Shown here piece after piece: positions 1 to 30,413 of a DNA stretch of 30,413 bases; the first letter of the stretch is position 1; the number at the start of each line of letters is the position of its first letter. Source of the stretch: a virus. The notes below the pieces were generated by a model, which had not been told where the DNA came from, made no database searches, and was given only the letters and a program-made list of their open reading frames with translations. The stretch spans positions 1-30,413 of the IMG/VR virus record IMGVR_UViG_3300025759_000442. The stretch is one strand, 5' to 3'. The position numbers and the translations under genes are program-made.

Positions 1-620
1 GTGATGGGCAGTTGTTTGATTTAGAGTGGGCAGTGCAAGCCCGTACACAAATTAGGCAGGCAATAGATGCGCGTTATCTTGCTGTGGTTGATTCGTTTGT
101 ATCAGAGTATGCAGAGGTTGCGGAAGAAGCGCAGGCACTACTGGGCACATTTTCGGAATTTGTTAATTTAGATCAAGGCGTATTAAGACAGCTTCAGCAA
201 ATAACGTATAACGGTTATTCGGCGTTAGGCGATGAATTTTTAGAAGCCGTAAACAAGCAGATATACGAGGCTACGCTAACGGGGCAAACCTTTGCGGATG
301 CTGTTAGCATTGTGCAGAGTAGTGTACAGTCAGACCTTGCGCGTTATGCTCGGCAAGCCGTACACGACGGGCTAATGGATTTCGACAGAGCAATAAATGC
401 GAATATGGCGCTAGAGGCTGGCGCAGAGAGGTTTGTATATATTGGCCCTGATGATGAAGTTACGCGGGATCATTGCGATAAGTATGTTAACCGCACGCTA
501 ACGCTAGATGAAATCAGGAAGGCGTGGGAAGGCTCTTGGAAAGGCAAACGCGAAGGTAGCCCGTTTGTAGTTGGTGGCGGGTTTAATTGTCGGCACCATT
601 GGTCAGCAGAATTTGAGTGA
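1..620 (+). CDS. MuF-like minor head protein, 5' end cut by window
   Basis: The reading frame is open from base 3 to the TGA at 618-620 and has no convincing start: the first possible start is a TTG at 12 with no ribosome binding site. The first ~120 residues look helical. The C-terminal part has the hallmark of the Mu gpF/SPP1 gp7 family: YIGPDDEVTRDHC near residue 143, then a Gly-rich GGGFNCRHHW ending. In that family these Cys/His residues form a compact, probably metal-binding fold. The proteins are minor head components that bind the portal and help head assembly or DNA ejection. It lies directly before the scaffold and capsid genes, as expected. The frame is continuous with the portal frame at the right end of the window, so it may be the C-terminal domain of a portal fusion. 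Confidence 0.8.
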   Translation, partial: DGQLFDLEWAVQARTQIRQAIDARYLAVVDSFVSEYAEVAEEAQALLGTFSEFVNLDQGVLRQLQQITYNGYSALGDEFLEAVNKQIYEATLTGQTFADAVSIVQSSVQSDLARYARQAVHDGLMDFDRAINANMALEAGAERFVYIGPDDEVTRDHCDKYVNRTLTLDEIRKAWEGSWKGKREGSPFVVGGGFNCRHHWSAEFE

Positions 621-627
621 GGTATTT

Positions 628-678
628 ATGCCATATCACGATAGTAAGAAAAAGAAGAAAAAGAAAAAGTCCCGTTAA
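628..678 (+). CDS. 16-residue lysine-rich mini-protein
   Basis: ATG at 628 to TAA at 676-678 encodes MPYHDS, then eight lysines, then SR. A GAGG ribosome binding site sits about seven bases upstream, just after the MuF stop, and the ORF fills most of the gap before the scaffold gene. I recall similar tiny MPY-plus-lysine ORFs in marine phages at this position, but cannot name a family. The peptide is strongly basic and could bind DNA or the acidic scaffold; that is inference. An A/G-rich stretch could also produce such an ORF by chance. Confidence 0.45.
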   Translation: MPYHDSKKKKKKKKSR

Positions 679-715
679 TTTGTTAAAATAAATGCACTCG
701 TAGGAGGTTCGTTAC

Positions 716-1390
716 ATGAGCGATGAAATCATGGAAGAAGCGGTAACTGAGGCCGTAGAGCAGGAAACTGTAGAAACTCAGGACGTTAAGACGTTTTCGC
801 AAGATGAAGTTGACCGAATAGTTGCTGATCGCATTGCTCGCCAACAGCGGCAATTTGAAAAGAAGCTAGAAGGTATTGATCTCAATGAAGTGCGTGATCT
901 GTTAACCCAGCGTGAAAAAGCGCAAATGGAAGAACAGAAACAGCGCGGTGATTATGAGGCCATCATCAAGCAAATGTCAGACAACCACAATGAAAGGGAG
1001 TCGGCACTTAAAAGCCAGTTAGAGCGCACGCTAGTTGACGGGGCATTGTTGACAGCGGCATCTAGGCTTAATGCTGTTTCGCCCGATCAAGTGAGTGCGT
1101 TATTACGAAGCTCCGTTACGTTATCTGAAGATAACACAGTCGAAGTATTCGATAAGAACGGGACGCCTAGATATAACGACTCAGGTAATCTGTTATCGGT
1201 TGATGAACTGGTTTCAGAGTTTTTAACGGCTAATCCGCATTTTGTGAAGGCGTCAGCAGGCGGCTCAGGATCAAGCGGAGCGGCTGGAGGTTCTACGAGC
1301 AAGCCTTTAAGTTACTCGGATATGCTGGAAAAAGGCGACGAAGGTATGCGGCTATTTCGTGAGCAGAAGATGCGCGAAGCCGCCCGATGA
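716..1390 (+). CDS. Capsid scaffolding protein (gp20-like)
   Basis: The 224-residue protein is acidic at its N-terminus (many Glu), strongly helical/coiled-coil in the middle (about residues 30-110, rich in Arg, Gln, Glu and Lys), and has a Gly/Ser linker near residues 180-192 followed by a basic C-terminal tail (MREAAR). This is the usual design of phage scaffolds such as the Phage_GP20 family: the coiled coil dimerises inside the procapsid and the basic tail contacts the coat protein. I see no protease motif, so the scaffold may leave intact or be cut by another enzyme. A strong AGGAGG at 702-707 precedes the ATG. The gene lies directly upstream of the capsid gene, the standard order. Confidence 0.8.
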   Translation: MSDEIMEEAVTEAVEQETVETQDVKTFSQDEVDRIVADRIARQQRQFEKKLEGIDLNEVRDLLTQREKAQMEEQKQRGDYEAIIKQMSDNHNERESALKSQLERTLVDGALLTAASRLNAVSPDQVSALLRSSVTLSEDNTVEVFDKNGTPRYNDSGNLLSVDELVSEFLTANPHFVKASAGGSGSSGAAGGSTSKPLSYSDMLEKGDEGMRLFREQKMREAAR

Positions 1391-1418
1391 CTTAATTTAT
1401 TGTTAGAGGAATCCAGAA

Positions 1419-2255
1419 ATGGCTAACGAAACAACTTCAACCACTTTAGATGATCTGTTTGCAAATATTATCTTGCAAGCACGATTCACCGCAGAAGAGC
1501 AGTCCATCATGCTTGGGCTGGTAACTCGTTACGACATTGGCAATGTAGCGGGTAAAACCGTACAGGTGCCTAAGTACCCTGCAATTAGTGCCGCTGGCCT
1601 GACTGAAGGTACAGATATGTCTAACACGGCTGTATCTACATCAAGCGTTACTATCACCGTTGGTGAGGTTGGCGCATTGGTAACGCTGACTGACATGGCG
1701 GCTATGGGCGCTGGCAATCCTGCGGCAGAGCTTGGCACTGTCTTGGGTAACGCTATTGCTACTAAGATCGACACCGACCTGATCGCTTTGTTTGACGGCT
1801 TCAGCACTGCGCTCGGAGCGGCTGGCACAGAGATCACTGCGGCTGACATCTTTAAAGCGGCGGCTACTCTCAAGGCGGCAAAAGCACCGGGTCAATACTC
1901 GGCGGTATTGCATCCGTTCCAAGCCTATCAACTCAAGGCAAATATGACCAACACGTTTGCAAACCCGAATGGCGGTGATTTGCAGAATGAGGCTATGCGC
2001 ACTGGCTATGTAGGCACGATTGCTGGCGTCAACATTTACGAGTCTGCAAACCTCACCGTAGATGGCTCTGACGATGCTAAGGGCGCTGTATTTGCACCCG
2101 AAGCCGTAGCCATTGCGATGAAAAAGGACTTCAACATCGAGACTCAGCGTGATGCGTCACTTAGAGCCTTTGAGCTTAACGCTACTGCCGTTTATGGCGT
2201 AGGTGAGCTTGATGACTCTTATGGCGTTGAAATGCTGTTTGACGCGGCTCTTTAA
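1419..2255 (+). CDS. Major capsid protein
   Basis: A 278-residue protein with the features of a HK97-fold coat protein of the P22/N4-gp56-like type. The N-terminus (MANETTSTTLDDLFANIILQ) is followed by a part containing VPKYP and GLTEGTDM, then TVGEVGALVTLTDMAA, a helical spine region (about 95-155), the KAPGQYSAVLHPFQAYQL segment and a C-terminal strand region (ATAVYGVGELDD). It directly follows the scaffold gene and has a GAGG-type binding site. Base composition is more even and codon use looks more regular than in neighbouring small genes, as expected for the most abundant phage protein. A GC-rich hairpin follows the stop. Confidence 0.9.
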   Translation: MANETTSTTLDDLFANIILQARFTAEEQSIMLGLVTRYDIGNVAGKTVQVPKYPAISAAGLTEGTDMSNTAVSTSSVTITVGEVGALVTLTDMAAMGAGNPAAELGTVLGNAIATKIDTDLIALFDGFSTALGAAGTEITAADIFKAAATLKAAKAPGQYSAVLHPFQAYQLKANMTNTFANPNGGDLQNEAMRTGYVGTIAGVNIYESANLTVDGSDDAKGAVFAPEAVAIAMKKDFNIETQRDASLRAFELNATAVYGVGELDDSYGVEMLFDAAL

Positions 2256-2262
2256 GGTACTC

Positions 2263-2284
2263 GCGCCCTTCGGGGCGCTTTCCC
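2263..2284 (+). terminator. Hairpin with TTCG loop after capsid gene
   Basis: GCGCCC at 2263-2268 pairs perfectly with GGGCGC at 2273-2278 around a TTCG tetraloop, eight bases after the capsid stop codon. It is followed by a broken pyrimidine run (TTTCCCTT) rather than a clean T tract. A leaky intrinsic terminator or a 3' stabilising hairpin that raises capsid mRNA level is likely. The next start codon lies only nine bases downstream, so the structure also covers that gene's ribosome binding region. Confidence 0.6.
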
Positions 2285-2286
2285 TT

Positions 2287-2565
2287 ATGGCTATTGTATA
2301 TCGCGGTGAGCGTTTTGAGGATTACAACGTGCCGAAGCGCACGCCAAATCATCCTTCAAGCAGTCACGCAGTACTTGCAAAAAAAGACGATGTAATAAAG
2401 CTCTTGCGCTTTGGCGCTAAGGGCGCAAAGACGTACCCGCCTAAAGCTGGCGAAAGTGCGCGAGATAAAGCAATGCGAAGGGCGTGGTATGCCCGACATG
2501 CTGGAACACTAAAAGGCGCAGGGGTCTTAGATAAGATCTACTGGGCCGCGAAAGTAAAATGGTGA
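2287..2565 (+). CDS. DUF6321-like small phage protein
   Basis: The 92-residue basic protein starts at ATG 2287, just after the capsid hairpin; an earlier in-frame ATG at 2203 would overlap the capsid gene by 50 bases and adds a sequence that looks like a shadow. The conserved part is VIKLLRFGAKG, then PKAGESARDKAMRRAWYARH and a C-terminal IYWAAKVKW. This pattern (an R/K-rich helix with AxYxARH and a terminal YW..K.KW) recalls the small DUF6321-type proteins of many phages. No function is established that I know of. The binding site is unusual: the only G-rich stretch lies in the 3' arm of the hairpin. Confidence 0.65.
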   Translation: MAIVYRGERFEDYNVPKRTPNHPSSSHAVLAKKDDVIKLLRFGAKGAKTYPPKAGESARDKAMRRAWYARHAGTLKGAGVLDKIYWAAKVKW

Positions 2566-2569
2566 ACTG

Positions 2570-2983
2570 ATGGCATTTTCTACTGATTACAACTTACAAG
2601 AGATCGTGCCAGATATTTTAGACTTTGGCATTGATAACTTTATTGATGAGCACGCTACCGCAGAGGCAGAGCTAACCCGCGAGATTAGAAACCGCTGGTG
2701 GCATCGCCGTGGTATTGCTGGCGAGATGGACGCTACGAAGCTGACGGATAGCCAGTGGACAAAATCAAATAGCTATCTTGTCTTGTGGAAGTACGCACTG
2801 CCTAAGCTCACAAACTGGATAGACAATGACCGGTTTCTGGAAATGATAGACTTCTACCGTAATCGTTATGGCGAGGAACTAGAAGCGGTATTTGCTGATG
2901 GCGTTGAATACGACTCAGACGGCGATGGCTCTGTAGATGACGGCGAAAAAACGCCCTTGCCTACTAATAGGCTAGATCGGTAA
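2570..2983 (+). CDS. Probable head-tail connector with EF-hand loop
   Basis: A 137-residue protein in the position of a head-tail connector/adaptor (after capsid, before completion and tail terminator genes). The body is helical, with a Trp-rich part (NRWWHRRGIA, residues 41-50) and DRFLEMIDFYRNRYGEEL near 88-104. Residues 115-126 form a perfect EF-hand calcium loop: Asp at positions 1, 3, 5 and 9, Gly at 6, Val at 8 and Glu at 12. Only one loop is present and the usual flanking helices are not obvious on the C-terminal side. The connector role rests on position and helical character; I do not recognise a named family with certainty. The stop overlaps the next ATG (TAATG). Confidence 0.6.
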   Translation: MAFSTDYNLQEIVPDILDFGIDNFIDEHATAEAELTREIRNRWWHRRGIAGEMDATKLTDSQWTKSNSYLVLWKYALPKLTNWIDNDRFLEMIDFYRNRYGEELEAVFADGVEYDSDGDGSVDDGEKTPLPTNRLDR

Positions 2984-3414
2984 TGCAGTTTTCCATAACC
3001 GACAATTCGCCGGCAACACGAAAACGGCTTGACGCGATGATTCGTCGTTATCAGCAGAACAAAAAGCCTGCAATGACGGCGGCAATACTACAAGCGCAAA
3101 CGATTATAAAGACGCGCACGGCAAAAGGCGTTGATGTAAATGGAACACCATTTAAAGCGTACAGCAAAACTTACGCCGCCTTTAGGTCAAAGAAAGGCCG
3201 GTCTACCACGCCAGACCTTATGTTTAGCGGCAGGATGATGGCCAGCATGAAAGCTACCGCCACCAAAAACGAAGGCGTGTTGTTTTTTAGCAGAAGCGAA
3301 GAGGCAAGAAAAGCCGCGTTTAATAATCGCACTAGAAGGTTTTTTGATTTATCTAAAAAAGAACTTACCCGAATACAGCAAGTGTATTTTAGGAGGTTGA
3401 CCCGTGAGCGTTAG
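2983..3414 (+). CDS. Virion morphogenesis / tail completion protein
   Basis: A 143-residue basic protein. The segment NGTPFKAYSKTYAAFR (about 53-68), followed by DLMFSGRMMASM (about 78-89), is the pattern of the phage virion morphogenesis and tail-completion proteins (Phage_tail_S, Mu gpG and HK97 gp10-like group), in which a G.PF..YS..Y...R stretch precedes a D(L/M)..SG.M..S(M/I) motif. These proteins act at the head-tail interface. Its place between the connector and the tail terminator agrees. The first base overlaps the previous stop and the last 11 bases overlap the next gene, so translation is probably coupled. Confidence 0.7.
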   Translation: MQFSITDNSPATRKRLDAMIRRYQQNKKPAMTAAILQAQTIIKTRTAKGVDVNGTPFKAYSKTYAAFRSKKGRSTTPDLMFSGRMMASMKATATKNEGVLFFSRSEEARKAAFNNRTRRFFDLSKKELTRIQQVYFRRLTRER

Positions 3415-3838
3415 AGAGGCTATTGCTAACAATCTTGTCACTGTCCTAAAGTCTGCTACAACGCCATTGCGTATCAAGCACGTTACCCGCGAGCCATTTG
3501 ATTTCGATAAGCTCAGTAACGCGCAGTTTCCTGCCATTCTAGTTGCGTCTGCTAACGAGAATCGTGAGGACAGTACGCTCGGCGGCTCTTTATCTCAAAG
3601 GATGGCAACCATTCAGTATGATTTGGTTTGCTTTGTTAAGGCTAAAAACATTGATACTGCGCGTAACGCCATTATTGAGACGGTAGAGGAAGCATTAGAA
3701 GCTGACCGAAAGAGAGGCGGTAATGCTATTGATACGCAAATAACAAGTATCGAAGTTGATGACGGTAGTATAGAGCCTGTCGGCGGCGTTATAATCTCGG
3801 TACAGATTCTTTATTCATACACTCGCGGCACAACGTAA
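3404..3838 (+). CDS. Tail terminator protein
   Basis: A 144-residue protein starting with GTG at 3404, placed ten bases after AGGAGG at 3391. The N-terminal helix (VREAIANNLVTVLKS), a PAILVAS strand, a central YDLVCFVKAK strand, a helix with RNAIIETVEEALEADR and a final strand pair (GGVIISVQILYSYTRG) give the alpha/beta layout of lambda gpU/HK97 gp10-type tail terminators, which cap the tail tube and join it to the head. The gene is directly upstream of the tail tube gene. Sequence identity in this family is always low, so the call depends mainly on fold pattern and order. Confidence 0.65.
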   Translation: MSVREAIANNLVTVLKSATTPLRIKHVTREPFDFDKLSNAQFPAILVASANENREDSTLGGSLSQRMATIQYDLVCFVKAKNIDTARNAIIETVEEALEADRKRGGNAIDTQITSIEVDDGSIEPVGGVIISVQILYSYTRGTT

Positions 3839-3850
3839 GAGGAACACAAC

Positions 3851-4246
3851 ATGGCAAGTACAGCAGGAAGTAGTGGGGCTTTCAAGATCCATCAGACAGA
3901 TGGCTCAGAAGCGTTAGTTGCAGAAGTGAGATCATACAGCTTTGATTCTACTGCTGACACAATCGAAAAGTCAGTAATGGGAGACACGGCCCGCACATAT
4001 TTGGCTGGCTTAGGTAGCAGTACAGTCTCTGTAGAAGTGTATTGGGATTCTACAGACCAAGCGCAGTTTGACGAAAGAGCAACAGTGTATTGGGAGCTTT
4101 ACCCCACTGGCACAGGCACTGGCGAAAAGTATTACCACGGTAGCGGTATTGTTACAGGTAAGACTATTTCTGCCGCGTTTGACGGCATGACAGAAGCGTC
4201 GTTTTCTATACAAAACAGCGGGGCAGTAACAGAAGCAACCGCATAA
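3851..4246 (+). CDS. Major tail tube protein
   Basis: A 131-residue, beta-rich protein of the size and composition of small siphovirus tail tube proteins. Visible strands include GAFKIHQ, VRSYSFDST, STVSVEVYWD, VYWELYPTGTG, GSGIVTGKTIS and EASFSIQNSGAV. The final part (GIVTGKTISAAFDGMTEASFSIQNSG) matches the strand-helix-strand ending common to lambda gpV-like and GTA-like tail tubes. High Thr/Ser/Gly content and lack of Cys fit a virion structural protein. It sits between the tail terminator and the tail assembly chaperones, the expected order. A GAGG-type binding site precedes the ATG. Confidence 0.75.
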   Translation: MASTAGSSGAFKIHQTDGSEALVAEVRSYSFDSTADTIEKSVMGDTARTYLAGLGSSTVSVEVYWDSTDQAQFDERATVYWELYPTGTGTGEKYYHGSGIVTGKTISAAFDGMTEASFSIQNSGAVTEATA

Positions 4247-4253
4247 ACAAAGC

Positions 4254-4260
4254 AAGGGGA
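4254..4260 (+). promoter_or_regulatory. AAGGGGA-type ribosome binding site
   Basis: The run AAGGGGA, not the canonical AAGGAGG, lies just upstream of the chaperone ATG at 4266. The same run precedes the starts at 18459, 19149, 20676, 24345 and 26362. It can pair with the anti-SD sequence if one G-U pair is allowed. Confidence 0.55.
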
Positions 4261-4265
4261 GGTAT

Positions 4266-4619
4266 ATGGGACTAGCAAAAGAGTTACGAAACAGGCGCGC
4301 GATTGAACGCCGCAAGATAAGCGTAGCGGCTTGGGGTTCGTCGGAAAACGAGCCGTTTGAGATGTATTGCAGGCCAATTACCTGTTACGACTTAAACGAG
4401 TTACAGAAGCGGCATCCTAAAGTTTTGGAGTCGCCTACTGTAGCCTCAATGGTTGACTTGATCGTAATGAAGTCCGAGGACGAAGGCGGTGACAAGCTAT
4501 TTACTGCGGCAGATGATCGTATTGATCTAATGGGCGAAGAAACAACCGTTATATCAGCGATTGCAGAAGAGATGTTTGCGCAGATAGAGTCTGCCGAGGT
4601 TGCGGAAAAAAACTTCTAG
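4266..4619 (+). CDS. Tail assembly chaperone, short (lambda gpG-like) product
   Basis: A 117-residue protein in the slot between tail tube and tape measure that holds tail assembly chaperones in most siphoviruses. It begins with a basic stretch (MGLAKELRNRRAIERRKISV), continues with FEMYCRPITCYDLNELQKRHP, a motif seen in gpG-type chaperones, and ends in an acidic helical tail (EMFAQIESAEVAEKNF). The stop is TAG at 4617. A slippery A AAA AAC heptamer lies two codons before the stop, so part of the ribosomes should shift and make the longer product listed separately. In lambda, the gpG/gpGT ratio is required for tail assembly. Confidence 0.8.
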   Translation: MGLAKELRNRRAIERRKISVAAWGSSENEPFEMYCRPITCYDLNELQKRHPKVLESPTVASMVDLIVMKSEDEGGDKLFTAADDRIDLMGEETTVISAIAEEMFAQIESAEVAEKNF

Positions 4620-4759
4620 CCGATCCGTTTAGGCTTAATCTCATAGCCTTGGCAGATCGGTTACACAAAACGATTGAAGAAGTTGAGCAGATTTCGGTAT
4701 CGGAATTTTACGAATGGCTCGCCTACTTCAAGATTATGAGTGAGAAAGATGGCGGCTGA
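4266..4759 (+). CDS. Tail assembly chaperone, -1 frameshift fusion (gpGT-like)
   Basis: Join 4266..4613 and 4613..4759. After A AAA AAC (4607-4613, in phase with the zero frame as gaA AAA AAC), a -1 slip gives a 48-codon extension ending at TGA 4757. The extension reads LADPFRLNLIALADRLHKT, then a helix, then VSEFYEWLAYFKIM near its end. This is the typical tail domain of gpT-like extensions: a (D/N)PF or related start and a final helix with EWLAYF. In lambda the T domain binds the tape measure protein while the G part recruits tail tube subunits. The product would be 164 residues. The extension stop overlaps the tape measure start, as is usual for this gene pair. Confidence 0.85.
4607..4660 (+). 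promoter_or_regulatory. -1 programmed ribosomal frameshift signal
   Basis: The slippery heptamer A AAA AAC occupies 4607-4613 in the correct phase. A six-base spacer (4614-4619, which contains the zero-frame stop) is followed by a stem-loop: CCGATC at 4620-4625 pairs with GATCGG at 4655-4660, and AGGCT at 4631-4635 pairs with AGCCT at 4645-4649. Some G-C and G-U pairs are possible in the internal loop. Heptamer, spacer length and downstream stem all agree with known -1 signals. Confidence 0.85.
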
Positions 4760-6422
4760 AACTCTACCAATCAAAATAGCAATTTCGGCACTCGATAATA
4801 GCAGGGCCGCATTGCGAGGCGTTGCTAGTTCTTTAAAGGCAGTAACCGCCGCCGCATTCAGCATGAGGACGGCTTTAGTGGCGGCTGGTGCCGCTACCGG
4901 AATGGGCTTGCTGATAAAGCAATCTGTCAATTCTACAGATGCGCTTGCTAAAACCGCCAGCAGAATAGGCACAACAACTAAAGAGCTTCAGAAACTACAG
5001 TTTGCTAGTGAGATTTCTGGCCTCAGTGTTGAGCAGGCTAATATGGCGTTGCAACGGTTCTCTAGGAGAGCCGCAGAAGCCGCCAGAGGCACCGGAGAGG
5101 CGCAAGGCGTAATTAGAGAGCTAGGGCTGGATGCTAAGGTTCTTGCGCAGTTGCCGCTCTCTGAGGCGATGCTAGAGCTTGCTGATGCTTTTGAGAATGT
5201 AAACGGCGGCACACAACAGCTACGAGTAGCGTTTAAGCTATTCGATAGCGAAGGCGCAGGCATGGTGACAATGCTGAACCAAGGTTCAGATGCCATGCGC
5301 GAGCTATTCCAAGAGGCAGAGGCGCTAGGCTTCTTGCTGTCAGCTAATGCAGTTGCAGGCGTAGAGCAAACGCAGGACGCATTTACAAGATTAGCCTATG
5401 TGCTTGCCGGTGTGCGCGATCAATTCGTAGCAGTTTTAGCTCCTGCCATACAACATGTTACGGACATGCTGACAGGCTTTATTGCGGCGAATTCTGATGC
5501 ACAAGGCAGTCTGGAGACATTTGCACGAAACGCCGTTGCAGATTTTTTGATAGGTCTGTCTAACATTACAAACGGCGTTTATATAGTAACTCGCGCAATT
5601 TCTGACTTTGGTAATAAGGTCATAGAGTTTATTAACAAAATCATTATAGGTCTTAATAGTATCGAGCTGTTTGGCCTTAACCTAGAAACCATAGACCACA
5701 CGTTTGGCGCGCTATCTCTCTCAGTTGACGGGTATACAAATACGCTGGTTGGTATGGCGAACGCTATACGCGAAGGCACTAACGCGCAGTCTAGCTTTAA
5801 TGATGAGTTAGAAGAAACGCCTACGTTGTTTCAAAACATTGCAAGCGCCATGCAAATGGCTATCGACGCAATGCCTACGCTTGACCAGCTTATAACTAAC
5901 TTTACTCGCGGTGCGATGAGCACGTTTACGCAGGCGTTTACTGATGCGGTGACAGGCGCTAAAAGTTTTGCCGATGCTGTTAAAGATATGGCACGAAGCG
6001 TTATCAACTCACTCATAAAAATGCTCGTTCAGTACTATATTACCAAGCCGTTATTCGATGCGATTACTGGCTTTGTTGGCGGCATTGGTGGTGGCGGTGG
6101 TGGCGGTGGTGGTGGTGGTGGCAGTACTTCTACGGCTACGTTTGCTGTTGGCGGCCCTGCATCAGCAGGTAGGCCGGCGATAGTAGGTGAGAATGGGCCA
6201 GAGCTTTTCGTCCCGTCAACAGGCGGTCAGGTAATTCCTAATGGGCGAATGGGTGGCGGTGCGACAGTTAACCAGACTATAAACATCTCTACAGGCGTAG
6301 CACAAACAGTACGCGCAGAGGTTCTTAACTTAATGCCGCAAATTGCAGAAAGCGCAAAGGCGGCGGTAGCTGACTCGCGCATGCGAGGCGGCGGCTACAG
6401 TAAAGCATTGATGGGTATGTAA
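4749..6422 (+). CDS. Tail tape measure protein
   Basis: The longest helical tail protein, directly after the chaperone pair. I chose ATG 4749 (557 residues); GTG 4740 is three codons earlier. The N-terminal 60 residues are Ala-rich and helical, then come long amphipathic helices (about 60-260), and a more hydrophobic part near 265-320. The C-terminal region has 12 consecutive glycines (bases 6087-6122) followed by FAVGGPASAGRPAIVGENGP and ELFVPSTGGQV, the usual ending of tape measure proteins. In this family length sets tail length at about 0.15 nm per residue, giving a tail of about 80-85 nm as a rough inference. No lytic transglycosylase or peptidase domain is visible. Confidence 0.9.
   Translation: MAAETLPIKIAISALDNSRAALRGVASSLKAVTAAAFSMRTALVAAGAATGMGLLIKQSVNSTDALAKTASRIGTTTKELQKLQFASEISGLSVEQANMALQRFSRRAAEAARGTGEAQGVIRELGLDAKVLAQLPLSEAMLELADAFENVNGGTQQLRVAFKLFDSEGAGMVTMLNQGSDAMRELFQEAEALGFLLSANAVAGVEQTQDAFTRLAYVLAGVRDQFVAVLAPAIQHVTDMLTGFIAANSDAQGSLETFARNAVADFLIGLSNITNGVYIVTRAISDFGNKVIEFINKIIIGLNSIELFGLNLETIDHTFGALSLSVDGYTNTLVGMANAIREGTNAQSSFNDELEETPTLFQNIASAMQMAIDAMPTLDQLITNFTRGAMSTFTQAFTDAVTGAKSFADAVKDMARSVINSLIKMLVQYYITKPLFDAITGFVGGIGGGGGGGGGGGGSTSTATFAVGGPASAGRPAIVGENGPELFVPSTGGQVIPNGRMGGGATVNQTINISTGVAQTVRAEVLNLMPQIAESAKAAVADSRMRGGGYSKALMGM
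6087..6122 (+). repeat. (GGY)12 poly-glycine codon run in tape measure gene
   Basis: Twelve consecutive GGT/GGC codons encode a 12-glycine linker between the helical body and the C-terminal segment of the tape measure protein. Such a low-complexity run can change length by slippage in units of three bases without breaking the frame. Confidence 0.9.
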
Positions 6423-6964
6423 TGGCTACATTTCCGACCACGGTAGGCATACAAAGCATGACCATGCGGTTGCGCTCTGTGACTGCCATGACTGAATCCC
6501 CTTTTACTTATGACCAGCAGGTCTTTTCGCATCCCGCTGTTAGGTGGGAGGCAGAGGTTACTTTGCCGCCTATGACTCAAGCTCAGGCTAAAGAATACGA
6601 AGGGTTTTTTGCTGGTCTAAGAGGAATGAAAGAAATCTTTACGATGGGCAACCCGCTTCATAGTGTTTCCGTTACAGGCTCTATTACGGGGACGGCTAAC
6701 ACAACGCAAGTAACAGAAGCGTTTAGCGGAGCATTTGCAGTTGGTGATTATTTCAGCCTAAGCAACCGCTTGCACATTATTACTGAAATAGTGAACAGCA
6801 CTACGATTAACATTATGCCGCCGTTAAGAGCCGATGCCACTAGCGCGGCTGTAGATTTTACCCTGCCGGTTAGCACATGGCGTTTAGCGTCTAACGAAAT
6901 TGGCTGGAGCATTAATGAGGCGAGCATCTACGGATTTAGTTTCGCTTGTATTGAGGCGCTGTAA
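6422..6964 (+). CDS. Distal tail / minor tail protein
   Basis: A 180-residue protein directly after the tape measure gene (1-base TAATG overlap). The N-terminus (MATFPTTVGIQSMTMRLRSV) is followed by SPFTYDQQVFSHPAVRWEAEVTLPPMT and then an AKEYEGFFAGLRGMKEIFTMGNP segment. This resembles the first domain of distal tail/minor tail proteins of many marine and GTA-like phages, where a strand with W.a.v.LPPm is followed by a helix and a loop that ends in G.P. The middle (about 95-135) has a strand-rich insert with SNRLHIITEIVNSTTI. Such proteins form the ring that joins the tube to the tip complex. The exact family is uncertain. Confidence 0.65.
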   Translation: MATFPTTVGIQSMTMRLRSVTAMTESPFTYDQQVFSHPAVRWEAEVTLPPMTQAQAKEYEGFFAGLRGMKEIFTMGNPLHSVSVTGSITGTANTTQVTEAFSGAFAVGDYFSLSNRLHIITEIVNSTTINIMPPLRADATSAAVDFTLPVSTWRLASNEIGWSINEASIYGFSFACIEAL

Positions 6965-7605
6965 TGTCTACATCTAGGGGTCTATCCGTTGATATGCTGG
7001 CGATGGCGGTTGCGTCAGACATTCGCCCGTTGATTTTAGTAGAAGCGTTATTCGATTCTAATGCGCCAACCAGCTACCTGTACTTATGGAATGGCATTGG
7101 CAATTTATCATATGACTCTAAAACGTATGTCGGCGCTGGCAATTTGCTGTCAATCTCAACGGTTTCGGAAAATGTAGAGCTAAGGGCGAGCGGCATTACT
7201 GTTCAGCTAAGCGGGATTAGTGATCCATTATTAGCGAAAGCGAAAACAGAAGACTATCAAGGGCGTGAGCTTTTAGTAAAGCTAGGAGGCTGGGATGCCA
7301 GTGACAATATAATATCTAGCCCTACCATTATTTTCTCTGGATTCATGGACACGATGACAATAAACGAGTCGGGTGAAACAGCAACAATCTCGGTCGCTGT
7401 AGAGAATCGGTTAATTGAATTTGAGAAAACGCGGGTAAGGCGCTACACCGATAATGACCAGCGCATCGAATACCCAAACGACGACGGCCTAGAGTACGTT
7501 TCTCAGATACAAGAAAAAGAAATAGTTTGGGGTGATAAGAACGCTAACCCCATGTCCTATGGCGACGGCACGCCGCCCATTGAAATACCTAGCTTTTTGC
7601 CATAA
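6964..7605 (+). CDS. Minor tail protein, DUF2163 / lambda gpL-like hub
   Basis: A 213-residue beta-rich protein starting with ATG 6964 in a TAATG overlap. It shows the layout of the DUF2163/BR0599 N-terminal group: an early strand IRPLILVEALFDSN, a loop with LYLWNGIGNLSYDSKTYVGAG, the strand ENVELRASGITVQLSG, and SPTIIFSGFMDTMTI with a final strand NRLIEFEK. The C-terminal TRVRRYTDNDQRIEYPNDDG and QEKEIVWG look like a conserved ending in uncultured-phage tail proteins. Lambda gpL and its relatives form the hub of the tail tip below the distal ring. Its order (after the distal protein, before the gpJ-like protein) agrees. Confidence 0.65.
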   Translation: MSTSRGLSVDMLAMAVASDIRPLILVEALFDSNAPTSYLYLWNGIGNLSYDSKTYVGAGNLLSISTVSENVELRASGITVQLSGISDPLLAKAKTEDYQGRELLVKLGGWDASDNIISSPTIIFSGFMDTMTINESGETATISVAVENRLIEFEKTRVRRYTDNDQRIEYPNDDGLEYVSQIQEKEIVWGDKNANPMSYGDGTPPIEIPSFLP

Positions 7606-7614
7606 GAGGTTGCT

Positions 7615-8064
7615 ATGAACTTTGCACATGAATCATACGCCAGCGTAAAAAACGAAATTAAGCCGCTTTTAGAAGAGCATTGGAAAGAAATTGCTCTGCA
7701 TACGGATGACATTAAGCTAGAACCAAATTGGAATGCGTATTCTCGAATGGCAGAGCAGGGCGCTTTGCGGGTATATACCGCTAGAAAAGACGGCGAGCTA
7801 GTCGGCTATTTTGTTTGCATCGTAATGCCAAGCATTCACTACATGAGACATCTGTTTGCTAACAACGATATTTTGTTTTTAAAGAAAGCACAACGTAAAG
7901 GCACGGCGGGGATCCGTCTTATTAAGTATGCGGTTGAAGAGCTTACAAAAGAAGGCGTCACGCTAATCAATATCAACGTGAAGAAAAAGCAAGACTTTGG
8001 CCTAGTGCTAGACCATATAGGCTTTGAACACGTTGAAGATCTCTGGCAGTTAAAGGTTAAGTAA
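7615..8064 (+). CDS. GNAT-family N-acetyltransferase
   Basis: A 149-residue protein with the main GNAT features: a strand with LRVYTARKDGELVGYFVCIV (about 51-70), then strand/loop with NDILFLKK, and the acetyl-CoA pyrophosphate loop QRKGTAGIRLIKYA (Q/R-x-x-G-x-G/A form, about 97-110), followed by helix and the strand TLININVKK and a final GFEHVEDLW. The substrate cannot be read from sequence. It lies between the gpL-like and gpJ-like tail tip genes, where lambda has gpK (an NlpC/P60 peptidase) and gpI. It may act on a virion or host protein during tail tip assembly or infection; this is inference. AGAGG precedes the ATG. Confidence 0.8.
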   Translation: MNFAHESYASVKNEIKPLLEEHWKEIALHTDDIKLEPNWNAYSRMAEQGALRVYTARKDGELVGYFVCIVMPSIHYMRHLFANNDILFLKKAQRKGTAGIRLIKYAVEELTKEGVTLININVKKKQDFGLVLDHIGFEHVEDLWQLKVK

Positions 8065-11000
8065 ATGGCAATTTCTGCTATAGCAGGACTAGCGGCGATG
8101 GGTGGCGCGGCGGCGGCGGCAATAGCGGCTGGCACTTTTGCTGCTTTTGGATTCGCGGCGGCGGCTACGGCGTTTGCTATCGGCGCAGGGCTGTCAGTTA
8201 TCTCTAGGGCGCTAATGCCTAAGCCAGATTTTGGCGCAATGATGAAAGGCGTTACTGGCACGGTTAGAGAGCCGACAGCATCAAGAAAAGTTATATATGG
8301 GAAAGTGCGCGTTGGCGGCTCAGTAGTTTTTATTTCTAACTCAAATGAAAACAAAGACCTTTATCTAGTTATTTGCTTCGCGTGTCACGAAATAGAAGGC
8401 TACGAAGCTGTATATTTTAATGACAAAAAAGTATACGAAAACGGTAGCTTTGTAAGTGATTGGGGGAGCTATGCAGATTTTGCGTTTTATGACGGAACGC
8501 AAACAGCCGCTGATACTGTGCTATCTAATGCAAGTGTATTTTGGGGCAACACGCATATATTAAATGGCATTGCTTATATGCGCGTAAAGTTAACGTGGGA
8601 TGAAGATCGAAAAAAGTTTCCGCAAGGCGTGCCAAACATTTCAGCAGTCATTAAAGGCAAGCCGTTATATGACCCGCGCAAAGACAGCACCGCTGGAGGT
8701 TCTGGTAGCCATAGAACAAATGACACTACAACATGGGAGTGGTCACAAAACCCTGCCTTAGCGTTATATGACTATTTCACTAATGGCTTTTATGGGCTGG
8801 GCGAACAATATACAAAAATGGATTACACCGCGTGGGCGGGAGCCGCAAACGTCTGCGATGAAAGTATCGCATTAGACGCTGGTGGAACACATGCCCGCTA
8901 TCACTGCGATGGCGTAATTGATACTGCTAATGCTATTAAGGGGAATATAGAAGCTCTTACTGCATGTATGGGCGGCAGGATCGGTTATGTTGATGGCAAG
9001 TATTTCGCTCAAGCGGCTAAGTATTACGCGCCAACAATAACCGTAGACGAATCGCACATGGTTGGTGCAATTAGCATTCAGACTAAGCAAAGTCGGCGCA
9101 GTATGTATAACGCTGTCAAAGGTACGTTTTTGTCTGAAGAAAAAAACTACACGCTAGTAGACTACCCTGCAAAGATCTCATCTGCATACGCGGCGGCTGA
9201 CGGCGACCCTATTTATTTAGATATGCCGTTGCCGTTTGTTACTAATAACATACGCGCTCAAAGATTAGCAAAGATTGCACTTTTAAAGTCTCGCCAACAG
9301 GTTCTTATTAATGTTCCGTTAAATCTTGCTGGCCTAAAGTTTAAGGCTGGCGACTTCATAGGCATTACAAATAGCCGAATGGGTTATTCCAATAAGCCGT
9401 TTGAGGTAATAGGCTATGACTTAAAAATAGGCGGCGATGGCGCAATCATCGTTAATGTTCAAGCAATAGAAACCGACACAACTGTCTATGATTGGACGGC
9501 AAGCTCAGATGAAGATGCGTTTAATTTGCCTAGTGACCCGACAGTTAACGACGGCACAACAGTAGCTCCACCGACGAATCTGGTTTTAACAGAAGCCACG
9601 CAGTTAGCAAAAGACGGTGGCGTTATCCCCGCGCTCAAGATTAGCTGGACTGCCTCGGTAGACGGCTTCATCGAGTTTTATGAAGTAGAAGTTATTGAGT
9701 TGTCATCTGGTGTAGAGCAACCTGACACCACTATCTTTAACACAACCACGCTTACTCAAATATTCATTATTGGATTACGAACGCCTAATGTTGAATACCG
9801 CATTAAAGTGCGGGCTGTAAATACCATCGGCGTTAAATCTACCGACCTTACAAATACTACTGCCTTGTCAATACAGGGCGATACTACTGCGCCATCAGCG
9901 CCAACCAGCCTCACCGCAAGCGGCACTTATAAAGCCATTATGGTGACATGGACAAACCCAGCAGATGGGGATTTGAAGGAAATTGAGATATATAGGTCAG
10001 ATACATCGGGGGGTGTTTATAGCAAGATTGCCGTAGTTACTGGCGAGTCATTTACAGACCAAGTGCTAACCTTTGGCGCTACTAAATTCTACAAAGCCAA
10101 GGCAGTAGATTATTCTGGAAACGCATCTGCATTTAGCAATGCGGATAGCGGAACAACTACATTTGTAGACACTGGAGAATTTACTAGCGGAGTTGAGGCG
10201 CTATTTGCAAACGCAAATGTTAAGCAAGTAGATGTAGTTTCTAGCTTGCCTTTGGTTGGCGATTATACAGGGCAAGTTGTTTTTCTTACGACTGATAATC
10301 AGCTATATCGCTGGACAGGATCGGCTTGGACTACCGCTGTGCCTGCGGTAAATGTTACGGGACAGCTAACAGACTCACAGCTTGCGGCTATAAGCGCGGC
10401 AAAGTTAACAGGCCAAATCACAACCACGCAAATATCAGATGATGCTATATCAACACCGAAGATTGCCGCTGGCGCTGTATCTGCCAATGAAATTGCCGCT
10501 GGCTCTATTGTTTCAGAAAAAATAGCCGCAGACGCAATCACCGCCGCAAAGATTGAGGCTGGCGCGGTAACCGCAACAGAGATAGCGGGCAACACAATCA
10601 CCGGAAATAAGATCGTTGCAAACACGATTACAGGCGGGTTGCTTGCTACAGCAGGGATTATTACTACTGCCGCGCAAATTACAGATGCAGTTATTACTAC
10701 GGCAAAGATTGGCGATTTACAGGTAGAGACTGCAAAAGTAGCCGATAACGCAATTACCGTACCAGATGGGCAAACATTTTCTGCAACAGGAACTACAATC
10801 GGAACATCATGGGCAGATGCTCATGTAATAACTGTTGATTTTGGCGCTGGCTGGAATGATGTTGGGTCGGTGCTTGTTTTTGGCTCTGTATCCATAGACG
10901 GCGTTATAGGAACAGTTACCACGCCTGCAAGCGTATTTGCGAGAGTATCAAAGTCAGGAGGCACTAGCCCGCGAGGACAGCAAGAGTTCCGATTAGACAG

Positions 11001-11163
11001 GCCGGGCAGAGGGGTAGCTTTTACCTGCATTGGCGAATTGCCAGCCCCCAGCGCTCAGACGCAAAGCTACGCCGTGCAGGTTTTAGCGAACGCAACAACC
11101 ACAGGCGGCGGATATTGGAAAGTGGACAACGGAACAATGGTCGTTATGGGTAGCAAGAAATGA
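8065..11163 (+). CDS. Tail tip / host-specificity protein, gpJ-like, with FN3 domains
   Basis: A 1032-residue protein that starts at an ATG abutting the GNAT stop. In order: an Ala/Gly-rich hydrophobic segment (1-50), as in many gpJ-like and gpI-like proteins; a gpJ-type hub region with VREPTASRKVIYGKVRVGGS (about 66-85), GIAYMRVKLTWD and a region to about 490; two fibronectin type III domains (about 501-603 and 609-698); a linker with LYRWTGSAWTT; about eight decapeptide repeats of AGAITAxKIA type (about 782-863); and a C-terminal beta domain (899-1032). Lambda gpJ-like proteins form the tail tip and bind the host receptor. The repeated part probably forms an extended trimer. Very confident as a tip/fibre protein; receptor unknown. 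Confidence 0.85.
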   Translation: MAISAIAGLAAMGGAAAAAIAAGTFAAFGFAAAATAFAIGAGLSVISRALMPKPDFGAMMKGVTGTVREPTASRKVIYGKVRVGGSVVFISNSNENKDLYLVICFACHEIEGYEAVYFNDKKVYENGSFVSDWGSYADFAFYDGTQTAADTVLSNASVFWGNTHILNGIAYMRVKLTWDEDRKKFPQGVPNISAVIKGKPLYDPRKDSTAGGSGSHRTNDTTTWEWSQNPALALYDYFTNGFYGLGEQYTKMDYTAWAGAANVCDESIALDAGGTHARYHCDGVIDTANAIKGNIEALTACMGGRIGYVDGKYFAQAAKYYAPTITVDESHMVGAISIQTKQSRRSMYNAVKGTFLSEEKNYTLVDYPAKISSAYAAADGDPIYLDMPLPFVTNNIRAQRLAKIALLKSRQQVLINVPLNLAGLKFKAGDFIGITNSRMGYSNKPFEVIGYDLKIGGDGAIIVNVQAIETDTTVYDWTASSDEDAFNLPSDPTVNDGTTVAPPTNLVLTEATQLAKDGGVIPALKISWTASVDGFIEFYEVEVIELSSGVEQPDTTIFNTTTLTQIFIIGLRTPNVEYRIKVRAVNTIGVKSTDLTNTTALSIQGDTTAPSAPTSLTASGTYKAIMVTWTNPADGDLKEIEIYRSDTSGGVYSKIAVVTGESFTDQVLTFGATKFYKAKAVDYSGNASAFSNADSGTTTFVDTGEFTSGVEALFANANVKQVDVVSSLPLVGDYTGQVVFLTTDNQLYRWTGSAWTTAVPAVNVTGQLTDSQLAAISAAKLTGQITTTQISDDAISTPKIAAGAVSANEIAAGSIVSEKIAADAITAAKIEAGAVTATEIAGNTITGNKIVANTITGGLLATAGIITTAAQITDAVITTAKIGDLQVETAKVADNAITVPDGQTFSATGTTIGTSWADAHVITVDFGAGWNDVGSVLVFGSVSIDGVIGTVTTPASVFARVSKSGGTSPRGQQEFRLDRPGRGVAFTCIGELPAPSAQTQSYAVQVLANATTTGGGYWKVDNGTMVVMGSKK
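10408..10750 (+). repeat. Decapeptide repeats in the gpJ-like protein
   Basis: About eight 30-base units encode ten-residue repeats such as AGAVTATEIA, ADAITAAKIE and GNTITGNKIV, with the rest of the stretch more degenerate. The codons differ between units, so the repeats are old at the DNA level. Similar repeats form beta-rich or helical fibre shafts in other phages. Confidence 0.8.
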
Positions 11164-11717
11164 GATTTGTAGCCGTAATTTATGATGGTGAAGGCAAGAT
11201 ATTAAGCCAGCAAAGCAACGCAACCGAATTGGCGCTACAGGGCAAAAATTACGTCAGGCACTCTATCGATGGAAGCCTCGACGATTATTATGTAGCAAGT
11301 GGCGAGGTAAGAGAGAAGGGCGCGCAACCATCAGAAGGGCATGTGTTCAATTACGCAACTGGCGCATGGGACTTGGATATTGCGCTTGCACGGAGCGCGA
11401 AATGGGTAGTTATCAAGGCTAATAGGCAAGCTCAAGAACACGGAGAATTTCACTGGAACGGGCACAGCTTTCAGTGCGATGAGATATCGCAGATGCGTAT
11501 ACAAGCCGCTGTTCAGGCGGCAATTATTGATGATGCAATAAGCATGGTCTGGACACTAGCAGATAACACTACGCAAACGTTTAATGCCACAGAGTTTAGG
11601 CAGATTGGAAAAGCATTATCAGATCACGTTAAAGAGTGCCATGACCGTGGTAGAATGTTAAGGGCGCAAATCGACGCCGCAACTACTCAAGAGGAACTGG
11701 AGGCTATTGTCTGGTGA
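11160..11717 (+). CDS. Tail-associated protein with DUF4376-like domain
   Basis: A 185-residue protein starting in an ATGA overlap with the gpJ-like gene. The N-terminal 80 residues are mixed strands (MRFVAVIYDGEGKILS; YVRHSIDGSLDDYYVASGEV). The C-terminal 100 residues carry EFHWNGHSFQCDEISQMRIQ, then an Ala-rich helix, a DNTTQTFNATEF segment and a final helix with HVKECHDRGRML. The motif F.(W/F)NGH.FQ.DE.SQ.RI is the signature of DUF4376, a domain common near tail fibre genes. Its function is not known; fibre assembly or attachment is likely from context. Confidence 0.7.
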   Translation: MRFVAVIYDGEGKILSQQSNATELALQGKNYVRHSIDGSLDDYYVASGEVREKGAQPSEGHVFNYATGAWDLDIALARSAKWVVIKANRQAQEHGEFHWNGHSFQCDEISQMRIQAAVQAAIIDDAISMVWTLADNTTQTFNATEFRQIGKALSDHVKECHDRGRMLRAQIDAATTQEELEAIVW

Positions 11718-12046
11718 CTACAATTTATCTAGTACAAGGTGATACAGGGCCGCAGATCAAGCTAACAATTACCCGCGAAGATACTGGTTATCCGGTAGAC
11801 GTTAGCGGTGGCTCCGCGTTATTGAAAGTGCGAAAGCGCGGCGAATCTACTTTAGAATTTACGCTGACTGCACAAAATGCAGGTGATGATTTAGAAAATG
11901 GCGTTTTAATTTTTTCGTTGAGTGGCGGCCAGCTAGCGACTATTACCGCTGGTAACTATGATGGCGAAGTAGAAATAACATTAAGTGACTCAACTGTAGA
12001 AACCGTGTATGAGAAACTGGACATAGTTATCCGTGAGGATTTCTAG
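11714..12046 (+). CDS. Small beta-sandwich baseplate/fibre protein (BppU-N-like)
   Basis: A 110-residue protein beginning at GTG 11714 in a GTGA overlap. The sequence is an alternation of strands: IYLVQGDTGPQIKLTITRE, YPVDVSGGSALLKVRKRG, NGVLIFSLSGGQLATITAGN, YDGEVEITLSD. A start with (Q)GDTGP.I..ti and the (A)G.YdgEVEI ending recall the BppU N-terminal fold, a beta-sandwich that anchors receptor-binding proteins in lactococcal-type baseplates. The next genes encode candidate fibre proteins, so an anchoring role is likely but not proven. Confidence 0.55.
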   Translation: MTTIYLVQGDTGPQIKLTITREDTGYPVDVSGGSALLKVRKRGESTLEFTLTAQNAGDDLENGVLIFSLSGGQLATITAGNYDGEVEITLSDSTVETVYEKLDIVIREDF

Positions 12047-12918
12047 TGCCACAAATAAAGGCAACAGTTACCAGCCTTAGAGCAAAGCTAAAGCGCGGCA
12101 ATCCTCACGAATACTGCGATCCTGCTTACTTTGCCGCAGATTATATTGAAGGCGCTAGGAGCTTTCGGCCTGTAGCGGTTGTTCAGTCGTTACGAGCAAT
12201 AGTCAATGCGATACAAGTTGGTTATTTTGTTATTGCTCGCCAGTTTGGCGATGCTGTCGGGCTTACAGATTCAGATAGCAAGGCAGTAGGGAAGGCGCTT
12301 ACAGACGCATCATCTGTTGCTGACAGTGCAGTCAAGTCTATTGGCAAGCCAGCATCAGACGGCAGTGTAATTACAGACGATCAAACTACACAATTCGGCA
12401 AGAATCCTAGCGATTCTGCGGCACTGACAGACGCGGTAAGCAAGGCATTTAGCAGAGCATTTTCAGACAATCTACCTATTACAGACGCGCATTCGGTAGC
12501 GTTTTCCGGAGGTTTTAGCGATGCTCTAGGCTCTACCGATGTTCACGTTGTAAGCCTTAGCAAGAATCTATCAGATAGCGCCGCGCTTACAGACAGCAAT
12601 GTAATCGACTTTAGTAAGTATCTACAAAACAGCGCAGGGCTTACCGACACGCAGAATTACGCGATTGGTAAAACCCTATCTGATACAATTAACGCTACAG
12701 ATGACTCCAATGGGGCCGCTGTAGGTGATGACCAGACCGCCGATTTTTTCAAGAACACAAGCGATGGGATCGGTGTTGCTGAGAACCAAACCGCACAATT
12801 TACCAAGGTGGCCTCAGATGGCGGCTCTGTAGCTGATTCTGGAACCATCGTAAACCAAGACTACTGCGATATTAGTTACTTTTTAGAGGATTATGTCGGA
12901 GTAGCCAGAAACTTCTGA
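12046..12918 (+). CDS. 18-residue-repeat fibre-like protein
   Basis: A 290-residue protein starting at GTG 12046. Residues 67-271 consist of about eleven repeats; eight are exactly 18 residues long (67-210) and follow the form (L/F)SD....(L/I)TD....... (G/S)K(x). Unit nine is enlarged to 27 residues, as if an extra half-unit had been inserted. The repeat array is flanked by two copies of one motif: YCDPAYFAADYIEGARSF at 23-40 and YCDISYFLEDYVGVARNF at 273-290. I do not recognise the family. Position between a BppU-like protein and two fibre genes, and lack of any signal peptide, suggest a virion fibre or adhesin shaft. The repeated Asp residues could bind calcium; this is inference. Confidence 0.6.
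   Translation: MPQIKATVTSLRAKLKRGNPHEYCDPAYFAADYIEGARSFRPVAVVQSLRAIVNAIQVGYFVIARQFGDAVGLTDSDSKAVGKALTDASSVADSAVKSIGKPASDGSVITDDQTTQFGKNPSDSAALTDAVSKAFSRAFSDNLPITDAHSVAFSGGFSDALGSTDVHVVSLSKNLSDSAALTDSNVIDFSKYLQNSAGLTDTQNYAIGKTLSDTINATDDSNGAAVGDDQTADFFKNTSDGIGVAENQTAQFTKVASDGGSVADSGTIVNQDYCDISYFLEDYVGVARNF
12244..12858 (+). repeat. 54-bp coding repeat array (18-residue units)
   Basis: Eight perfect-length 54-base units run from 12244 to 12675, followed by one 81-base unit, one 54-base unit and one shortened unit. The codon choice varies, so the units share more at protein than at DNA level. The SD and TD dipeptides lie at fixed places six residues apart in nearly every unit. Confidence 0.85.
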
Positions 12919-12926
12919 GGTGGATT

Positions 12927-13373
12927 ATGGAAGATAGTTTGAAGTTGAAAGGTGACGTGTTCATCACTGTCAAAGACAAGGATGGCAACGTCAAAGAGGA
13001 GCGGCACGAAGAAAACCTTGTGGTATCAGCAGGGCTTAATTTTATTTGTGACCGCATGGAAGGCACCAGCGAGGCCGTAATGTCGCACATGGCATTGGGC
13101 TCTGGCACAACTGCGGCGGCGGCTGGCGATACCGATCTAGGGTCTATTCTAGGCTCCAGAGAGGCGCTGGACAGCACAACCGTATCGACCAATACGATTA
13201 CCTATGTCTCATCGTTTGAGGCTGGTGACGCGACTGGGGCGGTTACAGAGGCAGGTATCTTTAATGCTTCTTCTGCTGGCACGATGTTGTGTCGTGTTGT
13301 CTTTGCCGCGATCAACAAGGCGGCTGATGACACAATGTCAGTCACTTGGGTGATTACTTTAACTGCATCTTAA
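12927..13373 (+). CDS. Small tail fibre / receptor-binding accessory protein
   Basis: A 148-residue protein with strands GDVFITVKDKDGNVKEE, NLVVSAGLNFICDRM, then SHMALGSGTTAAAAGDTDLG, and later NTITYVSSFEAGDATGAVTE and AGIFNASSAGTMLCRVVF. The MA(L/V)GSGTTAAAAGDT.LG and (I/V)TEAGIFN(A/S)SS..GTML.R sequence pattern is common in small virion proteins coded beside fibres of podoviruses and siphoviruses, generally annotated as tail fibre proteins. A GAGGTGG binding site precedes the ATG. Its exact place in the particle is unknown. Confidence 0.65.
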   Translation: MEDSLKLKGDVFITVKDKDGNVKEERHEENLVVSAGLNFICDRMEGTSEAVMSHMALGSGTTAAAAGDTDLGSILGSREALDSTTVSTNTITYVSSFEAGDATGAVTEAGIFNASSAGTMLCRVVFAAINKAADDTMSVTWVITLTAS

Positions 13374-13393
13374 TTTAGTAGGGGCTAATTCTC

Positions 13394-15781
13394 ATGGCTG
13401 ATATTACAACACGCGAAACTTCTGGCGGTGGCGCAACGGTCAAAGGTTCGCCCCTAACTAATGCAGAGGTAGACACTAACTTTATCAATCTGCAAACAGA
13501 TAAGATTGAATTAACCGATATTTCTGTTGCCGCAGAGCCTGATCCGAGTGGTGACGGCTCCCTAGCATATAACAGCACAACAGGTGTATTTACTTATACT
13601 CCACCGGCAGATATTGGCGGTGCTGTTACTTTTGCGGCACAGGCTGGCGAAGCATTATCTAAAGGTGATGTGGTTTATGTTTCTGGTGTATCAGGTAATA
13701 CGCCTGTTGTATCAAAGGCTGATGCTGATGATGCGAACAAGATGCCTGCCTATGGCTTGGCAGAGGATGCCGCAAACCTAAACGCGGCGGTAAATGTTGT
13801 TACTTTCGGAACCCTGTATAACCTAAATACGTCTGGCTTTAGTGCTGGCGACAATGTTTATGTCTCTACCACAGCAGGAGCATTAACCAACTCTGCCCCT
13901 ACTGGCGAATCTTCACTCATTCAGAATATCGGAATGGTTGTCCGATCCCATGCGTCTGCCGGTTCTATCAAGGTCGGTGGCGCGGGTAGAACAAACGCCA
14001 CACCTAATCTTAATGATGGAAACGTGTTTATTGGTAACGCGAGCAATCAAGCGGTAGCGCGTGCGCTTACTGGCGATGATATCTCAGGCGGGACTATTAC
14101 TAGCTTTGCGTCTACAGGCATCGACGATAACGCCACAAGCACTGCGATTACGATTGATTCTAGTGAGAATGTTGGTATTGGCACTACGAGTCCCTCAAGA
14201 CTTCTGACTCTAAGCGATTCAGGAGACGCTATATTTTCTTTAGTCTCTACCACTGACAATACCTGCCAAGTTCTCTTTGGAGACAGCGTCAGCGACTCAG
14301 TAGGGCGTGTTAGTTATGATAATTCAGACAATAGCATGGCGCTTTTTACGAGTCAGACAGAGCGTATGCGTATAGATAGCTCTGGTAACGTAGGTATTGG
14401 TACTTCAAGTCCATCAATACTTCTTGGAACTGGTTTGCACATTGACTCTAGTGGCTACACTTCAATTGTTTTGCAAAAAGGCGGTGCGGGGCAGGGCCAC
14501 AACATAGACTTTACTGACGCAAGCAATGCTCTTCAGTACAGAATCGGTACAAACTTTGCCAGTGGTGGTGAAAACCTGTTGTTTGCTTATGGCTCAACAC
14601 CGACTATTGGCATGACGCTTAATAGCTCCGGTAACGTAGGTATTCGTACTGCAAGTCCGAGTTATGCACTGGATGTTGTAGGAGCCATTAGAGCAACAAA
14701 CTCTAGCGGTTCAACCATTATTGTTAATCGTACTTCAAATCCGGGTTCAATTGAGTTGCAACACAGCGGAACCCAAACAGCGAATTTTCAGGCAATATCT
14801 GGCGGTGGGGTTGCCACCTATATAGGCTCTTCTCCATCAGAAGCCATGCGTATTACTAGCGCCGGCAATGTTGGGATTGGTACTACGAGTCCTGCGGTAA
14901 AAACTCAAATAGTAGGGTCGGGCGCTATTTTCCGTATTAGCGATGACGTAAGCACAAGCGGAACCATTGAGCTAAGCGCGTCATCCTCTGAGGCGGTAAT
15001 CCACGCAAACACATATGCCTCAGCGGTTCCTTTGGTATTTAAAAACGCCGGCACAGAACGTATGCGTATTGATGCTTCTGGTAATGTTGGTATTGGTACT
15101 TCAAGTCCTGCCGGTATTTTGCATCTTAAGTCGGACGATACCGGAATGGTTTTTCAATCATCGTCCAGCGTAAATGCTAGAACGCAAATATTTTTCCAAG
15201 ACGTAGCAGGTGCACAGAAAGCAAAAATAGCTGTAGACCCCGATGGTGCAAGTGCAAACGTAATGGCGTTTAGCACTGGCTCTACAGAGCGTATGCGTAT
15301 TGATAGCTCTGGTAACTTGCTGGTTGGTACAACTTCTCCCGTGGGCGGGTCTTCTGTTGCTGGAGTTACTATAACTGAAGTAAGCAATATTGGTCAGATT
15401 AGTATTGGTAAAACATACTCTGGCAGTACAGCGGCGGTTAAATTTTATTTTGGCACTACTCAGGTCGGGAGGATTGACTATAGCGACACTGCAACTACTT
15501 ACGTTACGACCTCAGACCAGCGCCTCAAAGAAAACATCGTAGACGCACCAGCAGGTAACATTGACGCTATCCGTGTACGTTCGTTTGATTGGAAGGCCGA
15601 CGGGACACATCAACCTTACGGCATGATTGCACAAGAACTTGTTGAGGTTGCGCCAGAAGCAGTATCACAGGGTGAGACTGAAGAAGATCACTGGGGCGTT
15701 GATTACAGCAAGCTAGTCCCAATGATGATTAAAGAAATTCAAGACTTAAAAGCCGAAGTAGCGGCACTTAAAGGAGAATAA
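13394..15781 (+). CDS. Tail fibre/spike with C-terminal peptidase S74 chaperone
   Basis: A 795-residue protein. The N-terminal part includes a domain with AGEALSKGDVVYVSGVSGN and GLAEDAANLN (about 77-130), typical of fibre capping domains. The middle (254-649) carries six copies of the S(S/A)GNVGIGT(T/S)SP motif, usually preceded by ERMRID. The last 89 residues are an intramolecular chaperone of endosialidase: SDQRLKENI at 707-715, FDWKADG, YGMIAQEL and a final coiled coil. In this family the domain guides trimer folding and then cuts itself off; the Ser-Lys pair needed for this is present as Ser707 and Lys712. I see no enzymatic spike domain, so it is probably a receptor-binding fibre. Confidence 0.85.
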   Translation: MADITTRETSGGGATVKGSPLTNAEVDTNFINLQTDKIELTDISVAAEPDPSGDGSLAYNSTTGVFTYTPPADIGGAVTFAAQAGEALSKGDVVYVSGVSGNTPVVSKADADDANKMPAYGLAEDAANLNAAVNVVTFGTLYNLNTSGFSAGDNVYVSTTAGALTNSAPTGESSLIQNIGMVVRSHASAGSIKVGGAGRTNATPNLNDGNVFIGNASNQAVARALTGDDISGGTITSFASTGIDDNATSTAITIDSSENVGIGTTSPSRLLTLSDSGDAIFSLVSTTDNTCQVLFGDSVSDSVGRVSYDNSDNSMALFTSQTERMRIDSSGNVGIGTSSPSILLGTGLHIDSSGYTSIVLQKGGAGQGHNIDFTDASNALQYRIGTNFASGGENLLFAYGSTPTIGMTLNSSGNVGIRTASPSYALDVVGAIRATNSSGSTIIVNRTSNPGSIELQHSGTQTANFQAISGGGVATYIGSSPSEAMRITSAGNVGIGTTSPAVKTQIVGSGAIFRISDDVSTSGTIELSASSSEAVIHANTYASAVPLVFKNAGTERMRIDASGNVGIGTSSPAGILHLKSDDTGMVFQSSSSVNARTQIFFQDVAGAQKAKIAVDPDGASANVMAFSTGSTERMRIDSSGNLLVGTTSPVGGSSVAGVTITEVSNIGQISIGKTYSGSTAAVKFYFGTTQVGRIDYSDTATTYVTTSDQRLKENIVDAPAGNIDAIRVRSFDWKADGTHQPYGMIAQELVEVAPEAVSQGETEEDHWGVDYSKLVPMMIKEIQDLKAEVAALKGE
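14153..15340 (+). repeat. Six dispersed GNVGIGTTSP-type repeats in fibre gene
   Basis: Copies start near 14153, 14358, 14619, 14843, 15052 and 15289, each about 40-55 bases. They are similar at DNA level too (for example GGTAATGTTGGTATTGG variants), so they can serve as sites for homologous exchange or for deletion of segments between them. The spacing is about 205-260 bases. Confidence 0.8.
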
Positions 15782-15784
15782 ACT

Positions 15785-16093
15785 ATGTTTAACTGGACTG
15801 TATCCGCAATGGATTACAACGTATCACAAGACGGTCACACCAACGTAGTGACTACCGTACACTGGCGCTGTTCAAAGGAAGACGGAGACAACTCTGGCTC
15901 ATCCTACGGCACAGCAGGGCTTGAGGCTCCCAGTGGCTCGTTTGTCGAGTGGGCTGATGTTACTGAGGAAATGGCTGTTGGCTGGGCTAAGGCCGCAATG
16001 GGTGACGAGCAGGTTGCCGCTGTTGAAGCCGCTATCGACGCACAGATTGCTGAGCAAGCTAATCCTACCCACGGAACGGGAGTTTCATGGTGA
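15785..16093 (+). CDS. DUF7936-like phage protein
   Basis: A 102-residue protein directly after the fibre gene, with a strong AAGGAG binding site. Start MFNWTVSAMDYNV, then a strand NVVTTVHWRCS, a Gly/Ser loop with SYGTAGLEAPSG, FVEWADVTEEMAVGWAKAAMGDEQV and an ending NPTHGTGVSW. This order (W.V..(M/L)......VV..vHWR, then DlTe....WvK..lG, then nP....G.(P/S)W) is a common pattern in small proteins near fibre genes of many phages. Function is unknown; an accessory tail role is likely. Confidence 0.65.
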   Translation: MFNWTVSAMDYNVSQDGHTNVVTTVHWRCSKEDGDNSGSSYGTAGLEAPSGSFVEWADVTEEMAVGWAKAAMGDEQVAAVEAAIDAQIAEQANPTHGTGVSW

Positions 16094-16239
16094 TAAACCT
16101 AGAGTTGAGTGTCGAAGAAGTAAACGCAATCCTTGGCGTGTTGGGCGATCTGCCTACTAAGACAGGCGCATGGCCCTTAATCGTCAGGATTAAAGAGCAG
16201 GCGGAGTCGCAGGTAGAGCCAGAAGAAAGCGATGACTAA
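16087..16239 (+). CDS. 50-residue conserved small phage protein
   Basis: ATG 16087 to TAA 16237; an alternative GTG start lies at 16090. It encodes MVINLELSVEEVNAILGVLG, then DLPTKTGAWPLIVRIKEQAE and an acidic tail (EPEESDD). The pattern LS.eEVN.IL..Lg.LP....... li..Ik.QAe.Q is common in very short proteins at this position in marine and enteric phages. Function unknown. It overlaps both neighbours by a few bases (the fibre-side gene by 7, the next ATG by 1), which supports it as a real, translationally coupled gene. Confidence 0.65.
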   Translation: MVINLELSVEEVNAILGVLGDLPTKTGAWPLIVRIKEQAESQVEPEESDD

Positions 16240-16709
16240 TGGACCCGCTGTCCCTTATTGCGATGGCCTCGACTACATTCAAGGGCATCCAGACATTAGT
16301 AGAGAGAGGGGCAGAGATTGAGGCTGTAGCTCAAAAGCTGGGTGCTTGGTATTCGTTTGCTTCAGATATTAGGCAGGCCGAGAAAGAAGCAGAAAACCCG
16401 CCGCTATTTAAAAAGCTATTTGAAGGCGAGACCGTAGAGCAACAGGCGCTTAATAGCGTCATAGCCAAAAAGAAGCTAGAAGAGCAGGAAAAGCAGATCA
16501 GGGAATTGATTATCTGGGCTTACGGCACAGAGACATATCAAGAAATGATAGCGCTCCGAAGGGAAATCAAGGCAAGGCGGGAAAAGGTAATTTACAAGCA
16601 GCGCAGGAAGCAAAGGTTAATTATGGATTCAACGCTTGTGATAATAGCGGCGTTAGTCTGCGGAGCAATAATTTTTGGCACTGTATCCTTAATACAGGGG
16701 GCAACATGA
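16239..16709 (+). CDS. Coiled-coil membrane protein, lysis region
   Basis: A 156-residue protein starting in a TAATG overlap. The N-terminus is short and non-polar (MDPLSLIAMASTTFKGIQTLV); residues 45-126 are highly charged helix rich in Glu, Lys and Arg (KKKLEEQEKQIRELI, ALRREIKARREK, YKQRRKQR), and residues 127-152 form one transmembrane segment (DSTLVIIAALVCGAIIFGTV). The positive residues before the segment predict a cytoplasmic N-terminal body and a periplasmic end (positive-inside rule). I recall similar proteins in marine phages without known function. Its place at the head of the lysis region suggests a link to holin or lysis control, which is inference. Confidence 0.55.
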   Translation: MDPLSLIAMASTTFKGIQTLVERGAEIEAVAQKLGAWYSFASDIRQAEKEAENPPLFKKLFEGETVEQQALNSVIAKKKLEEQEKQIRELIIWAYGTETYQEMIALRREIKARREKVIYKQRRKQRLIMDSTLVIIAALVCGAIIFGTVSLIQGAT

Positions 16710-17152
16710 AAAACGTAATAGCAAGTCTGGTTACATTGTTTGCGCTAGGCGCAACAGCACAGACAGTAATACTTTTTGATGACGGGTTGCAGTACACGCT
16801 AGACCCTAACGAAAAAGTGTATGTCACAAATTACTCCAAGCTGTATCAGATGCACAACTTCAGCAAGGGTGATGTGAAGCTAACCAAAATTTTGCCAACT
16901 ACCAAGCGCGACTATGTTCCTGTCGAAACTGGCGCACAAGGCGGTGTAGGTACTCCTGAGTGGTGTGAGACCTATATACCGTGGTCTGAGGGGCTTACCT
17001 TTGACATGATTACGTGGCAGAGGCAGTGCGATGTAACAAATGACGGCGTGTATGACATGTGCGATTACTACCAGCCAACCGGCATATTGTCATTTGAAGA
17101 GCTTGAGTGGCAAGACCGCTGTAATGACGGGAACCCTTGGGATGGATCGTGA
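16706..17152 (+). CDS. Secreted protein with dockerin/EF-hand-like loop
   Basis: A 148-residue protein starting in an ATGA overlap. Residues 1-19 form a signal peptide (MKNVIASLVTLFALGATAQ) with a short hydrophobic core and a plausible signal peptidase I site after ATA-Q or near it; no lipobox Cys. The mature part has strand-like VILFDDGLQYTLDPNEKVYVT, and a Cys-containing C-terminal region (WCETYIPWSEGLTFDM; CDVTNDGVYDMCDYY; WQDRCNDGNPWDG). Residues 109-120 resemble an EF-hand/dockerin loop. With five Cys residues and a signal peptide it is likely exported and perhaps disulfide-bonded. I do not know its function; position suggests a role in the envelope at lysis. Confidence 0.55.
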   Translation: MKNVIASLVTLFALGATAQTVILFDDGLQYTLDPNEKVYVTNYSKLYQMHNFSKGDVKLTKILPTTKRDYVPVETGAQGGVGTPEWCETYIPWSEGLTFDMITWQRQCDVTNDGVYDMCDYYQPTGILSFEELEWQDRCNDGNPWDGS

Positions 17153-17321
17153 GCAATTTAGATCGGAAATTCATAGATTATATGCTGGTGTTAGGGGTGA
17201 TCTCCGCACTGCTGTTACCCGTGTTGATGGTTTTCTCTACACCGTTCGGCTAGATGTTAGAATGCGTTTTAGGAAAGCAAAGAAAGCTGTGAAGCAGGCT
17301 TGGCATGAGGTGTGGCGGTGA
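17142..17321 (+). CDS. 59-residue basic protein of unknown function
   Basis: I chose ATG 17142, which overlaps the end of the secreted-protein gene by 11 bases; a longer in-frame start at 17040 gives a Cys/Thr-rich N-terminus that looks like a shadow of the other frame. The protein is basic (many Arg and Lys), for example LDVRMRFRKAKKAVKQAWHE, with one moderately hydrophobic stretch (VDGFLYTVRL). No signal or transmembrane segment is clear. It sits in the lysis region between an exported protein and a spanin-like protein. Function unknown. Confidence 0.45.
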   Translation: MDREQFRSEIHRLYAGVRGDLRTAVTRVDGFLYTVRLDVRMRFRKAKKAVKQAWHEVWR

Positions 17322-17551
17322 TGGATCAGGCTTTAATCAATACGATAATTTCATTAGCCGCTGGCGCATATGGGCTTGTGCTCAAAAGCATGTGGGATAC
17401 GATCAAAAACCTTGATGATCAAGTAGGCACCTTACAGGTATCTGTAGCGGGCGAATACTTGAAGCGCGAGGAGTGGAAGGACGATATGCGGCGGCTTATG
17501 GAAAAGCTAGACTCTATTGATGAGAAGCTCGACAAAAAGGCAGACAAGTGA
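17321..17551 (+). CDS. Candidate inner-membrane spanin (Rz-like)
   Basis: ATG 17321 (TGATG overlap; GAGG at 17307-17310 is ten bases upstream) encodes 76 residues; a GTG at 17312 would sit too close to that site. Residues 5-24 form a moderately hydrophobic N-terminal segment (LINTIISLAAGAYGLVLKSM); the rest is a charged helix likely to form a coiled coil (IKNLDDQVGTLQVSV; RRLMEKLDSIDEKLDKKADK). An N-terminal membrane anchor plus coiled coil is the layout of i-spanins. The next, overlapping gene encodes a tiny lipoprotein, as expected for an Rz/Rz1 pair, and a holin and endolysin follow. It is shorter than lambda Rz, and an XhlA-like or other coiled-coil role cannot be excluded. Confidence 0.45.
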   Translation: MDQALINTIISLAAGAYGLVLKSMWDTIKNLDDQVGTLQVSVAGEYLKREEWKDDMRRLMEKLDSIDEKLDKKADK

Positions 17552-17634
17552 AAGCTATATTGCTGGCTTTGCTTTTAACTTCCTGCACTGTCGTTTCCAC
17601 AAACGATCCCGAATGGCAATGGCCTCATGATTGA
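17548..17634 (+). CDS. 28-residue lipoprotein, candidate outer-membrane spanin (Rz1-like)
   Basis: GTG 17548 overlaps the stop of the upstream gene by four bases (GTGA) and the frame ends with TGA at 17632. The N-terminus (MKAILLALLLTSC) is a lipoprotein signal with lipobox L-T-S-C at residues 10-13. The mature peptide would be only 16 residues, starting at Cys13 and ending EWQWPHD. In Rz1-type o-spanins the lipidated Cys anchors a short periplasmic peptide that binds the i-spanin. The overlap with a coiled-coil membrane protein and position next to holin and endolysin fit. The peptide is shorter than known Rz1 proteins, so it could instead be another small lipoprotein. Confidence 0.55.
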   Translation: MKAILLALLLTSCTVVSTNDPEWQWPHD

Positions 17635-18025
17635 TCTTTTAATCGGCCCTGTATCTAGCCTTCTGGATAAGTTTATTCCTGATGCTGATGAGCGTAATAA
17701 GCTGGCCCATGAAATCGCCACCATGTCAGAGAGGCACGCGCATGAAATCGCAAGAGCGCAGTTGGCGGTTAATCAGACAGAGGCCGCACATAAGAGCTTA
17801 TTTGTCGCAGGCTGGAGACCGGCTGTTGGCTGGGTTTGCGTTATGGGGATGGCTTGCAACTTTCTTGTTGCTCCTGTCGGCAATCTTATTTTGCGCCTTA
17901 ATGGGTCAGATATTGAAGTGCCGCTAGTTGACCTTCAGACCATGATGCCCGTCCTGATGGGAATGCTCGGTCTTGGGGCAATGCGAACCTACGAAAAAGC
18001 CAAAGGCGTTCAGAGAGAAAAATGA
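17627..18025 (+). CDS. Holin, GTA 3-TM family
   Basis: A 132-residue protein. The N-terminus has IGPVSSLLDKFIPDADERNK, then a polar helix with HEIARAQLAVNQTEAAHKSLFVAGWRP, followed by membrane segments (WRPAVGWVCVMGMACNFLVA at about 63-82, then a second near 83-90, and LMGMLGLGAMRTYEK at about 110-124). AGWRP(A/F)(V/I)GW followed by a hydrophobic span and the ending (GLGamRt.EK..G) is the signature of the GTA_holin_3TM family. Holins of this type open the inner membrane at a set time and let the endolysin reach the cell wall. It overlaps both the lipoprotein gene and the endolysin gene (ATGA). Confidence 0.85.
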   Translation: MIDLLIGPVSSLLDKFIPDADERNKLAHEIATMSERHAHEIARAQLAVNQTEAAHKSLFVAGWRPAVGWVCVMGMACNFLVAPVGNLILRLNGSDIEVPLVDLQTMMPVLMGMLGLGAMRTYEKAKGVQREK

Positions 18026-18375
18026 GTTACTTTTCTGAGCAAGAATTAGCCTGCCAGCACTGCGGCGAATACAAATTTGACGATGATGTTTTGAAGATTC
18101 TCAACTCTATACGCAGAGAATTCGGCCCCATGCCAGTGACCAGCGGCTACCGCTGTCCTAACCACCCATTAGAAGCCTCTAAAACGCGTCTAGGAGCGCA
18201 CGCAACTGGCAAGGCCGTAGATATAGGGGTAGACCGTGATCGCGCTTACAGGCTCTTAGAGGTGGCTTTAGCGCATGGTTGCCCACGGGTCGGCGTTAAT
18301 CAGAGGGGCGAAGGCCGTTTCATCCATCTTGATTGGGACTACGAGCGCCCATATCCGACTATCTGGTCGTATTAA
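18022..18375 (+). CDS. Endolysin, M15A zinc peptidase
   Basis: A 117-residue protein with the peptidase M15A pattern: LACQHCGEY near the start, helix with VLKILNSIRREFGPMPVTSGYRCP (about 29-51), the zinc-binding H-x(6)-D in GAHATGKAVDIGV (His65 and Asp72, approximately) and the second His in RFIHLDWDY near residue 103. M15A enzymes cut peptide cross-links of peptidoglycan, often as L-alanyl-D-glutamate or D-Ala-D-Ala peptidases. No signal peptide or SAR segment, so release needs the holin just upstream. Length is typical for a single-domain enzyme. Confidence 0.9.
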   Translation: MSYFSEQELACQHCGEYKFDDDVLKILNSIRREFGPMPVTSGYRCPNHPLEASKTRLGAHATGKAVDIGVDRDRAYRLLEVALAHGCPRVGVNQRGEGRFIHLDWDYERPYPTIWSY

Positions 18376-18458
18376 AAAAATAACAAAAAGGTTTCATACT
18401 CTCCCTAGATGTAGTTTAATGACAATGTTCCACGTGGAACTTGATAAGGGGAGTTATC
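18376..18458 (+). promoter_or_regulatory. Intergenic region before accessory block, possible promoter
   Basis: This 83-base gap divides the lysis region from the accessory/early genes. It starts A-rich, carries a possible -10 element TTTAAT at 18415-18420 (no good -35; TTTCAT is 17 bases upstream), then the palindrome listed separately, and ends with AAGGGGA before the ATG at 18459. A rightward promoter is likely from context, but the elements are weak. Confidence 0.35.
18426..18441. promoter_or_regulatory. parS-like palindrome
   Basis: TGTTCCACGTGGAACT. The inner 14 bases (18427-18440) are a perfect palindrome. It differs in only the last base from the 16-base parS form TGTTCCACGTGGAACA used by ParB of Pseudomonas and related bacteria (general consensus TGTTNCACGTGNAACA). 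No ParA or canonical ParB with the parS-binding HTH is recognised in this window. It may bind host ParB or serve as operator for a phage repressor. Confidence 0.6.
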
Positions 18459-18776
18459 ATGTTTGCAGTAACAGTAAGAACCATTGGCCCGATAGAAGAC
18501 GATGCGCCTACCTACTTAGGTGCTGACATCGACGAGGCTTGGGAGGGTCACGGCGGGATTCATTACGCTACGCTTTTAGTCCCGCGCCAGCAAATCGACG
18601 CCACCTACACCGTAAAAAAACACGTAGAGCATCATGAGGTTCATGGCGCTAGCAAATACGTTAGCCAGTATGAGCTTGAAATTCATGACTGCTACTGGGT
18701 GGGAAACGGGCATTGCCATAAAGTAGTTAATGATGAGGCCGTATGTTGGGAGGTAGAAGATTATGACAACGCGTGA
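18459..18776 (+). CDS. Hypothetical protein, first gene of accessory block
   Basis: I chose ATG 18459, preceded by AAGGGGA at 18446-18452; a TTG at 18441 inside the palindrome region is unlikely. The 105-residue protein is rich in acidic residues, His and aromatic residues: GADIDEAWEGHGGIHYATLL, VKKHVEHHEVHGASKYVS, YELEIHDCYWVGNGHCHKVV. The repeated His and Cys could bind metal. No known family is recognised. It is the first gene after the parS-like palindrome and so is probably expressed early. Confidence 0.6.
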   Translation: MFAVTVRTIGPIEDDAPTYLGADIDEAWEGHGGIHYATLLVPRQQIDATYTVKKHVEHHEVHGASKYVSQYELEIHDCYWVGNGHCHKVVNDEAVCWEVEDYDNA

Positions 18777-18945
18777 GTTTCCGGAAATTCCTTTGCTCGA
18801 TACAAAAGAGCTTGATGAGTCTATAAAGCAATTGGAGCAGTCATTGGCTGTCTTAAAGGGCGGTCAGTATGCTAATGAGCAGGGGCCGGTAGAAGATGAC
18901 CCTTTTGAGCCTGATGACTATGAGAGCAAAACTCATGGCTATTAA
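18763..18945 (+). CDS. 60-residue acidic hypothetical protein
   Basis: ATG 18763 overlaps the preceding gene by 14 bases. The N-terminal half is a predicted amphipathic helix (LDTKELDESIKQLEQSLAVL); the C-terminal half is acidic and disordered (PVEDDPFEPDDYESKTHG). The composition suits a small protein that binds another protein through the helix, or a DNA mimic, but no family is recognised. Confidence 0.45.
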   Translation: MTTREFPEIPLLDTKELDESIKQLEQSLAVLKGGQYANEQGPVEDDPFEPDDYESKTHGY

Positions 18946-19138
18946 GCACGAAAGCGAATATGACGGCATGCCCGTAGTGTTAAGGGAATACGGCACGCCA
19001 GAATGGATCGCAATGAATTGGTGTACTAGCTGTAACGATCATGTCTCAGGGGCGGTATACCAGCAGGAAGACAACAGCAATAAGTATTGCGAGCACTGCT
19101 GGGATGTTGTGCAAGATTTAGTGTTAGATCATTTTTAA
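18935..19138 (+). CDS. Small zinc-ribbon-like protein
   Basis: I prefer ATG 18935 (67 residues), which overlaps the previous gene by 11 bases. An upstream in-frame ATG at 18896 adds MTLLSLMTMRAKL, which mirrors the other frame. Two CxxC pairs (WCTSC and YCEHC) about 22 residues apart can form a four-Cys zinc site. The start MAIKHESEYDGMPVVLREYG and the end WDVVQDLVLDHF are not known to me. Such ribbons are common in small early phage proteins that bind nucleic acids or host proteins. Confidence 0.5.
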   Translation: MAIKHESEYDGMPVVLREYGTPEWIAMNWCTSCNDHVSGAVYQQEDNSNKYCEHCWDVVQDLVLDHF

Positions 19139-19148
19139 GGGGAAAGGT

Positions 19149-19874
19149 ATGAGCTTATTTAGAGAGTTATCGCAAGTTGTAGTTAATGAGTACACGGAAC
19201 AAAAAGGGCAATTTACATATCTCAGTTGGGCGTATGCGGTACAGGAGTTGCTAAAGCGCGTCCCAGATGCCACGTGGGAAATGCCAGAGCCAAGCGTTTT
19301 TGCCGACGGCACAATGATGGTGTGGTGTAAGCTAACCGCGAATGAAATAACAAGAACGGCATACCTGCCCGTAACGGACAACCGCAACAAGCCAATACAA
19401 AATCCTTGTTGTTTCTCTATCAACACGGCAATGCAAAGATGTCTTGCAAAAGCTATTGCACTGCACGGCTTAGGTTTGTATATCTACGCGGGGGAAGATG
19501 TGCCGCAGGTTTCTGACTACGATATAGCTAATCAGAAGATTGAAGCTGGCGAGCCATTAGAGTTTATGCGCTGGGTAGAGGGCTTGCCAGAGGAGGCTAT
19601 AAGTAGGGTCTACAATGACGCCCCATCGGGTTTCAAGGTAGCGTTTAAAAACAAATTTGGTGATGAAATAAAGAAAGCGGAGGCCATACTTACCGAATAC
19701 CACATGCAATTGTCGGGAGTTATCGAAAGGCAAGACGCAGAAGGGTTTGCGCAACTATGGGACGAAATGACGCCTTTAGTTAAGCAGAAGATGAACGCCC
19801 GTTTAACGGCGTTTGAAAAAGAAACGGCGAAAGCCTTGAAGGAACAATTAGGAGGCAACAATGAAGGTAATTAA
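19149..19874 (+). CDS. Single-strand annealing protein (DUF1071 / Sak3-like)
   Basis: A 241-residue protein preceded by AAGGGGA. Its first 125 residues match DUF1071: TYLSWAYAVQELLKRVPDA, then LPVTDNRNKPIQNP, and the characteristic INTAMQRCLAKAIALHGLGL followed by YIYAGEDVP. DUF1071 includes Sak3-type annealing proteins, which coat single-stranded DNA and anneal complementary strands in phage recombination and replication. The C-terminal half is variable and helical. The overlapping next gene encodes an SSB-like protein, which often accompanies such recombinases. No partner exonuclease is recognised directly beside it. Confidence 0.85.
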   Translation: MSLFRELSQVVVNEYTEQKGQFTYLSWAYAVQELLKRVPDATWEMPEPSVFADGTMMVWCKLTANEITRTAYLPVTDNRNKPIQNPCCFSINTAMQRCLAKAIALHGLGLYIYAGEDVPQVSDYDIANQKIEAGEPLEFMRWVEGLPEEAISRVYNDAPSGFKVAFKNKFGDEIKKAEAILTEYHMQLSGVIERQDAEGFAQLWDEMTPLVKQKMNARLTAFEKETAKALKEQLGGNNEGN

Positions 19875-20154
19875 AAGGGCTAAGGTAAAGATTCCATACA
19901 CCAACGCCAAGGGCGAGGAAAAAAACGATTGGGTAGAAATTGGCTCGATGTGGCGATCAGGGGATGATGTATGGTTACAGCTTAATGCGTTGCCAATACA
20001 AAGAGACAAATGGGATGGCAAGGTCAGCTTATTTAACACTGACGAAAAGCAATCTCAGCAAGCCAAGCAAGGCATTACTCAAGCAAAGGCGGTATTAGAT
20101 AACTCTGTGCCGCAACCACAACAGGAGATTACAGAAGATGACATTCCATTTTAA
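19861..20154 (+). CDS. SSB-like single-stranded DNA-binding protein
   Basis: ATG 19861 overlaps the annealing-protein gene by 14 bases. The 97-residue protein has basic strands at the N-terminus (KRAKVKIPYTNAKGEEK; WVEIGSMWRSGDDVWLQLNA; KVSLF) followed by a Gln/Lys-rich flexible region and the C-terminal tip EITEDDIPF. The DDIPF ending is the hallmark of bacterial SSB tails, which recruit partner proteins. The N-terminal part is shorter than a standard OB fold of about 110 residues and I cannot place it in the classic SSB family, but short phage SSB-like proteins with W.eiG....gd...l.l.AlP patterns occur. Close contact with the annealing protein is likely. Confidence 0.65.
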   Translation: MKVIKRAKVKIPYTNAKGEEKNDWVEIGSMWRSGDDVWLQLNALPIQRDKWDGKVSLFNTDEKQSQQAKQGITQAKAVLDNSVPQPQQEITEDDIPF

Positions 20155-20347
20155 TGTAGGCCGCAGTCTGCGCAAGGCACAGGCAGACAAAAGGGTTACA
20201 AACAAGATGCTAGCGGATAAGATTGGCGTTCACTCGGTGCAGGTATCTAGGTGGAGGTCCAGCGAGGATTTAAAGTTGAGCCGCGTGATAGAGCTTGCGA
20301 ATCATTTTGAAATGTCTTTAGATGAGTTCGTTGGTATAGGGCAATAA
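20138..20347 (+). CDS. XRE-family HTH transcription regulator
   Basis: A 69-residue single-domain protein beginning at ATG 20138, inside the end of the SSB-like gene. It has the Cro/C1-type helix-turn-helix: VGRSLRKAQADKRVTNKMLADKIGVHSVQVSRWRSSEDLKL is the helix 1-2-3 part, ending with a region IELANHFEMSLDEFVGIG typical of XRE proteins. It would bind an operator as a dimer. No integrase or opposing repressor is present, so it may be a Cro-like early-gene regulator. Symmetric sequences that it might bind are at 18427-18440 and 20625-20638. A strong minus-strand terminator follows immediately. Confidence 0.85.
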   Translation: MTFHFNVGRSLRKAQADKRVTNKMLADKIGVHSVQVSRWRSSEDLKLSRVIELANHFEMSLDEFVGIGQ

Positions 20348-20370
20348 AAAAACCCCGCCTTGCGGCGGGG
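20346..20370 (-). terminator. Intrinsic terminator, minus strand
   Basis: CCCCGCC at 20353-20359 pairs with GGCGGGG at 20364-20370 around a TTGC loop. On the + strand it is preceded by seven A (20346-20352) and followed by CTGTATAGG, so a proper U tract exists only for leftward transcription. On the minus strand it is a strong rho-independent terminator. No protein gene on that strand would use it. Confidence 0.75.
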
Positions 20371-20392
20371 CTGTATAGGTTAGGAGTGACCT

Positions 20393-20530
20393 ATGTGTGG
20401 TGAAAGGGGAGTAACACCACACCTTCAGAATATCACAAGGAATGGCGTTCGCGCTAGTTTCCTCCTCAGAGTATATCGGGCGTTAGGCCGAGGAACCGAA
20501 GAACCTCGGAGCGGAGTTGACCCTCTCTAA
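20393..20530 (+). CDS. Possible 45-residue ORF in the structured gap
   Basis: ATG 20393 lies six bases after AGGAG (20382-20386), an ideal spacing, and the frame runs to TAA at 20528. The peptide begins MCGERGVTPHLQNITRNGVR and is Arg- and Gly-rich, without any recognised motif. It overlaps the hairpin-forming sequence, which argues for RNA structure, while the strong binding site argues for translation. The two readings compete. Confidence 0.3.
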   Translation: MCGERGVTPHLQNITRNGVRASFLLRVYRALGRGTEEPRSGVDPL

Positions 20531-20624
20531 TAAGCGCCTCCCAGTGCCGAGTGCTGGTAACGGGAATAGACGACAAGATTCGATACGGTATACATAGCGC
20601 GTCACGCAGTTTATATTTAATTAG

Positions 20625-20638
20625 GTTACGTTAGTAAC
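20625..20638. promoter_or_regulatory. Inverted repeat, possible operator
   Basis: GTTAC and GTAAC separated by GTTA, 38 bases before the ATG at 20676. The same half-sites GGTTACG and AGTAAC also occur upstream of the gene at 24345 with a wider spacing. It could be an operator for the XRE protein coded just upstream. Confidence 0.3.
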
Positions 20639-20675
20639 TTAAAAAGGGTTATATGGTTTATCAAAGGGGAAGCAA

Positions 20676-21044
20676 ATGAAAACCAGATATGAAGAAATGC
20701 GAGAGCAAGTGCAGGCATATCACAAAAAACATCCAGAAGTTTGGGAACTGTTTTGCGATTTTACATTTCAAATGATTCGGCGTCGGTACAAGCATTATTC
20801 AGCGAAAGCGGTATTTGAGAGAATACGTTGGGAGAAGGATGCAGGCGGTGATGGCGTTACGCAGTTTAAGGTAGGCAATAACCATCCAGCATTTTACGCT
20901 AGGGCATTTATGAAAAAGTACCCAGAGCATGATGGGTTTTTCAGACTGCGAGAGCAGACCAGCCATAAGCGCTCAGCTACTAACCTAGATGAGTATTTCC
21001 CTAATCTTACGGAAGGGCTTAACAAGCTAACGGTGATGAAATGA
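20676..21044 (+). CDS. Conserved hypothetical phage protein
   Basis: A 122-residue basic protein with an AAGGGGA binding site. It contains FTFQMIRRRYKHYSAKAVFE, followed by RIRWEKDAGGDG, then FKVGNNHPAFYARAFMKKYP and HDGFFRLREQ. The order (ysa..vfe.iRW; fkv.NNh.a.YAR.fm..yP; gFF..R) is one I recall from proteins coded in early regions of many phages and prophages, without known function. The aromatic and basic residues suggest DNA or nucleotide binding. First gene after the structured gap. Confidence 0.6.
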   Translation: MKTRYEEMREQVQAYHKKHPEVWELFCDFTFQMIRRRYKHYSAKAVFERIRWEKDAGGDGVTQFKVGNNHPAFYARAFMKKYPEHDGFFRLREQTSHKRSATNLDEYFPNLTEGLNKLTVMK

Positions 21045-21250
21045 CGGATAAGGAAGTAATAGTCAGGTTGAAAATTGGCGACTTGGTAACTTCATACTTT
21101 GATCCTGATGGCGACATTATTATGCATCCAGAGTTTTTCGATATGCACCCAATTGACCAGCTAGATACTTTGCAAGACTGGGTATCCGCATTAGAAAATT
21201 TACAGTGTGAGGTTTACGATTCTTTGTATGGAGGCGCAGATGATTCTTAA
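21041..21250 (+). CDS. 69-residue hypothetical protein
   Basis: ATG 21041 overlaps the previous stop (ATGA). The protein is acidic, with two strands (EVIVRLKIGDLVTSYFDP; DGDIIMHPEFF) and a helix (PIDQLDTLQDWVSALENL). No family is recognised. The end overlaps the start of the next gene by 11 bases, consistent with a coupled gene in the early block. Confidence 0.5.
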   Translation: MTDKEVIVRLKIGDLVTSYFDPDGDIIMHPEFFDMHPIDQLDTLQDWVSALENLQCEVYDSLYGGADDS

Positions 21251-21605
21251 AGACGGAAAGCACTGGGAGCCAGCCGATGCCGATATAATTGAATGGCAAC
21301 GAGCGTATCAAAATATAGATGTGCATCGAGAGATAGACGCAATGGCTTGCTGGTGCGAGGCTAACCCTAGCAAGCGCAAGACGGCAAAAGGGGTAAAGCG
21401 ATTTGTTAACTCATGGTTAAGCCGAGCAGATAGAACGGGTGGAAGCCCTGATCTTGTTGGCGCAAAAAAGTTTAGCTTGAGAGATTGGGATACAACTGAC
21501 TGTATAACCCACGACTTTATGAACAGCCCTGCCTTCCGAGAAAAAATGCTAAAAGAGCACGGGCGCTATATGTCATTTAAGGGAGAGCGAGTTTATGCAA
21601 AGTGA
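21240..21605 (+). CDS. DnaT/replisome-organiser-like domain protein
   Basis: I chose ATG 21240, which has GGAGG a few bases upstream, over an upstream in-frame start. The 121-residue protein has WEPADADIIEWQRAYQNIDV, followed by HREIDAMACWCEANPSKRKT and AKGVKRFVNSWLSRADRTGG. This pattern (adv..Wq.aYp.vdv..El..m..Wl.aNP.krKT..g..rFi..WL.r....GG) is the C-terminal domain found in phage replication initiators and primosomal DnaT-like helicase loaders. Here it stands alone without the N-terminal DNA-binding part. It may recruit host helicase to phage DNA; sure of the domain, less of the function. Confidence 0.65.
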   Translation: MILKDGKHWEPADADIIEWQRAYQNIDVHREIDAMACWCEANPSKRKTAKGVKRFVNSWLSRADRTGGSPDLVGAKKFSLRDWDTTDCITHDFMNSPAFREKMLKEHGRYMSFKGERVYAK

Positions 21606-21993
21606 CGGTGAGGGATGGTCCATCCGAAATGAAACGCACCGCAAAGCATTGCTTGCGTATATAGAAAAAAATAAAAACAAAGACATTTGTTTCAAGGTTG
21701 TTCAACCCACGCGAACAACAAAACAAAATAATGGAATTCATGCTTACTGCGGAGAGGTTGCGAAGCAGATGGAGGCGCGAGGGCTAGACATGAAAACTGT
21801 ACTTAAAGAAGGCGTGCCAATATCGCCCACAAAAGAATTGATAAAAGAGTATATGTGGAAGCCGATACAGAAAGCTCTAACCGGCAAAGAATCAACAACT
21901 GCTATTACGAAAAAACAGGTAAATGAAGTTTATGAGTACCTTTCTAAGCTTCTAGCAGAGAAATATGACATCAACGTAAGGCTAGGAAAGTAG
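21595..21993 (+). CDS. NinB-like recombination protein
   Basis: A 132-residue protein starting 11 bases before the end of the previous gene. The pattern RTTKQNNGIHAYCGEVAKQM followed by GLDMKTVLKEGVPISPT, KEYMWKPIQKALTGKEST and a final helix with QVNEVYEYLSKLLAEKY resembles the NinB group (lambda Orf), which binds single-stranded DNA and helps RecBCD/Red-independent recombination by mediating SSB and RecA/annealing proteins. It is of the usual size (about 140 residues). It fits the nearby annealing protein, SSB-like protein and HNH nuclease as part of a recombination set. Confidence 0.7.
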   Translation: MQSDGEGWSIRNETHRKALLAYIEKNKNKDICFKVVQPTRTTKQNNGIHAYCGEVAKQMEARGLDMKTVLKEGVPISPTKELIKEYMWKPIQKALTGKESTTAITKKQVNEVYEYLSKLLAEKYDINVRLGK

Positions 21994-22040
21994 TGTAAAA
22001 TAGCATTCTCGTTAGGATAGGCATTTGCAACTGGGGCACA

Positions 22041-23201
22041 ATGGAGCATCCTCTACAGCAGTTCTGTTCAACAGAAAGGCAGGCCAAAATAGTTAGCCTT
22101 TGTTTGGTAGATGGAATATCGCAAAGGCAAGCGGCAAAAGAAATGGGGTGCACCAGAGATGCAGTCAAAGGTGTGCTATCAACAGTTAAAGAAAAAGCCG
22201 CCCGCAGAGGTTATAGCGAAGAACACGGTTGGTCTGGAATAGTCCCTAAAAACTATGCGATCACAGGCACTTCAGAACTAAAGGACGCAGACGGCAACAC
22301 TGTTCTGACTTGGTACAAAAGCAAGGCAGATGACGAGGCTAGGCATTACGCACTGTTAGAGGCAATTAACAACTCTGTCCACGCATTGCCTAAATTTAAA
22401 CCAACCAAAGCGCCTATCAACACAGACGCAAATCTTGCAACCCTGCTGACTATTACTGACTTTCACTTAGGCATGAAGGCGTGGAAGGATTCAGACGGCG
22501 ATGATTGGGACGTAAAAATAGCACGAGATGTTTTTTTAAATGCAGTAAATGACATGATTTCCGGTAGCCCAAAATCAGGGGCAGGAATACTCAATCAGCT
22601 TGGTGATTTTTTGCATTGGGACGGGCTGGTACAGGTAACGCCTACCTCTGGGCATCATCTCACAGGCGATGATAGATACAGCAAGCTAGTAGAGTTAGCT
22701 ATCAGCGTAATGACGGAGGCCGTTAATCTTATGCTGAAAAGGTTTGGTAAGGTTGTCGTAGTGCAGGCAGAAGGCAACCACGATTTAGCCTCCAGTGTAT
22801 GGATGCGTAAATTTATCAAACATCGATTTCAAGATGATCCTCGCGTAGAGGTAATAGATAACGAATTTCCATATTACGCCTACCAGCATGGTGAAATTAT
22901 GCTCGGTTTTCATCACGGGCATAAAATGCGTATGGCGCAATTACAAAAGCTATTTGCCAGTGAGCCGCGATTTAGAAAAATATGGGGGGAGAGCCAGCAC
23001 TGTTACATACACTGTGGACATTTACACCATGAGCGCATTTTAGATGACGCTGGCGCTACTATAGAGCAACATCCTACCCTCGCCGCTCGCGATAACTACA
23101 CAAGCTCCCACGGCTACGTAAGTCAGCGCGGTGCCAAGTGCATAACCTACGATAAGATAGAAGGCGAAGTGTCAAGGATAACAGTGAGGCCGCGCAAATG
23201 A
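22041..23201 (+). CDS. HTH-metallophosphoesterase
   Basis: A 386-residue two-domain protein. Residues about 8-60 form a helix-turn-helix of sigma-70 region 4-like type (VSLCLVDGISQRQAAKEMGC and TRDAVKGVLSTVKEKAARRG). From about 130 there is a calcineurin-like phosphoesterase with all main metal motifs: TDFHLGM (D-x-H), QLGDFLHWDG (GD), AEGNHDLAS (GNHD), LGFHHGH and CGHLHHE. Such fusions are common in phages, often called phosphoesterase or recombination endonuclease subunit; a role in DNA processing like SbcD is possible but not shown. No obvious strong binding site precedes the ATG (GGGG at 22034-22037). Confidence 0.8.
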   Translation: MEHPLQQFCSTERQAKIVSLCLVDGISQRQAAKEMGCTRDAVKGVLSTVKEKAARRGYSEEHGWSGIVPKNYAITGTSELKDADGNTVLTWYKSKADDEARHYALLEAINNSVHALPKFKPTKAPINTDANLATLLTITDFHLGMKAWKDSDGDDWDVKIARDVFLNAVNDMISGSPKSGAGILNQLGDFLHWDGLVQVTPTSGHHLTGDDRYSKLVELAISVMTEAVNLMLKRFGKVVVVQAEGNHDLASSVWMRKFIKHRFQDDPRVEVIDNEFPYYAYQHGEIMLGFHHGHKMRMAQLQKLFASEPRFRKIWGESQHCYIHCGHLHHERILDDAGATIEQHPTLAARDNYTSSHGYVSQRGAKCITYDKIEGEVSRITVRPRK

Positions 23202-23446
23202 TGCTCATTGCTTGCCCCCTGCCTAAAGACAATGGCATAGTCGTGTTTTATCCTGCCACCATAGGCGGGTGCATCACAGACATTGGAAATAAAAAACAAA
23301 CAGTTGTATATACAGACACGTTTCCCGAAGGCGTTACTGTCGCAATGGAAATCGAAGAGTTTAGCGGGGCGTGGCAACAAGCATTAGCAGTGGAAGATGT
23401 AGTCATTGAATTCACTCCAGAAGAAATGTCAGAAGTGCAACATTAA
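23198..23446 (+). CDS. 82-residue hypothetical protein
   Basis: ATG 23198 overlaps the previous TGA (ATGA). The protein is mainly beta: LIACPLPKDNGIVVFYPATI, then QTVVYTDTFPEGVTVAMEIE and VEDVVIEFTPEEM. No transmembrane segment or known motif. It is coupled to the phosphoesterase gene and overlapped by the next small ORF. Function unknown. Confidence 0.5.
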   Translation: MMLIACPLPKDNGIVVFYPATIGGCITDIGNKKQTVVYTDTFPEGVTVAMEIEEFSGAWQQALAVEDVVIEFTPEEMSEVQH

Positions 23447-23579
23447 CCTATTCCCTATTTTCCTCGAAGAAATTGGAGGCAAACTACACGGCTGGGTTTG
23501 TTTGAAGTGCAAGTTTTTCGACAAAGCTATCGGGCGGGAAAGAAAATTTACAAAAGAGCACGCGAAAGATGGCGGTTAA
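23406..23579 (+). CDS. Hidden zinc-ribbon-like small protein
   Basis: A 57-residue frame overlapping the hypothetical protein before it and the HNH gene after it (stop TAA at 23577). It contains KCQKCNIN near the N-terminus and GWVCLKCKFF at residues about 29-38, i.e. two CxxC pairs around 20 residues apart, followed by a basic C-terminus ending EHAKDGG. The only usual start codon after the upstream in-frame stop is TTG 23406, with GGAAG about eight bases upstream. Without this ORF, 23447-23568 would be an unexplained 122-base gap. The four-Cys pattern and the fit into the gap support it; the start remains uncertain. Confidence 0.5.
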   Translation: MNSLQKKCQKCNINLFPIFLEEIGGKLHGWVCLKCKFFDKAIGRERKFTKEHAKDGG

Positions 23580-23952
23580 AAGAGATCAAGCAGATATCTG
23601 GTTTAGCAAGGCGGTGCGAGCGCGAGATGGCAAATGCGTCTATTGCGGCAAGGCAGAAACATTAGAGGCCGCACATATTTACGGGCGCAGACTAAAATCA
23701 GTGCGCTGGTCTATGGATAACTGCATAGCCCTTTGCCATTACCACCATCGTTACTTCACAGAGCAACCTATTGAATTTCGTGATTGGCTTGTTTCGGTTT
23801 ATGGGGAAGGCCACATGGAAATGCTTAAAGAAAAAGCACGCCAAATCTTTAAGTCAACACATGCCATCCGAAAAGAAATCGCCAAGCACTACCGAGAGGA
23901 ATATCAGCGCAAAGAATCTAACCCAGACCATGAGCTAGTCTCTTACAACTAA
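23569..23952 (+). CDS. HNH endonuclease
   Basis: A 127-residue protein with a compact HNH domain: CVYCG (residues 23-27 approximately), the core AAHIYGRRLKSVRW with the first His, then DNCIALCHYHHRYFTEQP with Asn, a second Cys and His pair. The C-terminal 50 residues are a charged helix (KARQIFKSTHAIRKEIAKHY). The AAHI.GRR..S.RW....N..aLC..HH..FT pattern is close to phage HNH nucleases placed near NinB/NinG. A Holliday-junction or nicking role in recombination is likely from context. There is no sign that it interrupts another gene, so it is not clearly a homing enzyme. Confidence 0.85.
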   Translation: MAVKRDQADIWFSKAVRARDGKCVYCGKAETLEAAHIYGRRLKSVRWSMDNCIALCHYHHRYFTEQPIEFRDWLVSVYGEGHMEMLKEKARQIFKSTHAIRKEIAKHYREEYQRKESNPDHELVSYN

Positions 23953-23954
23953 CA

Positions 23955-23975
23955 TCATGCAGGTTATGCTACACT
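23955..23975 (+). promoter_or_regulatory. Possible extended -10 promoter
   Basis: In the 51-base gap after the HNH gene, TATGCTACACT includes TG-n-TACACT, an extended -10 form, about 30 bases before the ATG at 24004. There is no good -35. A GGAGG binding site follows at 23994-23998. Confidence 0.3.
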
Positions 23976-24003
23976 GACAACATCATCGTATCTGGAGGTC
24001 ATT

Positions 24004-24195
24004 ATGTGTCCAGTAGAGAAGATGCAAGTATTTGCCATAAAGCATCAGGTAAAAAACCCCGAAGCTGTGCCAGAAGTATTCAACCACATGGCAAACGCGC
24101 AGGGTTGCTCGCTCGATCAATACTTATCTATTGTAGAGCGCAGACCTAACCTGTCTGCTTTTATCGCGCAAATCGTAGACGCCTACAAAAAGTAG
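24004..24195 (+). CDS. 63-residue hypothetical protein
   Basis: The ATG at 24004 follows a good binding site (GGAGG). The protein is mostly helical: VEKMQVFAIKHQVKNPEAVP, then VFNHMANAQGCSLDQYLSIV and LSAFIAQIVDAYKK. No family recognised. It is separated by short intergenic regions on both sides, unlike most of the genome, and so may have its own transcript. Confidence 0.5.
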   Translation: MCPVEKMQVFAIKHQVKNPEAVPEVFNHMANAQGCSLDQYLSIVERRPNLSAFIAQIVDAYKK

Positions 24196-24215
24196 AAAAA
24201 TAAGAAAAATCTAAC

Positions 24216-24255
24216 CGCCCCGCGTTCGTGAGGGCGTAAGTGATTGTTTTCCCAG
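24216..24255 (+). terminator. Weak candidate terminator
   Basis: CGCCC at 24216-24220 pairs with GGGCG at 24232-24236, and CGC with GTG extends it around a GTTC loop with one bulged A. The following sequence (TAAGTGATTGTTTTCCC) has its T run about ten bases away, so termination would be inefficient. It stands between a short gene and a promoter candidate. Confidence 0.35.
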
Positions 24256-24267
24256 GCATTTAACTCG

Positions 24268-24295
24268 TTGCTATTTTTTGCAATTGAGCGATAAT
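24268..24295 (+). promoter_or_regulatory. Sigma-70-like promoter
   Basis: TTGCTA at 24268-24273 and GATAAT at 24290-24295 with a 16-base spacer that includes six T. The start point would fall near 24302, just before GTGGT-tacgc-ACCAC (24302-24317), which may be an operator or a leader hairpin. The gene at 24345 follows. This is the best promoter match in the window by eye. Confidence 0.5.
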
Positions 24296-24301
24296 GCTCT
24301 T

Positions 24302-24330
24302 GTGGTTACGCACCACGTTAAACCAGTAAC
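24302..24330. promoter_or_regulatory. Inverted repeats at the start of the 24.3 kb transcript
   Basis: GTGGT (24302-24306) can pair with ACCAC (24312-24316), or GTTAC (24305-24309) with GTAAC (24326-24330); the two foldings exclude each other. The GGTTACG/AGTAAC half-sites are the same as in the inverted repeat at 20624-20638. An operator for one regulator or a leader switch is possible. Confidence 0.3.
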
Positions 24331-24344
24331 ACAAGGGGAAAGCG

Positions 24345-24548
24345 ATGAACAAAAAACACGGTTCACCATACGACAGGGGCAGTGCTGATTCTTATTACCG
24401 GCGGGGACCAGAGCCGCATTGGTATCCAGAAGGCACATACAAAGGCGAGCGCGTTACGGAGGAGCGCATGACAGCCGCACAAATAGCAGAGTATTACGCA
24501 GGCTTTGACTGCAACGAAAGAATGCAAAACTTTAAAGAATGGGACTAA
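24345..24548 (+). CDS. Conserved small phage protein of unknown function
   Basis: A 67-residue protein with AAGGGGA upstream. The sequence MNKKHGSPYDRGSADSYYRR followed by PHWYPEGTYKGERV, then MTAAQIAEYYAGF and a C-terminal FKEWD has a very conserved look: GSPYDRGSADSYY.R...PH(W/Y)...GTY.G......t..E/QI..Y..G(F/Y) occurs in many phages and in some bacterial chromosomes, in my memory. Function is unknown. The many Tyr, Arg and Gly residues may suit nucleic acid binding. Confidence 0.65.
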   Translation: MNKKHGSPYDRGSADSYYRRGPEPHWYPEGTYKGERVTEERMTAAQIAEYYAGFDCNERMQNFKEWD

Positions 24549-24559
24549 GGAGAACGACC

Positions 24560-25429
24560 ATGACCGTATACGAAAATTTAATGAGCCAAATCGATAACAC
24601 TGGATTGTTGTTTAACGTGGAGTCAGAGGAGCTACGCACTGCAAGCGGCAAGCTAGTTCCTAAGCGCAAGGCTTTAATCAACACGCGCACGAACGATGTA
24701 ATGAGCGTTGTTTCAGACAGCTACAAGGTAGTTACAAACGAACAGATATTTTCTAGCTTCTGCAATAGCATTCAGGCTTCTGGCATAAATGCGGAAGGTG
24801 CCCAAGTTGAAGTTCGGCAGACGCCCAACGGCGCTCGCGCAATGGTTGACTTCATATTCCCCAATGAGTCTATAAGTGTCTATGGGGATGATTCTCAAAC
24901 GTCATTACAGTTGTGCGCCTTAAACTCATTTGACGGATCTACGAGATACCTTACCAAAGCAGGCGGCTTGCGAATGAAGTGCCTCAATGGGCAAATACTT
25001 GGGCACATTGTAGGTTCGTATTCTTCAACGCACACTAATGCCCTCGACGTGCAGGCTGGCGCTGAGTCAGTAATATCTATGATTCAGCAATTCCAAAACG
25101 CTCAGAATTATTGGGCGCAAATGATGCTGGTGCCAGTCAATGAAGAAGTAGCGATTCGCGTATTCAAAGAATTTCTAGGAATTAAGCAAGAGCTTGAGGC
25201 GCAACGCCAGAATAGCCGCTTAGAGCGATGTATCAAACTGTGGCGGCAATACGCTAATGAGATGGGGCATAACGGTTACGCGCTTTACAATGTGCTGACT
25301 CATTATGTTTCGCATCAAGAAAAACAGTATAAAAACCCTACGCAGGCAATGATGCACCAACGTCTAAGGCTAGAAAAAACGCTCAAGTCTGCTAGCGTAT
25401 TCAAGCAAGCGGAAGCCGCGTCATGCTGA
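24560..25429 (+). CDS. DUF932 family protein
   Basis: I chose ATG 24560, which has AAGGAG upstream, over a TTG-type start at 24539 inside the previous gene. The 289-residue protein resembles the DUF932 phage/plasmid family: ALINTRTNDVMSVVSDSYKV near residues 38-57, VVTNEQIFSSFCNSI, ARAMVDFIFPNESISV, and AGGLRMKCLNGQILG, with a helical C-terminal half. The pattern (R.d.g..lgvVs..Y..v.N.e.f; R.vCtNG) is a hallmark of this group. Function is not well established; members lie with anti-restriction and replication genes of plasmids and phages. Possibly involved in host takeover. Confidence 0.75.
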   Translation: MTVYENLMSQIDNTGLLFNVESEELRTASGKLVPKRKALINTRTNDVMSVVSDSYKVVTNEQIFSSFCNSIQASGINAEGAQVEVRQTPNGARAMVDFIFPNESISVYGDDSQTSLQLCALNSFDGSTRYLTKAGGLRMKCLNGQILGHIVGSYSSTHTNALDVQAGAESVISMIQQFQNAQNYWAQMMLVPVNEEVAIRVFKEFLGIKQELEAQRQNSRLERCIKLWRQYANEMGHNGYALYNVLTHYVSHQEKQYKNPTQAMMHQRLRLEKTLKSASVFKQAEAASC

Positions 25430-25614
25430 TAAAAACTGCAGAAGCCTCATGCCCTTTCAAAGTGCGCGTCCGTTGGGCGCGTGCTTCTGATAAAAAGCCG
25501 CAGGAAAAGCTGATCTGCCGCCGCAATAGCAGGGCTATAGAAATGAGCATTGACCAATGCAGTAAGGTATACGGGGACATAAAAATCGAAGTTATAGAAT
25601 GGGGAGGAGTCTAG
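25423..25614 (+). CDS. 63-residue basic hypothetical protein
   Basis: ATG 25423 overlaps the DUF932 gene by seven bases. The protein is basic with three Cys (SCPFKVRVRWARASDKKPQE; LICRRNSRAIEMSIDQCSKV) and ends in a strand IKIEVIEWGGV. No known family. Its start just within the end of DUF932 suggests that both are translated from one message. Confidence 0.45.
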   Translation: MLIKTAEASCPFKVRVRWARASDKKPQEKLICRRNSRAIEMSIDQCSKVYGDIKIEVIEWGGV

Positions 25615-25617
25615 ACA

Positions 25618-25827
25618 ATGAAAGAAATTATCGGTATAACCATTTTGCTAGTTGGCTTTGGCGTGGCTGGCGTAGGTGACTACGACGAAGCAGAGCGCGA
25701 GCATGTTCATTACTGCGCTATGGTAGACAGCTGGATAAGGCATCAAGGCACGCGAGGGCATCCAAACTATGAGCAACGAGACTGCGAAGGTCAGTCAAGA
25801 TATGCTGGAGAAATTCGTCAGCGGTAA
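25618..25827 (+). CDS. Small membrane or exported protein
   Basis: The ATG at 25618 follows GGGAGGAG. Residues 3-19 (EIIGITILLVGFGVAGV) are hydrophobic and may be a signal anchor, followed by an acidic region DYDEAEREHVHYCAMVDSWI, then HPNYEQRDCEGQ. Two Cys in the mature part, spaced about 24 residues, could form a disulfide if exported. I recall small phage proteins with the same order (hydrophobic start, YC.MV, pdY....C) of unknown function. A superinfection-exclusion role would be guesswork. Confidence 0.55.
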   Translation: MKEIIGITILLVGFGVAGVGDYDEAEREHVHYCAMVDSWIRHQGTRGHPNYEQRDCEGQSRYAGEIRQR

Positions 25828-25984
25828 ATACCACTGGAAAGCGCTAACGCCTAACAAGCAAATAGCGATGGCCCGCGAGCTTTTACAGTTGCGGGCTTTT
25901 TTTGTAAGTATGGAAAAATATCAGCCAGTGAATTTTGGAGTACAGCATGAGGACAGTGCGGGCCAAAGCACCACAAAACCTTGA
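25769..25984 (+). CDS. 71-residue hypothetical protein
   Basis: ATG 25769 lies within the previous gene (59-base overlap); ATG 25802 (60 residues) is the other option and has GAAGGT upstream. The protein is largely helical: VSQDMLEKFVSGKYHWKALT, then KQIAMARELLQLRAFFVSME. No family is recognised. The end overlaps the next start by 38 bases. Its reading frame has natural-looking amino acid use, but the double overlap lowers confidence. Confidence 0.45.
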   Translation: MSNETAKVSQDMLEKFVSGKYHWKALTPNKQIAMARELLQLRAFFVSMEKYQPVNFGVQHEDSAGQSTTKP

Positions 25985-26201
25985 TCGTCTATTATCGTTG
26001 GGTCTCATTAAATTTACAGTTTCAGATATAGCGCAACATCTTGACTTAACATATCGTGAAGCAAGAGCGGCTGTGGTCTTCGGAGTGCAAACAGAAAAGC
26101 TATGGATCGTGAAAAGCAGGCAAGAAGCAGGCGAACAATGGGCGCTCTATGAAAACCCTAATTGGCGCAAAAAATGGGTTACAAAACCATGGCGTGCATA
26201 A
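25947..26201 (+). CDS. Winged-helix-like small protein
   Basis: ATG 25947 with TTTTGGAG just upstream, rather than the TTG at 25935. The 84-residue protein has a helix-turn-helix-like region: LDRLLSLGLIKFTVSDIAQH then LDLTYREARAAVVFGVQTEK, followed by strands LWIVKSRQEAGEQWALYE. This is the layout of a winged helix: (F)tv.diA..l.lt...a...v......l..v......g....Y. It may bind DNA. No close family is known to me. Confidence 0.5.
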   Translation: MRTVRAKAPQNLDRLLSLGLIKFTVSDIAQHLDLTYREARAAVVFGVQTEKLWIVKSRQEAGEQWALYENPNWRKKWVTKPWRA

Positions 26202-26398
26202 AACAGGCCGTGGTTATCGAATGGCATGACATCGCTGTTATGCCTAAGGATGAGGGCACGTATTTAGTCGCCTTTGATGATGGGACGGTAGAAACGTACC
26301 CTATTGGCTATGAAAATATACGCACTGGCATTATTCAAGACGGGTATACAAGGGGAGTTTTATGGGCACTGCCGATTTACGCGCCACTGATGGACTGA
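26189..26398 (+). CDS. DUF551-like small protein
   Basis: I chose ATG 26189, though ATG 26174 or GTG 26210 are possible; none has a good binding site. The core reads VVIEWHDIAVMPKDEGTYLV, then AFDDGTVETYPIGYEN and a hydrophobic end GVLWALPIYAPLMD. The pattern W..i..mP...G.YLV...dG.....g resembles DUF551, a short domain of many phage proteins with unknown function. It overlaps the methyltransferase gene by 37 bases. Confidence 0.5.
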   Translation: MACIKQAVVIEWHDIAVMPKDEGTYLVAFDDGTVETYPIGYENIRTGIIQDGYTRGVLWALPIYAPLMD

Positions 26399-27528
26399 AA
26401 GTAGAATACAGGCAGACTGAAAGTCTTATCCCATACGCAATGAATAGCCGCACACATAGCGAAAGCCAAGTGCTACAAATTGCGGCAAGCATTAAACAAT
26501 TTGGCTTTACTAATCCGCTTTTGGTTGATGATGAACAAACGCTAATTGCAGGCCATGGCCGTCTTTTAGCGGCAAAAGCACTCGGCCTTGCAGAGGTTCC
26601 TTGTATTGTTTTGCAGGGCTTATCGCCAGCGCAAAAAAAAGCGTATGTCATAGCAGACAATAAGCTGGCTTTAAATGCTGGCTGGGATACCGACGTTCTG
26701 ATGGTGGAGCTTAAACGCCTGCAAGAGCTAGAGTTTGATTTGGATTTAATTGGCTTCGACTCTAATGAGCTAGAGCATCTGCTAGAGCCTGAGCAGGTAG
26801 AGGGGCTGACCGACGAGGATGCAGTACCAGAAGCACCAGAGAAGCCTAGAACGGTAGAGGGTGATGTTTGGATACTGGGCAATCATCGGCTTATGTGTGG
26901 CAGTGCGACTGACCCTGATGACATTGAAAAGCTGACGCAGGGTGATTACATCGACTTGATACACACTGACCCTCCCTATGGCATGAATGCAGTAAGCAAG
27001 TCAGCCGTGTTGTCGAAAAACTATGATGGCGACATTTTGGGTGATGATGATGCAACAGTAGCTAAAGACGCATTCACGCTCATTTATTCGCTATACCCAA
27101 ATGCCAAGCAAATTTGGTGGGGTGCAAATTATTACTGCAGTGCTTTACCCGACAGCGAGTGCTGGCTCGTATGGGATAAAAACAACGGGCAAAGCGACCA
27201 AACAGATTGCGAACTGGCATGGGCTAACTTCCGCAGTGTCGTGCGACAATTTACGCAGGCAAGCGAAAAAACTAATAGGGTGCATCCCACGCAGAAACCT
27301 GTTTCTTTAATGGAGTGGATAATTAAGCGTTTCAATTTGAGCACGCGAACGATTGCAGATTTTTTCGGTGGCTCTGGGTCAACACTGATTGCGGCGGAAA
27401 AGCATGGCATTGACGCATATATAATGGAGCTTGACCCTAAATACTGCGACGTAATCATTAAGCGCTGGCAGGACTATACAGGCAAGAAAGCCGTACACGC
27501 TGATACTGGCGAGGCATTTAATGAGTAA
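26362..27528 (+). CDS. ParB-like domain + DNA methyltransferase fusion
   Basis: A 388-residue protein with AAGGGGA at 26350-26356. Residues 15-105 are a ParB/sulfiredoxin-like N-terminal domain (LIPYAMNSRTHSESQVLQIA; LIAGHGRLLAAKALGL; ADNKLALNAGW). Residues 165-372 are a beta-class DNA methyltransferase: catalytic TDPPYGM at 202-208 comes before the SAM-binding FFGGSGST at 334-341, and RVHPTQKPVSL at 306-316 is typical. DPPY enzymes methylate adenine N6 or cytosine N4. No restriction enzyme is adjacent, so it is probably an orphan enzyme that protects phage DNA or regulates packaging; target site unknown. The gene overlaps TerS by 8 bases. Confidence 0.9.
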   Translation: MGTADLRATDGLKVEYRQTESLIPYAMNSRTHSESQVLQIAASIKQFGFTNPLLVDDEQTLIAGHGRLLAAKALGLAEVPCIVLQGLSPAQKKAYVIADNKLALNAGWDTDVLMVELKRLQELEFDLDLIGFDSNELEHLLEPEQVEGLTDEDAVPEAPEKPRTVEGDVWILGNHRLMCGSATDPDDIEKLTQGDYIDLIHTDPPYGMNAVSKSAVLSKNYDGDILGDDDATVAKDAFTLIYSLYPNAKQIWWGANYYCSALPDSECWLVWDKNNGQSDQTDCELAWANFRSVVRQFTQASEKTNRVHPTQKPVSLMEWIIKRFNLSTRTIADFFGGSGSTLIAAEKHGIDAYIMELDPKYCDVIIKRWQDYTGKKAVHADTGEAFNE

Positions 27529-27871
27529 GGGGGGCAGACCGCGCACTGAGCTGACGCCAGAGCAAATGGCGCAGGTAGAAACCTTAGCCGCAGTCCTGAA
27601 TCAAGATCAGATATGCGACTACCTTGGAATACCTACGCGTACATTTCGGGCAATAATGCAACGTGATGAGGAAGTTTCTGCCGCATATAAAAAAGGAAGG
27701 GCAAAAGCAATAGGGCGGGTAAGCCAATCGTTACTGCAAAGTGCTACAGACGGTAACACGACAGCGCAAATCTTTTACTTAAAGACACAGGCAGGTTGGA
27801 GAGAGGCTGTGCCAGAGGCGCAGGAGTTGCCACCAGTTGTTATACAGCTGACGCCTGATGATACTGACTAA
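27521..27871 (+). CDS. terS: Terminase small subunit
   Basis: A 116-residue protein. It begins MSKGGRPRTELTPEQMAQVE with a basic start, and has a helix-turn-helix (LAAVLNQDQICDYLGIPTRT then FRAIMQRDEEVSAAYKKGRA) followed by a helical region (IGRVSQSLLQSATDGNTTAQ) and LKTQAGWREA. The last motif (aq.fyLKtq.gWre) is widely found in small terminase proteins that bind the packaging start. The gene overlaps TerL by 14 bases, the usual order. The C-terminal end (PPVVIQLTPDD) may contact TerL. Confidence 0.85.
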   Translation: MSKGGRPRTELTPEQMAQVETLAAVLNQDQICDYLGIPTRTFRAIMQRDEEVSAAYKKGRAKAIGRVSQSLLQSATDGNTTAQIFYLKTQAGWREAVPEAQELPPVVIQLTPDDTD

Positions 27872-29066
27872 ACCACAAACTGTTATATTTAAAGCTAGTG
27901 AGCGGTTTCGTGTATGCGTGGCTGGCAGACGTTTCGGTAAGACATTTTTATCCACGGCAGAGATATTAAATGCGGCATTAGCTGGCAATGACAAAAATGT
28001 TTGGTATGTAGCGCCAACGTATAAAGCCGCAAAAGAAATCGCATGGGAAATGCTTATTAAAGGCATCCCGCAAGAATACATACAGAAAACTAACGAAAGC
28101 TCACTCACTCTCAGATTGCTTAACGGTAGTGTTATTAGCTTAAAGGGGGCAGAGAAGCCAGACAACCTCAGAGGTAGGGCGCTAGATTTCTGCGTGCTTG
28201 ATGAGTTTGCTGATATGCGCAAAGAGGCGTGGTATGAAGTTATCAGGCCATCACTATCCGACAGGCAAGGATCGGCGCTATTTATCGGCACGCCAAAAGG
28301 CCGCAACCATTTCTATGAGCTTTGGGGGAAGGGGCTAGATGACGATGGTTGGGCGTCATTTCAATTTACAACCTTAGAAGGCGGGCATGTCCCAGCGGAA
28401 GAAATAACAGCGGCCCGTAATGATTTAGATCAGCGCACGTTTGACCAAGAATATCAGGCGCAATTTGTTAACTATGCAGGAATCATTTATTACGCATTTG
28501 AGCGCAAAGAGTCAATGCAGAATTATCAACAGGCTAGTGAGCCTTTGCATATCGGAATGGATTTCAACTTAGATCCTATGTCAGCAGTCGTAATGGTAAG
28601 AAAGGCCGACACGCTCTACGTTGTAGATGAGATAGTAATGTTTGGCAGTAACACTGACGAAATGGTTGCTGAGATCAAAGAGCGTTACAAAAACAGTAGT
28701 GTTACAATATACCCTGATCCAGCTTGTCGCCAGCGCAAGACCAGCGCAGGAGGCAGGACTGATCTATCTATTTTGCAAAATGCCGGTTTTAACGTAAAAG
28801 TTAGGAACGCGCATACTGCTATAAGGGACAGAATAAATGCTGTTAATTCACGGCTTAAGTCGCAAGACGGCAAACGGCATCTGTTCGTTAACCCTAAATG
28901 CAAAAAGGTAATTGAGTCATTAGAGCGTCATGTTTACAAGGAAGGCACAAGCCAGCCCGAAAAGGATGGGTTTGACCACATGAACGATGCGCTTGGATAT
29001 GCTGTTGATTACTTATTCCCCATTAAAAAATCTCACGCGGCACAGCCTCCGCAGAGGTGGACATGA
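27858..29066 (+). CDS. terL: Terminase large subunit
   Basis: A 402-residue packaging motor. Walker A is AGRRFGKT at 22-29, Walker B FCVLDEF at 111-117 (Asp115, catalytic Glu116), and FIGTPKG at 142-148 is the coupling motif. The C-terminal nuclease has MDFNLDP with Asp235, VVDE at 255-258, and the FDHMNDALGYAVDYL ending with Asp373 and Asp377, giving the metal-binding acidic residues of the RNase H-like fold. The enzyme packs DNA into the procapsid through the portal and cuts it. It is somewhat short but all parts are present. The next ATG overlaps its stop (ATGA). Confidence 0.95.
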   Translation: MILTKPQTVIFKASERFRVCVAGRRFGKTFLSTAEILNAALAGNDKNVWYVAPTYKAAKEIAWEMLIKGIPQEYIQKTNESSLTLRLLNGSVISLKGAEKPDNLRGRALDFCVLDEFADMRKEAWYEVIRPSLSDRQGSALFIGTPKGRNHFYELWGKGLDDDGWASFQFTTLEGGHVPAEEITAARNDLDQRTFDQEYQAQFVNYAGIIYYAFERKESMQNYQQASEPLHIGMDFNLDPMSAVVMVRKADTLYVVDEIVMFGSNTDEMVAEIKERYKNSSVTIYPDPACRQRKTSAGGRTDLSILQNAGFNVKVRNAHTAIRDRINAVNSRLKSQDGKRHLFVNPKCKKVIESLERHVYKEGTSQPEKDGFDHMNDALGYAVDYLFPIKKSHAAQPPQRWT

Positions 29067-30413
29067 TTAATGTAGACATTGAATATCAGCACCCAGACTT
29101 TGAGAATAACGTAGATCGCTGGGAGTTTTATCTGCGCAGTTACATGGGCGGGCAGGATTACCAAGACGGCTCGTATCTGTCAAAGTATCTTAATGAGGAT
29201 ACAAAGGCGTATGATCGACGTATTGGCCTAACTCCGCTAGACAACCACTGCAAGAACGTCATACATATTTATTCGTCGTTTTTGTGGCGCATATTGCCAA
29301 CCCGAAACTTTGCTGGCATGGAAGGCTCGCCAGAGCTTGAGCAGTTTCTTAGAGACGCAAACCTAGACGGGCAGAGCTTTAATTCATTCATGCGGGAGGC
29401 GCAGATTTGGTCTAGCGTCTATGGGCATGTCTGGTTGTTAATGGACAAACCGCGCTCACAAGCTGGCACAAGGGCAGAGGAGCTTGAGCAAGAGATCAGG
29501 CCGTATGTCACGCTGATAACGCCCGAAAATGTTTATGATTGGAAGTGGGAGCGGCAGGCATCAGGCAGGCATCAGCTTGTGTACTTAAAGATCCGAGAGT
29601 CTGTAAACCGAATTGACGGCACGCATACGGTCACGCACTTTAGAGAGTGGACGCCAGATGAAATTAAGCTCATAAGATACGACGGCGCAGAGCATCAGGT
29701 GATCGATCAGATTGATAACCCGATTGGCAAAATACCGGCAGTGTACTTGCCTGCTAACCGCTCAATTGTTAGAGGCATTGGCATCAGCGACATTTGTGAT
29801 ATCGCGTATATGCAGAAAGCCATCTACCAAGAATTAAGCGAAATTGAACAACTAATTCGCATTAGCAATCACCCGACGCTGGTAAAGACGTTTGACACAG
29901 ACGCAAGCGCAGGGGCAGGCGCAATAATCAATGTTAGTGATGACCTAGACTCAGGGCTGACGCCGTATCAAATGCAACCCTCTGGCGGCAACCTAGACGC
30001 TATCAGAGCGTCCATACAAGACAAAATTGAGTGCATCAATAGAATGGCTCACATGGGCGCAGTGCGCGGTACAGAAGCTGTGAAGCAGTCTGGCATAGCA
30101 TTGCAAACAGAATTTCAAATGTTAAACGCAAAGCTCAGTGAGAAGGCCGACATTTTAGAGTTGGCTGAAGAGCAGTTGTGGGGCTTTTACTGTAACTGGC
30201 AAAACCACACTACCCATGAGGTGATGATTAGCTACCCTGATTCGTTCGATCTGCGAGATTACGAATCTGAGTTGCGATTCTTGCAGCAGGCTAGAGCGTC
30301 TGGCGTTAAATCCGTGACGTTACTGCGGGAGATTGATAAGAAAGTGGCAGACCTTGTGCTTGATGACGAAGTGTTAGCGCAAGCGCATGCTGAGATTGAC
30401 GAACAGACTACGG
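29063..30413 (+). CDS. Portal protein (DUF4055-like), 3' end cut by window
   Basis: The frame is open from ATG 29063 to the last base (450 full codons). It has portal features: an early DRRIGLTPLDNHCKNVIHIY region, WSSVYGHVWLLMDKPRSQAG (about 113-132), the YVTLITPENVYDWKWER part, then GKIPAVYLPANRSIVRGIGI and SDICDIAYMQKAIYQELSEIEQ and a long helical end. The order ltp.n...w.w; G.iP...; sdi.diA..n...y...s...Q matches DUF4055-like and other phage portals. The portal forms the dodecameric channel for DNA. It follows TerL. The frame continues without a stop into base 1 of this window if the ends are joined. Confidence 0.85.
   Translation, partial: MINVDIEYQHPDFENNVDRWEFYLRSYMGGQDYQDGSYLSKYLNEDTKAYDRRIGLTPLDNHCKNVIHIYSSFLWRILPTRNFAGMEGSPELEQFLRDANLDGQSFNSFMREAQIWSSVYGHVWLLMDKPRSQAGTRAEELEQEIRPYVTLITPENVYDWKWERQASGRHQLVYLKIRESVNRIDGTHTVTHFREWTPDEIKLIRYDGAEHQVIDQIDNPIGKIPAVYLPANRSIVRGIGISDICDIAYMQKAIYQELSEIEQLIRISNHPTLVKTFDTDASAGAGAIINVSDDLDSGLTPYQMQPSGGNLDAIRASIQDKIECINRMAHMGAVRGTEAVKQSGIALQTEFQMLNAKLSEKADILELAEEQLWGFYCNWQNHTTHEVMISYPDSFDLRDYESELRFLQQARASGVKSVTLLREIDKKVADLVLDDEVLAQAHAEIDEQTT

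Follow-up and report, generated by a model that had tools for sequence, protein, structure and literature searches.

The window, by which we mean the whole stretch of DNA analysed, spans the 30,413 bases of a virus record, and its long open reading frames (ORFs) all lie on the plus strand, as the preliminary description had stated and as the ORF list confirms. The gap studied here follows an XRE/Cro-type regulator gene of family F2 (20138..20347, plus strand; HTH_3, 7e-6), a family that was found upstream in most of the examined loci carrying the RNA described below and is its constant upstream neighbour. On the right the gap is closed by F24 (20676..21044, plus strand; phrog_13625), a 122-aa gene that is the first gene 3' of the RNA in the window's clade only. 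Next in our account comes F0 (21228..21605, plus strand), a 125-aa protein that is the constant downstream neighbour of the RNA and resembles the C-terminal region of phage replication initiators. In related loci of clades alpha to delta (all clade and subfamily names from alpha to eta were assigned in this analysis), the plus strand carries a Sak-type annealing protein, a small SSB-like ORF, the XRE gene, and the RNA, followed by a few variable small genes, F0, a NinB-like gene, and an exonuclease, with some loci being cut or having extra genes; the proposal that the gap adjoins the replication region was well placed. PHROG scans of most of the window's ORFs named no primase, helicase, polymerase, or complete initiator, and the nearest named terminases are those of Pelagibacter phages (52–55% identity). 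GC skew stays positive almost throughout the window and does not change sign at the gap, and a DNA similarity search against annotated phages and plasmids returned no match to the locus. The F0-linked phages that carry the RNA are uncultured and known here from metagenome contigs alone. Elsewhere in the window, we observed a fused ParB-N / N6-N4 DNA methyltransferase gene (26362-27528) directly 5' of the terminase genes, and a GC-rich plus-strand terminator-like hairpin (2263-2278) immediately 3' of the major head protein gene.

Judged from the window alone, the gap would be a weak finding. Its single-sequence fold is unremarkable (z = -1.61 on the minus strand and -1.69 on the plus strand; 8 of 100 shuffles folded at least as well on each strand), and the perfect inverted repeats of 8, 6, and 6 pairs that had been reported are present (20395-20402/20415-20422, 20375-20380/20389-20394, and 20488-20493/20504-20509). 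Sequence comparison indicates that the gap is real and not an ordinary spacer, because the identity of its core far exceeds that of its surroundings, the stems of the core covary, and a leftward terminator recurs next to it. Searches with F24 brought 57 viral loci and searches with the XRE gene brought 6, the gap being present in the closest of these only. When compared to 11 relatives, the core (20462-20606) is 77–99% identical, as against 57–97% for the XRE gene, 33–98% for the left part of the gap, 23–93% for the right part, and 39–93% for the next gene. Patterns taken from the core block matched 22, 27, and at least 80 loci among viral contigs, and the core loci reduce to 66 distinct core sequences. 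One contig (IMGVR_UViG_3300045135_000767; L069 and L083; 34,564 bases) contains the core twice, in identical copies flanked left and right by the same genes in the same order, and is probably an over-assembled circular genome.

The core, which we call the class I RNA, is ~145 nt long (20462..20606, plus strand; 161.5 bits and E 9e-42 with our model R1, a match that arises by construction since the window sequence is identical to a training row). Its structure alignment, A2, comprises 61 of the 66 distinct cores, the others being cut off or becoming duplicates once trimmed. Five helices and one pseudoknot make up the fold, with P1 closing the core, P2 holding the hairpins P2a and P2b, and P3 coming next. 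Across A2, 98.9% of 2,227 pair cells are standard pairs and 20 of 37 pairs show two-sided changes, and neither value was reached by any of 500 shuffles. When one strand was slid by 1–3 columns, pairing fell to 35–43%; the fold is favoured over its slid versions because the structure was drawn from the same sequences, and the two-sided changes are independent of that. P1 (5' strand 20471..20478, partner 20586-20593) is 99.8% paired with two-sided changes at 6 of 8 pairs. P2 (5' strand 20479..20483, partner 20534-20538) is placed by the pair counts in A2, and by eye its strands change together across subfamilies (GGGCG/CGCC, GGGCU/AGCC, GGCUA/UAGCC, GGGUG/CACCC). Inside it, P2a (20488..20509; CCGAGG/CCTCGG plus an inner pair) is 100% paired with two-sided changes at 4 of 7 pairs, and P2b (20513..20528), which carries the near-invariant loop TTGACCC, is 100% paired with two-sided changes at 2 of 4. 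P3 (20539..20565; arms 20539-20548 and 20556-20565) is 95.4% paired, and 6 of its 9 pairs changed on both sides. Four bases of the P3 loop (20551..20554) form the pseudoknot with a partner 3' of P1 (20597..20600), where 7 of 61 rows have U-G instead of A-U; the partner was located by the alignment and by complementary words in the subfamilies. Unpaired positions are also highly conserved, with CAA(G/A)ATTCGATAC being near-invariant in the 61 cores. Outside the core, inspection by eye across loci revealed a further plus-strand hairpin, P4 (20625..20638; GTTAC-GTTA-GTAAC), followed by TTAAAAAGGG, and a long-range helix 5' of the core, P0, which scored better than all of its own shuffles in 35 of 69 loci, is suggestive only. 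Covariation of the stems in relatives, a check named in the preliminary description, was found, and the reading of the gap as a structured non-coding RNA locus stands.

At gathering score, Rfam 15 has no match in the window or in ten further class I loci (L091, L103, L117, L142, L086, L116, L205, L212, L190, and L166), permissive Rfam scans gave sub-threshold matches only, and no description of the class I RNA was found in the open-licence literature. Searches of annotated phage and plasmid DNA gave chance fragments only with the core, and chance fragments or nothing with the epsilon, zeta, and delta cores. Exact patterns representing clades alpha to gamma had no hit in two scans of 84,980 bacterial and archaeal genomes, and R1 gave chance-level scores only on HTVC111P and DSL-LC06 (E 0.67 and 0.77, both in DSL-LC06). 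That class I is a new RNA family without an Rfam match is well supported by these comparisons, and with it uncultured phages would gain a structured RNA family that is large and strongly supported.

The strand of the core RNA is indicated by its stem variants, which in A2 read as G-U on the plus strand and as A-C on the minus strand (209 G-U vs 20 A-C; 122 of the 209 come from two invariant pairs and 19 of the 20 lie at one internal position). When each strand was folded separately with RNAalifold, the plus strand gave 236 G-U and 12 A-C and the minus strand 94 G-U and 43 A-C. Since the wobble pairs fit the plus strand, we place the core RNA on that strand, in the sense of the genes. A purely DNA element or packaging site was dropped as an explanation, since wobble pairs that fit the plus strand, and a pseudoknot, speak for RNA.

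With a pattern in which one P2 base was changed, we fetched 32 further loci, all of which R1 matched on the expected element (E 2e-10 to 1e-4). The divergent delta set shows 99.1% pairing and two-sided changes at 10 of 33 pairs in alignment A4, which was fitted to the model and whose pair counts lean toward it. The pseudoknot words of the delta to eta sequences differ yet stay complementary (CGGTT/AACCG, CGGTA/TACCG, or TGACT/AGTCA) in 48 of 49 distinct sequences; the exception, L235, has by eye the loop TGGTT, which could pair with a wobble. An automatic check of P1 was misanchored on most delta and eta rows, reporting 2–3 pairs, and those rows were left out. In some pairs of loci, the 350 nt 5' of the core are 91–99% identical, yet the cores are only 32–51% identical (flank vs core: L222/L250, 98% vs 49%; L230/L223, 99% vs 37%; L232/L246, 99% vs 32%; L190/L169, 97% vs 50%). 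Different cores in near-identical flanks point to exchange of the core by recombination between subfamilies, and such swapping suggests that an RNA is here under diversifying selection, an unusual case if so. Two other features were seen in divergent loci: 3' of the core, delta and epsilon loci carry an extra hairpin, the arms of which covary (CTGAG/CTCAG, CTAAG/CTTAG, CAAAG/CTTTG) and whose loop is conserved around GTCGC...GCC (both by eye), and L205, L233, L244, and other epsilon loci carry a repeated palindrome-like word, GGCGAGGCTTGCCGAGCC, just 5' of the first downstream gene; this gene differs between loci, and the word precedes its ribosome-binding site and start codon.

To the left of the core lies a conserved leftward intrinsic terminator (20346..20372, minus strand), which abuts the XRE stop codon. 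As had been described, a strong stem (20351-20372; 9 pairs, 7 of them G-C) is followed on the minus strand by seven T, the U-run extending to 20346, and it is the most GC-rich terminator-like site detected in the window. Under a strict rule (at least 6 perfect pairs, at least 4 of them G-C, and 5 T of 7), a leftward terminator is present in 61 of 70 alpha to gamma loci, 11 of 22 delta loci, and 2 of 2 eta_d loci, compared to 5 of 586 and 1 of 178 control strand-windows (the former being the comparison for alpha to gamma), so that the terminator is meaningful, as proposed. Several of the missed alpha to gamma and delta loci have, by eye, imperfect or 5-pair stems. The same rule found no leftward terminator in the 28 epsilon, zeta, and eta loci, all of which keep the core, and it also found a rightward terminator within the same 200 nt in 11 of 22 delta loci. 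The terminator is separated from the core by two hairpins whose complementary arms change in sequence, SL2 (20375..20394; ATAGGTTA/TGACCTAT), which is variable and belongs to the presumed antisense module, and the inverted repeat SL1 (20395..20422; GTGTGGTG/CACCACAC), the pairing of which is kept in clade beta (of 119 cells in the SL1 equivalent, 111 are Watson-Crick, 5 A-C, 2 other, and 1 a gap). The possible leftward promoter of the preliminary description did not hold up in the window, where a consensus scan of the gap gave no sigma70-like leftward match and its only match lies on the plus strand. Among relatives, a leftward -10-like word recurs beside the SL arms, with TTGTCA-17-TACAAT occurring in 8 of 66 distinct loci; best promoter scores over the 66 loci were 7.8 vs 7.2 in shuffles for the rightward and 8.2 vs 7.5 for the leftward direction. 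Both promoters are individually weak suggestions that rest on recurrent position. The product of the optional module is probably a short antisense RNA, overlapping the sense RNA at its 5' end, and a leftward product of ~100 nt (length estimated by eye) is plausible.

F0 relatives align with residues 189-238 of the 281 residues of phrog_1032, a 'replication initiation protein', with weak E values (0.0016, 0.0037, and 0.069), and a tblastn search linked the F0 family to one annotated 'replisome organizer' (8e-17). The window's own F0 has no PHROG hit. An architecture like that of phrog_1032 joins an N-terminal HTH to the C-terminal domain; F0 covers C-terminal residues only and has no hit to an HTH family. 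Its structure model (pLDDT 88, pTM 0.57) has no significant PDB match and, among viral proteins, significant matches to unnamed ones only; partial and non-significant resemblances were to a DnaT-domain protein (E 0.87) and a replisome organizer (E 8.4).

The association of the RNA with F0 was also approached from the protein side, with loci fetched by F0 alone. On the best 80 of 272 relatives, which are the nearest relatives of a delta-clade F0 and no random sample of F0 carriers, R1 gave 48 matches with E<1e-4 and 13 weak ones (0.07–0.26), and all 61 lie upstream of F0 on the same plus strand. Among loci with more than 1300 nt upstream of F0 (n = 58), there were 42 strong matches, 13 weak ones, and 3 without an R1 match (L232, L236, and L238), which instead match the zeta-core pattern beginning GGGTGTGTGG; among those with more than 1000 nt, R1 matched in 59 of 66. 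F0 lies 492–1795 nt from the start of the core. R1 found nothing in three phages that have F0-like domains, two of Vibrio and one of Ruminococcus. These counts show, at the level of gene order, a tight same-strand linkage between the RNA and F0.

Contigs lacking the class I RNA showed what may stand in its place. Of 46 contigs with F24 and no class I RNA, four encode F0 (L016, L017, L030, and L048); on these, R1 gave chance scores only and Rfam 15 gave no match at gathering score. In L016 and L048 the gap between XRE and F0 holds a different conserved sequence behind a leftward terminator-like hairpin. This class II element, ~250 nt long and unrelated to class I (L016, 3090-3330; L048, 3370-3610; L265-L295), has a word that matches 31 contigs, including those of L016, L030, and L048. 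XRE lies upstream in 29 of the 31 and F0 downstream on the same strand, 139–847 nt away, in 29 of the 31, the exceptions being contigs whose sequence stops within 250 nt leftward or within 285 nt rightward; none of the 31 carries the class I RNA. We call class II a conserved element only, because a structure for it lacks covariation (4 two-sided pairs, a number reached by 285 of 500 shuffles). Another three contigs (L013, L020, and L021) have homologues of Sak, XRE, and the exonuclease and neither F0 nor the RNA. In the two of these F0-less contigs that were annotated, L021 and L013, the space from XRE to the nin-like genes encodes a CHC2-type primase with a zinc finger, an HTH replication initiator (phrog_270; 4e-31 in L021 and 6e-35 in L013), and a DnaB-like helicase. 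So where the protein set is present the RNA and F0 appear to be absent, and the reverse.

Because F0 is linked to the RNA and the pair is exchanged with a primase, initiator, and helicase set, we propose, with about even confidence, that the class I RNA and F0 form the replication-initiation module of the phage. A promoter just 3' of the XRE gene would give a plus-strand transcript that folds into P1-P2(P2a,P2b)-P3 and the pseudoknot and continues into the downstream genes. The RNA would supply the origin or primer step, as an R-loop or a ColE1-type preprimer, or would directly control that step, and F0, as a free-standing helicase-recruiting domain, would bring the host helicase. In clades alpha to delta, a short antisense RNA would run up to the leftward terminator and tune initiation, in the position where lambda has OOP/pO, with XRE and the antisense RNA controlling the transcript. 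Whether origin, primer, or regulator best describes the RNA, we can only infer. The absence of a GC-skew switch at the gap speaks against the proposal, as do the weak profile hits that tie F0 to initiators, and the swap is seen in two annotated F0-less contigs. No rightward terminator was found in any of 118 distinct sequences up to 330 nt from where the core starts, indicating that the RNA is no free-standing small RNA unless it is processed.

A bolder form of this proposal, which we put forward tentatively and consider rather less probable, is that the RNA took over both DNA recognition and priming. The pseudoknotted transcript would mark and prime the origin, F0 would be the remnant of an initiator that now only recruits the host helicase, the RNA would be exchangeable, and RNA plus F0 would compete with cassettes of primase, initiator, and helicase. 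The exchangeability is seen in the swapping of cores of different type within near-identical flanks, and in the class II element, unrelated to class I, that can take the place of the RNA. Many small phages have no recognisable replication genes. If the RNA and F0 do start replication, this would explain how it is done, and it would show that an RNA can fill the place of a protein initiator.

The same arrangement could also reflect control of gene expression. As the distance from the RNA to F0 varies, the RNA could regulate the operon instead, acting as a cis-acting 5' leader of the downstream replication and nin-like genes with no direct role at an origin, whether by antitermination (as in HK022 put or Bacillus EAR), by ligand sensing, or by antisense-controlled attenuation as in plasmid rep leaders. 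In favour of leader control, the RNA is the first element of a co-directional operon and does not end in a terminator; in many alpha loci it is connected to the following gene by an SD-like AAAAGGGGAAGTGTGGATG (by eye), and a tight link to F0 is also expected if the RNA controls F0 synthesis. However, the first downstream gene differs by clade, and this, together with the variable F0 distance, speaks against control of any one ORF; the element contains no attenuator hairpin with a U-run; and no strong plus-strand terminator was found 330–4000 nt downstream, which leaves little to read through unless Rho is involved. The lack of such terminators weakens antitermination, which was dropped as the main function, and for a riboswitch, whose expression platform (a terminator hairpin or SD masking) would precede a consistent gene class, the terminator side of the pattern did not appear (rightward terminators at 0 of 118) and the first downstream gene differs by clade. 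We think leader control somewhat unlikely. A phage RNA processed from the transcript and acting in trans, as a decoy, a binder of RNA polymerase or ribosomes, or a packaging scaffold, appears improbable to us: the very high conservation of unpaired positions is what binding to a constant partner would give, but the RNA has no terminator of its own and keeps a strict place 3' of XRE and 5' of F0, which a trans factor would not need.

The preliminary description had favoured a leftward RNA of about 258 nt as the product of the gap. A leftward RNA as such is plausible, as set out above, but a shorter and optional one; the main RNA lies on the other strand, so that neither the strand nor the extent proposed for it was right. 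The conserved leftward terminator (61/70), the leftward promoter match in 8 of 66 distinct loci, and the complementary hairpins SL1 and SL2 between terminator and core would suit a leftward product; on the other hand, the wobble pairs of the core fit the plus strand, those of SL2 lean to plus as well (by eye), and the epsilon, zeta, and eta loci keep the core without the terminator (0/28), and we regard it as very unlikely that a 258-nt leftward RNA is the functional product of the gap. The competing reading, in which the function of the gap lies in a 45-codon ORF (20393-20530) and the RNA signal is incidental, can be dismissed with near certainty. The ORF does exist, and the window shares its ATG and a ribosome-binding-like AGGAG with five close relatives, but it is unconserved (45 codons in the window, and 46, 46, 30, 41, and 41 residues in the relatives, with differing C-terminal reading frames), has no ATG in L012, is missing by eye from L070, L079-L081, and L090, and has no family match, and the core evolves by compensatory changes and not by a synonymous bias of this ORF.

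The replication-initiation reading invites comparison with known systems. A ColE1-type replicon needs no replicon-encoded replication protein and forms a persistent RNA-DNA hybrid, which RNase H processes into the primer. Like the RNA II/RNA I pair of such a replicon, the class I locus has a structured plus-strand transcript at the replication locus, and in clades alpha to delta it may have a short opposite RNA, which would end at an intrinsic terminator beside the start of the sense RNA. The likeness on the antisense side is uneven (terminator in 61/70, 11/22, 2/2, and 0/28 loci of the groups given above, and a good leftward promoter in only 8/66), and the antisense part is missing in three subfamilies. 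The class I RNA differs in being always linked here to a phage protein, F0, which may or may not be needed; it also has a P3-loop pseudoknot and an unrelated sequence, and no RNA-DNA hybrid or RNase H site is known for it.

Other leaders and structured RNAs share single traits with class I. HK022 put and Bacillus EAR are likewise sense, cis-located structured leaders without a terminator of their own, but the class I RNA is much larger, has another fold, and is not a leader 5' of terminators to be read through, none that is strong being found 330–4000 nt downstream. Plasmid rep leaders, for instance that of ColIb-P9, likewise pair a loop with downstream sequence in a pseudoknot and come with an antisense RNA and a replication gene; in contrast, the class I antisense module does not reach the pseudoknot loop and is far from F0. 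Like class I, structured RNAs derived from metagenomes, GOLLD and ROOL among them, are conserved phage-linked RNAs from comparative genomics (PMC12286853, PMC2864571); class I differs from them in size and context and in having no Rfam match.

For lambda, we know of no conserved plus-strand RNA of the class I kind, and lambda has a complete O initiator with iterons, unlike F0, which is without the HTH part. The region of pO/OOP and ori-lambda is alike in that a leftward terminator ends a small regulator gene and stands just 5' of a replication gene and nin-like genes. It also has opposing promoters near the origin (PMC3985674). In the window the terminator abuts the XRE stop codon, with F0 and NinB downstream, and the gap has no leftward promoter match. 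The class I locus resembles both ColE1 RNA II/RNA I and lambda pO/OOP in its layout, more than in the features that define them.
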